Of a stretch of 64,000 nt of DNA, positions 1 through 64,000 are shown in pieces. Where the stretch lies: the NCBI RefSeq assembly GCF_000179235.2, contig NZ_CP039373.1, positions 1,519,860 to 1,583,859 of the forward strand, given 5' to 3'. The notes beneath the pieces are model-generated. The model ran no database searches and was not told where the DNA came from. It worked only from the letters and a program-made list of their open reading frames with translations. Position numbers and translations under genes: made by a program. How positions within the stretch are numbered: position 1 is the stretch's first letter; the number at the start of each line of letters is the position of its first letter. Source of the stretch: Synechococcus sp. CB0101. GTDB lineage: Bacteria; Cyanobacteriota; Cyanobacteriia; PCC-6307; Cyanobiaceae.

Positions 1-1804
1 CCTCCAGAAAGGCCAGGATCGAATTACCCGCCCGCTTGCCTGCGGGGGTGGGTGTGATCCCGTGCTTCTCGTTGTAGCTCTGCTGGATGGCGCGGCGACG
101 CTCCGTTTCCGTGATCGCCTTATCCATGCTGTCGGTGAGGTTGTCGGCATACAGCAGAGCCACACCCTCCACGTGCCGCGCTGCGCGACCGATGGTCTGA
201 ATCAGGGAACGCTCGGCCCGCAGGAACCCCTCCTTATCGGCATCGAGGATCGCCACCAGCGACACCTCGGGCAGGTCGAGGCCCTCCCGCAGCAGGTTCA
301 CCCCCACCAGCACGTCGTACTCGCCGTTGCGGAGGTCTTGGATGATCTCGATCCGCTCGATCGAATGGATCTCGGAGTGCAGGTAGCGCACCCGCACGCC
401 GTTCTCAGCCAGGTAGTCGGTGAGGTCTTCGGCCATGCGCTTGGTGAGGGTGGTCACCAGCACCCGCTCCCGCTTATCGGCCCGCAGGCGAATCTCTCCC
501 AGGAGGTCGTCGACCTGGCCTTCGGTGGGCCGCACCTCCACGATCGGATCGAGCACGCCGGTGGGGCGAATCACCTGCTCCACCACCTGGCCATCGCTTT
601 GGCGCATCTCCCAGTCGCCCGGGGTAGCGCTCACGAAAATCGTCTGCCGCGCCTTCTCCCAGAACTCCGAGCCTTTCAGGGGGCGGTTATCAGCAGCGGA
701 GGGCAGGCGGAAGCCGTGCTCGATCAGCACCTGCTTGCGCGATTGATCGCCGTTGTACATCGCCTGCAGCTGACTGCAGGTCACGTGGCTCTCATCCACC
801 ACCAGCAGCCAGTCGTCAGGGAAATAGTCGATCAGGCATTCCGGCGGCGTGCCGGCGGCACGGCCGGCCAGATGGCGGGCGTAGTTCTCCACGCCGTTGC
901 AGTAGCCCACCTGCTCGAGCATCTCCAGGTCGTAGGTGGTGCGCTGCTCCAACCGCTGCGCCTCCAGCAGGCGACCCTGCTCATTGAGCACATCCAGGCG
1001 CTCACGCAACTCACTGCGAATCGCCTTGATCGCATCAGCGAGCCGCTCCTTCGGGGTGACGAAGTGCTTGGCCGGATAGATGTTGATGCTCTCGAGGCTC
1101 TGCAGAATCTCGCCGGTGGTGGGATCCACGTAGCGGATCGCCTCCACCTCGTCTCCGAACAGCTCGATCCGCACCAAGCGGTCTTCGTAGGCCGGGCCGA
1201 TCTCGAGCACATCACCGCGCACCCGGAAACGGCCGCGGGAGATTTCCAGATCGTTGCGGGAATATTGGTTGTTCACGAGCTCCCGCAGGGAGCCGCGTAA
1301 ATTCAGGGTTTCACCCACCTCGAACTTCACGGCTGCCTTGAGGTATTCACTGGGAATCCCCAGGCCGTAGATGCAGCTGATCGAGGCCACCACAATCACA
1401 TCGCGCCGCTCAAACAACGAGCGGGTTGCCGAGTGGCGCAGCATGTCGATCTCTTCGTTGATCGATGCCGTTTTGGCGATATACGTGTCGGAGACGGGCA
1501 CATAGGCCTCCGGCTGGTAGTAGTCGTAGTAGGAGATGAAATATTCAACGGCGTTGTTGGGGAAGAACTCCCGCAACTCATTGCACAGCTGTGCAGCCAG
1601 GGTCTTGTTGTGCGCCAGCACTAATGCCGGCCGCCCCGTCTGGGCGATCACATTGGCGATGGTGAAGGTTTTGCCCGTACCGGTGGCCCCCAGCAGCGTC
1701 TGATAGCGCTCGCCGCCCTCAACGCCAGCCACCAGACCCTGGATCGCCGCGGGCTGATCACCCTTGGGGCTGTAGGGAGCGTGCAGTTGGTAGGGGTTGG
1801 CCAT
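1..1804 (-). CDS. uvrB: Excinuclease ABC subunit B, 3' end cut by window edge
   Basis: UvrB verifies DNA damage handed over by UvrA and recruits UvrC in nucleotide excision repair. The frame opens with ATG at 1804 and stays open to the left edge, giving 601 codons of a family length near 670-680; the missing part is the C-terminal UVR helices that bind UvrC. Seen: Walker A GATGTGKT at residues 39-46, the damage-probing beta-hairpin [11 protein letters not shown] at 92-102, and the late helicase segment [20 protein letters not shown] close to the edge. The long plus-strand frame across it is antisense noise. It is incomplete only because the window ends here. Confidence 0.97.
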
Positions 1805-1822
1805 CCGGCCATTCTCGGGCAG

Positions 1823-2287
1823 TCAGCCCAGCGGCGTGGTGCTCATCAGCAACGCCGCGCGGGTGGCGGACACCTCCAGGCCGAGCCCACCCAGGATCAC
1901 CGCAGAGAGCACGGCGTACACCACAGCCCCGAGCACCGCGCTCACCAGGCCGTTGCGCAGCCGGAAGCCCTGGATCAACCAAGCGGCGAGGGCGAACAGG
2001 ATCACCGTGATCACCCAGTTGTAAACCCAGCTGATCGGGCTGATCAGCCCGCCCAGGCTGGTGATGGCCCAGGGCAGGGCCAACAGCGCCTTGAGCGGCA
2101 GCACCAACAGGGTGCCCAGCAAGCCGATCACCACCGCAGAGAGCAGCGCCACCCCGAAGCTGTCGACCTCCACCCCCAGGGGCAGGGCCGCCACGATCAG
2201 CAGCACCACAGCCCGCACGGGCCACTGCAGCAACCAGAGCAAAGAAAAACCCACAACCACGCGCGGAGCTGTCCGCAACGTAGTCAT
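1823..2287 (-). CDS. Small polytopic membrane protein, phage-holin-4 (Phage_holin_4_2) family
   Basis: This 154-residue protein is nearly all hydrophobic, with about four membrane helices separated by short loops and few charges. The pattern (hydrophobic helix, SxxSWVYNW-like middle loop, then a helix with RLRNGL and a closing ILGGLGLE segment) fits the bacterial phage holin family 4 superfamily 2 proteins, which are chromosomal in many cyanobacteria and have no proven lytic role there. ATG at 2287 is the first start. It lies 18 bases ahead of uvrB on the same strand and may share its transcript. No phage genes surround it, so the holin name should be read only as a family label. Confidence 0.75.
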   Translation of the reverse strand: MTTLRTAPRVVVGFSLLWLLQWPVRAVVLLIVAALPLGVEVDSFGVALLSAVVIGLLGTLLVLPLKALLALPWAITSLGGLISPISWVYNWVITVILFALAAWLIQGFRLRNGLVSAVLGAVVYAVLSAVILGGLGLEVSATRAALLMSTTPLG

Positions 2288-2322
2288 GGGTTTTGGTTCA
2301 GACCGCAGCGTTCAGCGCTGGA

Positions 2323-3078
2323 TCAGACAGCAGCCTTGACGGCACTGCCCAGGGCTTCGCGCAGACCGCGCACCACAGCCACCATGGCGAGCTGGTCATT
2401 CAGCTTGTTCACAGCCGAACCCACTCCCACGCCGGCAGCACCAGCGGCGATCGCCATGGGCAACGTGACGGACGACAGGCCAGAGGCGCAGAGCACGGGC
2501 ACATTCACAGCACGGCTGATGCTGTGGGCAGCAGCCAGGGTGGGAGCGGCCTTCTCGATCAGGCCGAGGCTGCCGGCGCTGAAGGGCTTAGCGCTCATGC
2601 CGCCCTCGGTCTGAATCAGGTCGGCGCCAGCGGCCACCAGATCCACCGCCAGCTGCTCCTGCTGGTCGAGGGGGAGCACGTGGGGCACGGTGACGCTCAG
2701 CACCACCTCGGGCAGCAGCTCACGAGTGCGGCGGGTGATGGCCAGCACTTCCTCGGCATCAAAGATGCGGCCGAGGGGATAGAAGGCGTCGTAATTGCCG
2801 ATCTCCACCATCGCGGCACCGGCGGCCACGGCAGCGGGGAACAGCTCGGGATCCACGGCGCTCACGCAGATCGGCAGGCCGCTCACCTCAGCAGCCAGCT
2901 GCACCAGAGCGGGATCGCAAGCCACGTCGATCAGGTCGGCACCGCCCAGACCGGCGGCGCGGCTGATGCGCTCGACGCTGGCGGCATCGAAGTTGGTGAG
3001 GCCGGCGATCACCTTGAGGGCGCGACGCTCCACCAGAGCCGTGCGAAGCGAAGCGGGCAGCTGGGCGAGACGCGACAT
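2323..3078 (-). CDS. ycf23: DUF561 / Ycf23-like TIM-barrel protein
   Basis: The 251-residue product matches the DUF561 family, present in cyanobacteria and encoded as ycf23 in some red-lineage plastids. The sequence reads as a (beta/alpha)8 barrel: ALKVIAGLTNFD at the first strand, ADLIDVACD, PICVSAVDPELF, GADLIQTEGG, VLCASGLSS and GVGVGSAVNKL near the phosphate-binding end. Substrate and reaction are unknown to me. I chose ATG at 3078 (MSRLAQLPASLR) over the in-frame extension to 3192 because homologous sequence begins there and the extension lies inside tilS on the other strand. Its start codon overlaps that of the divergent tilS. Confidence 0.85.
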   Translation of the reverse strand: MSRLAQLPASLRTALVERRALKVIAGLTNFDAASVERISRAAGLGGADLIDVACDPALVQLAAEVSGLPICVSAVDPELFPAAVAAGAAMVEIGNYDAFYPLGRIFDAEEVLAITRRTRELLPEVVLSVTVPHVLPLDQQEQLAVDLVAAGADLIQTEGGMSAKPFSAGSLGLIEKAAPTLAAAHSISRAVNVPVLCASGLSSVTLPMAIAAGAAGVGVGSAVNKLNDQLAMVAVVRGLREALGSAVKAAV

Positions 3079-4114
3079 GCCAGTGCAGACAGAGTGGAGC
3101 GATTCTCCCACGCAGCATTTGGCGCAACCCTGGAGCCGCCACCACCTGCGCTTGCACCGCTGGCTGCTGCAGCGCCCGGAGCTTCTGCCCAATGGAGCCA
3201 GCCTGCTGCTGGCGGTGTCGGGCGGACAGGATTCGATGGCGCTGGTCGGTCTGCTCCGGGATCTCCAGCGGCTGCATCAGTGGCGGCTCCAGCTCTGGCA
3301 CGGCGATCACCGGCTGCGGGCCGACTCCAGCCGCCAGGCCAGCGAGCTGCGCCAGTGGGCACAACATCAGGGGCTGGTCGTGCAAATCGAGAGCTGGGGC
3401 GAACCCCAGCCCTCTGAGGCCGCCGCCCGCGCCTGGCGCTACAGCGCCCTCGAAGCCGCCGCCCGCCACTGCGGAGCCCGCTATGTGGTGACGGGCCACA
3501 CCGCCAGCGACCGCGCCGAAACCCTGCTGCTGCAACTGGCCCGCGGCAGCCACCGCCGCGGGCTAGCCAGCCTGCAGCCGCAGCGGGCCCTGGCTGCGGA
3601 TCTCAGCCTGGTGCGCCCGCTGTTGCTGTTCAGCCGCCTGGAAACCGAAGAGATCCGCGAGCAGCTCGGCCTGCCCCTCTGGCTGGATGCCAGCAACTCA
3701 GAACCCTGCTACAGCCGCAACCGCCTACGCCAGGAGGTGCTGCCGGTGCTGGAGCAGCTGCACCCCGGCGCCAGCCGCCGCATCAGCGGCGTGGCTGAAC
3801 GACTGGCCCAAGAACAGCAGAGCCACGACGAGCTGTTGGCTCTGGCATTGGCCGGGCTCCTGGCTGAGCAGCCTGCACCGGAGCAGGCCCTGCGGCGGCG
3901 CGACCTCATCGCCCTGAACGCCGCGAATCAACGTCAACTGCTGCAGCACTGGCTGGGCCTTCAAGGTGTCAGCTCCCTTCCGGCGGAGCAGCTGCAAGCC
4001 CTGCTGCGCCGTCTTGAACCCAGTCGCGGGCCCGGTAGCCACGCCTTGGCAGGCGGGTTCGCGCTGCACTGGGATCGTCAACACCTGTGGCTGAGCCACC
4101 CCAACCGGCCCTAA
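3077..4114 (+). CDS. tilS: tRNA(Ile)-lysidine synthase
   Basis: TilS converts C34 of the tRNA-Ile CAU anticodon to lysidine so that it reads AUA; the reaction uses ATP and lysine in the cytoplasm. The PP-loop SGGQDS is at residues 48-53, followed by WHGDHRLRADS (equivalent of HVNHGLR) and the GHTASDRAETLLLQL motif, which are the ATP and tRNA site signatures. The 345-residue length is short, as in other cyanobacterial forms with a reduced C-terminal domain. ATG at 3077 (MPVQTEWSD) is the best upstream start; a long 5' extension in the same frame is antisense to ycf23. The start lies in a CATG shared with ycf23, so its promoter must sit inside the neighbouring gene. Confidence 0.93.
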   Translation: MPVQTEWSDSPTQHLAQPWSRHHLRLHRWLLQRPELLPNGASLLLAVSGGQDSMALVGLLRDLQRLHQWRLQLWHGDHRLRADSSRQASELRQWAQHQGLVVQIESWGEPQPSEAAARAWRYSALEAAARHCGARYVVTGHTASDRAETLLLQLARGSHRRGLASLQPQRALAADLSLVRPLLLFSRLETEEIREQLGLPLWLDASNSEPCYSRNRLRQEVLPVLEQLHPGASRRISGVAERLAQEQQSHDELLALALAGLLAEQPAPEQALRRRDLIALNAANQRQLLQHWLGLQGVSSLPAEQLQALLRRLEPSRGPGSHALAGGFALHWDRQHLWLSHPNRP

Positions 4115-4139
4115 ACAAGGGGGCCACCCGTCCAACCCC

Positions 4140-5570
4140 ATGCCCAGCCCGGAGGAGCAGGCCTACGGCGCCGTGGAGCGGGCCTACGGCCAGGGGGATT
4201 TCGCGCGGGCCCTGGAGCTGGCCCTGGCCCTGCAACCGCAGCTCCCGCCGGGCCGCCCCGACCTCCTGGATCAACGCCTGCAGCTGCTGATCGGCCATAT
4301 CCATCTTTACGGCCTGGCCCAGCCCCGCGAGGCGCAAGCGGCCTACCAGGCCGTGCTGGCCACCTGCCCGGAAGCCAACTACCGCCAGCTGGCCGAGCAG
4401 AGCCTGCAGCTCTGTACGCCAACCGACGCCGAGGCCAGCAGCGCCACGCCCTCCGATCTACCGGCTACGCCCTGGCTCACCCAACTGCGGGACCCCCAGC
4501 AGGCCCTCTCTCAGATCCAGGCGGCATGGGCCACCACAGAACCGGCGGCCCAACCGATCGTGCCGGTGATGCCGGAGGCACCGGCGCCACCCGCCGCCCC
4601 ATGGGCAACCCGCCAAAACGCCAGCGATGACCTGGCCGATCCAGCACCAAGCCCCAAACCGACGGAAGGCCCACCGGAGCCCGAGCCCCCAGTGGAAGCC
4701 ATGCCCCCTGAGCCCGAGCGTGCCGTCGCTCCCGCGCGTCAAGACGCACCACTCAGCGAAAGCGAACGCAGTGAACTGGATCGTGGCCTGCTGCTGGTGC
4801 GGCTCGCCAGCCGAGGCGAATCAGCCAACCGCCCCGAACACAACACACCTCCGGCAAGCGCACAGAAGACACCAGACAGCCCATCCCTGACGGCCAACAC
4901 CATTCACGTGACCGCCCCCAGCCTGGGTGCGGCCTGGACCCTGTTCAAACGCCACTGGCGCAGCTACCTCCTCCTGGAAGGGCTGGTGGTGCTGGCGGCC
5001 TTGGCGGGTGGCCTGCTGCAGCTGATCGGCAACGGCTTGCAGGGTTTGGCAGAGGTGAACCCGTTGCTGGCCCTGCTCCCAGCCATCGCCCTGGCGATCG
5101 GCGCCATTGCCCTCAACCTCTGGTCAAACCTGCTGGGGGTAAGCCTGCAGATGCTGCCTGCCCTCGCTCTCCAGAGCGGTAGCCATCCCAGTGCCCAAGC
5201 AATGCTGCAACTGCTGCTGCGGGATTTCTGGCGCTACGTGAGGGCCGGCGTGGTGGTGGGCCTGGCAACGGCGGCCGGGCTGGTGCTGCTGATCGTGCCT
5301 GGCGTGCTCGTGGCGATCGCCACACCGGTCGTGATCCGACGGGTCACCTGCCAAGAGGAAGCGGCCGTGCCGGCTCTCATCGCGTCGGTGAAAGAGGTGG
5401 GATCGAGCCCAGCCGGAGCCGGGCTGCTCAAGTGGGAGCTGGTGGCCGGGCTGTTGATCCTGGGCTCAGTGCTCCTCTGCGGCCTGCCGCTGTTGGTCAC
5501 CGTCCCCCTGGGGGGAATCCTGATCCAGCAGTATCTGGCCTACAGCGGTCTGGGTTCGGCCCGGGAGTGA
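4140..5570 (+). CDS. Uncharacterised protein: TPR-like N-terminus, Pro/Ala linker, C-terminal membrane domain
   Basis: The 476-residue product has three visible parts. Residues 1-85 are helical and TPR-like (AYGAVERAYGQGDFARALELA). Residues 90-260 are a Pro/Ala/Glu-rich, low-complexity linker. From about 270 to the end there are roughly four to six membrane segments beginning with AWTLFKRHWRSYLLLEG and including LVLLIVPGVLVAIATPVVI, a pattern seen in DUF975 / GPDPase membrane-domain proteins. It starts 25 bases after tilS and may be cotranscribed. Function unknown; a membrane-anchored scaffold with a cytosolic TPR-like head is the most I would infer. Confidence 0.7.
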   Translation: MPSPEEQAYGAVERAYGQGDFARALELALALQPQLPPGRPDLLDQRLQLLIGHIHLYGLAQPREAQAAYQAVLATCPEANYRQLAEQSLQLCTPTDAEASSATPSDLPATPWLTQLRDPQQALSQIQAAWATTEPAAQPIVPVMPEAPAPPAAPWATRQNASDDLADPAPSPKPTEGPPEPEPPVEAMPPEPERAVAPARQDAPLSESERSELDRGLLLVRLASRGESANRPEHNTPPASAQKTPDSPSLTANTIHVTAPSLGAAWTLFKRHWRSYLLLEGLVVLAALAGGLLQLIGNGLQGLAEVNPLLALLPAIALAIGAIALNLWSNLLGVSLQMLPALALQSGSHPSAQAMLQLLLRDFWRYVRAGVVVGLATAAGLVLLIVPGVLVAIATPVVIRRVTCQEEAAVPALIASVKEVGSSPAGAGLLKWELVAGLLILGSVLLCGLPLLVTVPLGGILIQQYLAYSGLGSARE

Positions 5571-5591
5571 ATCCAGACCGAACCCGCTCGA

Positions 5592-7568
5592 TCAGCCGGC
5601 CGCAGCCGAACGACGGCGGCGGGTCCGGCCGCTGATCTCGGGCTCTTCCGTGCGGGCCGGGGTTGCCACAGCAGCCGGCGTGGGTGCGGGAGCTGCAGCG
5701 GGTGCGGCGGCAGGAGCCGGGGCAGCGCCAACGGCCGCCAGCTCGCGGCGGGGCTGCTGCGAACGCTCGACGCGCTCGGGACGACCACCACCGCGGCCGC
5801 CGCGGGGTGCGGGACGGGTGTCGGGCTCGGCATCAGCGCGGCCCTTGTAGGCGGGGGTGCCACCAGGAGCCGGCTGCACCAGGCAAATGATCAGCGGCTC
5901 GACCTGGAGCTCGCGGCGCAGGCGGCGCTGCAGACCGATCTCGATCTCGCGCTGCACGCCCATCCAATCCACGTCGGGGGCCTTGCCGCCGCTATTGCGC
6001 GACAGCTGCTGCCAACGGTTCTCCAGCACCCAGGTGATTTCGCGCTCGGCCCAGAGGCTGAGCTTGCGGGGATCAGCGGCTGTCACCACACCGCGCAGGT
6101 TCACCCTGGGCGGGGCAGCCATCACGCCATCGGTGCTGATCACCGCGAGCATCGTGATTACACCGTCGTCGGCGAGTTGCTGACGCTCCTTGAGCACGCG
6201 GGCATCGACGATGCCGTTGCGGGAGGCATCGAGCAGCTCGATACCAGCTTTCACCGGTTCACCCTTGGCGATCGAATCGGGGGTGAGTTCCACCACATCA
6301 CCGTTGTCGATGATCAGGATGTTTTCAGCGGGAACGCCCATGGATTGAGCGGTCTTGCTGTGGCAAACGAGCATGCGGTGCTCGCCGTGCACAGGCACGA
6401 AATACTTGGGCTTGGTGAGCGCCAGCATCAGCTTCTGGTCTTCCTGGAAGCCGTGGCCCGACACGTGGATGCCTTCGCCCTTGCCATAGACAACCTTGGC
6501 GCCCAGCATCATCAGCCGGTCGATGGTGTTCACCACCGAGATGGTGTTACCGGGGATGGGGCTGGCGGAGAAGATGATGGTGTCTGAGGTCTTTACCTGC
6601 ACCTGCGGGTGTTCACCGCGGGAGATGCGGCTCAGAGCAGCCAAGGGCTCACCCTGGCTGCCGGTCATCAGCAGCAGGGTTTCACGATCGGGCAGATCAC
6701 GGATCTGCTTGATCGGCACGAAGAGGTCATCGGGAGCGCGCATGTAGCCCAGCTCACGGGCCTTGGCGATCACGTTGAGCATGGAGCGGCCCAAGAGGCC
6801 CACCTTGCGACCGTTCTTGAGAGCCAGCTCCAGGATCATCGCCACGCGGTGAATCGAGCTGGCGAAGGTGGTGATGATCACCCGGCCATCCGCCTGGGAA
6901 ATGTGGCGGTCTAGGCAGGGGAACACCGAGCGCTCAGGGGGGCAGAAGCCCGGCACCTCAGAGTTGGTGGAATCGCTGAACAGGCACAGCACACCCTGTT
7001 CGCCGTAATGGGCGAGGCGAGCCATGTCGAAGGTTTCACCGTCGACAGGGGTGTGATCGAACTTGAAATCACCCGTGAAGATCACGGTGCCCACGGGTGT
7101 GGTGATGGCCAGCGAGAAGCTGTCGGCCATCGAGTGGGTGTTACGGATGAACTCCACCGAGAAGTGTTGCCCCACCTTCACCACATCGCGGGGAGCCACG
7201 GTTTGAAGGATGGTGCGATCCATCACACCGGCTTCTTCCATCTTGCCGGTGAGCATCGCCAGCGCCAGGCGCGGGCCATGAATCACGGGGATGTTGAAGT
7301 TCTTGAGGTGGTGAGCAATGCCACCAATGTGATCTTCGTGACCGTGGGTCACGATCATGCCGCGGATGCGCTTCTGGTTTTCCTTCAGATAGCTGGTGTC
7401 GGGCATCACGACATTCACGCCGTGCATGCCATCACTGGGGAATGCCAGACCGGCATCCACCAACATGATGTCGTCGCCGTATTCAAAAACGCAGGTGTTC
7501 TTGCCGATCTCGTGAAGGCCACCCAGGGGGATGACACGCAGACAGGGTTTCTTGGCTTGGTTCGTCAT
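5592..7568 (-). CDS. rnj: Ribonuclease J
   Basis: RNase J is a metallo-beta-lactamase/beta-CASP ribonuclease with endo- and 5'-3' exonuclease activity, central to mRNA turnover and rRNA maturation in cyanobacteria. The zinc site HGHEDH is at residues 75-80, with GDFKFDHTP, SDSTNSE, TGSQGEP and the beta-CASP motif VSGHGFQEDQK following. The catalytic core is full length; the last 110 or so residues form a tail rich in Ala, Pro, Gly and Arg (GGRGGGRPERVERSQ, GRTRRRRS) that is probably disordered and RNA-binding. ATG at 7568 starts MTNQAKKPCLRVIPLGG. It is downstream of asd-dapA on the same strand. Confidence 0.96.
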   Translation of the reverse strand: MTNQAKKPCLRVIPLGGLHEIGKNTCVFEYGDDIMLVDAGLAFPSDGMHGVNVVMPDTSYLKENQKRIRGMIVTHGHEDHIGGIAHHLKNFNIPVIHGPRLALAMLTGKMEEAGVMDRTILQTVAPRDVVKVGQHFSVEFIRNTHSMADSFSLAITTPVGTVIFTGDFKFDHTPVDGETFDMARLAHYGEQGVLCLFSDSTNSEVPGFCPPERSVFPCLDRHISQADGRVIITTFASSIHRVAMILELALKNGRKVGLLGRSMLNVIAKARELGYMRAPDDLFVPIKQIRDLPDRETLLLMTGSQGEPLAALSRISRGEHPQVQVKTSDTIIFSASPIPGNTISVVNTIDRLMMLGAKVVYGKGEGIHVSGHGFQEDQKLMLALTKPKYFVPVHGEHRMLVCHSKTAQSMGVPAENILIIDNGDVVELTPDSIAKGEPVKAGIELLDASRNGIVDARVLKERQQLADDGVITMLAVISTDGVMAAPPRVNLRGVVTAADPRKLSLWAEREITWVLENRWQQLSRNSGGKAPDVDWMGVQREIEIGLQRRLRRELQVEPLIICLVQPAPGGTPAYKGRADAEPDTRPAPRGGRGGGRPERVERSQQPRRELAAVGAAPAPAAAPAAAPAPTPAAVATPARTEEPEISGRTRRRRSAAAG

Positions 7569-7572
7569 TCAG

Positions 7573-7596
7573 AAAAGGGGGTCCGGCGCAGCCGGA
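7573..7596 (-). terminator. Weak hairpin after dapA, just upstream of rnj
   Basis: On the minus strand a 6-bp stem TCCGGC/GCCGGA with a TGC loop is followed by CCCCCTTTT, about five bases before the rnj ATG. It could terminate or attenuate part of the asd-dapA transcript ahead of rnj. The stem is short and the T-run is only four bases, so this is tentative. Confidence 0.25.
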
Positions 7597-7654
7597 ATCA
7601 GAACGGAAACATCGAGGGAGCAAACGCCGTAGCGCGCTCGGGTAGGCCTTGGCG

Positions 7655-8575
7655 TCAGGTGGGACGCAGGGCTGCCAGCACAGAGGAGAGTCGGTCGCGC
7701 ACGTCGTTCGAGGCGGAAACAAGAGGAAGCCTTGGGGCACCCACGGGCCAGCCGCTGAGTTCCAGCGCAGCTTTCACGGGGATGGGATTGGTGGTGCAGA
7801 ACATCGCCTTGCAGAGCGGCAGCAGCTGCTCGTGCAGCGCCAGGGCCATGCGGTGATCACCGGCGAGGAAGGCCTGCACCATCTGTTGGATCTGATCGCC
7901 GGCCACATGGCTGGCCACGCTCACCACACCCACAGCGCCCACAGCCAGCATCGGCAGCAGCAGGGCATCGTCGCCGCTGTAGATCGCCAGGCGCTCACCG
8001 CAGAGGGCGCGCAGCGCACTAACTTCTTCGGTGGTGCCACTGGCGGCCTTGAAGCTCACCAGGTTGGGGAGATCCATCAGCCGGGCTGTGGTCTCCGGGG
8101 TGATGCTGCAGCCGGTGCGGCCAGGAATGTTGTAAAGCATCAGCGGCAGCGCAGGCGCCGCGGCGGCCACAGCCCGGAAATGGGCTTCTAGGCCTTCTTG
8201 GGGTGGCTTGTTGTAGTAGGGCACCACCACCAGAGCGCCGTCGGCACCGAGGGCGGCGGCTTCACCGATGGCCTCCACGGCCTCTGCGGTGCAATTGCTG
8301 CCGGTCCCCGCCAACAGGCTGGCGCGATCTCCCACGGCGCTCTTCACCGCCGAGAACAGCTGGTGCTGCTCATCCCAGCTCAGGGTGGGTGACTCACCCG
8401 TGGTGCCACACAGCACGAGGCCATCGGAGCCATGCTCCACGAGATGGCTGGCCAGCCGTGCCGCGAGATCGAGGTCGACGGAGCCATCGGCGGCGAAGGG
8501 GGTCACCATCGCGGTGAGCACCCGGCCGAAGGGCACAGGTGAAGCGGCGCCAGCTTGAAGCACAGAAGCCACCAT
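7655..8575 (-). CDS. dapA: 4-hydroxy-tetrahydrodipicolinate synthase
   Basis: DapA condenses pyruvate with aspartate semialdehyde, the first committed step to diaminopimelate and lysine. Key residues are visible: the Schiff-base lysine K176 in SFKAASG, the catalytic tyrosine Y148 in YNIPGRTG, and the GTTGES motif at 58-63. I chose ATG at 8575 (MVASVLQAG, 306 residues); a TTG two codons upstream is possible. It follows asd by only two bases and uses the product of Asd directly, so the two are translationally linked in one operon. Confidence 0.96.
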
Positions 8576-8577
8576 GC

Positions 8578-9654
8578 TCAAGCCACCGCCCCTGCCATGG
8601 CAGCACCGGCGGCCGCAGCTGCTGCGGGATCCAGAAGCAGCTCGGCGATCTGAATCGCATTGAGCGCCGCGCCTTTGCGGATCTGATCACCGCAAAGCCA
8701 GATCTCCAGCGCATTGGGCTCGCTGAGGTCCTGGCGGATCCGGCCCACGGCCACCGCATCGCGGCCGGTCACATCCGTGGGCATCGGGAAGCGATTGGAG
8801 CCGAAGTCTTCGATCAGCTCCACGCCGGGGGCCGAGGCCAACAGGGCACGGGCCTCCGCCACCGGAAACGGCTCCTCAAATTCGATGTTGATGGCCTCGG
8901 AATGGGCGCGCAACACCGGCACCCGCACGCAAGTGGCCGACACCCGCAGGTCGGGCAACCCCATGATCTTGCGGGTTTCGTTGAGCATCTTCAGCTCCTC
9001 CTCGCAGTAACCGTTCTCCTGCAGGGGCGAGTTGTGCAGGAACAGGTTGAAGGCCAGGGAATAGGGCAGCACGCTGCTTTCCGGAGTGCCGCCATCGAGC
9101 ACGGTGCGGCTGAGGCTGGCCAACTCCTCCATGGCCCGGGCGCCGGCGCCACTGGCGGATTGATAGGTGCTCACCACCACCCGGCGCAGCGGCCGCTTGG
9201 CCGCCAGCGGCGCCAGAGCGAGCGTCATCAGGATCGTGGTGCAGTTGGGGTTGGCGATCACGCCGTTGTGGGCGAAGGCAGCGTGGGGATTCACCTCGGG
9301 CACCACCAGAGGCACCTCCGCATCCATGCGGAAGGCGCTGGAGTTGTCGATCACCACGGCACCGGCGGCAGCGGCCACAGGAGCCCACTGCTTCGAGACC
9401 GAGCCACCGGCCGAGGCCAGCACCACATCCACGCCGTTGAAGGCTTCAGCGCTGACCGGCTCGATCGTGAGCGTCTGGCCGTTCCACTCCACGGTTTGCC
9501 CGGCGGAGCGGGGTGAGGCCAGCAAGGTGAGTCGCCCAACCGGGAACTGGCGCTCGGCCAACAGCAGCAGCAGCTCCTGACCAACGGCACCGCTGGCACC
9601 AAGAACGGCCACGTGCAGAGGGCGCTGAGGCAGGGGGCGAATGGAGCTGGTCAA
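8578..9654 (-). CDS. asd: Aspartate-semialdehyde dehydrogenase
   Basis: Asd reduces aspartyl phosphate to aspartate semialdehyde with NADPH, feeding lysine/diaminopimelate, threonine and methionine synthesis. The N-terminal Rossmann motif GASGAVGQE is at 19-27, and the catalytic cysteine C138 is in NPNCTTI. Length 358 is a little above the usual 335-345 because of a short N-terminal leader and an Ala-rich C-terminus. It is first in an asd-dapA-rnj run and is divergent from tig across a 251-base gap. Confidence 0.97.
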
Positions 9655-9905
9655 CGGTGGTTCAGGTGCAGAGATGGCGCTGATACGAGAAGAACGTGCA
9701 GCCGGAGTGACGAATGGGGGCAGGTGCCGAAGGGCGGATGCGATCTGCCAAATGCTGTGCGGAAGCCCGTCGGGCTTTCGCTAAAGGATCTTCAGGTCGC
9801 TGTTCTTGCTGCCAACAATACGTGGCCAACGCAGGGCTGGCGACTCAACGAATGGGCCTGTCACACGTCAGTTCCTAGGATCGTGGGCTGCCTAGACGCT
9901 GATCC
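9655..9905. other. Intergenic region between divergent asd and tig, with a hairpin
   Basis: This is the largest non-coding gap in the window (251 bases). It must hold promoters for asd (minus) and tig (plus). A TAGGAT hexamer at 9876-9881 is a possible -10 for tig, without a clear -35. A 10-bp stem (one G-U) GCGGAAGCCC/GGGCTTTCGC with a 3-base loop lies at 9759-9781 and is not followed by a T-run. The reading frames that cross the gap have no recognisable product. I do not recognise SRP RNA, tmRNA or RNase P RNA here. Confidence 0.5.
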
Positions 9906-11324
9906 ATGAGTCCTGCCGCCGCCAAAGCCAGCCAATCCGAGCTCAAGGTGAGCACCAGCCCTCGCCCCGGCAGCCGGATGGCGGTGGAGATCGGTGTTCC
10001 CGCAGGCCTCACCCAGACCAGCCACGAGCAGGCTGTGGAGAAGCTGAGCCGCACCATCAAGCTGCCCGGCTTCCGCAAGGGCAAGGTGCCCCGTGCGGTG
10101 CTGGTGCAGCAAATCGGCGCAGCCCGGATCCGCGCCACCGCTCTGGAGGAGCTGGTGGACAACGTGTTCCGCAATGCCCTCAAACAGGCCGAGATCCCGG
10201 CGATCGGCCAGCCCAGCGTGGATGGCGGCTTTGAGGCTCTGCTGGAGCGCTTTGAGCCTGGCCAAGAGCTGAGCCTCACCCTTGAGATGGATGTGGAGCC
10301 CACCCCCAGCCTCAAGAGCACCAAGGGGCTCAAGGCCGAAGCCGAAGCCGTCAGCTTCGATGCCGCCCGCGTCGATGAGCTGATCGAGCAATCGCGTCGT
10401 CAGCTGGCCACCCTGGTGCCCGTGGAGAAGCGCGCCGCCGAGCAAGGCGACGTGGCAGTGATCAGCTTCAGCGGCACCTTTACCGACAACGGCGAGGCCA
10501 TCAGTGGCGGCAGCGCCGAAGCGATGGAAGTGGAGCTGGAAGACGGCCGGATGATCCCCGGCTTCGTGGAGGGCATCATCGGGATGAAGCCCGGCGACAG
10601 CAAAACCGTGGCTTGCCAGTTCCCCGAGGAGTATCCCCAGGAGGATGCCGCCGGTCGCAAGGCCAGCTTTGAGATCAGCCTGAGCGAGCTGAAGACCCGC
10701 GAACTGCCCGCCCTCGACGACGCCTTCGCCCAGCAGGCCAGCGACAAGCAAACCCTCGCTGAGCTGCGCGCCGACCTGGAGGAGCGCCTGAAGGAAGACG
10801 CCGAGCGCCGCAACGAGTCGAACCGCCACGACGCTCTGCTGGCGGCCCTGGTGGAGCAGCTCGAGGTGGAACTGCCCGAAACCCTGGTGCAGGAGGAGAT
10901 CATCTCCCTGCTGGAGCAAACCGCCGGCCAGCTCGCCCAACAAGGCATGGACGTGAAGAAGCTCTTCACCCCCCAGCTGATCCAGAGCCTGCGTGAGACC
11001 TCCCGCCCCGAAGCGGAAGAGCGCCTCAAGCGCAGCCTGGCCCTGAAGGCCCTGGCCACCGCCGAGAAGATCGAGGTAGCGGCCGATGAGATCGAAGCGA
11101 AAGTGAAGGAGCTGAGCCGCGGCTTCAGCGACAACTCCCGCATCGATCCCGCCCGCCTACGCCAGGCCGTTCAGGAAGACCTGATGCGCGAGAAGCTGAT
11201 GGGTTGGCTGGAGAGCAACTCCACCATCACTGAGAAGGCTGCAGACACCGCCGAGGCCAAGCCCAAGAAGGCCGCCGCCAAGAAGGGGAGCAGCAAGAAG
11301 GCCGAGCCCGCTGCCGAGGCCTGA
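9906..11324 (+). CDS. tig: Trigger factor, ribosome-associated chaperone and prolyl isomerase
   Basis: Trigger factor binds the ribosome exit tunnel and shields nascent chains. The ribosome-docking signature GFRKGK is at residues 55-60, followed by the FKBP-type prolyl isomerase domain starting near [12 protein letters not shown] (about 175-260) and a long helical C-terminal arm domain. The last 25 residues are Lys/Ala-rich ([17 protein letters not shown]). Length 472 is normal for cyanobacteria. It heads a tig-clpP-clpX run, an arrangement shared with many bacteria and consistent with coupled folding and degradation of new proteins. Confidence 0.96.
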
Positions 11325-11362
11325 TCCCCATAGATTGGCCAGACTGACAACAGTCCGGCCGC

Positions 11363-12043
11363 GTGATCAACGCCAGCACCCCCCACCCGATCCAGAACCG
11401 CTGGCTGGGCGCTCGCCCGGAAGCCACCATCGCCTCCAAGCCGGTGGCCGCTCCCGGCGTGCTGCCCACGGTGGTGGAGCAATCGGGCCGAGGCGAGCGT
11501 GCCTTCGACATCTATTCCCGCCTGCTGCGCGAGCGGATCATCTTTCTGGGCACCGGGATCGATGACCAGGTGGCCGATGCCCTCGTGGCCCAGCTCCTGT
11601 TCCTCGAGGCTGAAGACCCCGAGAAAGACATTCAGATCTACGTCAACTCACCGGGTGGCTCGGTGACCGCTGGTCTGGCCATCTACGACACCATGCAGCA
11701 GGTGGCACCGGATGTGGTGACCATCTGCTACGGCCTGGCGGCCTCCATGGGCGCCTTCCTGCTCTCCGGCGGCACGAAAGGCAAGCGCCTGGCCCTGCCG
11801 AACGCGCGGATCATGATCCACCAGCCCCTCGGCGGCGCCCAGGGCCAGGCGGTGGACATCGAGATCCAGGCCAAGGAAATCCTCTATCTCAAAGACACCC
11901 TCAACGGGCTGATGGCCGAGCACACCGGCCAGCCCCTCGAGAAGATCGCCGAAGACACCGACCGCGACTACTTCCTTTCCCCGGCAGAGGCGGTTCAATA
12001 CGGACTGATCGACCGCGTTGTCACCGACGACGCCCCGGTTTGA
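11363..12043 (+). CDS. clpP2: ATP-dependent Clp protease proteolytic subunit (ClpP2 type)
   Basis: ClpP forms the serine-protease barrel that degrades substrates unfolded by ClpX or ClpC. The catalytic triad is complete: S128 in ASMGAF, H153 in MIHQPLGG, and D202 in DRDYFLS. The start is GTG at 11363. The protein has about 35 residues before the conserved core ([12 protein letters not shown]), longer than the E. coli propeptide. In Synechococcus elongatus the clpX-linked copy is named clpP2, so this copy, 38 bases after tig and upstream of clpX, is assigned the same name by context. Confidence 0.94.
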
Positions 12044-12060
12044 TCCTTAAGGACGGCTGA

Positions 12061-12092
12061 CGAAACACAGGATCCCGTTGATCCTGGTTTCG
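12061..12092 (+). promoter_or_regulatory. Strong hairpin in the clpP-clpX intergenic region
   Basis: A 13-bp stem, CGAAAC-(A bulge)-CAGGATC paired with GATCCTG-GTTTCG, closes a 5-base loop (CCGTT). It lies 17 bases after the clpP stop and 54 bases before clpX. No T-run follows (next bases GGCCCCTGACC), so it is not a canonical intrinsic terminator. It may act as an RNA processing or stability element setting the ratio of ClpP to ClpX. Confidence 0.6.
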
Positions 12093-12146
12093 GGCCCCTG
12101 ACCCGCCCCAGCCAGGACGCTCCCGCCGCACCGCCGCTTCTGCTCG

Positions 12147-13499
<1,353 letters not shown>

Positions 13500-13511
13500 T
13501 CGCGGTGCTCC

Positions 13512-14180
13512 ATGGCGGCTGCTGATCACCTGCAGGTGCCGCGGCAACACGGGCTCTTCAACCACCACGGCATCGATCTGGGCGACGGCACCGTGGCCCA
13601 CTACCTGGAGGGCCGCGAGATCCTGCGCAGCCCGCTGGAGGAGTTCAGCCGCGGCCAACCGCTGAGCGTGGTGCCCTACCCAAGCGAGCAGTGCTCGCCA
13701 GCGGGGGTGACGCTGCGGCGGGCGATGGGCCGCCTCGGAGAGCAGAACTACAACCTGCTCTTCAACAACTGCGAGCACTTCGCCCATTGGTGCAAAACCG
13801 GGCGCCACCGCAGCGCTCAGGTGGAGGACTGGCTGCACACCGGCAGCCTCGGTGCACTGGCCCTGGGGCAATTCGTGCCGGCCGCCGTGTTGAGCGGCTC
13901 CCGGATGCTGCTGCGCCAGGGCCTGCGGCTGAACGACGCCCAACTGGAACAGGGCAAAGCGCTGGCCCGCCGCAGCCTGGAGCAATTGGATGGCCTGCGG
14001 CTCAAGCTGCAGGACCGCCTGGAGGCGGAATTAGCCCGCGCCGAAGCCCGCTGGACCCCCGGCGAAGCGGATGGCCGCTTTGAAATCCTGAGGCTGGCCG
14101 CCCAGAAGCTGGCCGATCAACTCAGTGAGGTGGAGGAGCTGGAGGCGCGCCTCGAGACGATGCTCGAGAACGGCCAGTAG
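13512..14180 (+). CDS. LRAT-domain (NlpC/P60-like fold) protein of unknown role
   Basis: This 222-residue protein carries an LRAT-type papain-like domain in its first 100 residues: NHHGIDLGDGTVAH (H18/H19, H30) followed by LLFNNCEHFAHWCKTG with C87 in the diagnostic NCEHF. Family members use His-His-Cys for acyl transfer or hydrolysis of lipids or peptides. After residue 110 there is a hydrophobic stretch (GALALGQFVPAAVL) and then a charged, probably coiled-coil helix to the end. It sits 12 bases after clpX and 9 bases before dnaX. The substrate is unknown. No signal peptide is seen, so a cytosolic or membrane-associated site is likely. Confidence 0.8.
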   Translation: MAAADHLQVPRQHGLFNHHGIDLGDGTVAHYLEGREILRSPLEEFSRGQPLSVVPYPSEQCSPAGVTLRRAMGRLGEQNYNLLFNNCEHFAHWCKTGRHRSAQVEDWLHTGSLGALALGQFVPAAVLSGSRMLLRQGLRLNDAQLEQGKALARRSLEQLDGLRLKLQDRLEAELARAEARWTPGEADGRFEILRLAAQKLADQLSEVEELEARLETMLENGQ

Positions 14181-14189
14181 CCTCCAGCC

Positions 14190-16058
14190 ATGCCGGCCGC
14201 CTACCAACCCCTCCACCACAAGTACCGCCCGCAGCGCTTCGATCAGCTGGTGGGGCAGGAGGCGATTGCGGCCACCCTGGGCAACGCGCTGCGCTCCGGG
14301 CGGATCGCCCCGGCCTACCTGTTCAGCGGTCCGCGGGGCACCGGCAAAACCTCCAGTGCCCGCATCCTGGCGCGCTCGCTCAACTGCATCAGTGGCGATG
14401 GGCCGACGCCGGAGCCCTGCGGCACCTGTGAGCTGTGCACCTCGATCGCGAACGGCAACGCCCTCGATGTGATCGAGATCGACGCCGCCTCCAACACCGG
14501 CGTGGACAACATCCGTGAGCTGATCGAGCGCTCGCGCTTTGCGCCGGTGCAGGCCCGCTGGAAGGTGTATGTGGTGGACGAATGCCACATGCTCTCCACG
14601 GCGGCCTTCAACGCCCTGCTCAAAACCCTGGAGGAGCCGCCGCCGCGGGTGGTGTTCGTGCTGGCCACCACCGACCCCCAGCGGGTGCTGCCCACGATCC
14701 TCAGCCGCTGCCAGCGCTTTGATTTCCGCCGCATCCCCCTCGATGCCCTCGAGCGGCATCTGGGCTGGATCGCCGAGCAGGAGCAGATCAGTATCACCGC
14801 TGAAGCCCTGCATGTGGTGGCCCAGCGGGCCCAGGGCGGGCTTCGTGATGCCGAAAGCCTGCTCGATCAGCTGAGCTTGCTGCCGCCACCAGTGGAACCC
14901 CAGGCGGTGTGGGAGCTGCTGGGGGCCGTGCCCGAGCAGGAACTGCTGCAACTGGCCGAATCACTGGCGGCCGGTGAGCCCCTCGGGCTGATCGAAGCGA
15001 TTCGCACCCTGCTGGAGCGCGGCCGCGAACCCTCAGCCGTGCTGCAGGGCCTAGCGGGCCTACTGCGGGATCTGGTGCTGGCCGGTGTGGCCCCCGACCG
15101 GCTTGAACTCACCAGCTTTTCGCCCCAGTTCCGCAGCGGACTGCCGGATCTGGCGCGGCGCATCGGCAAGGCCCCGCTGCTGCGCTGGCAAGCCCAGCTC
15201 AAGGGCAGCGAACAACAGCTGCGCCAGAGCGTGCAACCGCGGCTGTGGCTGGAGGTGCTGCTGCTCGGCCTGCTCGCCGAACCGCAGCAAACCCGCGCCG
15301 CCACGCCAGCGGCACCGGCGCCCCCCGTAACGGCGGCCGTGATTGCCCCCCCCGCTGCGGCTGTAGCAGCACCGGCAACCCCTACCGCTCCAGCGCCGGT
15401 TGCAGCGAACGCGGCCGCCCCACCGGACAACGCTGAAGCCGCTCCCGCACCTGCCGCCGCACCACCTGCAGCCGCGGCCAACACCGATCTGGTGGAGCTG
15501 TGGCAACAGATCCTGGCGGGCCTCGAGCTGCCCTCCACGCGCATGCTGCTCTCGCAGCAAGCCGTTCTGGCCCGCCTGGATCAACAGCGCGCGGTGGTGC
15601 AGGTGGCCGGCAACTGGATGGCCATGGTGCAGAGCCGCTTACCACTGCTGGAAAAGGCAGTGGCATCAGCCCTGGGCAGCCCCCGCCAGGTGATGCTCGA
15701 AGCCGGTGGCGCGCCCCCACCGCAAACGCCCCCAAGCGCTCCCGAGCGTCCAACACCGGTGCAGGTGCACGTGCCGACACCAGCTCCATCGCCACCCACA
15801 CCACCGGTCGCGACTGCCCCGCAGGCAGAGCCGGTAGCCACTGCGCCTGAGCCTGCACCCTCAGCTCCCCAACCGTTACCGGTTCCGGCTCCCGTCGCTG
15901 CTGCGCCAGAGGTCATTGCTGAAGCACCGAAGCCCCAAGCCGGCCTGATCGACGATCAGGCCAAGCGGCTGGCCGACTTCTTCAACGGCGAAGTGGTGCA
16001 ACTCGATGGCCCCCTGCCTGAACTCGAAGACGGCAGCGGCGGCAGCCAGGCAGCCTGA
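14190..16058 (+). CDS. dnaX: DNA polymerase III subunits gamma and tau
   Basis: DnaX is the clamp-loader ATPase of the replicase. The core is clear: KYRPQRFDQLVGQE, Walker A GPRGTGKT at 47-54, zinc cysteines C66, C77, C80 and C83, and DECHMLS and FVLATTD motifs. From about residue 365 the protein has an Ala/Pro-rich linker, a short structured block (LVELWQQILAGLELPSTRML), a second Pro-rich linker and a conserved acidic end. I see no A-AAA-AAG slippery heptamer, so there is no visible frameshift site for a separate gamma form. It ends the tig-clp run and is convergent with the glycosyltransferase. Confidence 0.95.
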   Translation: MPAAYQPLHHKYRPQRFDQLVGQEAIAATLGNALRSGRIAPAYLFSGPRGTGKTSSARILARSLNCISGDGPTPEPCGTCELCTSIANGNALDVIEIDAASNTGVDNIRELIERSRFAPVQARWKVYVVDECHMLSTAAFNALLKTLEEPPPRVVFVLATTDPQRVLPTILSRCQRFDFRRIPLDALERHLGWIAEQEQISITAEALHVVAQRAQGGLRDAESLLDQLSLLPPPVEPQAVWELLGAVPEQELLQLAESLAAGEPLGLIEAIRTLLERGREPSAVLQGLAGLLRDLVLAGVAPDRLELTSFSPQFRSGLPDLARRIGKAPLLRWQAQLKGSEQQLRQSVQPRLWLEVLLLGLLAEPQQTRAATPAAPAPPVTAAVIAPPAAAVAAPATPTAPAPVAANAAAPPDNAEAAPAPAAAPPAAAANTDLVELWQQILAGLELPSTRMLLSQQAVLARLDQQRAVVQVAGNWMAMVQSRLPLLEKAVASALGSPRQVMLEAGGAPPPQTPPSAPERPTPVQVHVPTPAPSPPTPPVATAPQAEPVATAPEPAPSAPQPLPVPAPVAAAPEVIAEAPKPQAGLIDDQAKRLADFFNGEVVQLDGPLPELEDGSGGSQAA

Positions 16059-16073
16059 TTCTTCAACGCAGCG

Positions 16074-17429
16074 TCAAAGCACCTGGGTGGTGAGGTCCGC
16101 CTCCTCGCTGCCTGGGGCCGCGTCATGGCCAGCACCCACATGCAGGGTCTTGGCCCACACCAGCCGCTTGGGCAGCAGTGCCATCCGCAGGGTTGTGTAG
16201 GGGATCACCACGAACCAGTGACCCAGATACGCAATCCCCAACGCGAGATTGAAGGGATGCATCCGGGGCAGCGCCGGCCCTTCGTTGCTGCGCAGGCAAC
16301 CCACGAGGATCGCGCCGCCTGAAAGGCCGAAAGCCACAAACGACAATGGCCACATCAACGGCGTGCTGCGCGTGAGCACGCTGGTGGCTAGATCCGCCAC
16401 GGCCATCACCGGCAGGGCGTACTGCAGCAGAAAGAAGCCACTGAGATCGAGCTTGCGGGCGGCGCTGGTGGCCGCGCCGGTGAGCGGACCCCAGTAATCA
16501 AAAAAGCGCTGCAGACCGCCCTCGGCCCAGCGCTGCCGCTGCCGCCAGAGGCCCATCAGACTGGTCACAGCCTCCTCCTGAACCGGCGGATCCCAGAGCA
16601 GCCCCACGGGCTGACCCTGGACCAACAGGCGGAAGCTGAGGTCGAGATCGTCGGTGACGGTGTCTTCGTTGAAGCCATCGCAGGCGAGCACGGCCTGGCG
16701 CTGGAGTAGCTGGCCGTTGCCGCGCAACTCCACCACGCCACCGCTGTGCAACCGCCCCTGCTGAATCACCGCATCCAGGGCCATCTCCATGGCCTGAGCG
16801 CGGGTCAGCCAGTTCTGATCGGCATTCACCACGGCCTTGCGCAGCTGCACCGCCGACCAACCACCCGCCTCGGCATACGCCACCAGCCGCTGCAGCCCAT
16901 CGGGTTGCAACTGGGCATCGGCATCGAGCACCAGTAACCAGCGGCCCTGCAATTGGGGCAACAGGGCATTCAGGGCGCCTGATTTGCCGCCACCGGCATC
17001 GCGGCTGCGGCGCAGCACCTGCAAGTGCGGGTAGCGCCGTTGATAGTCCTCCAGCACCTCGGGGGTGCGGTCTTCGCTGCCGTCGTCAATCACCCAAAGG
17101 CGCAGCTGCTCCGCGGGATACTCCAGATCCGCCAACCGCTCCACCAGGCGACCGATCACCGCCTCTTCATCGCGGGCCGCCACCACCAGATCCACCGCAG
17201 GCCAGGCCTGCGGCTCAGGACTCTCCACAACCGCGCCCGCACCACGCAAACGCGGGAGGAACACGCTGCGCACCGCATAGGTGCCGAGCAGAAGCGTGAG
17301 CGCCAGGGAGGGCCAGAGGCTTCGGGACGCCGGCAGCGCATGGGGGAGCGCACCAGCCAGACAACAACCGATCAGAAACAATGAGGCCTGCAGTCGGCGG
17401 GCTCCTGTGGCTGTGCCCCCGGCGGCCAT
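16074..17429 (-). CDS. Membrane glycosyltransferase, GT2 family, processive type
   Basis: The protein begins with two membrane helices (about 13-60), then a GT-A catalytic domain: VVAARDEE near 83, IDDGSED at 114-120, DAD at 169-171, TDD at 259-261 and QRQRW at 297-301. The D, DxD, TDD and QxxRW set is the signature of cellulose/hyaluronan-synthase-like processive enzymes. C-terminal helices follow (LQYALPVMAVADLA, IAYLGHWFVVIPYTTLRM). Length 451. It probably makes or extends an envelope polysaccharide from the inner membrane; the sugar cannot be told from sequence. It shares orientation with, and lies 24 bases downstream of, the SpoIID/LytB lipoprotein gene. Confidence 0.87.
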   Translation of the reverse strand: MAAGGTATGARRLQASLFLIGCCLAGALPHALPASRSLWPSLALTLLLGTYAVRSVFLPRLRGAGAVVESPEPQAWPAVDLVVAARDEEAVIGRLVERLADLEYPAEQLRLWVIDDGSEDRTPEVLEDYQRRYPHLQVLRRSRDAGGGKSGALNALLPQLQGRWLLVLDADAQLQPDGLQRLVAYAEAGGWSAVQLRKAVVNADQNWLTRAQAMEMALDAVIQQGRLHSGGVVELRGNGQLLQRQAVLACDGFNEDTVTDDLDLSFRLLVQGQPVGLLWDPPVQEEAVTSLMGLWRQRQRWAEGGLQRFFDYWGPLTGAATSAARKLDLSGFFLLQYALPVMAVADLATSVLTRSTPLMWPLSFVAFGLSGGAILVGCLRSNEGPALPRMHPFNLALGIAYLGHWFVVIPYTTLRMALLPKRLVWAKTLHVGAGHDAAPGSEEADLTTQVL

Positions 17430-17453
17430 GGCATGTTCCAGGTCTGCCGAACT

Positions 17454-18965
17454 TTAGAGGGCTCGCCGTTGGCCATCTGCAGGCAGGGCCTGAATGGGCA
17501 CCAGCTGCGCACCGGGGTAGTAGCGGCTGAGGATCTGCTGCACGGTCCAGCCCCGAGCCGCGAGATCGATCGCCCCTGCCTGAGACAGCCCGGCCCCATG
17601 GCCGAATCCACCCCCGACCACGCTCCAACTGCCTGAGCCGCTGGGGGTGAGCACAAACAAGGTGCTGGGCAACTGGCGGTAAGTGCGGCGGATGGCGTCG
17701 CGCTCCAGCACCACCTGGCCCCTCGGCCCCTCGATCGCCAGACGCACCACCCGGCCGCTGGGGCCGCGCTCCAGCACCACTGGCTTCAGGGGTGAGCCCA
17801 GGCTGGTCGCCCTAGCCCCCAGACCCTTGCGCAGGCTGGCCTGATCCAGCTGACGCCGCCAACGGAACAGCGGATGGGCCGCACCCACCACCCCAGATTG
17901 GCGAGCCAGCAAAGCCGCCACCTCCTGACGATCGAGCGGAAGGGTCAAACCCTGGGGCGGCGCCGAGCGCCAATCGAGAGATGGCTCGAGGTAGGTGAGC
18001 TCAGGCAACGGCCAGGCTTCATCTTCATCGGCACTCACGCCGCCATTGCTGGCGTGATACACGGCGTGGATCGGTTCCCCGTTCTGGGCCAGCACCTGCC
18101 CCGTTGTGCGGCTGACGGCCTGACGCACCGCCGAACCGGCATGTCGGGGGTCGCTGTACACCTGGCATTGGGTGTCGGAGCAGAGGTGATAGCCATCCAC
18201 CGCGAAGCGATGCCGGTTGCGCAGGGCCCAGGTGCGAGCCAGCACAGCCTGGGCCGCCAGGGCCGCCGGCGGTGAGCCCGCGCCAATTTCATGGGGCACC
18301 ACGCCTTGCAGATAACGCTCAAGGGGCACTTGCTCCACCAGCGTCCAACTGCCATAGGCATCGGCCTGCAAACGGAACGGTCCGGCAAACACGCCGCCGT
18401 TGAAGCGCAGGCCGCCGGGGGCCTGGATCTGCACCGGACCCTCCAGGCTGCGCCAGCCCGAAGGTGTGTTGAGCTGCAGCACCCGCCGCTGCGTCAGCCG
18501 TTGCTGCACCTGCCGGTCGGGATAACCCTTCGGTCCCGCCATGCCCGCAGGAGCCCACACCTCCCAATCGCGGGGATGGGCCACCTCCGCGGCCACGCCG
18601 AGCGCCTTCCATGCCAAAGCCGCCTGCTCGGCGGCCTCAAAACTTGCAAAGGGGCCCAGCACACTCCGCCGAATCTCCAGAGGCTTGGCCAGCGGCTGCT
18701 GCACCCAGCGCAGCGAAAGACGCCGCGCACTGAACCGTTGCCCCTGGGCGTCGAGCAGCTGCAGAGGCGCCGAGGCCCCCTCCAGAAGCAGCGGCTGCGC
18801 CCCCAGATGGGCCGCCAGCGAGACCCAGAGGACCGGCTTCTGCCCTTGCACGGCAGGCGGTTTGGGCACCGGCAACCGGGTGAGTGCTTCCGCCTCTGCC
18901 CCCTGGCAACCGGCCGCCAGCAGCGCCAGTGACATCAGGGCTGTGAGGGCTCGAGCAGGGGCCAT
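17454..18965 (-). CDS. SpoIID/LytB-domain lipoprotein
   Basis: SpoIID/LytB proteins act on peptidoglycan; the Bacillus SpoIID is a lytic transglycosylase that cuts stem-peptide-free glycan. Conserved blocks are present: YLQGVVPHEIG, AAQAVLARTWAL, CSDTQCQVY, YHASNGG and GGGFGHGAGLSQAGA. I place the start at ATG 18965 because MAPARALTALMSLALLAAGC is a lipoprotein signal peptide with lipidated C20; the longer in-frame extension to 19163 has no support. The middle region (SFEAAEQAALAWKALG) resembles a SPOR-like module. Product 503 residues. It likely works in cell-wall remodelling at the periplasmic face. Confidence 0.88.
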   Translation of the reverse strand: MAPARALTALMSLALLAAGCQGAEAEALTRLPVPKPPAVQGQKPVLWVSLAAHLGAQPLLLEGASAPLQLLDAQGQRFSARRLSLRWVQQPLAKPLEIRRSVLGPFASFEAAEQAALAWKALGVAAEVAHPRDWEVWAPAGMAGPKGYPDRQVQQRLTQRRVLQLNTPSGWRSLEGPVQIQAPGGLRFNGGVFAGPFRLQADAYGSWTLVEQVPLERYLQGVVPHEIGAGSPPAALAAQAVLARTWALRNRHRFAVDGYHLCSDTQCQVYSDPRHAGSAVRQAVSRTTGQVLAQNGEPIHAVYHASNGGVSADEDEAWPLPELTYLEPSLDWRSAPPQGLTLPLDRQEVAALLARQSGVVGAAHPLFRWRRQLDQASLRKGLGARATSLGSPLKPVVLERGPSGRVVRLAIEGPRGQVVLERDAIRRTYRQLPSTLFVLTPSGSGSWSVVGGGFGHGAGLSQAGAIDLAARGWTVQQILSRYYPGAQLVPIQALPADGQRRAL

Positions 18966-19058
18966 CGCATTGATGGTGGCGCGGCTCGACCCTAGGGGGA
19001 GTTGGCGGAAGGGACTCCCAGGTCGTACCCTCATCGTTTGTGCACGAGCGCGTAGACA

Positions 19059-19256
19059 ATGCCGAAGCTCAAGACCCGCAAAGCAGCCGCCAAGCGGTTC
19101 AAAGCCACCGGCAGCGGAAAGTTCATGCGCCGCCACGCTTTCCGCAATCACCTGCTCGACCACAAGAGCCCGAAGCGCAAGCGTTTCCTCGGCACCATGG
19201 CCGTGGTTGACGAGCGCGACGCGGACAACGTGCGCGCCATGCTCCCCTACAGCTGA
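19059..19256 (+). CDS. rpmI: 50S ribosomal protein L35
   Basis: The 65-residue basic protein has the L35 pattern [20 protein letters not shown] and [19 protein letters not shown]. It lies 45 bases ahead of rplT, the usual rpmI-rplT pair. infC is not adjacent, as is common in cyanobacteria. Confidence 0.98.
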
Positions 19257-19301
19257 ATCGCCCGGCTGACCCGCTGTTTCACCGTTTTCTGAGAACCATC
19301 G

Positions 19302-19649
19302 ATGGCACGCGTTAAGAGGGGCAATGTCGCCCGTAAGCGCCGCAACAAGATTCTGCGTTTGGCCCGCGGCTTCCGCGGCGGCAACGGCTCGCTGTTCCGC
19401 ACCGCCAACCAGCGGGTGATGAAGGCCCTCTGCAACGCGTATCGCGATCGTCGCCGCCGCAAGCGCGACTTCCGTCGTCTGTGGATTGCCCGCATCAACG
19501 CCGCCGCTCGCCTGAACGGCCTGAGCTACAGCCGCCTGATCGGTGGCCTGAAGAAGGCCGATGTGCAGCTGAACCGCAAGATGCTGGCCCAGCTGGCCGT
19601 TGTGGATCCCGGCAGCTTCACCGCTGTGGTGGGTGCAGCCAAGAGCTGA
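19302..19649 (+). CDS. rplT: 50S ribosomal protein L20
   Basis: L20 binds 23S rRNA early in 50S assembly. The 115-residue sequence [18 protein letters not shown] ... [21 protein letters not shown] matches the family along its whole length. It is cotranscribed with rpmI and followed 35 bases later by the ycf37-like gene. No L20 leader pseudoknot is recognisable to me. Confidence 0.98.
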
Positions 19650-19684
19650 CCGCTAATCTCTGCGCTGCCTGATCAGGTTGGTTG

Positions 19685-20206
19685 ATGGATTTTTCGCTTC
19701 CTCAGGCCTACCTGATCGGGCTGCTGGTAATTCTTGGTGGTGCTGCCGTGCTGGTGGCCCGCCAGATCCTGCGGGTCCGTAGCGACGAGGTGGCGTTGAT
19801 CCGCCTGGAGCAATCCAGCAAAACCGGTGAACAATCCGCCGCCGATCTCTACGAATTGGCCTCCGTTCAGCTGCGCAAGCGGCTCTACGGCCAAGCCATC
19901 GACAATCTGAAGCTTGCCAGCAAGATCTCGGCCGCTGAACCCCCCGAAGCCCAGGCGTTGATTGAAAACGCACTGGGCTTTGCGCTGGCAGCCCAAAGCA
20001 ATTACAGCGCTGCCATTAAGCATTACCGCGCAGCGCTCAGAGCGAAAGCCGACTACCCAGTTGCTCTGAACAACCTCGCCTTCGCCCTCGAGAAGCAGCA
20101 AAAGCCCGAGGAAGCCAAGGAGAACTACCTGAAAGTTCTCGAGCTCGACAGCAGCAACGGCACAGCAAAAAAGCGGCTGAAGCGCTTGGAGCGCACAGCC
20201 GCTTGA
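19685..20206 (+). CDS. ycf37: TPR protein with N-terminal membrane anchor, Ycf37-like
   Basis: The product (173 residues from ATG 19685; a TTG lies one codon upstream) has one N-terminal membrane helix (YLIGLLVILGGAAVLVARQIL) followed by about three TPR units (DLYELASVQLRKRLYGQAID, IENALGFALAAQSNYSAAIK, ALNNLAFALEKQQKPEEAKE). This layout and the DFSLPQAYLIGLL opening fit Ycf37, a cyanobacterial and plastid factor that helps assemble or stabilise photosystem I. The assignment rests on architecture and remembered similarity; another membrane-anchored TPR protein is the alternative. Confidence 0.75.
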   Translation: MDFSLPQAYLIGLLVILGGAAVLVARQILRVRSDEVALIRLEQSSKTGEQSAADLYELASVQLRKRLYGQAIDNLKLASKISAAEPPEAQALIENALGFALAAQSNYSAAIKHYRAALRAKADYPVALNNLAFALEKQQKPEEAKENYLKVLELDSSNGTAKKRLKRLERTAA

Positions 20207-20231
20207 TGATCAGAGCGGTCGAATCAACCCC

Positions 20232-20762
20232 TCACCACAGTCCGCGAATCGCCGGTGCCGCGTTCGCACCCACCGGATTCAGCACCAGCTGACCACCGGG
20301 ATTGGTGAGGCGGGGTGCGGTCCATCCCGAGAGGGTGAAGCCCTGCAGGCCCAGGAAGCGGCCACCATCCTCGAGGCCGGCGGAGCTCACATCACCGAGC
20401 ACCAGCAGATCGAGCTGATCAGAACTGGCATTGAGATTGCCCTGCACCGGCAGGGTTGTAGAGCCCACCGTGATCTGACCGCGCAGATCCACCATCTGCC
20501 CCATCGCCTGCACGGCCGACACATCCAGTTCCACCGTGACCGGTGCGCCACTGCTGAACGGCTGATAAGTGCCGCTCCACTTGCGGGGCATGGTGGTCGC
20601 CAGATCCACCGCGCGCGCAACGGGATCAAAGGTGCGCACAGGTGCCTGCTGGCCGAAATTCTCAGACAGCGGGGTCGACACGGCCACCGGCTCCTGGAAG
20701 GGCACTGCACTGCCTACGGGCAGGGGCACGGCAGCCAGCAGCAACGGAATCACAACGGTCAC
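20232..20762 (-). CDS. Conserved-looking exported protein of unknown function
   Basis: The 176-residue frame begins with GTG at 20762 and a short signal-like segment (MTVVIPLLLAAVPLPVGSA). The rest is soluble, rich in beta-type sequence, with VELDVSAVQAMGQMVDLRGQ and QGFTLSGWTAPRLTNPGGQL. There are no cysteines and no motif I recognise. It is convergent with the ycf37-like gene and divergent from thiG. A periplasmic or lumenal location is inferred from the signal. Confidence 0.6.
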   Translation of the reverse strand: MTVVIPLLLAAVPLPVGSAVPFQEPVAVSTPLSENFGQQAPVRTFDPVARAVDLATTMPRKWSGTYQPFSSGAPVTVELDVSAVQAMGQMVDLRGQITVGSTTLPVQGNLNASSDQLDLLVLGDVSSAGLEDGGRFLGLQGFTLSGWTAPRLTNPGGQLVLNPVGANAAPAIRGLW

Positions 20763-20827
20763 AAGAAGTTGACCAAGGGTAAGGGGGTCTGGGGCGATCG
20801 GTCAGGACCGCGCGGTACGTTCGCTGC

Positions 20828-21661
20828 ATGGCCCCGACTGCTGCCGTGACCGCCACCACCAACCAGCTGAACGACCCCCTGGTGATCGGCGGACGCCGCT
20901 TCCGCAGCCGCCTGATGACCGGCACCGGCAAATATCCGAGCCTGCAAGCGATGCAAGCCAGCCTGGAGAGCAGCGCCTGCGAGATCGTGACGGTGGCAGT
21001 GCGCCGCGTGCAGAGCCAGGCCGCTGGCCACGAAGGGCTGATGGAAGCGATCGACTGGCAGCGCATCTGGATGTTGCCCAACACCGCCGGCTGCGCCACC
21101 GCTGAGGAGGCAATCCGCGTGGCGCGGCTCGGGCGGGAGCTGGCCAAGCTGGCCGGCCAGGAAGACAACACCTTCGTGAAACTGGAGGTGATTCCCGACA
21201 CGCGGCATCTGTTGCCCGATCCGATCGGCACCCTTGAGGCCGCGGAGCAGCTGGTGAAAGAGGGCTTCACGGTGCTGCCCTACATCAATGCCGACCCCCT
21301 GCTGGCCAAGCGTCTTGAAGAGGCCGGGTGCGCCACGGTGATGCCCCTGGGCTCTCCGATCGGCTCCGGCCAGGGCATCCGCAACGCGGCGAACATCGCG
21401 CTGATCATCGAGAACGCCACGGTGCCAGTGGTGGTGGATGCCGGCCTGGGAGTACCCAGCGAAGCGGCTCAGGCGATGGAGATGGGCGCCGATGCCCTGC
21501 TGATCAACAGCGCGATTGCGCTGGCAGGCGATCCCGCCGCCATGGCGCAGGCCATGGCCATGGCCTGCGAAGCAGGTCGCACCGCCTTCCATGCCGGCCG
21601 CCTGCCCATCCGCGCCGACGCCAATCCCAGCTCCCCCACCGCTGGCCGGGTGGGCACGTGA
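20828..21661 (+). CDS. thiG: Thiazole synthase
   Basis: ThiG forms the thiazole phosphate of thiamine from DXP, dehydroglycine and ThiS thiocarboxylate. The DXP-binding lysine K118 is in [10 protein letters not shown], and the TIM-barrel blocks [20 protein letters not shown] and [12 protein letters not shown] are intact, ending with the family tail [11 protein letters not shown]. Length 277 is normal with about 20 extra N-terminal residues. thiL, a later pathway step, is elsewhere in the window at 40984. No TPP riboswitch is visible upstream. Confidence 0.95.
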
Positions 21662-21730
21662 AGCTTCCGCAAGGGTGCGAGGCAAATCTCGCCAAGCTCC
21701 CTACTGTCGCCTCAGCAACTTCCCACTGCG

Positions 21731-21898
21731 ATGCAGGTCACCGAAGAGGACGGCGGCAGGCTCAACGCCTTTGCCAAGGAACCGCGCATGGAGGTGATGG
21801 ATGTCGGCGAGACCAGCACCGCCAACAGCAAGCTGCTGCTGATCGGCGGTGCCGTGCTGGTGCTGCTGATGGTGGGTGTGGCCGCAGGGATCAGCTGA
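21731..21898 (+). CDS. psb34: Psb34-type (ssl1498 family) light-harvesting-like small protein
   Basis: This 55-residue gene reads MQVTEEDGGRLNAFAKEPRM, then a short linker and a single membrane helix (LLLIGGAVLVLLMVGVAAGI). The N-terminal TEE(D/E)GGRLN-FA-EP motif plus one helix is the signature of the ssl1498 family, named Psb34, a HliP-like protein that binds the CP47 side of photosystem II assembly intermediates. It lies between thiG (69 bases upstream) and sqdB (68 bases downstream) on the same strand. A run GCGAG-GCAAAT-CTCGC precedes it. Chlorophyll-binding ExxN/HxxR residues of true Hlips are absent. Confidence 0.85.
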   Translation: MQVTEEDGGRLNAFAKEPRMEVMDVGETSTANSKLLLIGGAVLVLLMVGVAAGIS

Positions 21899-21966
21899 AT
21901 CCCTGTAGTAGCTTGCCCTGACGGAGCGGTGGCCCGATCAGCCGCTCGCCAACCAGGAGTCCAGAG

Positions 21967-23160
21967 GTGAAGGTTTTCGTTCTCGGCGGTGACGGCTTCT
22001 GTGGCTGGCCCTGCGCCGTGAACCTGGCGGATCAGGGCCACGACGTGCTGATCGTCGACAACCTCAGCCGCCGCAAGATCGACATCGATCTGGCGGTCGA
22101 GTCGCTGACGCCGATCGCGACCATGCCGGATCGTCTGCGGGCCTGGGAGCAGACCGGCGGCAAGCCGATGCGCTTTGTCCACATGGACATCGCCCATGAG
22201 TACCAGCGCCTGCTCGATCTGCTGCTGGAAGAGCGTCCGGATTCGGTGGTGCACTTCGCTGAACAGCGTGCTGCGCCCTATTCGATGAAGAGCAGCGCCA
22301 CCAAGCGCTACACCGTTGATAACAACGTCAACGGCACCCACAACCTGCTGGCCGCGATCGTGGAGAGCGGCCTCGACATCCACGTGGTGCACCTGGGCAC
22401 CATGGGCGTGTACGGCTATGGCTCCCACCGCGGCGCCACCATCCCTGAGGGCTACCTGAAGGTGGAAGTGCCCCAGCCGGATGGCTCCCGCTTCGAGGAG
22501 GAGATCCTGCACCCGGCCAGCCCGGGCAGCGTCTATCACATGACCAAGACGCTGGATCAGCTGCTCTTCCTCTACTACAACAAGAACGACAAGGTGCGGA
22601 TCACAGATCTCCACCAAGGCATCGTCTGGGGCACTAACACCGAAGCCACCGACCGCGACCCGCGCCTCACCAACCGCTTCGATTACGACGGTGACTACGG
22701 CACGGTGCTCAACCGCTTCCTGATGCAAGCCGCGATCGGATACCCCCTCACCGTGCATGGCACCGGTGGGCAGACCCGCGCCTTCATCCACATCCGCGAC
22801 TCGGTGAAGTGCGTGCAGCTCGCCCTCGAGAACCCACCCACCAAAGGTGAGCGGGTGAAAATCTTCAACCAGATGACCGAAAGCCATCAGGTGGGTGAAC
22901 TGGCCAAGAAGGTGGCCGCCCTCACCGGCGCGGAGATCAACCACCTGCCAAACCCCCGCAACGAAGCGGTGGAAAACGATCTGATCGTGGATAACCGCTG
23001 CTTCATCGAGCTGGGCCTCAACCCCACCACCCTCGATGACGGTCTCCTGAAGGAAGTGGTGGAAATCGCCGGTCGCTACGCCGATCGCTGCGACCGCAGC
23101 CGCATCCCCTGCATCTCGGCCTGGACAAAGACCCAGGAAGCTGCCATTCAGGCGGCCTGA
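21967..23160 (+). CDS. sqdB: UDP-sulfoquinovose synthase
   Basis: SqdB makes UDP-sulfoquinovose from UDP-glucose and sulfite, the head-group donor for the thylakoid sulfolipid SQDG. The N-terminal NAD motif GGDGFCGWPC, T in TMGVYG, and the YHMTK catalytic Tyr/Lys of the short-chain dehydrogenase fold are present, as is the family end RSRIPCISAW. Start is GTG at 21967 with AGGAG ten bases upstream. Length 397 is typical. It is followed 20 bases later by sqdX, so both sulfolipid steps are in one operon. Confidence 0.97.
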   Translation: MKVFVLGGDGFCGWPCAVNLADQGHDVLIVDNLSRRKIDIDLAVESLTPIATMPDRLRAWEQTGGKPMRFVHMDIAHEYQRLLDLLLEERPDSVVHFAEQRAAPYSMKSSATKRYTVDNNVNGTHNLLAAIVESGLDIHVVHLGTMGVYGYGSHRGATIPEGYLKVEVPQPDGSRFEEEILHPASPGSVYHMTKTLDQLLFLYYNKNDKVRITDLHQGIVWGTNTEATDRDPRLTNRFDYDGDYGTVLNRFLMQAAIGYPLTVHGTGGQTRAFIHIRDSVKCVQLALENPPTKGERVKIFNQMTESHQVGELAKKVAALTGAEINHLPNPRNEAVENDLIVDNRCFIELGLNPTTLDDGLLKEVVEIAGRYADRCDRSRIPCISAWTKTQEAAIQAA

Positions 23161-23180
23161 TCCCACACGGCCCCTCTGCC

Positions 23181-24332
23181 TTGAAGATCGCCCTCTTCAC
23201 CGAAACCTTCCTCCCCAAGGTGGATGGGATCGTCACCCGGCTCACCAAAACCGTGCAGCACCTGGTGGCGGCCGGCGATGAGGTGCTGATCGTTTGCCCG
23301 GATGGAGCGCCCGACACCTACATGGGCGCTCAGGTGCTGGGGGTTCCGGCGATGCCGCTGCCCCTCTATCCGGAGCTGAAGCTCGCCCTGCCGCGGCCGA
23401 TGGTGTCGGATGCCCTCGAGGCCTTCAACCCCGATCTGGTGCATGTGGTGAACCCAGCGGTGCTCGGCCTGGGGGGGATTTGGATCGCCAAAACCAAGGG
23501 CTACCCCCTGGTGGCCAGCTACCACACCCATCTACCCAAATACCTCGAGCACTACGGCCTGGGCATGCTCGAGCCGGTGCTGTGGGAGCTGCTCAAGGCC
23601 GCTCACAACCAGGCTGAGCTCAATCTCTGCACGTCCACCGCGATGGTGGCGGAGCTCAGCGAGAAGGGCATCCAGCACACCGCCCTCTGGCAGCGCGGTG
23701 TCGACACCGAGTTGTTCCGCCCTGAGCTGCGCAACGACGCGATGCGCCAGCGCATGCTGGGGGGCCGCAGCGACACGGGACAACTGCTCCTCTACATCGG
23801 CCGCCTCTCCGCCGAGAAACAGATCGAGCGGATCCGGCCCGTGCTCGATGCCCTGCCCGAGGCCCGCCTGGCCCTGGTGGGCGATGGCCCCTACCGCCAG
23901 CAGTTGGAAACCCTGTTCGCCGGCAGTGCCGCCACCTTTGTGGGCTATCTGGCCGGAGAAGAGCTGGCCAGCGCCTACGCCAGCGCCGATGCCTTCCTGT
24001 TCCCCAGCAGCACCGAAACCCTGGGCTTGGTCTTGTTGGAAGCGATGGCCGCTGGCTGCCCGGTGGTGGGTGCCAACCGCGGCGGCATCCCCGACATCGT
24101 GACCGACGGTGTGAACGGCTGCCTCTACGAACCCGACGGAGTGGATGGCGGTGCCGGCAGCCTGACCGCTGCAGCCCTGCGCCTCCTGGGTGATCCCAGT
24201 CAGCGGGAACAATTACGCCGCAACGCCCGCCAGGAAGCGGAGCGCTGGGGCTGGGCCGGCGCTACCGAGCAATTGCGCAGCTACTACCGGCAGGTGCTCA
24301 GCAGCAACAAGCAACCTGCCCTGGTGGGCTGA
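23181..24332 (+). CDS. sqdX: Sulfoquinovosyl transferase of SQDG synthesis
   Basis: SqdX transfers sulfoquinovose from UDP-SQ to diacylglycerol at the membrane. It is a GT4-type GT-B enzyme: MKIALFTETFLPKVDGIV at the N-terminus, SYHTHLPKYLEHYG, LLYIGRLSAEKQIE, and the donor-site block PSSTETLGLVLLEAMAAG with its GT4 glutamates. Start is TTG at 23181; no other start fits the conserved N-terminus. Length 383 is usual. Its stop TGA abuts the stop of mrdA on the opposite strand. Confidence 0.95.
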   Translation: MKIALFTETFLPKVDGIVTRLTKTVQHLVAAGDEVLIVCPDGAPDTYMGAQVLGVPAMPLPLYPELKLALPRPMVSDALEAFNPDLVHVVNPAVLGLGGIWIAKTKGYPLVASYHTHLPKYLEHYGLGMLEPVLWELLKAAHNQAELNLCTSTAMVAELSEKGIQHTALWQRGVDTELFRPELRNDAMRQRMLGGRSDTGQLLLYIGRLSAEKQIERIRPVLDALPEARLALVGDGPYRQQLETLFAGSAATFVGYLAGEELASAYASADAFLFPSSTETLGLVLLEAMAAGCPVVGANRGGIPDIVTDGVNGCLYEPDGVDGGAGSLTAAALRLLGDPSQREQLRRNARQEAERWGWAGATEQLRSYYRQVLSSNKQPALVG

Positions 24333-26123
24333 TCAGCTCTTGCGCAGCTGATTCCACACCTCCAGCACTTTGCGCGCCATCGGCAGGGCATGCACCGAGC
24401 CGCCGCCTGGGGTGTTCTGGGCGAAGGCCACCACCACGATCTGGCCGTTGGGATAGGGGGCAAAGCAGGCAAACCAAGCGTGATCCGGGCCGCCGGTGCT
24501 GTCTTCGGCGGTGCCGGTCTTACCGGCCGCCGGCGGAAGATTGGGCACATTCAAGCCGGCACCAGTGCCCTCCTGCACCACCTTGCGCAAGCCGCGGGCG
24601 ATGGTGGCCAAGGTGGCCGGTTTGATGTCCACCTTGGTGCGCCTCGGAGGATCGGTCCAATCCAGCCCCTGATCCACCAGATGGGGCGTGATCAGATAGC
24701 CGCCATTGGCAAACACGGCGTAGGCGCGGGCGAGCTGCAGCGGCGTGATCTGCACCACCGACTGTCCGATCGACATGCTGGCCATGTCTTCGGGAATCCA
24801 AGGCGTGGTGCCGGGCTTCGACCAGCCGCGGCCCTGGGCTGCCCAGCGCTCGTTGCCCACCAGACCTGGGCTTTCCTCGTAGCCGATCTCAATGCCGGTG
24901 GGTTTAGTGAACCCGAGGCTCAGGGCCGCGTTGTGGAGGGCAATCGAACCCACCCCCACACCGACTTGATAGAAGAAGGTATTGCTCGAGAAGCGCAGGG
25001 CGTCCTCATAGCCAATCGTGCCGAAACCGGCGCCGTTGTGATCGGGGAAGCAATGGCCGCCGTAGGTGATGCATCCCCGTGTCACCAACTTGGTGTTCGG
25101 CGGGAACTTGCCGCTCTCCATGCCGGCCATGGCCGTGACGGCCTTCCAGGTGCTGCCGGGGTCGTAGGCACTCATCGCCCGGCTGAGCAGGGGCTTCACC
25201 GGCGAATTGAACAGGGCGTCGTACTCCTTCTGGGTGGTGACGCTCTTGGAGAAGAAATTGGGATCGAAGGTGGGGCGGCTGGCCAGGGCGAGGATCGCGC
25301 CATTAGCCGGGTTGAGCGCCACGATCGCGCCACCGGGTTTGTCCTTGAGCACCTCCTCAGCGGCGCGCTGGAGGTCGAGATCGAGGGTGGTGTGCAGATC
25401 CTTACCGGCCTTGGAAGGGCGATCACCCAGGATTCGCTGGATCTCGCCCATGGCGTTCACTTCCACCATCTGGCCGCCCCAGGCCCCGCGCAGGTGCGAC
25501 TCGAAGGCCGCCTCGAGGCCAATGCGGCCGATGCGATCGCGGATCTGATAGCCCTTTTTGGCCAGGCTCTTGTATTCCTGCTCGGTGATCGGCTGGGTGT
25601 AACCAAGGGCGTGGGCCCCCAAGGAACCATGGGGGTAACTGCGCAGCACATCGAGATCCACCTCAGCGCCCTTGAGGCCATTGCTCTGCTCGCGGAAGCG
25701 CAGCACCTGCTGAGGCGTGAGCTCACTAGCCAGCTCAATGCGAAAACGTTGGCTACCAGGTCCCTCGCGCCGCTTCTGGTCCAACTGGGCTTCCGGCAGG
25801 CCCATCAACTGGCTGAGCCTGGCCCGCAGGGCCGGCCAGCTCTGGTCGTTCACCAGCTTGGGCTGCAAATACAGGCTGTAGGTGAGCCGGCTCGACACCA
25901 GCACCTGGCCATTGCGATCCAGAATGCGGCCCCGCACCGGGTTGCGCGCCAACAGGCGAATGCGGTTTTCATCGGCCCGAGCACGGTTTTCCTGGCCGTG
26001 CAGCAACTGCAACCACCCCAGGCGCAACACCATCGCCGAAGCGAACAGCACCACCAGCCCCAGCAAGATGGCCGGCTGCTGCTGCATGCCCGTGTGGCGT
26101 TGCCCGCCGGAGGCCAACCCCAT
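24333..26123 (-). CDS. mrdA: Penicillin-binding protein 2, peptidoglycan transpeptidase
   Basis: PBP2 cross-links peptidoglycan for lateral (elongasome) growth. One N-terminal membrane helix (about 17-38) is followed by the dimerisation domain and the transpeptidase domain with all three active-site motifs: S324-TWK327, S379-S-N381 and K535-T-G537. PRGRILDRNGQVL-type PBP2 box (GRILDRNGQVL at 65-75) is present. Length 596 is normal. ATG at 26123 lies 5 bases after the stop of the small upstream gene. A 665-codon plus-strand frame across it is antisense noise. Confidence 0.95.
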   Translation of the reverse strand: MGLASGGQRHTGMQQQPAILLGLVVLFASAMVLRLGWLQLLHGQENRARADENRIRLLARNPVRGRILDRNGQVLVSSRLTYSLYLQPKLVNDQSWPALRARLSQLMGLPEAQLDQKRREGPGSQRFRIELASELTPQQVLRFREQSNGLKGAEVDLDVLRSYPHGSLGAHALGYTQPITEQEYKSLAKKGYQIRDRIGRIGLEAAFESHLRGAWGGQMVEVNAMGEIQRILGDRPSKAGKDLHTTLDLDLQRAAEEVLKDKPGGAIVALNPANGAILALASRPTFDPNFFSKSVTTQKEYDALFNSPVKPLLSRAMSAYDPGSTWKAVTAMAGMESGKFPPNTKLVTRGCITYGGHCFPDHNGAGFGTIGYEDALRFSSNTFFYQVGVGVGSIALHNAALSLGFTKPTGIEIGYEESPGLVGNERWAAQGRGWSKPGTTPWIPEDMASMSIGQSVVQITPLQLARAYAVFANGGYLITPHLVDQGLDWTDPPRRTKVDIKPATLATIARGLRKVVQEGTGAGLNVPNLPPAAGKTGTAEDSTGGPDHAWFACFAPYPNGQIVVVAFAQNTPGGGSVHALPMARKVLEVWNQLRKS

Positions 26124-26128
26124 GCCGC

Positions 26129-26512
26129 TCAGGCCTCCGGCTGCAGCCGCTGCTCCAGCTGCGTCAGCCGATCGCCGATCCGAGCCAGGGCCTGCTGCAA
26201 CTCCTGGCGATCGCTGGCATTAGCAGCCGGGGATGCGCCGCTGGAGGGCTCGTCCGCTTGCACATCGCGCACGTCCACCTTCATCACCGGATTGCCCAGC
26301 CCCGGTTGCAGACGATCGAGGCTCTCGCGCACCTGGCGAGCCGCCGGCTCACCCTCCTGGCGCAGCTGCTCGAGCGGATCGTCCTGAGCGCTGAAAGCTT
26401 CGATCACGTCGCGGGGCCCGCCACGGCGGGCTCGCTCCACCACCGCCAGCCCCACCGGCAACACCTCCTGCATCAGGGTGAGGCGCAAGGCATCGAGGGG
26501 ATCAGAAGCCAT
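26129..26512 (-). CDS. Small uncharacterised soluble protein
   Basis: This 127-residue acidic, helical protein has no membrane segment or known motif. It opens MASDPLDALRLTLMQEVLPV and ends with a likely coiled coil (LQQALARIGDRLTQLEQRLQ). The tight spacing to mrdA (5 bases) suggests coexpression with cell-wall growth, but that is context only. The interior is Pro/Ser/Ala-rich around residue 90, probably disordered. Confidence 0.6.
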   Translation of the reverse strand: MASDPLDALRLTLMQEVLPVGLAVVERARRGGPRDVIEAFSAQDDPLEQLRQEGEPAARQVRESLDRLQPGLGNPVMKVDVRDVQADEPSSGASPAANASDRQELQQALARIGDRLTQLEQRLQPEA

Positions 26513-26557
26513 CAGAGCCGAAGCGGTGGCGCAGGTCGAACAACCAGTCTGGCGTGC

Positions 26558-27169
26558 TCAGCGCGGGCCCGACTCCACGGGGGGTTGCACGATCTGCTGA
26601 CGGCAGAACTGCTGCGATCCCCACCACCAACCACCGCCAACAGCCAGCACCAGCAGGGCCGAGAACGGCAGCAGCGCCTGGCGGGTGACAGGCAACAGCA
26701 ACCACTCGCTCCAGTCGCGCATCAGGCGCTCACGATCGAAGCGGCGGCGCTCACTGGCTTCCTGCTGCAGGCGACGTTTCAGCGCTTTCGACACCCAACG
26801 CTCGAAGGCCCGCTTCTTGGTGACGGCCATCTTGCGCTCCACCTCGAGCAGCTGGCCGGGGTTGAGCTCCGGGTTGAAGGTGCTGATCAGCTCGAGGCTC
26901 TTGAGAAACATCTCAACGGCGCCGTCCTTGATCACCCGCTCCTCGTCGCTGAGCAGGTCCCAGTCGAGCTCGGGATAGAAGCGCAGGCGATTGGCGCTCA
27001 CCTGGTCTTCCGCCAGTTGGCCGGGCTCCCGGAGCCAGCGGTCAGTATTGGCGTCAAAGCGGCGCCAATACAGAAAGGGATTGAGGTAGACGACCTTGCC
27101 GGCCAGCTGGATGCTGTCCTGCTGGAGGCGGCGCTGCAGCTGGATGTCCTGCTGGGGGGCGGCGGTCAA
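26558..27169 (-). CDS. Uncharacterised protein with a single C-terminal membrane helix
   Basis: The predicted product is about 203 residues. It is charged and helical (RKMAVTKKRAFERWVSKALK, EASERRRFDRERLMRDWSEW) and carries one hydrophobic segment near the C-terminus (ALLPFSALLVLAVGGGWWW), so it may be tail-anchored. No ATG exists at the 5' end. I chose TTG at 27169 because AGGAG lies two bases ahead of it; another TTG at 27226 would add 19 residues. It is between guaA and the small gene before mrdA on one strand. Function unknown. Confidence 0.6.
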   Translation of the reverse strand: MTAAPQQDIQLQRRLQQDSIQLAGKVVYLNPFLYWRRFDANTDRWLREPGQLAEDQVSANRLRFYPELDWDLLSDEERVIKDGAVEMFLKSLELISTFNPELNPGQLLEVERKMAVTKKRAFERWVSKALKRRLQQEASERRRFDRERLMRDWSEWLLLPVTRQALLPFSALLVLAVGGGWWWGSQQFCRQQIVQPPVESGPR

Positions 27170-27239
27170 GGCTCCTGAGCCGGGGCCCCGAGGGTAACGG
27201 AGCCGTCCGGCTGCGGCCAGCGGCAAACGCCGCCGGCGC

Positions 27240-28835
27240 TCACTCCCACTCGATCGTGCCGGGGGGCTTGCTGGTGATGTCGAGCACCACGCGGTTCACG
27301 CCCTTCACCTCATTCACGATCCGGTTGGAGATGGTCTCCAGCAGGTCGTAGGGCAGGCGCGACCAGTCGGCGGTCATGCCGTCTTCACTCGAGACGCAGC
27401 GCAGCACCACCGGGAAGGCATAGGTGCGCTTATCGCCCATCACCCCCACGCTGCGAACGGGCAGGAGCACCGCAAAGGCCTGCCAGATCTCGTGATAGAG
27501 GCCGGCGGTCTTGATCTCTTCGCGCACGATCAGATCGGCATCGCGCAGGATGTCGAGCTTGTCGCTGGTGACTTCGCCAAGGATGCGAATCGCCAAGCCG
27601 GGTCCCGGGAACGGGTGACGGCCCACGATCTCCTCGGGCAGGCCGAGGGTGCGGCCCACTTTGCGCACCTCATCTTTAAAGAGCTTGCGCAGCGGCTCCA
27701 CCAGCTTGAACTGGAGGTCTTTGGGGAGGCCGCCCACGTTGTGGTGGCTCTTGATCTTCACCGCCACCCGCTCACCCGTTTTGGGATCCACGTTGGTGCC
27801 GGCGCTCTCGATCACGTCCGGATAGAGGGTGCCCTGGGCGAGGTAATCAAAGGGCCCGAGGCGCTTGCTCTCCTCTTCGAACACCCGGATGAATTCCGTG
27901 CCGATCAGCTTGCGCTTTTCTTCGGGATCCGTGACCCCTTCGAGCTTGTTAATGAAGCGCTCGCGGGCATTGATGTATTCCACATTGATGTGGAAGCGCT
28001 TATCAAAGAACTCCACCAGAAACTCGGGCTCGCCTTTGCGCATGAAGCCCTGGTCGATGAACATGCAGGTGAGCTGATCGCCGATCGCCTTGTGCAGCAG
28101 GAAGGCGAGCGTGGACGAATCCACACCTCCCGAAAGCGCAAGCAGCACCCGCTTATCACCCACCTGGCGGCGCACATCGGCCACCGCCTCATCAATGAAG
28201 GCGGCAGTGGTCCAATCCGGCAGGCAACCACAAATGTGATAAACGAAGTTGCGCAGCAAAGCCATGCCGCAAGTGGAATGCACCACTTCGGGGTGGAACT
28301 GCACGCCATACAGCCGGCGGGTGTGGTCGGCCACCGCCGCCTCGGGCGTGTTGTCGGTGTGGGCCAGACGCACGAAGCCATCCGGCAGCCGCTCCACGGA
28401 ATCACCGTGGCTCATCCACATCGTGGATCCTTCATCCACATTGGTGAGCAGATCGGTGGGATCGTCAACGAATAGCGGCGCCTTGCCGTATTCGGCGCGG
28501 CCAGCTGCCACCACCGAACCCCCCAGCTGCTGCACCATCAGCTGCATGCCGTAACACACACCGAGCACAGGAATCCCCAGATTCCAGATCTCGGGATCAC
28601 ACAAAGGTGCGTGCTCGGCATACACCGAGCTGGGGCCACCGCTGAGAATGATCCCCTTAGGATTGATCGCCTTCAGCTCCTCCGCGGTGGTGCTATATCC
28701 CATCACCAGGGAATACACCTCGGTTTCGCGCACACGCCGGGCAATCAGCTCGGAATACTGAGAACCGAAATCCAGAATCACAATCGCCGGATGACGATCG
28801 GTTTCGCCGATGGCGGTGGGGGTCACGTTCGACAT
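27240..28835 (-). CDS. guaA: GMP synthase (glutamine-hydrolysing)
   Basis: GuaA aminates XMP to GMP using glutamine and ATP. The class-I amidotransferase half has the nucleophile C94 in GVCYGMQ and the His/Glu pair in QFHPEV; the synthetase half has the PP-loop SGGVDSS near 240 and the family C-terminal KPPGTIEWE. Length 531 is typical. ATG at 28835. It follows cbiD by 34 bases on the same strand. Confidence 0.98.
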
Positions 28836-28869
28836 AGGGCGGCCAGCTGCTGCGGCCCGGGCAATCCCT

Positions 28870-30021
28870 TCACCCTAGATCTCGGGCCCTGAAGGCCTGC
28901 AGCAACTCAGCTCCACCAGGCCCCTGAGCGCAGAGGCGGCGCCCGCGATCGAACAACACCGCCCCGATCCGCAAACCATGCTGGCCATGCCGCGCCACGT
29001 AAGCGGTGCTGCGCTCCTCGATGGCACCCGCCAGCTGCTGCTGCAAAGCCTGAGCCGCCGCTCCATCCTCTGCCGCCAGCTCGCGCAGCGCCTCATCCAC
29101 GCTGGCGGCCCGCGCCAGGCGCTGCAGCTGCTCCAGGGGCAACCCGAGCAGCGCCGCCTGGGTGGTGAGCACCTCCAGACGGCCATCCGCCAGATGGTGG
29201 TGGGTGTGGAAGATGCCGCCGGCGAGCTTGATCAACTTGCCCTGGTAGCCGAACAACAGCAACCGCTCCACCCCCTGCTCCGCCGCCGCCACCATCAGCG
29301 GGCCGATCCAGTTGCCGGCCTTGAGCAGCAACGGGGCTGGCAAGCCAAGGCTGGGAGCCAGATCCAGCCCGTTCTCACCGATCACCAGCACCAGATCCCT
29401 GGCGAGAGCGGGATCAGCGGCACGCCGCACCAGCTCAGCGCGGGCGCGGGCCAACTGATCGGGATCGGCGCTGCGCTGCACCGCCGCCTGCGTGCCGATC
29501 AACGCCAAACCATCCACCACCCCAAAGGCCTCATTGCTGGTGCGCTGGGCCAACTGCCGTCCCCCCGGCAGGGTGATGCGCAGCGTCAGACCGCACCGAT
29601 CCGGCAACAGGGGCTGCAGGTTGCAGGCGAGCAGTGCACGGGCAAACGCCGAAACACAGAGCTCAGTGCTGCCGGCCAACACCCCAACACCCTCACCCGC
29701 CTCCAACTGCAACCACGACTCCCCGGGCCGCGGTTCCCTCCAGCGGGCTTCCACCCACACCGCCAGGCCCCGAGTGAGATCCAGGCCATCACCGGGCTCG
29801 CAGCGGCTGATCCCCAGAGCCCGATCCGGCCCCAGCAACGCCGCACCTTCAACAGCCACCGCCACCAGCGGCGGCAGCTCAGGCGCAACGGCATCCGGCT
29901 GCAACTGCAGCAGCACGTTCGGAGCCACGGCGCTCAAGGGCGCCTCGCCGCAGAGACGCTGCACCGCCGCCACAGCGGCAGCGGCCACCCACACCGGCAG
30001 GGTGTAGCCGGAACTGGTCAT
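28870..30021 (-). CDS. cbiD: Cobalt-precorrin-5B C1-methyltransferase
   Basis: CbiD methylates C1 of cobalt-precorrin-5B in the anaerobic-type (early cobalt) corrin pathway used by cyanobacteria to make (pseudo)cobalamin. Conserved blocks are [35 protein letters not shown] and [19 protein letters not shown]. Length 383 matches the family. ATG at 30021 is divergent from the aminotransferase gene. No cobalamin riboswitch is recognisable in the 92-base spacer upstream. Confidence 0.93.
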
Positions 30022-30113
30022 CGCAGGAGGCCGGAAGGCTGTTTTTTAAGGTGGTGGATTGCGCCGCATCGGGCAGCGCAGCCGCCTCCAGATTCGCCCC
30101 ACCCGCTGTATCC

Positions 30114-31265
30114 ATGCAGGACAAGCTCACCCTGATGATCCCCGGCCCCACCCCGGTGCCGGAAACCGTCCTGCAGGCCATGGGTCGCCACCCCATCGGT
30201 CACCGCAGCGCCGACTTCCAGAAGATCGTGCGCCGCACCACCGAACAGCTGCAGTGGCTGCATCAGACCAAGAACGACGTCCTGGTGATCACCGGCAGCG
30301 GCACCGCCGCCATGGAGGCCGGAATCATCAACGTGCTGAGCAAGGGCGACAAGGTGCTCTGCGGCGACAACGGCAAGTTTGGTGAGCGCTGGGTGAAGGT
30401 GGCCAAGGCCTATGGCCTGGATGTGCAGGTGGTGAAGGCCGAGTGGGGCCAACCCCTCGATCCCGAAGCCTTCCGCAGTGCTCTCGAGGCCGATAGCGCC
30501 AAGGCGATCAAGGCTGTGATCCTCACCCACTCCGAAACCTCCACCGGAGTGATCAACGATCTCGAAACGATCGCCAAACACGTGAAGGCCCACGGCACCG
30601 CCCTCACCATCGCCGACTGCGTCACCAGCCTCGGCGCCTGCAGCGTGCCGATGGATGCCTGGGGGATCGACGTGATCGGCTCCGGCTCCCAGAAGGGCTA
30701 CATGATGCCCCCGGGCCTGGCCTTCGTGGCCATGAGCGATCGCGCCTGGGCCGCTGCCGAGCGCTCCGATCTGCCGAAGTTCTATCTGGATCTGGCGAAA
30801 TACCGCAAATCGGCCCACGCCGACAGCAACCCCTTCACGCCCGCCATCAACCTCTACTTCGCCCTGGAAGCGGCGCTGGAGATGATGCAGGCCGAGGGCC
30901 TCGAGGCGATCTTTGCCCGCCATGCCCGCCACCGCGCCGCGGCCCAGGCCGGCATGAAGGCGATCGGCCTGCCCCTCTACGCCGCTGAAGGCTGCGGCAG
31001 CCCGGCGATCACCGCCGTAGCTCCTGATGGCATTGATGCCGAGAGCCTGCGCAAGAAGGTGAAGGAACGCTTCGACATCCTGCTGGCTGGCGGCCAGGAC
31101 CACCTCAAGGGCCACGTGTTCCGCATCGGCCACCTGGGCTTCGTCTGCGATCGCGACGTGCTCACCGCCGTGGCCGCCATCGAAGCGACCCTGCAGGAGC
31201 TCGGCCTGCACAAGGGCACTCCTGGTGCCGGTGTGGCCGCCTGTGCGGCCGCCCTGGCCAGCTGA
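30114..31265 (+). CDS. Class-V PLP aminotransferase (alanine/serine-glyoxylate type)
   Basis: The 383-residue enzyme belongs to the class-V group that includes alanine-glyoxylate and serine-glyoxylate transaminases, relevant to photorespiratory glyoxylate in cyanobacteria; soluble hydrogenase small subunit is an old misnomer for the same family. MIPGPTPVPETVL opens the domain, ITGSGTAAMEAG binds PLP phosphate, and the Schiff-base lysine is K194 in GSGSQKGYM. I chose ATG at 30114 (MQDKLTLMIPG) over an in-frame start 21 codons upstream, since conservation begins there. Substrate preference is not decidable from sequence alone. Confidence 0.9.
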   Translation: MQDKLTLMIPGPTPVPETVLQAMGRHPIGHRSADFQKIVRRTTEQLQWLHQTKNDVLVITGSGTAAMEAGIINVLSKGDKVLCGDNGKFGERWVKVAKAYGLDVQVVKAEWGQPLDPEAFRSALEADSAKAIKAVILTHSETSTGVINDLETIAKHVKAHGTALTIADCVTSLGACSVPMDAWGIDVIGSGSQKGYMMPPGLAFVAMSDRAWAAAERSDLPKFYLDLAKYRKSAHADSNPFTPAINLYFALEAALEMMQAEGLEAIFARHARHRAAAQAGMKAIGLPLYAAEGCGSPAITAVAPDGIDAESLRKKVKERFDILLAGGQDHLKGHVFRIGHLGFVCDRDVLTAVAAIEATLQELGLHKGTPGAGVAACAAALAS

Positions 31266-31284
31266 CACAGGGGCTCATCCATGC

Positions 31285-31331
31285 AGGCAAAGCATGCCGC
31301 CCTGTCTAGGGTCGGGGTGCATGCTTTGCCT
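31285..31331 (+). promoter_or_regulatory. 13-bp inverted repeat flanking a possible promoter of the lipoprotein gene
   Basis: AGGCAAAGCATGC at 31285-31297 and its exact complement GCATGCTTTGCCT at 31319-31331 are separated by 21 bases. A TAGGGT hexamer at 31307-31312 sits between the arms and could be a -10, putting the left arm on the -35 zone and the right arm at the transcript start, 4 bases before ATG 31336. This favours a DNA operator, though an RNA hairpin closing the aminotransferase transcript is possible. No T-run follows. Confidence 0.6.
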
Positions 31332-31335
31332 CCCA

Positions 31336-31797
31336 ATGCGCCGCTCTCTTGCCGTCGCAGCCGCCTGCCTGAGCCTGGCTCTGGTGGCTTGCTCCCCCGT
31401 GGAAAAGAAAAAGAAGAACAAGGTGGTGACTGAACAGCAGGCCACCGTGAATGTGTGTGACCAACTGGCGAAGGTGGGCAGCGCCCTGGAAGCCAGCGCC
31501 GCCCTGACCCCCGCCTCCACCGTGGGCGATGCCGAAGCCGCCGGCAAACAACTGCGCACAGCCCTCAAGGGCCTGAAGCAGGCCGAGGTGACCCTGGAGG
31601 CCGCACGCCTGGAAGCGTTCCAGACACAAGCCCAAGCCTTCAACAAAGAGCTGAAGAAGGTCTCGAAGGAGAAGCAGCTGACTCTCGAGGAAGCTGCCAA
31701 AACCCTCAAGCCCCAGGCCGACAGCGTGGTCGCTGCCCACAAGGAGCTGCAGGCTGCTGTTGAGTGCAAGGGCACAGCCCCAGCTGCAGCCAACTGA
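31336..31797 (+). CDS. Small lipoprotein, function unknown
   Basis: The 153-residue product has a lipoprotein signal peptide (MRRSLAVAAACLSLALVACS, lipidated C19 after LVA) and then a Lys-run (EKKKKNK) and an all-helical, Ala/Lys-rich mature part with likely coiled coils (ALKGLKQAEVTLEAARLEAF, QAFNKELKKVSKEKQLTLEE). Two further cysteines, in NVCDQL and VECKG, might form a disulfide. ATG at 31336 gives the best signal peptide; an ATG at 31321 lies inside the inverted repeat. It faces the periplasm. Family not recognised. Confidence 0.78.
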   Translation: MRRSLAVAAACLSLALVACSPVEKKKKNKVVTEQQATVNVCDQLAKVGSALEASAALTPASTVGDAEAAGKQLRTALKGLKQAEVTLEAARLEAFQTQAQAFNKELKKVSKEKQLTLEEAAKTLKPQADSVVAAHKELQAAVECKGTAPAAAN

Positions 31798-31888
31798 TCC
31801 AACGGCTGGTTGCTATGGTTGACCAGCCAAAGTTGCGAGCGATCGCATCAGGCTGGCCAACCAATCTGAAGACGAAAACTTCAGAATT

Positions 31889-31960
31889 GCGGGTGTAATT
31901 CAGTGGTAGAATGTCAGCTTCCCAAGCTGAACGTCGCCGGTTCGAGCCCGGTCACCCGCT
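31889..31960 (+). tRNA. tRNA-Gly, anticodon CCC
   Basis: A complete 72-base cloverleaf: acceptor GCGGGTG pairs with CACCCGC, D arm AATTCAGTGGTAGAAT, anticodon stem TCAGC/GCTGA with loop TTCCCAA, and T arm GCCGGTTCGAGCCCGGT. The anticodon is CCC (reads GGG). The discriminator is T and CCA is not encoded. A TTGACC at 31819-31824 is a possible -35 upstream. Confidence 0.96.
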
Positions 31961-31979
31961 TCAGGAAAGAAAAGAACAA

Positions 31980-32189
31980 TCAGTTGCGAGGCTTGATCAG
32001 CTGCAGCACTTGAGGGCCAACGCTGCCGGCGCGGCGCTCACAATCCAAAGACTGCAAAATCAATCGTGCAGCCGTTTCGATCTCTCCAGACGCCGCAGCG
32101 AGCTCAGCCGCTGCTGCATGGCTGCCCGCTTCTTTCAATAGATCTTCGCGGCGAGCGGCAGGAGCCGGAGCCTGACGAGTCGCTTGCAT
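31980..32189 (-). CDS. Very small conserved-looking protein, unknown function
   Basis: A 69-residue frame starting MQATRQAPAPAARREDLLKE and ending CERRAGSVGPQVLQLIKPRN. It reads as two helices (AAAELAAASGEIETAARLIL) and a basic end. I place the start at ATG 32189; an in-frame ATG at 32225 would add 12 residues. The helix pair with the fixed ending recalls small proteins of picocyanobacteria, from memory. It is convergent with the tRNA gene, 19 bases apart. Confidence 0.55.
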   Translation of the reverse strand: MQATRQAPAPAARREDLLKEAGSHAAAAELAAASGEIETAARLILQSLDCERRAGSVGPQVLQLIKPRN

Positions 32190-32302
32190 GCGTCGACATT
32201 TGCGTGGCTCGATGTTAACGGGCATGGCGCAACTGGAGGTGCCACGCCCGTGCCGATTACGGAATCAGGACAGTGATCCCGCGATGCTGAAGCGCAGGTT
32301 GC

Positions 32303-32527
32303 TCAGGTGCCGGGCTCCTCGCGGTTACCCCCGAGGGCATCGATCTGATCACGCAACTGAGCCACGCGTTGCTGATCACCGCGGGTGATCGCGACCGCCA
32401 GGGCAAATTCCAGCTTTTCCAGCTGGTGGCCGCCTTCGGCGTAGCCGCGGTTTTGGCAGGCGGGTGAGGCCGATGCCTTGGCAGCAGTGGCTACAGGAGC
32501 GGTGCGATGGCTATTGGAGAAGGCCAT
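32303..32527 (-). CDS. Small conserved-looking protein, unknown function
   Basis: A 74-residue frame from ATG 32527 (MAFSNSHRTAPVATAAKASA). After a Ser/Ala-rich start it has GHQLEKLEFALAVAITRGDQ and VAQLRDQIDALGGNREEPGT, two amphipathic helices likely to pair as a hairpin. GAAAGAAAG precedes the start; an upstream ATG at 32545 has no ribosome-binding sequence. One cysteine only. I recall close relatives in marine Synechococcus but know of no function. Confidence 0.6.
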   Translation of the reverse strand: MAFSNSHRTAPVATAAKASASPACQNRGYAEGGHQLEKLEFALAVAITRGDQQRVAQLRDQIDALGGNREEPGT

Positions 32528-32570
32528 GGTTCGCTTTCTTTCCATTGTGGCACCGCTGCCAAGACGTTGC

Positions 32571-32813
32571 TCAGGCGGCCTGGGCGTCGTCCTCCAACAG
32601 GTTGCGGCAATCGGCCAGCAAACTGGCGACGCGATCGAGGCGCAGCAGATCGTCTGGATCGGGCTCCGGTTCCGCAGCAACCCGATCGAGCTGCAGCTCC
32701 AGCGCCGCGAGACGCTGCTCCAGCTTCACCAATCGCTGGGAGAGGGCCGCCACGGTTTGCGCCAGATCCTCGGTGGATCGTGTGATCCGAAATGACACCG
32801 ATTCAGCGGCCAT
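32571..32813 (-). CDS. Small coiled-coil protein, unknown function
   Basis: An 80-residue frame from ATG 32813 (MAAESVSFRITRSTEDLAQT). Heptad-like leucines (LSQRLVKLEQRLAALELQLD) predict a coiled coil, followed by an acidic linker (AEPEPDPDD) and a second helix (RLDRVASLLADCRNLLEDD). It precedes the small gene at 32527 on the same strand by 43 bases. Divergent from the AbrB-like membrane gene. No known motif. Confidence 0.55.
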   Translation of the reverse strand: MAAESVSFRITRSTEDLAQTVAALSQRLVKLEQRLAALELQLDRVAAEPEPDPDDLLRLDRVASLLADCRNLLEDDAQAA

Positions 32814-32896
32814 GCTGCGCAGTCGAGAGGCCCCGATCACAACACACAACCCCACGGGCAGCCAGCAGACTTGAACCGTTCCCACGGCTGGCTGCC

Positions 32897-33421
32897 ATGA
32901 GCCCACCCCTGCAGCTGCTGGCGTATCTGGCGGCCGGCTTGGCGGGCGGGCTGCTGGCCTTGCGCTCTGGCATCCCCGCCGCCCCCCTGGCAGGGGCCCT
33001 GCTGGGGGCTGGCCTACTCAGTCTCAGCGGCCGACTGGAAGCCGCCAGCTGGCCGAGCGGCACGCGCACCGCCCTCGAAATAGGCATCGGCACGGTGATC
33101 GGCACCAGCCTCAGCGCCACGGCCCTGGGCGAACTGAAGCAACTGTGGAAACCGGCCGTGCTGATCACGGTCACCCTTGTGGTGGCGGGGTTACTGGTGG
33201 GCGTGTGCTGCAGCCGCCTACTCGGCCTCGACCCGCTGGTGGCCCTGCTGGGGGCCGCACCGGGAGGCATCAGTGGCATGAGCCTGGCCGGGGATGAACT
33301 GGGCGTGGGCGCTCCGGTGGCGGTGCTGCATGCCGTGCGCCTCATCACCGTGTTGTTGGTGTTGCCCGTGGTGCTGCGGCTGCTCCTGGCGAGTGGCATC
33401 ACACCGCCACCACCCGGCTGA
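32897..33421 (+). CDS. AbrB-family (putative ammonia monooxygenase) membrane protein, half length
   Basis: The 174-residue product is a polytopic membrane protein with about five helices. GIPAAPLAGALLGAGLLS, GTVIGTSLSA, and LGAAPGGISGMSLAGDELGVGAPVAVLHAVRL (given as two blocks around GGISGMS) are the repeat signature of the membrane AbrB duplication family, whose full-length members are about 350 residues with two such repeats. Only one repeat is present here, flanked by a normal stop and the next gene, so it is a natural single-repeat form rather than a visible frameshift. It is unrelated to the DNA-binding AbrB. Transport role unknown. Confidence 0.75.
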   Translation: MSPPLQLLAYLAAGLAGGLLALRSGIPAAPLAGALLGAGLLSLSGRLEAASWPSGTRTALEIGIGTVIGTSLSATALGELKQLWKPAVLITVTLVVAGLLVGVCCSRLLGLDPLVALLGAAPGGISGMSLAGDELGVGAPVAVLHAVRLITVLLVLPVVLRLLLASGITPPPPG

Positions 33422-33489
33422 ACCACTGCTGCCCCCTGGATCAGGCCGCAAGAGCCCGATACCTTGAACCCCACTGCCTGAACCGATTC

Positions 33490-33921
33490 ATGCTGCGCTC
33501 CACGCTTGCCAGGGTTATGCCGGCTTTGGTCGTCACCACGGCCACCACCATGGCGATGGTGAGCGGCCTGCCATCGGTTCGCGCTGCAGACAATCCCTCG
33601 AGTGCTGCCGGAAAAGGCGCTCAGGTGTATTGCTTCATGCGCAATTCAGGCAACAACCACGAAGTGAGCTGGCTGGCGGCCTACGCCCTGATCAAACGCC
33701 AGAGCGCCAGCCTGTTCAAAACCTCGCCGGAGCACGCGGCGGTGATGATCACGGAGGCTGTGGTGCAAAACCCGGGCTCCTTCCCCGACTGCGGCCGATA
33801 CCTCGGTGATCTGTATGCGAGCGCAGCTCAGGAGCAGCAGCAAAAACAGCAGGAGCGCGAAGCCACCAGCGGCAGCAGCAACGAGGGCGGTGCCACCCGC
33901 AGCGAGCGCTACGCCTACTAA
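33490..33921 (+). CDS. Exported protein of unknown function, cyanobacterial type
   Basis: The 143-residue product has a signal peptide (MLRSTLARVMPALVVTTATT ... VRAA) and a mature domain of about 75 residues, VYCFMRNSGNNHEVSWLAAY, followed by IKRQSASLFKTSPEHAAVMI and PDCGRYLGDLY. Two cysteines (in YCFM and PDCGRY) could form a disulfide. The tail is Gln/Glu/Ser-rich and low-complexity. I recall very similar secreted proteins across picocyanobacteria but no function. The next gene starts 13 bases downstream. Confidence 0.75.
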   Translation: MLRSTLARVMPALVVTTATTMAMVSGLPSVRAADNPSSAAGKGAQVYCFMRNSGNNHEVSWLAAYALIKRQSASLFKTSPEHAAVMITEAVVQNPGSFPDCGRYLGDLYASAAQEQQQKQQEREATSGSSNEGGATRSERYAY

Positions 33922-33934
33922 GGCCATCGGGCTG

Positions 33935-34339
33935 GTGAGATCGGGTTCAGCCGCCGCCCTGACCCTGACGCTGCTCGCGGGCTGCGTCAGCAGCCCGGGC
34001 GATCCCACCACCACCCTGCCCGGCCTGGGCGACTGCCTGCGGCAGGTGGAAATCAAGCGCCTGAAGCGGGCCATCGAGCGCTGTGATGGTGTTGTGGAGG
34101 CCCATCCCCAACAGCCCCAACCCCGCAATGAACGGGCGTTGCTGCACAGCCTGGCGGGGGATAACCAGACCGCCTGCCGCGACAGCCTGGCGGCCGAACG
34201 GCTGCTCAAGCAGCTGCCCAAATCAGCGGCGCCCGATCCCCTGCTCGTGGAGGAAATTCAACTGCGGGCCCAGAGCTGCCGCACGCTCACCAACGCTCCA
34301 GCAGCTGGCGCACCATCCCGGGCAACGTCCGCCGGCTGA
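33935..34339 (+). CDS. Small lipoprotein with TPR-like helices
   Basis: From GTG at 33935 the product is 134 residues with a lipoprotein signal (MRSGSAAALTLTLLAGCVSS, lipidated C17). The mature part has LGDCLRQVEIKRLKRAIERC and EAHPQQPQPRNERALLHSLA, a TPR-like helix pair, with four further cysteines. The longer frame to 33806 overlaps the upstream gene and is not favoured. It probably forms an operon with 33490-33921. Its last 53 bases overlap the 3' end of the SNF2 helicase gene on the other strand. Confidence 0.65.
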   Translation: MRSGSAAALTLTLLAGCVSSPGDPTTTLPGLGDCLRQVEIKRLKRAIERCDGVVEAHPQQPQPRNERALLHSLAGDNQTACRDSLAAERLLKQLPKSAAPDPLLVEEIQLRAQSCRTLTNAPAAGAPSRATSAG

Positions 34340-35894
34340 GCAGCTGCTCGATCCGGGCCGCCTTGCTGGCGATCAGGTCATCCACCATCTGATCGGCCAC
34401 CCCCAGTTGCAGCCAATGGCAATGCAAGGTGCCCTGCATGCCGATGCGATGGCAGCGGTCCTCAGCTTGTTCCGCGTCGCCGGGCGTCCAAGGACGCTCC
34501 AACAGCACCACATGGCGGGCGCGGTGCAGGGTGAAGCCGAGGCCGCCCACGCCAAAGCTGGCGATCAACAGGCTGGCTTCACCAGCCTGGAAGCGATCCA
34601 CGATGGCCTGGCGTTCGTGGGGCGGCTGCCGGCCCGTGAGCAGCACGCCCCCAAGCCGGCTGTGCAACAACTCGGCAGCCGCCACAAACGCGGTGAACAC
34701 CACCACCGCCTCGCCCTGCCCCATCAGGCTCTGCACCAGGGCGCTGGCTGCCGGCAGTTTGTAGTCGGCACTGATCTGACGCAGGGCGGTGAACACCGCC
34801 AGCACCTCGGCGTCCCGGCGCACCAGGCCAGCCTCAGCGCGGCGGCGGTAGTCGTCGACTTTGAGCTGAAGGCGGTGCTGAAAGCCTCGCCCTTCGGCCT
34901 CGCTGAGCTGCACGGGCAGAAGATGCCGCTGCTTAGGCGGCAGATCCAGACAATCCTGTTTGCGGCGATGGAGCACCAACGGCCGGGTGAGCCGCTGCAG
35001 TTCCTCGAGATGGGTGGCGCCCATGGCCTGCCACTGGCGTTTGCCACCGCGCTCGAGCCAGTGCCCCTGGCAATAGCGCTCCTCAAAAGCCCGTTGGTCC
35101 GCAGCCAGGGGATGACCAATGGCGGCCAACAGCGGGAATAACTGCACGGGCCGGCCGTTCTTCATCGGCGTACCGCTGAGCAGCCACACCGCCCGCACCC
35201 GCGGATGCCGGCTCAATCGCAACAAGGCCTGCGTACGGCTGGCCTGGAGGTTTTGGGCGTAATGGGCTTCATCGGCGATCAGCACCGTTCCGGCCGGAGG
35301 CAACCCATCGGGTAAGCGAGCCCAGCTGAGCAGCTCCAACTGCAGTTGGAGCGCCGAAGCCTCCTGCTGCCAGTGGTGATGCAGGCCGGCCGGTGCCACC
35401 ACCACGATGCGGCAGTCCGCCGCGCGCACCATGGCTCGGGCAGCGGCCAGAGCCGTGAGCGTTTTGCCCAGACCCATGGCATCGGCCAACACGGCGCCGC
35501 GGCGGGCCAGGAGCCAACGCGCCGCGGCACGTTGATGGGCAAACAACTCCCGTCCATCGGGCAGAGGCTGCTGCAGCTCCGCAACCTCCACCAGCGTGCG
35601 ATGGGGTGGCAGGGGCGGCAGGGGCTGCTCCAGCCACACAAACCACTGTTGCAAGGCTGGATCGACCGCAAAACGGCCACCAAAGCGTTGGCGCAAAACG
35701 CCCGCGGCCTCGAGGGGGAACTGCCAGCAACCTCGGCGTGCCAACCACTGCCCCCGGGGCCTCACGGCCCGCAGCTGCGCCTGGGTGACCGCATCAAACG
35801 GCAGCTGCACCTCAATGCAACCGGAGGCTCCCAAACGGATCAGACAACGGGGCGGCGCTTGAGGAGAAGCAGGCAAGGGACACAACGAAGACAA
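34287..35894 (-). CDS. SNF2-family DNA helicase/translocase, SMARCAL1-like
   Basis: The 535-residue protein has a complete SNF2 ATPase: FAHQRAAARWLL, Walker A ADAMGLGKT at 137-145, DEAH at 208-211, LLSGTPMKN (motif III), VVVFTAF, and QAEDRCHRIG (motif VI). Residues 20-85 (IEVQLPFDAVTQAQLRAVRP, then GCWQFPLEAAGVLRQRFGG) resemble the HARP annealing module that precedes the ATPase in SMARCAL1. Such proteins rewind or remodel branched DNA at stalled forks. The start is TTG at 35894; no ATG is available nearby, so the exact N-terminus is uncertain. An HNH endonuclease gene is divergent from it across 176 bases. Confidence 0.88.
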   Translation of the reverse strand: MSSLCPLPASPQAPPRCLIRLGASGCIEVQLPFDAVTQAQLRAVRPRGQWLARRGCWQFPLEAAGVLRQRFGGRFAVDPALQQWFVWLEQPLPPLPPHRTLVEVAELQQPLPDGRELFAHQRAAARWLLARRGAVLADAMGLGKTLTALAAARAMVRAADCRIVVVAPAGLHHHWQQEASALQLQLELLSWARLPDGLPPAGTVLIADEAHYAQNLQASRTQALLRLSRHPRVRAVWLLSGTPMKNGRPVQLFPLLAAIGHPLAADQRAFEERYCQGHWLERGGKRQWQAMGATHLEELQRLTRPLVLHRRKQDCLDLPPKQRHLLPVQLSEAEGRGFQHRLQLKVDDYRRRAEAGLVRRDAEVLAVFTALRQISADYKLPAASALVQSLMGQGEAVVVFTAFVAAAELLHSRLGGVLLTGRQPPHERQAIVDRFQAGEASLLIASFGVGGLGFTLHRARHVVLLERPWTPGDAEQAEDRCHRIGMQGTLHCHWLQLGVADQMVDDLIASKAARIEQLLSRRTLPGMVRQLLERW

Positions 35895-36021
35895 GCACCG
35901 TTGAGCACCAACGGCAGGGCTACGGCTTAGGCCCAGTATTGCGCGCCGAATTGGATTCTAGAGACACACGCGAGAAGCGCAAGCAACAGCATCAAAGGCC
36001 AAAACTGCATCGCTCGACACA

Positions 36022-36049
36022 TTGACATCCCAGCCACCGCAGGCAAACT
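36022..36049 (+). promoter_or_regulatory. Possible promoter of the HNH gene
   Basis: A perfect -35 TTGACA at 36022-36027 is followed after 16 bases by CAAACT (36044-36049), a poor -10 match. The spacer region 35895-36070 is visibly lower in GC than its surroundings, as expected for a promoter-bearing gap between two divergent genes. Confidence 0.3.
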
Positions 36050-36070
36050 CTGCGCAACCGAGCCAAGCGG

Positions 36071-36463
36071 ATGCACGCCAGGGATGCGGTTTTCCTTGAA
36101 GATCTGTGCCCCAAACTTCGCGTTCGACGCTGGAGACAAAATCTCCACTCCTTTACACACAAGACCTGCATTTACTGCGGGAAGCCATCTGAATCAATTG
36201 ACCATGTGCTGCCCCAGAGTCGCGGCGGCCTGAGCACCACAGAAAACTGCGTGCCGGCTTGCCTCGCCTGCAATGGCCGCAAAAGCGATGCCGACGCCTT
36301 TGAGTGGTACCGCCGCCAGCGCTTCTACGACCCACGCCGCGCCATGGCGATTCGCGCCTGGACCGACGGCGACCTGCGGCTGGCCATGCGGCTGTTGCAG
36401 TGGGCAAGCCCGCGCCAGAGCCCCCCTGAACCCTCAAGCGGCTTGAGACTGCAAGCAGCCTGA
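36071..36463 (+). CDS. HNH endonuclease
   Basis: The 130-residue protein carries a zinc-ribbon HNH nuclease domain: C33-x2-C36, DH at 44-45, N59, and C64-x2-C67-N68 (CIYCGKPSESIDHVLPQS, then NCVPACLACNGRKSD). All catalytic and metal-binding positions are intact. HNH enzymes nick or cut DNA using one metal ion. ATG at 36071 leaves a 30-residue basic lead-in. It is not next to a methylase or intron, so it is not an obvious restriction or homing enzyme; the nearest DNA-processing gene is the SNF2 helicase. Confidence 0.88.
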   Translation: MHARDAVFLEDLCPKLRVRRWRQNLHSFTHKTCIYCGKPSESIDHVLPQSRGGLSTTENCVPACLACNGRKSDADAFEWYRRQRFYDPRRAMAIRAWTDGDLRLAMRLLQWASPRQSPPEPSSGLRLQAA

Positions 36464-36476
36464 GCCAGGCCGGGCC

Positions 36477-36674
36477 TCACCAGATCCGGCAAGCAGCGGC
36501 GCCGTTATGGCGCTCGCAGATTTCGGCCTGGGCGCGGGGCTGCTCCGGCGCCAGCAGTGCGGCGCCCAGCACCATGGCGATCACGGCGGGCAACACCAGC
36601 CCCCGGGCGCGCAGACGAGGCCTGCGCAGGCCATGGGCCACGGGCAGGGGAGTAGAGAAACAGGAAGCGGTCAT
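36477..36674 (-). CDS. Small membrane protein, unknown function
   Basis: A 65-residue frame with a basic N-terminus, one hydrophobic helix (GLVLPAVIAMVLGAALLAP) and a short end with two cysteines (EICERHNGAAACRIW). The end block looks conserved from memory of marine Synechococcus genomes. Topology is probably N-in with the cysteine pair outside the cytoplasm. ATG 36674. It is divergent from the epimerase gene and convergent with the HNH gene. Confidence 0.6.
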   Translation of the reverse strand: MTASCFSTPLPVAHGLRRPRLRARGLVLPAVIAMVLGAALLAPEQPRAQAEICERHNGAAACRIW

Positions 36675-36706
36675 CGCCGAACTGAAGCAGTGATACAGGT
36701 GTACTC

Positions 36707-37621
36707 ATGACCGCCCGCGCTGTCAACCCGGGGGCCAGGGTGCTGGTGGTGGGCGGTGGCTACAGCGGCGAACGCTTCGCCCGTGCTGCCGCCGCGCGCG
36801 GCGCCCAGGTGTGGCTGACCCGCCGCCAAGACAACCCCGATGCCGCAGCCGATCGAACCGACCAGGCCCTGCACTGGCTGCGCTTCGACAGCGCCGCGGA
36901 GGCGATTCCGGCCCTACCGGAGCAGCTCAGCCATGTGCTGATCACCCTGCCGCCGGATACCAACGGTACGGACGCCGCCCTCGAGCACCTGCTGGAACCA
37001 CTGCGCCATCAACCGCTGCGCTGGCTGGGCTACCTCTCCACCACAGGGGTCTACGGCGACAGCCAGGGCGCCTGGGTGGATGAACACAGCCCCACCCAAC
37101 CCACACTGCCCCGCAGCCAGGCAAGGCTGCAGTGCGAACAGCGCTGGCTCGGCAGTGGCCTACCGGTGCAGAGTTTCCGCCTGCCGGCGATCTACGGGCC
37201 CGGGCGTTGTCCGTTCGAGCAACTGCGCAGCGGTCAAGCGCGGCTGGTGCACAAACCGGGCCAGGTGTTCTGCCGCATCCACGTCGACGACATCGTGGGC
37301 GCCTTGCTGCACGCCACCGATCAACCCGAGGGGCGCCAGCCCTCGCTGATCAATGTGTGCGACGACGCACCCTGCCCCTCCAGCGAAACCCTGGGTTACG
37401 CCGCACACCTACTGGGCTGCAAGCTGCCGGAGGTGCGGAAGTTCGAGGCCATCGCCCCGCAGATGAGCCCCATGGCCATGAGCTTCTGGGCCGATAACCG
37501 GCGCGTCAGCAACCGCCTGCTCTGCAGGGAGCTCGGTTATCGCCTGCGCTACCCGAGCTACAGAGAAGGCTTTGCAGCCAGCCTGAGGGAGGAGCAGGAA
37601 CGCAGCGCCCAGCAGCCGTGA
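36707..37621 (+). CDS. NAD(P)-dependent epimerase/dehydratase-like protein (extended/atypical SDR, YeeZ-like)
   Basis: The 304-residue protein has the Rossmann motif VLVVGGGYSGERFARAAA at 12-29, SYLSTTG-type strand (GYLSTTGVYGDSQGAWVDE) and FRLPAIYGPGR, as in extended short-chain dehydrogenases of the YeeZ group. The usual YxxxK pair is not obvious; a residue group SQARLQCEQRW occupies the position, so catalysis may be altered. Substrate unknown. ATG 36707. Confidence 0.78.
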   Translation: MTARAVNPGARVLVVGGGYSGERFARAAAARGAQVWLTRRQDNPDAAADRTDQALHWLRFDSAAEAIPALPEQLSHVLITLPPDTNGTDAALEHLLEPLRHQPLRWLGYLSTTGVYGDSQGAWVDEHSPTQPTLPRSQARLQCEQRWLGSGLPVQSFRLPAIYGPGRCPFEQLRSGQARLVHKPGQVFCRIHVDDIVGALLHATDQPEGRQPSLINVCDDAPCPSSETLGYAAHLLGCKLPEVRKFEAIAPQMSPMAMSFWADNRRVSNRLLCRELGYRLRYPSYREGFAASLREEQERSAQQP

Positions 37622-37626
37622 TGAAA

Positions 37627-37785
37627 TCAGGTTTGCTGGTTGGGTTCAGCCGGCGCATCGGGATCCGGCACAAACGGCACGCCCACATCGTGCAGCAGCC
37701 GGTTCCAGTGCAGCTCCACCCAACCGCTCTCCACCCCTTTCACCAGGCCGAAGGCGATCAGCAGCAACATCAACCAGCGCAGCAT
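37627..37785 (-). CDS. Small membrane protein head-to-head with pdxA
   Basis: A 52-residue frame from ATG 37785: one membrane helix at the N-terminus (MLRWLMLLLIAFGLVKGVES) followed by GWVELHWNRLLHDVGVPFVP and a short Pro/Asp end. It shares a CATG with the divergent pdxA start, so the two ATG codons overlap on opposite strands; an internal ATG five codons later could serve instead. I recall similar small proteins beside pdxA in marine Synechococcus. Function unknown. Confidence 0.55.
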   Translation of the reverse strand: MLRWLMLLLIAFGLVKGVESGWVELHWNRLLHDVGVPFVPDPDAPAEPNQQT

Positions 37786-38803
37786 GCTCCACTCAGCCAG
37801 CCCCACGCACGCTAGGCGGGCTCGCCTGGCGGTTTCCCTGGGTGATCCCGCCGGTATCGGCGCGGAGGTCACGCTCAAAGCGTTGGCGCACTGGCCCGCC
37901 GATCAGCCCACACCGCTGCTGGTGGGCTGCCGCCGCTGGCTCGAGGGGGTCTATCAGCAGCTTCAGGGCTGCAGCAGCGCAGCCCTCGCCGACCCGGCTG
38001 CGTTTGAGGTGCTCGATCTGCCCCTGCAGCAACCGCTGGCCCCAGGTGAAGCTGGATCGGCCAGCGGTGCCGCGAGCTTTGAATGGCTCACCGCCGCTGT
38101 GCAGCAAGTGCAGAGCGGCGCCTGCACCGCCTTGGTGACAGCCCCGATCGCCAAACATGCCTGGCACGCCGCGGGGCACCACTATCCAGGCCAAACCGAA
38201 CGGCTAGCCGAGCTCTGCGGCGGAGCATCGGCCTCAATGTTGTTCACGGCCCGCTCACCCCAGAGCGGCTGGCGGCTCAACACCCTGCTGGCCACCACCC
38301 ACATACCCCTGGCGGCGGTGCCGCAGCAGCTCACCGCCGCACGCATCCACCACAAGCTGGATGTGTTGCTTGCGTTCTGTCAGCGTTTCGCACCACAGCC
38401 CCGGCTGGTGGTGGCTGGCCTCAATCCCCATGCCGGGGAAGCCGGCCAGCTGGGCCGGGAGGAATGCGACTGGCTGATCCCCGCCCTCGAACAATGGCGG
38501 CAGCGACACCCTGAGGCTGAGCTGATCGGCCCGCTCCCACCAGACACCTGCTGGCTCGACGCGGGTTTGGCCTGGCGCGGCGAACAGGCCTCAGCAGCGG
38601 ATGGCTACCTGGCGCTGTATCACGACCAAGGGCTGATCCCGGTGAAGCTGCTGGCCTTCGATCAAGCGGTGAACACCAGCCTGGGGCTGCCCTTTCTGCG
38701 CACCTCCCCCGATCACGGCACGGGATTCGACATCGCAGGCCGGGGCATGGCCAGGGCCGCCAGCATGCGGGCCGCCCTGGATACAGCGCTCGAGCTTGGT
38801 TAG
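37784..38803 (+). CDS. pdxA: 4-hydroxythreonine-4-phosphate dehydrogenase
   Basis: PdxA oxidises 4-phosphohydroxythreonine in the DXP-dependent pathway to pyridoxal phosphate. Seen: LAVSLGDPAGIGAEVTLKAL at 15-34, TAPIAKHAW, YPGQTERLAELCG, the metal-binding histidine region YHDQGLIPVKLLAF, and TSPDHGTGFDIAG. ATG at 37784 is the only usable start before the conserved block (no ATG, GTG or TTG follows), giving 339 residues. Its TAG stop overlaps the accB stop by three bases on the opposite strand. Confidence 0.93.
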   Translation: MLHSASPTHARRARLAVSLGDPAGIGAEVTLKALAHWPADQPTPLLVGCRRWLEGVYQQLQGCSSAALADPAAFEVLDLPLQQPLAPGEAGSASGAASFEWLTAAVQQVQSGACTALVTAPIAKHAWHAAGHHYPGQTERLAELCGGASASMLFTARSPQSGWRLNTLLATTHIPLAAVPQQLTAARIHHKLDVLLAFCQRFAPQPRLVVAGLNPHAGEAGQLGREECDWLIPALEQWRQRHPEAELIGPLPPDTCWLDAGLAWRGEQASAADGYLALYHDQGLIPVKLLAFDQAVNTSLGLPFLRTSPDHGTGFDIAGRGMARAASMRAALDTALELG

Positions 38804-39273
38804 CCCGGCTTCACGCGCATCAGCACCTGACCGAACTCCACGGGGGTGCCGTTTTCCACGAGGATTTCCACCACCTCGCCGCTCACTTCCGACTCCAGCT
38901 CGTTCATCAGCTTCATCGCCTCCAGGATGCAGACGGTCTGGCCGACGTTGATGCGGGCGCCGAGCTCAACAAACGCCGGATCGCCGGGGGAAGGAGCGCG
39001 ATAGAAGGTGGCCACCATCGGCGCGGTGATTTCCACCAGGTCGCCGCGAACAGCGGGTGCAGCCGGCGGTGCGGCCGAGGGCGTGGCGGGTGCAGCCGCC
39101 ACCGGAGCTGGCAAGGCAGCCGGAGCGGCCTGCATCACCACCTGGGGCTGGCTGGTGGGCAGGTTGCGGCGCAGTTCCAGACGGAAGTCGTCGCCTTCAA
39201 GCTTGAGCTCCTGGATATCGCTCTCGCCGAGCAGAGCGATCAGATCCCGCAGTTGGTTGTGATCGAGTTGCAT
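38800..39273 (-). CDS. accB: Biotin carboxyl carrier protein of acetyl-CoA carboxylase
   Basis: AccB carries the biotin that shuttles CO2 between biotin carboxylase and carboxyltransferase for malonyl-CoA in fatty-acid synthesis. The biotinylated lysine is K121 in LEAMKLMNE, inside the C-terminal lipoyl-like fold (from about residue 80). Residues 45-75 are an Ala/Pro linker. Length 157 is normal. It lies 5 bases after efp on the same strand, an efp-accB pairing common in cyanobacteria. Confidence 0.97.
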   Translation of the reverse strand: MQLDHNQLRDLIALLGESDIQELKLEGDDFRLELRRNLPTSQPQVVMQAAPAALPAPVAAAPATPSAAPPAAPAVRGDLVEITAPMVATFYRAPSPGDPAFVELGARINVGQTVCILEAMKLMNELESEVSGEVVEILVENGTPVEFGQVLMRVKPG

Positions 39274-39278
39274 GGCGA

Positions 39279-39839
39279 TCAGTTCTCGCGGCCGAGGTAG
39301 CTGTCGGTGCGGGTATCGATCTTGATCTTTTCGCCCACCGACAGGAAGAGGGGCACCATCACCTGGGCGCCGGTCTCGACGATCGCGGGCTTGGTGCCAC
39401 CGGTGGCTGTATCACCCTTCACACCGGGGTCGGTTTCAGTGATTTCCAGCACCACGGAGTTGGGCAGCTCCACCTCGAGAGGCTTGCCGTTCCAGTACAC
39501 AACGTTCACCTCCATGCCTTCTTTGAGGTACTTGCGCTGATCCCCGATCTGCTTGGCCGTCAGGCGGGTTTCCTCGTAGGTGGCCATATCCATGAAGACG
39601 TAGTCCTCACCTTCCATATAGGTGTGCTGGAGCACAGCCTTCTCGAGCTGCGCCTGGGGCACGGTTTCGCCGGCGCGGAAGGTTTTCTCCACCACGTTGC
39701 CGCTTTGCACCGCCTTGAGCTTGGTGCGCACGAACGCGGAGCCCTTGCCGGGCTTCACGTGCAGGAATTCAACGACGCGCCAGACCTGGCCATCGAGCTC
39801 GATCGTTGTGCCGGTGCGAAAGTCGTTGCTCGAGATCAT
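39279..39839 (-). CDS. efp: Translation elongation factor P
   Basis: EF-P relieves ribosome stalling at polyproline. The 186-residue protein starts [20 protein letters not shown], has the loop KPGKGSAFV with the usual modification-site lysine at K32, and ends [17 protein letters not shown] placed the start at ATG 39839; the frame stays open for another 378 codons upstream but that part is antisense to the cyclophilin gene. No epmA/B-type modification gene is in the window. Confidence 0.97.
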
Positions 39840-39905
39840 TCCGGCAGAACGGTTTAGGCGGATTGTACGGCTGTGCCAGAGTCCGGGCAGAAACAAGGCT
39901 GCAGC

Positions 39906-40979
39906 ATGGATCTCAAGCGCTGGCTCCTGGCCTTCGTGGTGGCGCTGGGCCTCTGGGGCCCCATCGGCGCTGCCCCGGCCCACGCCGCTCTGCCCCCCGG
40001 CAACGCCGTGAAGGACCCCACGGCGATCCTGCGCAACGCCCTGCCGATCGATCAAGCCGACCTGCAGGAGCTGCAGCACCGCTTGGAGAGCACCAGCGAC
40101 GATCTCCGGGCCAAACGCTGGAGCGCCCTCACCAGCAACGTGCGCCGCAGCCAGACCCAGCTGAGCAGCAACCGCCAGGCCATCCTCAACAGCCTGAGCA
40201 GCAGCGATCAAGCCCAGGGCAGCGCCCTGCTCGATCAGCTTGATGAGCAGCTGCAGGCCGTGGCCACAGCCGCCGAGGCCACCGATCGCGACAGCTTCCT
40301 GGCCGCTCGCCGCTCGGCCCTGAGCACGATCGGCCAGCTCGAAGCCCTGCTCGTGGGCGACTTCCCCTTCGAGATCCCGGCTGAATTCGCCGACCTGCCC
40401 CGCCTGCTGGGCCGCGCCACGGTGGAGATCGAAACCACCCAGGGCACCCTCATCGCCATCGTGGACGGCTACAACGCACCACTCACCGCCGGCGCCTTCG
40501 TGGACCTGGTGCAGAAGGGCTTCTATGACGGTCTGCCCTTCACCCGCGCCGAAGACTTCTACGTGCTGCAGACGGGCGATCCCAAGGGTCCTGAAACGGG
40601 CTACATCGACCCGAAGACCAAGACCGAGCGCACGGTGCCGCTGGAGATCAAGGTGCCCGGCGAAGCCGAGCCCTTCTACAACGCCACCTTTGAAGATCTG
40701 GGCCAGTTCACCGCCCAACCGGTGCTGCCCTTCGCCACCCTCGGCACCCTGGGCTGGGCCCATTCCGACCACGCCCTCGACGACGGATCGTCGCAGTTCT
40801 TCTTCTTCCTCTACGAAGCCGAACTCACCCCGGCCGGCCTCAACCTGGTGGATGGCCGCTACAGCGCCTTTGGCTATGTGGTGGATGGGTTCGAGGTGCT
40901 CGAAGAGCTCGGCATTGAAGACGGCATCGTGAAGGCCAAGGTGATTGAAGGGGCCGCCAACCTCAAGCCCCACGCCTGA
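39906..40979 (+). CDS. Exported cyclophilin-type peptidyl-prolyl isomerase, TLP40/CYP38-like
   Basis: The 357-residue protein has a signal peptide ([20 protein letters not shown] ... APAHAA), an N-terminal helical bundle (about 40-165, PsbQ-like in the plant homologue) and a C-terminal cyclophilin domain ([51 protein letters not shown]). Plant TLP40/CYP38 aids photosystem II assembly in the lumen; a thylakoid-lumen or periplasmic location is inferred. Several canonical cyclophilin active-site residues are replaced, as in that subfamily. It is followed by thiL after 4 bases. Confidence 0.9.
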
Positions 40980-40983
40980 TCCC

Positions 40984-41976
40984 GTGCGCCTGCGCGACCT
41001 GGGCGAGTGGGAGTTGCTGCGGCGTCTCTCCGTCTATGCGCCGCCTGGCCAATTCGCTGACGATGCCGCCCTGCTGAGCGAGCAGGACGGCCGGCAGCTG
41101 GTGGTCAACACCGATGTGCTCGTGGAGGACGTGCACTTCAGCGATGCCATCATCGGGCCGCTGGATCTGGGCTGGCGGGCTGCCGCGGCCAACCTCTCCG
41201 ATCTCGCCGCCATGGGCTGCACCAGCGTGGCGGGGATCACGGTGGGCCTGGTAGCCCCCGGCGACACCCCCTGGAGCTGGGTGGAGGGCGTCTACGAGGG
41301 CTTCAGCGAAGCCCTCAAGCGCTATGGGGGCACCCTGCTCGGCGGGGACTGCAGCAGCGGCAGCCAGCGGCTCCTCTCGATCACAGCCCTGGGACACCTC
41401 AGCCCCGGCTGCGCCATCCGCCGGGGTGATGGCCGCCCGGGCGATTGGCTGGTGAGCAGCGGCCCCCATGGCCTGAGCCGCCTTGGGCTGGCACTGCTGC
41501 TGAATGAGCTGCCGCAGGCAGACGTAGAGGCCGTGAGTCCGCAGCTCCGGGAGCAGGCCATCCGCGCCCACCGCCGCCCCCAACCCCGCCTGGATGTGGT
41601 GGAGGCCCTGCACCAGAGTCGCCCCGCCGGCCAACCCTGGCGCGTGGGCGGCACTGACAGCAGCGATGGCCTGGCCGCCGCCGCGCAAGCCATCGCAGCC
41701 GCAAGCGGTTGCAGCGCCGCGCTGGAACGCCGCAAGCTGCCCATGGAGCCAGGGCTGGCGCAGCTGGAGCAGGGGGAAGCCTGGTGCCTGGGCGGCGGCG
41801 AGGATTTTGAACTGGTGCTGGCGCTGGAACCGGTCTGGGCCCAGGCCTTGATCGCTTCCCAACCCGGCCTACGCCAGATCGGCTGCCTACAGCCAGGGGC
41901 GGCGGGCCAACTGACCTGGCAGGACAGCGGCGAAAGCCTGGGAACAGCCAGCGGCGGCTTCACCCATTTCCAATAA
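40984..41976 (+). CDS. thiL: Thiamine-monophosphate kinase
   Basis: ThiL phosphorylates thiamine monophosphate to the active diphosphate. It has the AIR-synthase/PurM-like fold: DDAALL near 20, [31 protein letters not shown], and GGTDSSDGL and GGGEDFEL in the C-terminal half. Start is GTG at 40984, four bases after the cyclophilin stop, which implies translational coupling. 330 residues. Its stop codon is embedded in the T-run of the oppositely oriented gap2 terminator. Confidence 0.93.
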
Positions 41977-42002
41977 AAAAAGCCGCCCCCGAAGGAGCGG
42001 CT
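41975..42002 (-). terminator. Intrinsic terminator of gap2 with UUCG tetraloop
   Basis: On the minus strand AGCCGCTCC-TTCG-GGGGCGGCT forms a 9-bp stem (one G-U) capped by a TTCG tetraloop and is followed by seven T (the first is the last stem base). It is 45 bases after the gap2 stop. The T-run overlaps the thiL stop codon on the other strand. It is the clearest intrinsic terminator in the window. Confidence 0.88.
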
Positions 42003-42046
42003 AAGGGTCGAGCGGCGCGGCGTTCAGAGCCGCACCGGGCCCGGGA

Positions 42047-43069
42047 TCACTTCCAGTTCTTGGCCACGATCTCGGCAAGGTCAACCACGCGCTGGCTGTA
42101 GCCCCACTCGTTGTCGTACCAGCAGACGATCTTCACCATGTTGCCGCCCATCACCAGGGTGAGATCGGCGTCGACGATCGTGCTCTCATCGGTACCGGCG
42201 TGGTCGCTGGAGACCAGGGGCAGATCGCTGTACTTGATGATCCCCTTCATGCCGTTCTCGGAAGCGGCCTTCAGCACGGCATTCACCTCCTCAGCGGTGG
42301 TGTCGCGACCGGTCTCGAAAACCATGTCGCACACCGACACGTTGGGGGTGGGGACGCGCAGGGCGATACCGCTGAGCTTGCCCTTCACCTCGGGGTACAC
42401 CAGAGCAACGGCCTTGGCAGCGCCGGTGCTGGTGGGAACGATGTTCACGGCGGCGGCGCGGGCGCGGCGCAGGTCGCGGTGGGCGGCATCGAGGATGCGC
42501 TGGTCACCCGTGTAGCTGTGGGTGGTGGTCATCGTGCCCTTCACGATGCCGAAGGCCTGGTCGATCGTTTTCACGATCGGCGCCATGCAGTTGGTGGTGC
42601 AGCTGGCGTTGGAGAGGATGTCCCAATCCTCGTGGCGGTACTGATCGGCGTTCACGCCCACCACGAAGGTGCCCACCTTGGCGCCCTTGCCGGGGGCGGT
42701 GAGGATCACTTTCTTGGCGCCGGCCTCGAAGTGCTTGCTGGCGCCCACGTCGTCGTTGAACACGCCGGTGGACTCGATCACCAGATCGACGCCCCACTCC
42801 TTCCAGGGGAGGTTGGCGGGGTTGCGGTCGTAGAAGGTTTTGATCGTCTTGCCGTTGACGACGATGGTGTCGTCGGTGGTGGTCACCTCTGCGTTGCGCA
42901 GGGGGCCGAGCATCGAGTCGTACTTGAGCAGGTGAGCGTTGGTGTACGTGTCACCTGAACCGTTGATGCCCACCAGCTCAATGCCGGTATTGGCTCCACG
43001 GCTGAGCCAGCAACGCATGAAGTTGCGACCGATACGGCCGAATCCATTGATCGCAACCTTGATGGTCAT
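42047..43069 (-). CDS. gap2: Glyceraldehyde-3-phosphate dehydrogenase, Calvin-cycle (Gap2) type
   Basis: GAPDH interconverts 1,3-bisphosphoglycerate and glyceraldehyde-3-phosphate. Catalytic C157 is in ASCTTN, and [12 protein letters not shown] opens the Rossmann fold. [10 protein letters not shown] and NLPWKEW are typical of the cyanobacterial Gap2 form, which uses NADPH in CO2 fixation. Length 340. A -10-like TATGAT lies 46-51 bases upstream of ATG 43069, with a perfect palindrome just beyond it. Confidence 0.96.
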
Positions 43070-43114
43070 GGCATCGAGCGGGGAAGCCCGCTAGCAAGGG
43101 GGATTTGGCCGCCG

Positions 43115-43120
43115 ATCATA
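43115..43120 (-). promoter_or_regulatory. Possible -10 element of gap2
   Basis: On the minus strand TATGAT (5 of 6 to TATAAT) sits 46-51 bases ahead of the gap2 start, predicting a 5' leader near 38 bases. The -35 zone has no good match and is occupied by the palindrome at 43134-43153, which suggests a regulator-dependent promoter. Confidence 0.4.
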
Positions 43121-43133
43121 CAGAGATCTATTG

Positions 43134-43153
43134 ATGTCCCCATCTGGGGACAT
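43134..43153. promoter_or_regulatory. Perfect palindrome between gap2 and murC, candidate operator
   Basis: ATGTCCCC-ATCT-GGGGACAT: 8-bp arms that match perfectly around a 4-base centre. It covers the -35 region expected for gap2 and is about 110 bases ahead of murC. There is no T-run on either side. A binding site for a dimeric regulator is the natural reading; the regulator is not identified. Confidence 0.6.
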
Positions 43154-43175
43154 GGCTCTCAGCGCCGCGATCCAA

Positions 43176-43195
43176 CCTCTCAAATCCCTCTCAAA
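43176..43195 (+). repeat. Two direct copies of CCTCTCAAA with 11-base period
   Basis: CCTCTCAAA occurs at 43176-43184 and 43187-43195, so the copies lie about one helical turn apart on the same face of the DNA, 65-85 bases before the murC start. Tandem half-sites of this kind are typical for response-regulator dimers, but the repeat may be chance. Confidence 0.4.
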
Positions 43196-43260
43196 CAGAC
43201 CGATCCGGGCAGACAAGGGGGACTTCCCGACTTACCGTCACCCCAGGCTTGGAGACGCCC

Positions 43261-44703
43261 TTGGCCCAACAGCTCGATCGCCGTCAACCCCTCCATTTCA
43301 TTGGAGTGGGCGGCATCGGCATGTCGGCCATCGCCGGAATCCTGGCGGATCGGGGCTATGCAGTGAGCGGCTCCGACCCGCGCGACAACGCTGTGCTGCA
43401 GGACCTGCGCAGCCGCGGGGTGCGCGTGTTCCGCGAGCAGAGCGCCACCACCATCGCCGCCATCCGCAGCGGCACCTCCACCCAACCGCTGGTGGTGGTG
43501 AGCTCGGCGGTGCCCGCCACCAATCCAGAACTGCAGGAAGCGCGCAGGGCCGGGCTCGAGATCGCGCACCGCTCTGATGTGCTCGCCGCGATGATCGCCG
43601 CGCAGAGCTCCGTGGCCGTGGCTGGTAGCCATGGCAAAACCACCACCAGCACGCTGATCGCCAGCCTGCTGCACGCCACCGACCACGACCCCACTGCCGT
43701 GATCGGCGGGGTGGTGCCCGCCTTCGGCAGCAACGGGCGTAATGGCAAAGGCGCCCTGCTGGTGGCGGAGGCCGATGAATCCGACGGCACCCTGGTGAAG
43801 TTCCAGGCCTGGTTGGGGGTGATCACCAACCTGGAGCTGGATCACACCGATCACTACGCCGATCTGGTAGCTCTGATCGCCACGCTGCAGCGCTTCGGCC
43901 GCGGCTGCGAGCAGCTGCTGGCCAACCGCGACTGTCCGATTCTCAGCGAGCAATTCAACGCCAGCCACTGGTGGTCGACCACCAACCCAGAGGGGGTGGA
44001 TTTCGCCGCGATTCCGGTGGAGCTCAGCGGTGACAGCACCCTGGCCGAGTTCTACGAACAGGGGCAATGCGTGGGCCGCTTCACCCTGCCGCTGCCGGGG
44101 CTGCACAACCTCAGCAATGCCACGGCGGCGATGGCGGCCTGCCGGCTGCACGGTGTGTCGTTTGCGGAGCTGCGCCTGGCGGTGGAGAGCCTGCAAGCAC
44201 CCGGCCGCCGCTTCGACTACCGCGGCACCTGGGCCGAACGGCAAGTGGTGGATGACTACGCCCATCACCCCAGCGAAGTGGGCGCGACCCTGGCCACCGC
44301 CCAACTGATGGTGAGCAGCGGCCGCAGCCCCCTACCAGAGGTGCCCCAACGGGTGCTGGCGGTGTTCCAGCCCCATCGCTACAGCCGCACCGCCGAATTC
44401 CTAGAACCCTTTGCGGTCGCCCTCGGCCAGGCTGATGAGGTGCTGCTCGCTCCGCTGTATGCGGCGGGCGAAGCGCCGATCGCCGGCATCTCGAGCCACG
44501 CCCTGGCTGCCGCCATCCAACGGCTGCAGCCGGACCTGACCGTGACGGTGACCGACAGCCTCGAGGAGCTCGCCGATGCCGTGGCGCAGCGCAGCCTGCC
44601 GGGTGATCTGGTGCTGGCCATGGGCGCCGGCGATGTGAATGGGCTCTGGGGGCGCCTGCAAAACCGCGAAGACCCCCTGGCCATGTTTCCCCTAGCGGCA
44701 TGA
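43261..44703 (+). CDS. murC: UDP-N-acetylmuramate--L-alanine ligase
   Basis: MurC adds L-Ala to UDP-MurNAc, the first peptide step of peptidoglycan precursors. The nucleotide motif [13 protein letters not shown] is near residue 13, the ATP loop GSHGKTTT near 122, and [10 protein letters not shown] marks the C-terminal domain. I chose TTG at 43261 ([15 protein letters not shown], 480 residues) because GGAG sits six bases upstream; a TTG at 43249 adds four residues but has no ribosome-binding site. The stop overlaps murB (ATGA). Confidence 0.96.
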
Positions 44704-45617
44704 CGGCTCCAACCCCACTCGGCCTGCGCCGCTCCGTGGGATTGGCGGACTACACCACCTGGCGGGTCGGTGGGGCGGCTCAGTGGTTCGCCGAGCCCGA
44801 CAGCGCCGCCCAGCTGCAGGCCCTGCTCGCCTGGGCGCAGGCGGAGGGGCTGGCGGCGCGCGTGATCGGCGCCGGATCGAACCTGCTGGTGAGCGATGCG
44901 GGGCTCGAGGGCCTCACCCTCTGCAACCGGCGCCTGCAGGGAGCCGTGATCGAGGCCAGCTCCGGTCTGATCGAAGCCCAGGCCGGTGAACCGATCCCCA
45001 GCCTGGCGCGCCGTGCAGCCCGGGCAGGGCTCTCGGGTCTGGAGTGGTCCGTGGGGATCCCCGGCACGGTGGGCGGTGCCGCCGTGATGAACGCCGGTGC
45101 CCAGGGGGGCTGCACGGCGGAGGTGCTCGAGAGCGTGACGGTGATCGAGCCGCACCGGCCGGAACAACCCTTCGCGCTAGACGCCAGCGAGCTCGACTTC
45201 GCCTACCGCCACAGCCGCCTGCAGAACGAGCCCCTCGTGGTGCTGTCGGCCCGCTTCCGGCTGCAGGCCGGCCACGATCCCGCCGAGATCAGCCGCCGCA
45301 CCAGCACCAACCTGCACAGCCGCACCAGCACCCAGCCCTACCAGCAACCCAGCTGCGGCAGTGTGTTCCGCAACCCAGAGCCGAAGAAAGCCGGCCAGCT
45401 GATCGAAGCCCTGGGGCTCAAGGGCCTGAGCATCGGTGGCGCCCAGGTGTCGCCGATTCACGCCAACTTCATCGTGAACACCGGCGCCGCCACCGCTGCG
45501 GAAATCGACCAACTGATCAGCGCCGTGCAGCAGCACATCCAGACCGCCCACGGCATCACCCTCCATACCGAAGTGAAGCGGCTGGGCCCCTTCGAAGGCA
45601 TCGCCCTGGCGGCCTGA
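44700..45617 (+). CDS. murB: UDP-N-acetylenolpyruvoylglucosamine reductase
   Basis: MurB reduces the enolpyruvyl group to form UDP-MurNAc with FAD and NADPH. Seen: [41 protein letters not shown] (FAD phosphate), and [18 protein letters not shown] with the proton-donor serine. Length 305 is typical. It overlaps murC by four bases (ATGA), so the two consecutive pathway enzymes are coupled. Confidence 0.97.
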
Positions 45618-45666
45618 GAGCACCCGCAGCACCGCGTAACCTGCGCCCAATTGCACAGGCGCCGCG

Positions 45667-46005
45667 ATGGCCGGTTTCGGACTCCCCAACTTCGGCCAGC
45701 TCACCGAGGCCTTCAAGAAAGCTCAGCAGATCCAACAGGACGCGGCCAAGCTCCAGGAGGAGCTCGATGCCATGGAGCTGGAAGGCACCAGCAGCTGCGG
45801 CCGCGCCAGCGTGTGGCTCTCCGGCAACCAGCAGCCCCTGAAGGTGCGCCTCGATCCCGCCCTGCTGGCCGAAGGCGCCCCGGCCGCCGAAGCCGCCACC
45901 CTCGATGCCCTCAAGGCGGCCTACGAGCTCTCCACCGGCACGATGAAGCAGCGCATGGAAGAGCTCACCGGTGGGCTCAACCTCAACCTGCCCGGCCTGG
46001 GCTGA
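45667..46005 (+). CDS. YbaB/EbfC-family nucleoid-associated protein
   Basis: The 112-residue protein has the family pattern: a helical start ([20 protein letters not shown]), a central beta sheet ([19 protein letters not shown]) and a C-terminal helix ([19 protein letters not shown]). Family members are dimers that bind DNA with little specificity. In many bacteria ybaB follows dnaX; here it follows murCB, 49 bases downstream, and is convergent with rsgA. Confidence 0.93.
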
Positions 46006-46008
46006 GGC

Positions 46009-47001
46009 TCAGCCCTCGTCGTCGACGTCGCTCTGGCGCTGCCGCCGGCGCGATACCTGGCGCAGCCGCTGGTCGAGCAAAGGCTCCCGGCGGCTGCCCC
46101 GCTGCTTGAGCCCTGCCGTATCCGCAGTGCGAGTGCGTTCACGGGCGGCCTGGGCCAGGACCGCCTCAAGGCAACTCAGGTAGAGGGGATGGCGGTCCCA
46201 ATCGCTGCCTACAGCGCAACCAGGATCGCCCTGGTGCAGGCAGTTCTTGAAACGGCAGACCCCCTCGGCCAGGCGCTGGCGGATCTCGGGGAACAGAGGG
46301 CCCAGCTCCGCCGGCTCCTGGGGTAGGTCGGGGCGGTTGAAACCGGGCGTGTCAGCCAATAAGGCAGCCCCCGCCAGCGGAAACAGCTCCACATGGCGGG
46401 TGGTGTGGCGGCCGCGCTGCAGCCGGCCCGACACGGCACTCACCCGCAACGCCAGCTCCGGCACCAGGGCATTGATCAGGCTGCTCTTACCCACGCCTGA
46501 GGGGCCGCACAGCACCGCAATCCCGGGTGCACTAAGCCGCTCCCGCAGCTCGGAGATGCCCTCCCCCTGTTGCGCCGACACCAACAGCGGGTCGTACCCC
46601 CAACCGCCCAACCGCTCGCGCCAGGCCTGTTGTTGCTCGGCCGTCAGCAGATCGGCTTTGGTGAGCACCAGCTCCACCGCCACACCGGTGCGCTCGGCGG
46701 TGAGCAGAAACCGGGTGAGCTGCAGCGGATCGAGCTGGGGCTGCTCCAGGGCCACCGCCACCACCACCCGGCTGCAATTCGCCACCGCCGGACGCTCCAA
46801 CAAACTGCTGCGGGGCTCGAGCGCCGCCACGGCGCCGCGGCCTTCCGGCCAATCGATGCCGTCGATCTGCACGCGATCGCCCACACAGATCTGCTGCCCG
46901 GTTTTGCCCAGTCGGGTGCGGCGCACACAGAGCAGATGTTCGATGCCGCCGGGGCCGGGTTGATCGAGCTGCACGCGGCAGAAGTTGGCCTCGAGGGCCA
47001 T
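46009..47001 (-). CDS. rsgA: Ribosome small subunit-dependent GTPase A
   Basis: RsgA is a circularly permuted GTPase that checks late 30S maturation. After an OB domain come the permuted motifs LVLTKADLL (G4), GPSGVGKSS (G1) and DTPGF (G3), then the zinc knuckle CRFKNCLHQGDPGCAV. The C-terminal tail is Arg/Gln-rich. I use ATG 47001; a TTG at 47022 would overlap the upstream gene by 8 bases and add seven residues. Confidence 0.94.
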   Translation of the reverse strand: MALEANFCRVQLDQPGPGGIEHLLCVRRTRLGKTGQQICVGDRVQIDGIDWPEGRGAVAALEPRSSLLERPAVANCSRVVVAVALEQPQLDPLQLTRFLLTAERTGVAVELVLTKADLLTAEQQQAWRERLGGWGYDPLLVSAQQGEGISELRERLSAPGIAVLCGPSGVGKSSLINALVPELALRVSAVSGRLQRGRHTTRHVELFPLAGAALLADTPGFNRPDLPQEPAELGPLFPEIRQRLAEGVCRFKNCLHQGDPGCAVGSDWDRHPLYLSCLEAVLAQAARERTRTADTAGLKQRGSRREPLLDQRLRQVSRRRQRQSDVDDEG

Positions 47002-47014
47002 CACCCGCGCCGCT

Positions 47015-47251
47015 TCAGCCAAGGCGCTGGATCAACAGGCGCACCGCGCCAGGCTCGAGGGGTTCCATCTCCACATGCTGTCCCGCCTCCAGCAGCCCCG
47101 AGGCCACCATCTGCTCGGGCTCACCGGCATCGAGATCCACCTGGAGCCAGGCGCCGAGCTCAAGTTTCTCCAGCGCCAGCTTGCTGCGGATGAAGTTGAG
47201 CGGGCAGGGGGTGCCGCGCAGATCCAGGACAGCCGTGGGGTCGGGTTTCAC
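47015..47251 (-). CDS. TusA-family sulfurtransferase-like protein
   Basis: The 78-residue protein has the TusA fold with the reactive cysteine in DLRGTPCPLNFIRSKLAL. TusA proteins relay persulfide sulfur, for example to tRNA thiolation or molybdopterin. No other tus genes are nearby. It lies 7 bases after dnaJ and ahead of rsgA on one strand. Second-cysteine chemistry is absent, as usual for the family. Confidence 0.9.
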   Translation of the reverse strand: MKPDPTAVLDLRGTPCPLNFIRSKLALEKLELGAWLQVDLDAGEPEQMVASGLLEAGQHVEMEPLEPGAVRLLIQRLG

Positions 47252-47258
47252 GAACCGC

Positions 47259-48389
47259 TCAGCCGAACAGGCCGCCGAACAAGCCGCTCTTGTGCGGGTG
47301 CTTGTGGCCCTTGGCGGTGTGGTGGCCGGCCAGCTGCTCCAGCAACTCCTTCTCCTCGCGGTTGAGCTTGGTGGGCAACTGCACCTTGATCGCGATCAGG
47401 TGATTGCCGCGCGCCACCGGATTGCCCAGCTTGGGCACACCCTTGCCGGTGAGGGTGAGCACCGCACCCGGCTGGGTGCCGGCCGGAATCTCCAGCTGCT
47501 CGGGGCCATCCACCGTTTCGACCTCGATCGTGTCGCCGAGAATCGCCTGCAGGTAATTCACCACCACCTCGGAGTGGATGTTGATGCCGTCGCGCCGCAG
47601 CTGCGGGTGCGATTGCACCGTGAGGAACACATACAGATCCCCTGGCGGGCCACCCCGTTGGCCGGCATTACCTTCGTTGGCCACCCGCAGGCGGGTGCCG
47701 CTGTCCACACCGGCGGGAATATTGATGCGCAGCTTCTTGCGCACCTGCTGCACGCCCTGGCCGCCGCAGGCATTGCAGGGATCGGCAATCACCTGACCGC
47801 TGCCCTCACAGGTGGGGCATGGGGCCACCTGGGTGAAGCTGCCGAAGGGGGTGCGGGTGGCACGGCGCACCTGGCCGGCACCGCCGCAGGTGCCGCAACT
47901 GGTGGGCCCGCTGCCGCTCTTGGCACCCGAGCCATTGCAGCTGTTGCAGGTTTCCAGATGGCGGATCTGGATCTCCTTCTCCTGGCCAAACACCGCTTCG
48001 CTGAAGCTCACGGTGAGGTCGAAGCGCAGGTCATCGCCCTGTCGCGGACCGCGGCGGCGGGCACCACCGGCGCCGGGGCCGCCCATGCCACCACCGCCGA
48101 AGCCACTGAAGAAGGTTTCGAACAGGTCGGCGAAGCCGCCCATATCGCCCATGTCGGGCATGCCGGCGCCACCACCCAGACCGGCCTCGCCGAACTGGTC
48201 GTAGCGGGCGCGGGTCTGGGGATCGCTCAGCACCTCATAGGCGCGGCCGATCTCCTTGAACTTGTCCTCAGCGCCGGGTTCTTTGTTGATATCCGGGTGG
48301 TACTGACGCGCCAAACGCCGGTAAGCCCGCTTGAGGGTGTCGGCGTCGGAATCGCGGGCGACCCCGAGTAGGTCGTAGTAGTCGGCCAT
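47259..48389 (-). CDS. dnaJ: Chaperone protein DnaJ
   Basis: A type-I Hsp40: J domain with HPD at 31-33, a Gly-rich region ([20 protein letters not shown]), four CxxCxGxG zinc repeats ([32 protein letters not shown]) and the C-terminal substrate domains. It stimulates DnaK ATPase. 376 residues; ATG 48389. It is 3 bases after grpE, so grpE-dnaJ are coupled, while dnaK is not in the window. Confidence 0.97.
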
Positions 48390-48392
48390 GGA

Positions 48393-49073
48393 TCAGGCCT
48401 CGTGCTCAGCGGGCGCACTCTCCGCCGGGGCTGCTGCCTCAGACCCGCTGGGACCAGGGCCCATCGACACCTTCACCAAGGCGTGACGCAGCACGCGGCC
48501 ATTGAGGTGGTAGCCGCGCTGCAGCTCGGCGATCACCACATCTTCCACGTGCTCATCGCTGGGTTCGCGCAGCACGGCTTCATGGAGGTTGGGATCGAAG
48601 GGCTCACCCTCCACCCGCATCGGCGAGACGCCCAGCTGCTTGAACACATCCACCAGCTGCTTGTAGAGGCCCTGGTAGCTGCGGTGAATGGTCTGCGCTT
48701 CTTCGGCTTGAGGCTCGAGCTGCTGACGGGCGCGCTCGAAGTTATCCACCACCGGCAAGATTTCGCTCAGGGTGCTGCAGGCAATCTGCACGCGCATGTC
48801 GTCCTGATCGCGGCTCTGGCGCTTGCGGAAGTTGTCGAAGTCGGCGGCGATGCGCATGTATTGGCTGCGCACCGTTTCGTGCTCGGCCTTGAGGGCCTCG
48901 AGCTCGGCCTCCAGCTCCCGCACCCGCTGCTCGGGATCGGCGCTTGGGGCAGGTGCGTCAGATGCTGCCTCCGCCGCTGGTGCCTGCTCAGCCGCCACTT
49001 CAGCGGGGGCATCACCAGGGGCGTTGAGGGTTTCGGCGGATTCCTGGGGGAAAGGGGTCGCTTCGCCGCTCAT
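48393..49073 (-). CDS. grpE: Nucleotide exchange factor GrpE
   Basis: GrpE releases ADP from DnaK. From ATG 49073 ([15 protein letters not shown]) there is an acidic, Ala-rich disordered lead of about 55 residues, a long coiled coil ([20 protein letters not shown]), [15 protein letters not shown], and the beta domain FDPNLHEAV ... [17 protein letters not shown]. 226 residues. An upstream ATG-type start at 49130 is not favoured. It is divergent from pilB; no CIRCE element is seen in the gap. Confidence 0.95.
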
Positions 49074-49168
49074 GCTGACCGAACCGGAGATCTGATCTAG
49101 ACATGTTGGTGTGGAGGGGCTCCCCCCCACAAGCGGCGGAAGCCCGCACCTCCCGTGCCCGCCCGCTG

Positions 49169-51010
49169 ATGACCCTCACGCCCACTAGGCCGGTGCCGGC
49201 CGCCAGCAGCGCCGCCCAACAACGCCTGGAGGTGGAACTGCTCTTGGGCGAGGCGGTGCTGACACGCCAAGACCTGGATGCCGCTGGCGACGCGCGCTGG
49301 GAGTGGGCCCAGGCCTTCTCCAAACAACGCTGCCAAGAGCTGGGCTGCTTGCCAGTGGCGCACCGGAACGGACAGGTTGTGATCGCCATCCCCAGCCACT
49401 GGGGGCCGGAACAACGCCAGAGCGTGGAGCAACGGGCCGCGGCCGCCGCCATCCCGATCAGCCTGCGCCTGGCTCTACCGGATGAGCTCACGAGCGCCCT
49501 GGATGCGGCCACAAGGGAACCCGCGCCGGCACCGAAGCCAGCCACACCAAGCGCCCCCGCTGTTCAAGCCACTTCAGCGGCGCGACCGGCCTCGGGAGCA
49601 TCACTCGTCGACGATCTGGCCCTTGAAGGAACCCTGGAGGAAGCCCCCAGCGACCCCTTCGACGATCTGGATGTGGAGGCCAGCCTGTCGGCCTCCAACG
49701 CTTCGCCGGTGGTGAGCCTGGTGGACCGGATCCTGGTGCAGGCCCTCAAGCGCAGCGCCAGCGACATCCACCTGGAACCCCAGGACGACGGCCTGCTGAT
49801 CCGCCTGCGTCAGGACGGGGTGCTCGAGCAGCTCGACAAGCTGCCGAAGAACCTCACCCCCGCGGTGACCTCTCGCCTAAAAATCATGGCGGACCTGGAC
49901 ATCGCCGAGCGGCGCCTACCCCAGGACGGCCGCATCCGCCGCCGCTACCAGGGCAAGTTGTTCGACCTGCGTGTCAGCACCTTGCCCACCCGCTACGGCG
50001 AGAAGGTGTGCATGCGCCTGCTCGACAGCGGCGCCACCCACCTGGGCCTCGACAAGCTGATCACCGATCCGGTGGCCCTGGCCAGCGTGCGCGAGATGGG
50101 CGGCAAACCCTTCGGGATGCTGCTGGTGACGGGACCCACCGGCTCGGGCAAGAGCACCACCCTCTATTCGCTGCTGGCGGAGCGCAACGACCCTGGCGTG
50201 AACATCTCCACGGTCGAAGACCCGATCGAATACACGCTCAAGGGCATCTCCCAGACCCAGGTGAACCGGGAGAAGGGCTACGACTTCGCCCTGGCCCTGC
50301 GGGCCTTCATGCGCCAAGACCCGGACGTGCTGCTGGTGGGTGAGACCCGCGACCAGGAGACCGCCAAAACCGCCATCGAGGCCGCCCTCACCGGCCACCT
50401 GGTGCTCACCACCCTGCACTGCAACGACGCCCCCAGCGCCATTGCCCGCCTGGCGGAGATGGGGGTGGAGCCGTTCATGGTGAGCGCCTCGCTGATGGGG
50501 ATCGTGTCGCAGCGCCTGGTACGGCGGGTCTGCCCCGACTGCCGCCAGCCATATCACCCAAGCGAGCAGGAGCTGGGCCGCTTCGGGCTGTTCGCCAGCA
50601 ATGAACAAGCGATCACCTTCTTCAAGGCCCGCCGCCACCAGGGCGATGGCGAGGCGGTCTGCCCCACCTGCCAGGGCCTGGGCTATCGCGGCCGGGTGGG
50701 GGTGTACGAGGTGCTGCGCATCAACGAAACCCTGGCCACCGCCATCGCGCAGCAGGCGAGCACCGATCGGCTGCGCAAGCTGGCGATCGAGGCGGGCATG
50801 AAAACCCTGCTCGGCTACGGCCTCGATCTGGTGCGCCAGGGCCACACCACCCTCGAGGAGATCGAGCGCATGATCCTCACCGACTCCAGCCTGGAATCGG
50901 AGCGGCGGGCCAAGGCGCTGCACACGATCACCTGCGGTGGCTGCGGCGCCGGCATGCGCGATGAGTGGCTGGAGTGCCCCTATTGCCTCACGCCGCGAGG
51001 GCTGAGCTGA
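49169..51010 (+). CDS. pilB: Type IV pilus extension ATPase PilB (GspE family)
   Basis: PilB drives pilin polymerisation at the inner-membrane platform. The core has [10 protein letters not shown], Walker [10 protein letters not shown] near 322-330, an Asp box, [12 protein letters not shown] (Walker B), the His box [12 protein letters not shown], and the tetra-cysteine zinc pair CPDC ... CPTC. An N-terminal MshEN-like region (about 15-110) and a Pro/Ala linker precede it. The last 30 residues add a second CxxC pair ([18 protein letters not shown]). I chose ATG 49169 (613 residues); ATG 49103 is possible. Confidence 0.93.
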
Positions 51011-51093
51011 AGCAAGGGCCCACTCCGCAGCCGCGCCGTTGCCGCCGCGATCCGCCGCGCCCACACTGACGGCAGGCAGGGCGAAGCAGCGGC

Positions 51094-52176
51094 ATGGAGC
51101 TCCAGATCGAGCAGCTGATGGAGGAGCTGGTGGAGAGCGGCGGCAGCGATCTGCACCTGGCAGCGGGCCAGCCTCCCTACGGCCGCTTCAGCGGCGCGCT
51201 GCGGCCGATGCGCGAGGAGAAGCTCAGCGAAGACCAGTGCAACCGGCTGATCTTCTCGATGATCAACAACGCCCAGCGCAAACAGCTGGAGCAAACCTGG
51301 GAGCTCGACTGCGCCTACGGCCTCAAGGGCGTGTCGCGCTTCCGCGTGAATGTGTACCGGCAGCGGGGCAGCTATGCCGCCTGCCTGCGGGCCCTGGGCA
51401 GTTCAATCCCCAGCCTCTCCAGCCTGGATCTGCCGCCGGTGGTGGAGGAAACCAGCCGCCGGCCGCGGGGGCTGATCCTGGTGACTGGCCCCACTGGCTC
51501 CGGCAAAACCACCACCCTGGCGGCCCTGCTGGATCACATCAACCGCAGCCGCGCCGAGCACATCCTCACGATCGAGGACCCGATCGAATTCACTTACCGC
51601 AACGAGCAGAGCGTGATCCACCAGCGCCAGCTGGGGGAAGACACCCGCAGCTTTGCGGCGGCCCTGCGGGCGGCCCTACGCGAAGACCCCGACGTGATCC
51701 TGGTGGGGGAGATGCGCGACCTGGAAACGATTCAGCTGGCGATCACCGCGGCGGAAACCGGTCACCTTGTGTTCGGCACCCTCCACACCAGCTCCGCCGC
51801 TCAGACGGTGGATCGGATGGTGGATGTGTTCCCCGCCGAGCAGCAGACCCAGATCCGCGTGCAGCTGAGCGGTTCGCTGGTGGGGGTGTTCTCCCAGACC
51901 CTCTGCAAGCGGCTCAACCCGCAGCCTGGGCAGTTAGGGCGGGTGATGGCGCAGGAGATCCTGATCAACACGCCGGCCATCGCCAACCTGATCCGCGAGG
52001 GCAAGACGGCGCAGCTCTATTCCCAGATCCAGACCGGCGGCCAGCAAGGCATGCAGACCCTGGAGCGGGCCCTGGCCAACCTGGTGGTGAAGGGCGCCGT
52101 GAGCCGGGACGAGGCGATGGCGAAAGCCAGCAAACCCGAGGAACTGGGCCGCCTGCTCGACGGCCAGAGCGGCTGA
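51094..52176 (+). CDS. pilT: Type IV pilus retraction ATPase PilT
   Basis: PilT powers pilus retraction, twitching and DNA uptake. Seen: SGGSDLHLAAGQPPYGR at 15-31, Walker A GPTGSGKT at 132-139, IEDPIEF (Asp box), VILVGEMRDLETI (Walker B), GTLHTSSA (His box). Length 360 is typical. It lies 83 bases after pilB and 14 bases before pilC. Confidence 0.96.
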   Translation: MELQIEQLMEELVESGGSDLHLAAGQPPYGRFSGALRPMREEKLSEDQCNRLIFSMINNAQRKQLEQTWELDCAYGLKGVSRFRVNVYRQRGSYAACLRALGSSIPSLSSLDLPPVVEETSRRPRGLILVTGPTGSGKTTTLAALLDHINRSRAEHILTIEDPIEFTYRNEQSVIHQRQLGEDTRSFAAALRAALREDPDVILVGEMRDLETIQLAITAAETGHLVFGTLHTSSAAQTVDRMVDVFPAEQQTQIRVQLSGSLVGVFSQTLCKRLNPQPGQLGRVMAQEILINTPAIANLIREGKTAQLYSQIQTGGQQGMQTLERALANLVVKGAVSRDEAMAKASKPEELGRLLDGQSG

Positions 52177-52190
52177 GCTGAGCCGCCGCC

Positions 52191-53483
52191 ATGCCCAACT
52201 TCAGCGCCACCTACACCACCCGCGCCGGCCAGACCCGTCAGCTGCGCCTGCAGGCCGCCGATGCCGCCAGCGCCCGGCGCGACCTGCGCCGGCGCGGGAT
52301 CGTACCCAGCGCCCTGGAGCTGGTGGACAGCGGTAGCGCACGCGGACGCAGCGGTCATGCCAAAACCGCCAACCGCGATCCCGCCAGCTCTGGCACCCCG
52401 GCCACCACTGTGTTCGGCCTCGATCTCTCCGGCCTGCTCGAGGCCCGGCCTGGCATCCGCGAGAAGGCGCTGTTCGCCAACAAGCTGGCGGCGCTGGTGG
52501 ATGCCGGGGTGCCGATCGTGCGCAGCCTCGATCTGATGGCGCGGCAGCAGCGCATGCCCTTGTTCAAGCGGGCCCTCACGGCGGTGAGCACCGATGTGAA
52601 TCAGGGGGGCAGCCTGGGGGCGGCGCTACGGCGCTGGCCGAAGGTGTTCGACAAGCTGACCATCGCCATGGTGGAAGCCGGCGAGGCGGGCGGCGTGCTC
52701 GATGAGAGCCTGCGGCGCCTGGCGAAATTGCTGGAGGGCAACGCCAAGCTCCAGAACCAGATCAAGGGGGCGATGGGCTACCCAGTGGCGGTGCTGGTGA
52801 TCGCCGTGTTGGTGTTCCTGGGGATGACGATCTTCCTGATCCCCACCTTCGCGGGAATCTTTGAGGATCTCGGCGCTGAACTGCCCCTGTTCACCCAGCT
52901 GATGGTGGACCTGAGCAAGCTGCTGCGCTCCTCGTTCTCGCTGCTGCTGGTGATGGCCCTGGTGGTGGGCGCCTGGCTGTTCAGCCGCTACTACGCCACC
53001 GCCGATGGCCGCCGCCGCGTCGATGGCCTGCTGCTACAACTGCCCCTGTTCGGCGACCTGATCCAGAAAACGGCCACCGCCAAGTTCTGCCGCACTTTCA
53101 GCTCGCTCACCCGGGCCGGGGTGCCGATCCTGCTTTCGCTCGAGATCGTGCAGGAAACGGCCGGCAACGCGGTGATCGCCGACGCGATTGTGGGATCCCG
53201 CCAAGACGTGCAGGAGGGCATCCCCCTAAGCGTGGCCCTCGGCCGCAAACAGGTGTTCCCCGAGCTGGCCCTGAGCATGCTCGCCATCGGCGAGGAAACC
53301 GGCCAGATGGACACGATGCTTTCCAAGGTGGCCGACTTCTACGAAGACGAGGTGGAGGCCGCCGTGAAGGCGCTCACCTCGATGCTCGAGCCAGCGATGA
53401 TCGTGATCGTGGGCGTGATCGTGGGCTCGATCCTGCTGGCGATGTATCTGCCCATGTTCTCGATCTTCGATCAGATCAAGTGA
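52191..53483 (+). CDS. pilC: Type IV pilus inner-membrane platform protein PilC (GspF family)
   Basis: PilC is the membrane platform on which PilB and PilT act. The N-terminal part (MPNFSATYTTRAGQTRQLRL) is followed by two T2SSF domains, each with LANKLAALVDAGVPIVRSLD-like and FCRTFSSLTRAGVPILLSLE repeats, and three membrane segments (VAVLVIAVLVFLGMTIFLIP, LLLVMALVVGAWLF, VIVGVIVGSILLAMYLPMF). 430 residues. It completes a pilB-pilT-pilC operon. Its stop overlaps the end of the PIN-toxin gene by 8 bases. Confidence 0.96.
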   Translation: MPNFSATYTTRAGQTRQLRLQAADAASARRDLRRRGIVPSALELVDSGSARGRSGHAKTANRDPASSGTPATTVFGLDLSGLLEARPGIREKALFANKLAALVDAGVPIVRSLDLMARQQRMPLFKRALTAVSTDVNQGGSLGAALRRWPKVFDKLTIAMVEAGEAGGVLDESLRRLAKLLEGNAKLQNQIKGAMGYPVAVLVIAVLVFLGMTIFLIPTFAGIFEDLGAELPLFTQLMVDLSKLLRSSFSLLLVMALVVGAWLFSRYYATADGRRRVDGLLLQLPLFGDLIQKTATAKFCRTFSSLTRAGVPILLSLEIVQETAGNAVIADAIVGSRQDVQEGIPLSVALGRKQVFPELALSMLAIGEETGQMDTMLSKVADFYEDEVEAAVKALTSMLEPAMIVIVGVIVGSILLAMYLPMFSIFDQIK

Positions 53484-53892
53484 GGGGCACGCCCATCGCA
53501 ACGGCGGCCTGATTGAGCTGGCGATCAAAGCTGGCGAGCGCAGCACCGAGGCGATGGGCCAGATCCAGATAGGTGGCGTCGTAGCTGGAGAGGCCATGGG
53601 CGCGTGCCAGTGCGATCAGCCTGGGTTGCTGCTCAGGCCCGGCATCGCTATCCGTGCAGATCGGCAGGCTGCTGAGGCGGACCAGGAACAGATCGCTGGC
53701 GTCTTGAGCGATCACACCTCGCCGTTCAGCAACCAATAAGGCGTTAGCCACTTCGAGGTGCCAGAGCCCCGGCACCCACCAGGCCTGCTGGCCACAGCAA
53801 GCCAAAAGCTCACTCGCTCGCTGGGCATCGGAGGCCTGCTGACGCTCAAACACCCAGGCGAGGGCCATGGAGGCATCGATCACCAGGGTCAA
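53476..53892 (-). CDS. vapC: PIN-domain toxin (VapC-like)
   Basis: The 138-residue protein has the PIN ribonuclease acidic site: D6 in MTLVIDAS, E47 in HLEVAN, D105 in SSYDATYLDLA and D123 in SFDRQL. VapC-type toxins cut tRNA or rRNA. The start is TTG at 53892 in a TTGA overlap with the antitoxin stop; GTG at 53883 is an alternative. All acidic residues are intact, so it should be active when freed from its antitoxin. Confidence 0.88.
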   Translation of the reverse strand: MTLVIDASMALAWVFERQQASDAQRASELLACCGQQAWWVPGLWHLEVANALLVAERRGVIAQDASDLFLVRLSSLPICTDSDAGPEQQPRLIALARAHGLSSYDATYLDLAHRLGAALASFDRQLNQAAVAMGVPLT

Positions 53893-54152
53893 CGGCGCCC
53901 CTCCGCCACGAAGCTGGTCACATCTGCATCCGAAACACCACGGATCCTCGGAAAAGCCTGCAGAGCCTCAATGGCCGCGGCCACACCCTCACTCGATGGG
54001 CTGCGATGGGGCACCAGATCAGCAACAGGCCTGCCCCGCACCGTGATGGTGAAGTGCTCGCCCTGCTCAACAGCCCTCAGTAACCGTGAGAGCTGGGCCT
54101 TGGCCTCAAAAGCGCCGATCGAGCTCTCCACACCTCTATCAACCTGGTTCAC
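53889..54152 (-). CDS. Phd/YefM-type antitoxin
   Basis: The 87-residue partner of the PIN toxin begins MNQVDRGVESSIGAFEAKAQ and continues with LSRLLRAVEQGEHFTITVRG, the Phd/YefM DNA-binding fold, then a C-terminal toxin-binding tail (AFPRIRGVSDADVTSFVAEG). Start is GTG at 54152, directly next to the AAACTAGTTT palindrome. Phd-type antitoxins usually repress their own operon. Confidence 0.88.
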   Translation of the reverse strand: MNQVDRGVESSIGAFEAKAQLSRLLRAVEQGEHFTITVRGRPVADLVPHRSPSSEGVAAAIEALQAFPRIRGVSDADVTSFVAEGRR

Positions 54153-54162
54153 AAACTAGTTT
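54153..54162. promoter_or_regulatory. Palindrome at the toxin-antitoxin start, candidate autoregulatory operator
   Basis: AAACTAGTTT is a perfect 10-bp palindrome abutting the antitoxin GTG and overlapping the stop codon (TAG at 54158-54156) of the flavoprotein gene upstream. It is a short AT-rich island in GC-rich sequence. A GCGATCGC (HIP1) octamer follows at 54166-54173. Confidence 0.45.
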
Positions 54163-55481
54163 AAAGCGATCGCCTGCCCAGCAAGCCAGCCAGAACTCCA
54201 GCAGTGCTGGAAGTTGAAGCCGCCGGTGATGCCATCCACATCCAGCAGCTCGCCGGCCAGATAAAGCCCGGGGGTGAGGCGGCTTTCCATGGTGGCCAGG
54301 TTCACCTCCCCCAGGGGCACACCACCGGCGGTGACGAACTCTTCGCCAAACGGGCCGCGGCCCGCCACGGGATAACTGCTGCGCCGCAGGTTCTCGATCA
54401 GCCCCTGCTGCTGGCGCTTGCCCAGATCCGCCCAGCGCCGCTCCGGCTCCACCCCCTGCTGATCGAGCAGGTGCTGCCACAGGCGACGGCTGAGGGCCGG
54501 CCAGGGGCGGGCATTGCTGAGCTGGCGCCGGGCTTGATCGCGGCGGCAGTCGGCGAACAGCTGCTCCAGCTGGGGCTGGCTGCGGCCGCCACTCCAATCG
54601 ACTCGCAGCGTGCCCCGGTAACCGCAGTGGTGCAGCGCGCGGGCCGCAAAGGCCGTGAGCCGCAGGGTGGCGGGACCGCTCAGGCCCCAGTGGGTGATCA
54701 GCAGCGGGCCCGACTGGCGAAAGCGATGGGCCATACCCGGCGGCGGCGGGCCAGAACCGTGATCGAGATCGAGCTCCAGCTCGAGATCCACCGGATCCAT
54801 CACCACCCCCGCCAGGGCAACAAGCGGATTGGGCTTGAAGGCCAGGGTGAACAGCGAGGGCACGGGCGGCACCAGGCCGTGACCCAGGCTCTGTGCCAAG
54901 CGCCGGCCGCTGGGATGGCTACCGGTGGCGAGGAGCAGGCGATCGGCGGTGAGGGAAACAGCTGGGGCCTTGACCCGCGCTCCGCTGGCTGCAGCTCCAG
55001 GGTCGGAACCCCGTCTCACCTCCAGCTCAAAACCCCCATCGGTGCGCACCCGTGCGGCCTGCAGCGCACAGTGGGTCCGCAGCTCCACCCCGGCCGCGGC
55101 CGCCGCCCGGCGCAGGCACTGGATCACGGCGGTGGAGCGGTTAGCGCGGGGAAACATCCGCCCATCGGACTCCTCCACCAGCTCGAGGCCGTGCTCGTCG
55201 AACCAGGCCACCGCATCGCCGGCGGCAAAGCGGCTGAAGGGGCCGCGCAGCGCCTTGCCACCGCGGGGATAGGAGCCCACCAGCTCCCTGGGATCCCAGC
55301 AGGCATGGGTCACATTGCAGCGGCCGCCGCCGCTGATCAGCACCTTGCCCAAGGGCTCAGGGGTGCTCTCAAGCACCAGCACCCGCTGCAGCCCTGCCTC
55401 CGCGGCGGCGATGGCCGCCATAAACCCGGCTGGCCCGCCGCCGGCCACCACCAGCGACCAGTGCTCAGAGGAGGTGGGCAT
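54156..55481 (-). CDS. NAD(P)/FAD-dependent oxidoreductase, BaiN/HI0933 family
   Basis: The 441-residue flavoprotein starts MPTSSEHWSLVVAGGGPAGF with the FAD-binding GxGxxG at 13-18 (GGGPAG), then EPLGKVLISGGGRCNVTHAC, LLLATGSHPSGRRLAQSLGH and the C-terminal GGVPLGEVNLATMESRLTPG and ELLDVDGITGGFNFQ. This order is typical of the BaiN group, annotated as aminoacetone oxidase-like; the true substrate is unknown. It is divergent from dusA, 25 bases apart. Confidence 0.9.
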   Translation of the reverse strand: MPTSSEHWSLVVAGGGPAGFMAAIAAAEAGLQRVLVLESTPEPLGKVLISGGGRCNVTHACWDPRELVGSYPRGGKALRGPFSRFAAGDAVAWFDEHGLELVEESDGRMFPRANRSTAVIQCLRRAAAAAGVELRTHCALQAARVRTDGGFELEVRRGSDPGAAASGARVKAPAVSLTADRLLLATGSHPSGRRLAQSLGHGLVPPVPSLFTLAFKPNPLVALAGVVMDPVDLELELDLDHGSGPPPPGMAHRFRQSGPLLITHWGLSGPATLRLTAFAARALHHCGYRGTLRVDWSGGRSQPQLEQLFADCRRDQARRQLSNARPWPALSRRLWQHLLDQQGVEPERRWADLGKRQQQGLIENLRRSSYPVAGRGPFGEEFVTAGGVPLGEVNLATMESRLTPGLYLAGELLDVDGITGGFNFQHCWSSGWLAGQAIALN

Positions 55482-55506
55482 CGGCGTGAAAGGCGAGCAT
55501 GGGGAG

Positions 55507-56505
55507 ATGCCCGATTCGCTGCTGAACGGGGCCTACCGCTTCAGTGTGGCCCCGATGATGGACTACACCGATCGGCACTTCCGGGTGCTGATGCGGCAGA
55601 TCACCCGGCGCAGCCTGCTCTACACCGAGATGGTGGTGGCCCAAGCGCTGCACTACAGCGAGCGGCGCGAGCGCCTGATCGATTTCGACCCGATCGAGCA
55701 CCCGATCGCCCTGCAGGTGGGCGGCGATGACCCACAGCTGCTGGCCGAGGCGGCGCGGATTGCCGCCGATCGCGGCTACGACGAGATCAACCTCAACGTG
55801 GGATGCCCCAGCGAGAAGGTGCAGAAGGGGCGCTTCGGAGCCTGCCTGATGGCTGAACCCGATCACGTGGCCCGCTGCATCAGCGCCATGGCCGCGGCCT
55901 CGCCGTTGCCGGTGACGGTGAAACACCGCATCGGCATCGATGAGCGCGATTCCTACGCGGAGCTGCTGGCCTTTGTGGATGCGGTGGCCGCGGCCGGTGC
56001 GCAGCGTTTCAGCGTGCACGCCCGCAAGGCCTGGCTGGAGGGGCTCGATCCCAAGCAAAACCGCACCATCCCACCGCTGCGCTACGAACTGGTGCACCAG
56101 CTCAAGCAGGATCGTCCTGAGCTCACGATCGAACTCAACGGCGGTTTGCTCGATCTCGCGAGCTGCTCTGAACAGCTGCAGCAGGTGGATGGGGTGATGG
56201 TGGGCCGCGCCGCCTACGACCACCCGCTGCGCTGGGCCACGGTGGACCGCGACCTGTTCAATGACAGCAGCCAACCCATGGCCAGTGCCTCAACGGTGGT
56301 GCGGGGTCTGATTCCCTACGCCGAGCGTTGGTGCAACGGTGGCGGCCGCCTCTGGGCCATTGCCCGCCACCTGGTGCAGGTGGTGGAAGGGGTGAGCGGG
56401 GCGCGCCATTGGCGCCGCGATCTCGGCCAGGCCGCTGGAGCCCGCGATGCAGGCCCCGAAGTGTTCGAACGCGCGGCTGCCCAGCTGGAGGAGCGAGGGC
56501 TCTAA
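55507..56505 (+). CDS. dusA: tRNA-dihydrouridine synthase A
   Basis: DusA reduces uridines in the tRNA D-loop with FMN and NADPH. Seen: RFSVAPMMDYTDRHFR at 11-26, INLNVGCPSEKVQKGRFGAC with catalytic C100, VTVKHRIGID, and ELNGGLLDL. From ATG 55507 (MPDSLLNGAYRF) it is 332 residues, the usual size. GGGGAG directly precedes the start. The frame extends upstream to 55315 but that part is antisense to the flavoprotein gene. Confidence 0.95.
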   Translation: MPDSLLNGAYRFSVAPMMDYTDRHFRVLMRQITRRSLLYTEMVVAQALHYSERRERLIDFDPIEHPIALQVGGDDPQLLAEAARIAADRGYDEINLNVGCPSEKVQKGRFGACLMAEPDHVARCISAMAAASPLPVTVKHRIGIDERDSYAELLAFVDAVAAAGAQRFSVHARKAWLEGLDPKQNRTIPPLRYELVHQLKQDRPELTIELNGGLLDLASCSEQLQQVDGVMVGRAAYDHPLRWATVDRDLFNDSSQPMASASTVVRGLIPYAERWCNGGGRLWAIARHLVQVVEGVSGARHWRRDLGQAAGARDAGPEVFERAAAQLEERGL

Positions 56506-56533
56506 AAGAGCCTCAACCCAGCCCCGTGAGGCC

Positions 56534-57064
56534 TCAGTCGTCGCCGCCGCTGCTGCGACGCCGACGGGTGCGACCGGCGCCAAAGGAATCGCCGCCGCGA
56601 TCGGGGCCACCGCCATAGCTGCGATCTTCCCAACCACGGGCGCCGGAGGCGCGCTCACCGCCGCCGTAACCACCGGAACGATCGCCGTAATCACTGCGGC
56701 CGCCGCCATAGCCGCCGCCACCGCCGTAGCCGCCACGATCTCCACCGCCGCCGCCATAGCCACCGCCGCGCCGGGGGCCGCCGCCACCACCGCCATAACC
56801 ACCACCACCGCCGCCACCCGGGCTGCGGGGTTCGGCCTTGTTGATGCGCAGGGGGCGCCCCATCAGTTCGGCGCCCTGGAGGGCGTCGATGGCGCGGGAT
56901 TCGCTGTCCTCATCGGCCAGCTCAACAAAGGCAAAGCCGCGCTTTCGGCCTGTATCCCGCTCCAGGGGCAGGAAACAGTTGGTCACTTCACCGAAAGGGG
57001 CAAACAGCTCGGCCACGTCCTCCTGTTCCGCGCGGAAGGGGAGGTTGCCAACAAAAATGCTCAC
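56534..57064 (-). CDS. RNA-binding protein: RRM plus glycine-rich tail
   Basis: The 176-residue protein has one RRM with RNP2 IFVGNLPF at 3-10 and RNP1 KRGFAFVEL near 41-49, then a Gly/Tyr/Arg-rich tail (GGGYGGGGGDRGGYGGGG) of about 90 residues. Such Rbp proteins are cold-responsive RNA chaperones, and some guide photosystem mRNAs to thylakoids in cyanobacteria. The repetitive GGT/GCC-rich tail may be length-variable between strains. Confidence 0.93.
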   Translation of the reverse strand: MSIFVGNLPFRAEQEDVAELFAPFGEVTNCFLPLERDTGRKRGFAFVELADEDSESRAIDALQGAELMGRPLRINKAEPRSPGGGGGGGYGGGGGGPRRGGGYGGGGGDRGGYGGGGGYGGGRSDYGDRSGGYGGGERASGARGWEDRSYGGGPDRGGDSFGAGRTRRRRSSGGDD

Positions 57065-57126
57065 AGGCCGATGGGGCCGATTAGGCGAAACTTCAGCGCC
57101 AGAACACTAGATCCGCCAGCGGCATT

Positions 57127-58527
57127 TCAGCCGTCTGCTGCAAGGCGGGCGCGAGAACGCTGCAATTGCATGCGCACCTGCTCAAAGGCCGTACCGCCCT
57201 CACTGCGACGCGCCGCCACCACCTGGCGCGGATGGATCGCCTCGTAGATGTCGGCTTCAAAGGCAGGGTGCAGCTGCTGCCAGCGCTCCAGCGGCAGATC
57301 CCGCAGCAGGATTCCCTCCTGCAGACACCCCTTCACCAGCCCGCCCACCAGCTGGTAGGCCTCCCGGAACGGCACCCCCTTCGCCACCAGATAGTCGGCC
57401 ACATCGGTGGCATTGGAGAAATCGGAGCCCACAGCCGCCTCAAGCCGTTCGGGGCGGAACTGCAGCCCCTCCTCAAACAGGATCGCCATCGCTTCCAGAC
57501 AGGCCAGGGTGGTGGCCACCGCGTCGAAGAGGGCTTCCTTGTCTTCCTGGAAGTCTTTGTTGTAAGCGAGGGGCAGGCCTTTGATCATCACCAGTAGCCC
57601 CTGCAGGTGGCCGAACACACGGCCGCACTTGCCACGCACCAGCTCCGGCACGTCGGGGTTCTTTTTCTGAGGCATCAGGCTGCTGCCGGTGGCGCAGCGG
57701 TCGGTGAGCTTCACGAAGCCGAACTCCTCGCTGGCCCAGAGGATCACCTCTTCGCTCAGCCGGCTGAGGTGCACCATCACCAGGCTGGCGGCAGCGCTGA
57801 ACTCCACCGCGAAATCCCGATCACTTACGGCGTCGAGGCTGTTGGCATACACGTCGTCGAAGCCGAGAGCCGCGGCGGTATGGCGGCGATCGATCGGCAC
57901 GGGTGTGCCCGCCAGGGCGGCAGCACCCAGGGGGCAGATGTTCACGCGCTTGCGCAAGTCCCGCAGGCGAGCCCGGTCGCGCTCGGCCATCTCCACGTAG
58001 GCCAGAAGATGGTGGGCCAGGCAGATGGGCTGGGCCCGCTGCAGGTGGGTGTAACCGGGGATCATCACCTCGGCGTGGGCTTCAGCCTGATCCAGCAGCG
58101 CCCGCTCGAAGCGCACCAAGGCGCCATCGATCACATCGATCTGGGCGCGCAGCCATAGGCGCAGATCGGTGCCCACCTGGTCGTTGCGGGAGCGGCCGGT
58201 GTGCAGCTTTTTGCCGAGGGGGCCGAGGATTGCGATCAGGCGCCGCTCCACAGCGAAGTGCACGTCTTCGTCGTCGAGGCCGGGGTTGAACTGGCCGGCG
58301 GCGGCTTCGCTGCGCACCTGCTCCAGGCCCACCACCAGCTGCTCGGCTTCCTCTGCCGTGATCACGCCGGTGCTGGCGAGCATGCGGGCGTGGGCGATCG
58401 AGCCGTCCAGGTCCTGCTGCAGCAGGGTGATGTCAAAGCCGATCGAGGCGTTGAAGCGCTCAATCGCCGGATGCAGCCCCTCCTCGAAACGCTGGCTCCA
58501 GGTGGAGGAAGACGACTCAACGGCCAT
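57127..58527 (-). CDS. argH: Argininosuccinate lyase
   Basis: ArgH cleaves argininosuccinate to arginine and fumarate. The fumarase-superfamily signature [16 protein letters not shown] is present, with TGRSRNDQV and [10 protein letters not shown] upstream. ATG 58527 gives 466 residues; a GTG at 58539 would add four. It follows the PP2C phosphatase gene by 26 bases. Confidence 0.96.
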
Positions 58528-58553
58528 CGGGGCCCGCACAGTTCTGCTGGAAC

Positions 58554-59960
58554 TCAGTGTGGCAGCGAGGGGAGCATCACCTCTTCGCGCACCTTGAGCA
58601 CCACCATCGAGGCGTCGTCATCCAGCTGGCGATCGGGCCCCACGAACCGATCCAGGCGGGCAAATAACTGGTCGAGAATCCCCTGAGCACCCACACCGGA
58701 GCGGCAGGCCGCCTGGAGCGCGGCAATCAGGCGCTCCTCATCGAAGCGTTCACCATTGAGCCCGCTGGCTTCGGTGACGCCGTCGGTGTAGCAGAGCAGC
58801 ACATCGCCGGGATCCAGAACGATCTGCTCGCAGCCGTACTCGGCCTCCGGTTGCAGACCGATCAACAGGCCGGGGGCATCGAGCCGGTCGACGGCATGGC
58901 GCATCCGCCGCCAGATCAGCGGTGGGTTGTGGGCCGCGTTGGCGAAGCGGAGCAAGCGAGTGCGGGGGTCGTAGTCGGAATAGAAGAGGGTCACGAACCG
59001 GTGCGACTGGGCCAGGTCTTCCTGGGCCAGCTGGTTGAGGTCGTGCAGGATCCGATCGGGGGGATGACCGCTGAGCACCTCGGCGCGGAGCATGCCGCGT
59101 AGCAAGGTCATCAACAGACCAGCGGGCACCCCTTTGCCCATCACATCGCCCACCACCAGGGCCCAGCGCCCCTGCTCGCGGCGGCGGCCCAACAGCTGGG
59201 GCCGGGTGGGAATGAAGTCGTAGTAGTCGCCGCCCACCTGGAAGGCGGGCCGGCAGCGGGCGGCCAACTCCACCCCCTCGATGACCGGGCAATGATCCGG
59301 GAGCAGCTGGGCCTGGATTTCAGCGCCGGTGGAGAGCTGACGGTCGACGCGCTCATGGCGGCGCGCTTCCTGGAGCAACTGCTCACTCTCGATCGCCACG
59401 CCGGTGAGGTCGGCCACCAGCTGGGCATGGCGGCGGTAGCTGTCGCTCCAGCTCAGGCCGCTGCGGGGGCCATACACATAGAGGCGGCCGCGGCTGCGGC
59501 TGCGGGCCACCACTGAGGTGGCAAACAGGGGGCGATCGGTGAGCTGGCGCCGCACTAGGCGATCGAGCAGTTGCGCCACCGCCTCATCACCGGAGGCCTG
59601 CAGCAAGGTTTCATCGGACAGGCTGGCCAAGGCCTGCAGCAGCTCCGGCGGTCCCCCGTGCAGCTGTTCGCGCCAGAGGCGACCATCGGGGTGGAAGGGG
59701 ATCAGCACCGCTCCTTCGGCTTCCACCAAGCGAGCGGCCACCAGGGGAACCAACTCGAGAAAACGGCCCAGGTTGGTGAAGCTGCGCAGGGCAAAACCGA
59801 GCGACGCGAGCAGCTCCTGATTGCGGCGCTGTTCGCGGCTGAGGCTGTCAAGCAGCTGCCGCACCGACGCCAACGGCGATGCGGGCCGCGGCAGGGCAGC
59901 GCGGTCAGCGTGGGTCTGGAGCGGTGGATCAGACCGCCGTGGGGGCGGCTTGCTGCTCAC
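58554..59960 (-). CDS. PP2C-type serine/threonine phosphatase with N-terminal sensory region (RsbU/SpoIIE-like)
   Basis: The C-terminal half is a SpoIIE/RsbU PP2C domain with metal-binding aspartates in [34 protein letters not shown] and DDDASMVV. Residues about 60-215 look like a GAF domain ([20 protein letters not shown]). Such phosphatases usually act on anti-sigma antagonists. No partner kinase is nearby. The N-terminus is uncertain: GTG 59960 (468 residues) is preferred over TTG 59984; neither has a strong ribosome-binding site. It lies between ftsY and argH. Confidence 0.88.
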
Positions 59961-60022
59961 CGAGCGGCCGCGAAGTGCCCGCAAGATAGCCGCGTTTTGA
60001 AGGGCAGCTGGCGCGTTTGTGT

Positions 60023-61666
60023 CTACTTCGCGAGCAGCGCTTCCACAAACTCGAAGCTGTTGAAGGGACGCAGATCGCGGATCCCTTCACCAGCGCCGAT
60101 GAAGCGAATCGGCAGACCGGCTTCCGAAGCCACCGCGAGGGCAACACCACCACGGGAACTGCCATCGAGCTTGGTGATCACCACGCCGGTGAGACCAGCG
60201 GCCTGGGCAAAGGCCATCGCCTGCTTCAGTCCGTTCTGCCCCTGGCTGGCATCGAGCACCAGTAACGACTGCACCAGAGCATCGGGCGCCAGCTTGTCGA
60301 CGATGCGGCGCACCTTGGAGAGCTCCTCCATCAGGTTGTGCTTGGTCTGCAGACGCCCGGCGGTGTCCACCAGCACCAGATCGGTGCCCTTGGCCTGGGC
60401 CGCACCGATGGCGTCAAACACCACCGCGGCCGGATCGGCATTGGCCGAGGGGTTCGACACCACGGTGACGCCACTGCGCTCACCCCACACCGCCACCTGT
60501 TGCACCGCGGCAGCGCGGAAGGTGTCGGCCGCGGCGATCAGGCAGCTGTAGCCACTGCGCACGGCCAAGTTGGCGAGCTTGCCGAGGGTGGTGGTTTTGC
60601 CCACCCCGTTGACACCCACCATCAGCCACACGTTGAGGCGGCCGCGCTCGGGCGCCAGGAGCTGGGCACCGCTGGCCTGGATCGGGGCATCGAGCAACCC
60701 CTTGAGTTGCTCTTTGAGGAAGCGAATGCCTTCGGCCGGCTCCACCACTTCTTCGTTGAGACGTTTGCGCAGGGCCTCCAGCACCTGATCGGTAGCCTGC
60801 ACGCCCACATCGGCCCGCAGCAAGAGGCTTTCGAGGTCATCGAGCACCTCGGGGGTGAGGGGATCGTCGCCGAGGTTGTCGAGCAGCTGGGTGACGAAGC
60901 CGCGGCGGGTCTTCTCCATGCCGCGGCGCAGACGGCCCAACCAATCGATCTCCTCGAGGGAGATGTCGTCGAGGTTGCGGCCCTGGGCGGCGAGCACCTC
61001 GGCCGACCACGTGAAGTCGTCGTCAAAAGCCCCAAGCTCCGGGGCTGCCTCATCGGCTTCTGCAGGAGCAGCGGCCGGCGCCGGGGCGGTTGACGCGGCT
61101 GACGACGACGGGGCGGGAGCATCAATCGCACGCTCCAGCAGCTCCTGTTGCCGCTGGGCACGCTGGGCGGCGGCCTGCTCGAGCAACGAGAGGCCGGCGG
61201 CGGGCTGGGGCTCCGGTGACTGCGGTTCATCAACCGCCGAATACTCCAGGTTCTGCACAGTCTGTACAGATTTCTGGACTGGGGTTACGGCTGCAGCCGG
61301 AGGCTCAGGCTCGGCAACTGGAGCCGGCGCGACAGGCGCTTCCACCTGGACAGGCTGTTCTGACTGAACCGCTTCTTGCGCTGCAACCGGCTCGGAAGGA
61401 GCGACGGCCGGTGCAGATGGAGACGCAGCAATAGGCGCCGCTGCTGCTTGTTTCTCCGCTTCCTGCTGAGCCTTGAGGCGGGCGTAGGCCTGGCGGGCCC
61501 ACTCGAGGGCGTCTTGATCAACGGCACCCACCGCTGGTGGCGCAGCAGCAGTGGGAGCCGATGCAGCCGGTTGCTCTTCAGCCGCAGGCGGCTGCGCGGG
61601 TTGTTCCGGCTGGGGCTCCTCAGGGTTCTGAGGGGCCGCGCTGCGATTGAACCAGTCGTACACCAT
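60023..61666 (-). CDS. ftsY: Signal recognition particle receptor FtsY
   Basis: FtsY docks SRP-ribosome complexes at the membrane. Residues 1-225 form a long acidic, Ala/Pro-rich A domain; the NG domain follows, with P-loop GVNGVGKTTT at 351-360, DTAGRLQTK, TKLDGSSRGG and the C-terminal IGAGEGIRDLRPF. Length 547 is large because of the A domain, which in cyanobacteria can help membrane targeting. It follows nusB by 12 bases. Confidence 0.96.
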   Translation of the reverse strand: MVYDWFNRSAAPQNPEEPQPEQPAQPPAAEEQPAASAPTAAAPPAVGAVDQDALEWARQAYARLKAQQEAEKQAAAAPIAASPSAPAVAPSEPVAAQEAVQSEQPVQVEAPVAPAPVAEPEPPAAAVTPVQKSVQTVQNLEYSAVDEPQSPEPQPAAGLSLLEQAAAQRAQRQQELLERAIDAPAPSSSAASTAPAPAAAPAEADEAAPELGAFDDDFTWSAEVLAAQGRNLDDISLEEIDWLGRLRRGMEKTRRGFVTQLLDNLGDDPLTPEVLDDLESLLLRADVGVQATDQVLEALRKRLNEEVVEPAEGIRFLKEQLKGLLDAPIQASGAQLLAPERGRLNVWLMVGVNGVGKTTTLGKLANLAVRSGYSCLIAAADTFRAAAVQQVAVWGERSGVTVVSNPSANADPAAVVFDAIGAAQAKGTDLVLVDTAGRLQTKHNLMEELSKVRRIVDKLAPDALVQSLLVLDASQGQNGLKQAMAFAQAAGLTGVVITKLDGSSRGGVALAVASEAGLPIRFIGAGEGIRDLRPFNSFEFVEALLAK

Positions 61667-61678
61667 GCGCTGATCTCC

Positions 61679-62296
61679 TCAGCCGGCGCTGGTGAAGCGG
61701 CGCAGCACGCCGTTGATCATGCGGCGGCCCTGTTCGTCGCTGTAGCGATTGGCCAGCTCCACGGCTTCATTGCAGGCCACGGCAGCAGGGGTGTTGAACT
61801 GCTCGATGTCGACGGCGGCCAGGCGCAGGATGTCGCGGTCGATGCGAGGCAGGCGGGTGAGGCGCCAGCCTTCCATCACGGCATCCAGGCGCTGATCGAG
61901 ATCCTCACGGCTGCGCAACACGGCGCGTGCACGATCCACAGCACCGCGGCGGATTTCATCCTGATCGGAGAGCATCAGCAGCCGGGGCAACTCGAGGCTG
62001 GCGGAGAGGCGGTTGAGGCCCTGCTCGGCATGGGCGAGGCCGTCTTGCAGGTGTTGGCGAATCTTGGGCAGTTCCTCGGTGCCGCCTTGATCCTGAAGTT
62101 CGCTGTCGAGCAGCTGTTGCTGGGCAGCCTGGAGGTCGGTGGCGGCCTGATCGAGGGCTTCGCGCACGTGCTGGCTCAGCGAAGCCTGCGCCTGCTGCAG
62201 CAGCGCATCGAGGGGCATGTCAGCCGCCGGCTGACGATCACTGATCTGGCCGAGCATCAGCAGGGCCAGTTCACGGGCAACAGTGCGGCTCTGCAT
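61679..62296 (-). CDS. nusB: Transcription antitermination protein NusB
   Basis: NusB joins NusE (S10) on boxA RNA to stop premature termination in rRNA operons. The all-helical family pattern is present: SRTVARELALLMLGQISDRQ at the start and INDGVLR-like end (RDILRLAAVDIEQFNTPAAV, RRMINGVLRRF). Its 205 residues exceed the 140 of E. coli owing to a 50-residue helical insertion, usual in cyanobacteria. The start overlaps the DUF502 stop by one base. Confidence 0.93.
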   Translation of the reverse strand: MQSRTVARELALLMLGQISDRQPAADMPLDALLQQAQASLSQHVREALDQAATDLQAAQQQLLDSELQDQGGTEELPKIRQHLQDGLAHAEQGLNRLSASLELPRLLMLSDQDEIRRGAVDRARAVLRSREDLDQRLDAVMEGWRLTRLPRIDRDILRLAAVDIEQFNTPAAVACNEAVELANRYSDEQGRRMINGVLRRFTSAG

Positions 62297-63045
62297 CAGG
62301 CCTTGTTGGAGGGAAGGGGGGAATAGGCCGGGGCCCGGAGCTGGGCCAGCAAGCTGGAGAAGCTGCGGCTGGCGGGGGTTTCACGCTCGTCGGGGTTGAC
62401 GATGCCGGCCGAGATGATCGTGCGGAAAGCATCCTCCACCGAGAGGTCGAGGTCTTTCACCGAAGCTTCAGGCACCACGGCGTACCAGCCGGTGGTGGGG
62501 TTGGGGGCCGTTGGAATGAACACGCTCAACATCGGCTGATCAAAGCCGGCGGAGAGGGTGGCGCCGAGCACGCCCGTGACGAACCCCAGGGCATAGAGGC
62601 CCTCGCGGGGATATTCCACCAACACCACCCGGCGGAAGCGGCTGGAGTTATCCCGCAGGAAGGTTTCCAGCAGTTGCTTGAGGGTTTTGTAGACGCTGCC
62701 CGCCACGGGGATGCGCTGCAGCGTGCCCTCGCCGAATTCGAGCAACCAGCGGCCCACGATGTTGCGGGCCATCAGGCCGATCAACAGGATCCCGAGCAGG
62801 GGCACCAACAGGCCAAGCCCCAGGTTGATCAACTCCTGGAGGATCGGATCCAGGGTGTTGAAAGGGTTGAGCTGCTTGGGGATCGAGGTGAGAAACGCCA
62901 GCACAAAGCGCGTCACCGTGGTGGCCAACCAGATGGTGGTGGCCAACGGGATCACCACCAGCAGGCCGGCGATCAGGTCGTTCTTGAGGTCCTGCTGGAG
63001 GCGATCGCCCAGGGGTTGCTCAGGTCTGGGACTGGATTGCACCAA
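62296..63045 (-). CDS. DUF502 membrane protein
   Basis: The 249-residue protein has two membrane helices (LIAGLLVVIPLATTIWLATT and LGLGLLVPLLGILLIGLMA) and the DUF502 blocks RIPVAGSVYKTLKQLLETF, VVLVEYPREGLYALGFVTG and VFIPTAPNPTTGWYAVVPE. The family is widespread in cyanobacteria and plants (LCV-like proteins), with an unclear role. It overlaps nusB by one base, which suggests coupling. Confidence 0.92.
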   Translation of the reverse strand: MVQSSPRPEQPLGDRLQQDLKNDLIAGLLVVIPLATTIWLATTVTRFVLAFLTSIPKQLNPFNTLDPILQELINLGLGLLVPLLGILLIGLMARNIVGRWLLEFGEGTLQRIPVAGSVYKTLKQLLETFLRDNSSRFRRVVLVEYPREGLYALGFVTGVLGATLSAGFDQPMLSVFIPTAPNPTTGWYAVVPEASVKDLDLSVEDAFRTIISAGIVNPDERETPASRSFSSLLAQLRAPAYSPLPSNKA

Positions 63046-63101
63046 TGACAGGCCGGGGCGTCCGGTGAAAAGAGTCCAACCTGCAACTTAGCCAGCCGCC
63101 C

Positions 63102-63752
63102 TCACAGAACGGCCACTACCGCCAGCAGGGTGAAGGCCACCAGCAACACCACAGCGGTGCCGGTGCCGCCGATGCGGCGCTGGTTGGCCGCCAGATCGCG
63201 GCGGTTTTCGGCCTGCTTGAGCTGATCTTCAGCCTGATCGAGCTGGCGGCTCATGAAGGCCTGAGCGGCCTTCTTCTTCTCGGCATCGCTAGCGGTGGCG
63301 GGGATTTGGCCGGCCTGCTCGCCCTGGGCGATCACCTGCTCGAGCACCTGGGGGTTCTCCAGCTGAGCCTTCGCCATCTCCAGCTGACCGCGCTGGGCCA
63401 ACAGGGCCTGGTTGGCCTGATCGCTCACGGCGCGATCACCGCTGATGCTCACGGGGATGGTGATCAGCAGGGCCAACGCCAACAGGCCACTCACCACCGC
63501 CACAAACCAGCGCAGGGGCGTGCGGCCGGGCACGGGCTCATCGAGGCGCTGGCCGATCAACATCAGCAACATGCCCACGAAGGCCATGGGCGACTGGGTG
63601 ACCAGGGTGGTGGAGAGCAGCTGGCGGAAGCTCTCCTCGCCCCAGCCGTTCACCGCCAGCACGGCCACCAATTGCAGCGCCAGCAACACCACCAGGGTGA
63701 TGCCCAGCCAACGGAACAAGCTGCCGAAACGGCCGGACGCTGCTGAACTCAC
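63102..63752 (-). CDS. HpsJ-like membrane protein
   Basis: The product has an N-terminal helix pair (LGITLVVLLALQLVAVLAVN, FVGMLLMLIGQRLDEP), a third helix (FVAVVSGLLALALLITIPVS), a charged coiled coil (about 130-190) and a last helix at the C-terminus. This layout fits HpsJ-family proteins, named for hormogonium polysaccharide secretion in Nostoc but present also in unicellular forms. The start is uncertain: GTG 63752 (216 residues) or TTG 63776. Only the family-level call is made. Confidence 0.65.
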   Translation of the reverse strand: MSSAASGRFGSLFRWLGITLVVLLALQLVAVLAVNGWGEESFRQLLSTTLVTQSPMAFVGMLLMLIGQRLDEPVPGRTPLRWFVAVVSGLLALALLITIPVSISGDRAVSDQANQALLAQRGQLEMAKAQLENPQVLEQVIAQGEQAGQIPATASDAEKKKAAQAFMSRQLDQAEDQLKQAENRRDLAANQRRIGGTGTAVVLLVAFTLLAVVAVL

Positions 63753-63784
63753 AGTGGTGGTGACGCAATCGCGCAATCGTAGGG

Positions 63785-64000
63785 GTGGTGGATCTCGCTG
63801 ACACCCTCAAGCAACAGGCAAGGCAGCTGGGCTTTGCAGCGGTGGGGATCGCCTCAGCAGCCGGCAGCGAACGGCTGCAACTGCGGAGCGCGGCACTCCA
63901 GCGTTGGCTGGCCGCGGGCCACCAGGCCGACATGGCCTGGATGGCTGACCCGCGTCGCCGCGATGTGCAGGCCTTACTGCCGGGGGTACGCAGCGTGGTG
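63785..64000 (+). CDS. queG: Epoxyqueuosine reductase, 5' end only
   Basis: The first 72 codons run off the right edge. [20 protein letters not shown] opens with tandem GTG codons, followed by [20 protein letters not shown] and [13 protein letters not shown], the conserved N-terminal substrate- and cobalamin-domain lead of QueG, which reduces epoxyqueuosine to queuosine in tRNA. QueG needs cobalamin and Fe-S clusters; cbiD is present in the same window. Start could be either GTG. Confidence 0.9.

Follow-up and report, generated by a model that had tools for sequence, protein, structure and literature searches.

What is the palindrome between the divergent genes gap2 and murC of Synechococcus sp. 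CB0101 for, which of the two genes does it serve, and which protein might read it? We approached these questions with a stretch of 64,000 nucleotides (the window, G000:C1:1519860-1583859; G000 is the label of the genome it comes from, and other G and L numbers designate compared genomes and loci) and with genomes of the same genus and family. The data point to a new operator and a small regulon with a candidate regulator, and it is from sequence that we infer the identity of this regulator and the sign of its control. No description of the site or of the regulator was found in titles, beginnings of abstracts and text passages, in a literature search that most subscription journals lay outside.

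Positions 43134-43153 of the window, read directly, are exactly ATGTCCCCATCTGGGGACAT, and the palindrome that the initial annotation placed there is thus present without a mismatch. Its layout was given as two arms of eight bases around an ATCT spacer; this part does not stand, since the outer spacer bases also pair and the dyad is 9+2+9. The search pattern that had been recommended, GTCCCC-N6-GGGGAC, does not recover its own site, as the true spacer is 4. Written as TGTCCCC-N4-GGGGACA, the pattern has 1 exact occurrence in the 64-kb window and, with up to 3 mismatches, 2 matches versus 5.2 expected from shuffles, so that palindromes of such composition are not over-represented in the window. 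The palindrome by itself is unremarkable, and its standout property is conservation. As a side observation, the spacer is ATCT in one clade and AGAT elsewhere (AAAT in G001 and G007), a difference that concerns G004, G009, G010 and G014 and that looks like a single inversion of the entire element; two substitutions would be equally sufficient.

Table 1. Positions of the genes and sequence elements discussed in the text (window coordinates, except for the regulator, which is given by genome and contig).
Feature	Position	Strand	Remarks
gap2, Calvin-cycle glyceraldehyde-3-phosphate dehydrogenase	42047..43069	-	Pfam Gp_dh_N and Gp_dh_C; gap2, not gap1, by closest relatives
gap2 -10 box TATGAT	43115..43120	-	in conserved block; 30/30 promoters in one set
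gap2-side palindrome, proposed operator	43134..43153	.	ATGTCCCCA-TC-TGGGGACAT, 9+2+9, read directly
Left heptamer GTCCCCA of 7-2-7 core	43136..43142	.	0 changes in 7 columns (carriers)
Right heptamer TGGGGAC of 7-2-7 core	43145..43151	.	2 changes in 7 columns (carriers)
murC, divergent neighbour	43249..44703	+	Pfam Mur ligase domains
LuxR/NarL-type candidate regulator, 228 aa	G000:C1:190029-190712	-	encoded past cp12; GerE domain

Pfam upholds both flanking genes and with them the placement of the palindrome between divergent gap2 and murC. Two further statements of the initial annotation also agree with our reading, namely that TATGAT lies 13 bases from the palindrome toward gap2, on the minus strand, and that gap2 has no normal -35, none being recognisable by eye. 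In a larger set of 79 gap2 promoters (80 loci minus L142, in which the gene start is absent), TAGGAT replaces TATGAT in 5. The distance between the 18-bp core and the gap2 -10 is 14-16 across genomes, while the stretch between palindrome and murC has undergone rearrangements of tens of bases in some of them. The near-fixed distance on one side and the rearrangements on the other indicate that the site belongs to gap2. The gap2 promoters of other genera have the -10 in common, no clear -35 by eye and no palindrome, and the idea that all relatives have some palindrome at the gap2 -35 was rejected (mean shuffle p = 0.53 over 91 distinct promoters).

Gap2 promoters could be read in 24 of the 25 genomes of the genus (in G002 no gap2 was found), and 20 of these 24 have the core GTCCCCA-NN-TGGGGAC with no more than 1 mismatch over its 14 bases. 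In these promoters the site stays at a similar distance from the -10, and the earlier proposal of a dedicated operator covering the gap2 -35 is supported as far as sequence can tell. A single mismatch is seen in G010, G013, G018 and G020, and the core is absent from G006, G016, G017 (a broken site with 3 mismatches) and G019. The exact core, GTCCCCANNTGGGGAC, occurs in 16 of the 25 genomes, in each of them as a single exact copy that is always at gap2; a REP-like dispersed repeat, for which many intergenic copies would be expected, was rejected on these grounds. Among the 79 gap2 promoters, the loci with at most 3 mismatches all match genomes of the genus, and the remaining loci have at least 4. 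The site is absent from L083, L085 and L086 too, though their Gap2 proteins show 96-97% identity and cluster with genus members in the gap2 gene tree (with weak support).

Phylogenetic footprinting, which had been recommended, shows how narrowly this conservation is confined. Along the gap2 coding tree of the carriers (G006, G016, G017 and G019 are left out of the counts, and G010, whose full coding sequence is absent, is left out of the tree), the 14 core columns have 2 changes, versus 133 changes in the 40 columns upstream of the site (3.3 per site). The rates are 1.5 per site in the spacer, 3.0 and 3.5 in the outer AT pairs, 4.75 in the 8 columns toward the -10, and 1.68 at gap2 third codon positions. 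With the non-carriers retained, 17 changes fall in the 14 columns of the two arms and 172 in the 40 upstream columns. As the heptamers are conserved while spacer and flanks change, the unit under selection is two heptamers 2 bp apart. An unconserved palindrome with no copies near promoters had been named as the outcome that would count against an operator; instead, the palindrome is kept in most of the genus, and sister sites lie before cp12 and a small gene.

These sister sites emerge from an extended form, TGYCCCCRNNYGGGGRYA, which was framed after the sites were seen and occurs at exactly three places in G000, before gap2, cp12 and LGRTCLKW (0.24 expected genome-wide); all three fit NNCCCCRNNYGGGGNN exactly. 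The third one, at 385431, is non-coding and precedes a small gene, MATCLGRTCLKW (LGRTCLKW), by 77 bp; genes similar to it with a core nearby are found in G020 (L249) and G276 (L320). A further string, CCCCANNTGGGG, has 9 occurrences in G000, of which 7 are in coding frames according to a codon-usage ORF call, and the other two are the gap2 site and 191274, upstream of cp12.

The cp12-side site takes the form TGCCCCCA or CGACCCCA-NN-TGGGGGTA with variable ends and is present in 18 of the 19 native regulator loci, G007 being the one without. CP12 was recognised next to it in 15 of these 18 loci, the exceptions being G004, G014 and G017. In an alignment of 18 genomes, from which G007 was left out for want of a site and in which two island copies were not counted, the 11 core columns have 0 changes versus 3.8 and 4.1 per site on the flanks, a footprint that is conditional on presence because the regular expression used to pick the sites demands the core. 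A coding nature of the site was considered, as the ORF call had stretched a divergent lipoprotein-like ORF upstream through it, and was rejected: the signal-peptide-like start of that ORF lies after the site and cp12 lies on the opposite side, so that we take the site as intergenic. A TAGCTGT block follows in G000, 31.5 bp from the centre of the site; it is kept in most, not all, genomes, and we tentatively regard it as the cp12 -10. The regulator gene follows cp12 on the same strand at about 290 bp, a gap that makes a single transcript less than certain.

For CCCCRNNYGGGG, G000 has 24 matches, all of which were inspected, and the reversed control has 36, which shows no general excess; a looser motif gave 80 matches genome-wide versus 414 for its reversed control, and a second loose count was similar. 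As loose counts are not above the reversed control, they lend no support to a wide regulon built on this sequence. A broad carbon-fixation regulon is likewise unsupported, the strict pattern giving three sites in G000 and hence none at Rubisco or PRK. A poorer fit to TGYCCCCRNNYGGGGRYA is seen in three further intergenic cores of G000, two of them close to a sigma-70-like and a uvrA-like gene, respectively, and one after an RNA-methyltransferase-like gene (names by eye). In G020, 10 of the 19 core matches (the gap2 match apart) were inspected and 5 of them were intergenic, one before cp12, one before an LGSTCMKW gene and three without evident link, for example near atpC, a transporter-like or a P450-like gene (names by eye).

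Two observations on individual sites may be added. At G000:C1:279979-279990 (L373), CCCCGTTTGGGG lies 79 bp upstream of a sigma-70 family-like gene and 27 bp past a lipase-like gene (both by eye), and could be either a terminator or a site. In G013, both psbA copies (L160 and L178) have tandem palindromes, CCCCAAATGGGG and CCCCATTTGGGG, at -252 and -215 from the ATG. We did not accept psbA as a regulon member in general, since none of the 10 inspected G020 core matches (of 19), nor the gap2 one, is at psbA.

The gene position of the candidate regulator, past cp12, and its HTH domain are observed directly. The C-terminal GerE/LuxR HTH (PF00196) scores 55.6 bits versus a cut-off of 23.5. The N-terminal receiver match (PF00072, residues 48-105) scores 18.9 bits, below the cut-off of 30.2. 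Sequence relatives in the PDB include DesR, NarL, DevR and VraR, and the matches to DevR, VraR and FixJ cover part of the receiver. A search at E <= 1e-60 detects the regulator in 112 of 400 family genomes, 18 in the window's genus and 94 outside. Picking the regulator by counts of LuxR-type proteins per genome was abandoned for lack of power, as every genome has several.

How well would such a protein fit the site? According to the parts of the literature available to us, NarL dimers bind 7-2-7 sites, and an engineered E. coli NarL site, TACCCCTAAAGGGGTA, has CCCC at heptamer positions 3-6, inverted heptamers and a 2-bp spacer, as does the gap2 site (PMC4549865). GTCCCCA-NN-TGGGGAC thus has the inverted heptamer layout of a NarL-type site. 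The outer bases differ, TACYYMT in NarL sites and GTCCCCA or GCCCCCA here. In register, GTCCCCA departs from the E. coli heptamer TACYYMT at 3 of 7 positions; the best fit to the consensus is out of register, with 4 of 14 positions wrong. At the protein level, the likeness to NarL and FixJ lies in a GerE HTH above the Pfam cut-off, whereas the receiver match is below its cut-off. The targets differ as well, since NarL controls nitrate genes and the proposed targets here are GAPDH and CP12 genes.

Among cyanobacterial proteins, PedR is similar in being a LuxR-type HTH protein that acts on photosynthesis and carbon genes, going by the portion of the source at hand (PMC13421787). The candidate differs in having 228 aa with an N-terminal receiver-like part. 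It scores 35 bits versus the NCBIfam PedR cut-off of 120, and the PedR motif RWWTRGGYNNYY has 2 of 10 positions wrong at the gap2 site, so neither comparison identifies it as PedR. The earlier impression that the site belongs to neither NtcA nor RpaB agrees with the best fits, which have 4 of 6 positions wrong for GTA-N8-TAC and 7 of 16 wrong for the HLR1 element KTTACAWW-N2-KTTACAWW (consensus from the part of PMC13421787 available).

The link between regulator and site extends to other genera. Among the 15 best-scoring of the 94 regulator loci outside the genus, a selection that does not represent all 94, an exact CCCCANNTGGGG is present upstream in 6 and missing in 9; in four of the 6 it is 73-108 bp before the regulator gene, in the other two about 780 bp away. 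When TGTCCCCANNTGGGGACA was searched in the 400 family genomes with at most 1 mismatch, matches appeared in 12 genomes outside the genus, and in 4 with the reversed control. Eight of the 12 have the match at a common locus that precedes a DUF1830 gene; a ninth (G395) has it 52 bp past a copy of the regulator. We rejected the idea that the DUF1830-side matches are the end of an insertion sequence, as the loci contain ordinary genes.

The locus around DUF1830 forms an accessory island. Its genes are a 68%-identical regulator, CP12, glgC, DUF3136 and aldose epimerase, to which fuller loci add ferredoxin, pterin dehydratase and a transketolase-like gene (identities by Pfam on one or two copies, and by eye in the others). 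It holds several intergenic CCCC-RNNY-GGGG palindromes (L311-L318 and L320, from other genera and G006). In eight of ten island loci (L311-L318) a palindrome lies directly before DUF1830; L320 has a palindrome with no adjoining DUF1830 called, and L319 is the reverse. The MSQATFTT form of DUF3136 has the core directly before it in 7 of 7 loci, and a different DUF3136-like ORF, in L312, has no core.

Within the genus, loss of the gap2 site shows a modest association with absence of the native regulator. The latter is missing in three of the four genomes without the gap2 site (G006, G016 and G019) and is present in the fourth, G017; in G006, the absence of the gap2 site goes along with the presence of the DUF1830 island. 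In G007 and G014, the regulator gene is decayed and the gap2 core intact, and G010 has a regulator remnant and a core that is one base off. A further point against a tight link is that the regulator occurs in 94 genomes outside the genus, and the gap2 promoters read from other genera have no such site. The Fisher table of regulator presence against gap2 site (16,1;3,3) gives p=0.04 with phylogeny ignored. It leaves out G002 and G022 (68% complete, regulator not found), and it scores G011 and G012, with a stop or frame break in the regulator as read, as present and G006, with an island-type copy only, as lacking.

Together, these findings suggest a model in which the palindrome is probably the gap2 operator of the CP12-linked LuxR/NarL-type regulator, its candidate binder. 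A dimer of the regulator would read the two inverted NNCCCCA heptamers with their 2-bp spacing. Further targets of this protein would be the site before the LGRTCLKW small gene and the matching one ahead of cp12 and the regulator's own gene, where binding would amount to autoregulation. The sites and their positions are observed; binding by this protein, the sign at each promoter and the signal are what we infer from them. At gap2, the site is centred about 36 bp ahead of the expected start and covers the -35, where occupancy would most likely block RNA polymerase. At cp12, the centre would be at roughly -43 if TAGCTGT is the -10, a position suiting activation, which we favour there under that premise. 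A single switch may thereby reduce Gap2, the enzyme, and increase CP12, its protein inhibitor. As CP12 inhibits GAPDH and PRK in darkness, according to the text available of PMC11257934, less gap2 and more cp12 would make a coherent response to darkness or low energy.

The sign at gap2 admits an opposite reading, in which the same regulator at the same operator activates gap2 from its overlap with the -35, in place of the missing -35 contact. We lean moderately towards repression and consider activation the less likely option, even though no -35 hexamer is seen by eye and NarL, in the part of the source available, is able to activate with one 7-2-7 site at -44.5 and from further upstream (PMC7419079). 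The gap2 centre is closer to the start than these activating positions, and the spacing to the -10 varies by 1-2 bp among genomes. The gap2 promoters of other genera, with the same -10 and no clear -35, manage without the site, so that an activator is not obviously needed. RpaB, for its part, represses when its site overlaps this region, from -38 to +23, as stated in the portion of PMC13421787 at hand. It is also conceivable, though to our minds unlikely and just behind activation in this respect, that the operator common to gap2 and cp12 is genuine and is read by another transcription factor, LuxR-type or of another family, the regulator gene on the cp12 side being one of its targets. G000 has 11 GerE matches, so another LuxR-type protein could bind, and the gap2 cores that survive next to a decayed native regulator in G007 and G014 fit this view. 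It is harder to reconcile with the exact cores directly upstream of this very regulator's gene in some other genera, with the several sites on islands that carry a copy of it, and with the partial coincidence of regulator and site losses.

Two further readings do without a dedicated gap2 operator. That the palindrome controls murC, or murC and gap2 both, is suggested by the common intergenic region in which it lies; we regard this as very improbable given the nearly constant distance to the gap2 -10 and the rearranged murC side. Still harder to credit is that the palindrome arose by chance or serves as a REP-like repeat or terminator hairpin, with no role as an operator. The deficit of near-matches in the window relative to shuffles and the loose genome-wide counts are in line with chance, but the arms have near-zero substitution, all 16 genomes that have an exact copy have it once and at gap2, and no annotated gene reads into the palindrome.

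On the preferred reading, with the regulator acting through these sites, a wider picture is possible, which we offer tentatively and at less than even confidence: a so far undescribed regulon of freshwater picocyanobacteria, in which the CP12-linked LuxR/NarL-type regulator sets Gap2 and CP12 oppositely, other energy genes have been recruited in different genera (glgC with DUF3136, DUF1830, ferredoxin, psbA, LGRTCLKW small proteins), and the module is also mobile in the form of an accessory island. Descriptions of how cyanobacteria control the Calvin cycle deal mostly with proteins, CP12 locking GAPDH and PRK, by what the accessible text of PMC11257934 conveys. In this CP12-GAPDH-PRK system, Gap2 and CP12 are the same partners as here and the known control is protein binding and redox, whereas the common DNA site suggests joint transcriptional control. 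If this is true, a DNA site common to GAPDH and CP12 genes adds a transcriptional layer that sets enzyme and inhibitor jointly.

Some features of gap2 control elsewhere bear comparison. The Synechocystis gap2 promoter studied by Figge et al. in 2000 reportedly, by the title of that work, has a conserved enhancer element and a -16 box, and would thus resemble the present case in having a carbon-controlled gap2 with a conserved upstream element. PrqR influences gap2 in Synechocystis and is reported to do so without binding to gap2, in the part of the source available (PMC5007503). The sRNAs Yfr1 and Yfr10 have a proposed action on gap2 in Prochlorococcus, likewise from part of the source (PMC6778093). 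In the window's genus, the gap2 5' leader contains a hairpin, GCGGG..CCCGC, right before the ATG (window 43070-43110; upstream regions of L019-L048), with a shorter GCGG..CCGC form in the leaders of several other genera; translational or sRNA control is a possibility.

The gap2 promoters of L123, L127, L128, L129 and L132, which are MAGs of other genera, contain another dyad, CCCAGGCC-N8-GGCCTGGG or variants of it that are longer or shorter. Its centre is at -24.5 from TATGAT, as for most palindromes of the window's genus, and an unrelated operator may occupy this position. One of the five, L128 (CALPNT020000174.1), is titled Bifidobacterium breve yet holds a cyanobacterial gap2 with its promoter, so that the bin looks mislabelled or mixed.
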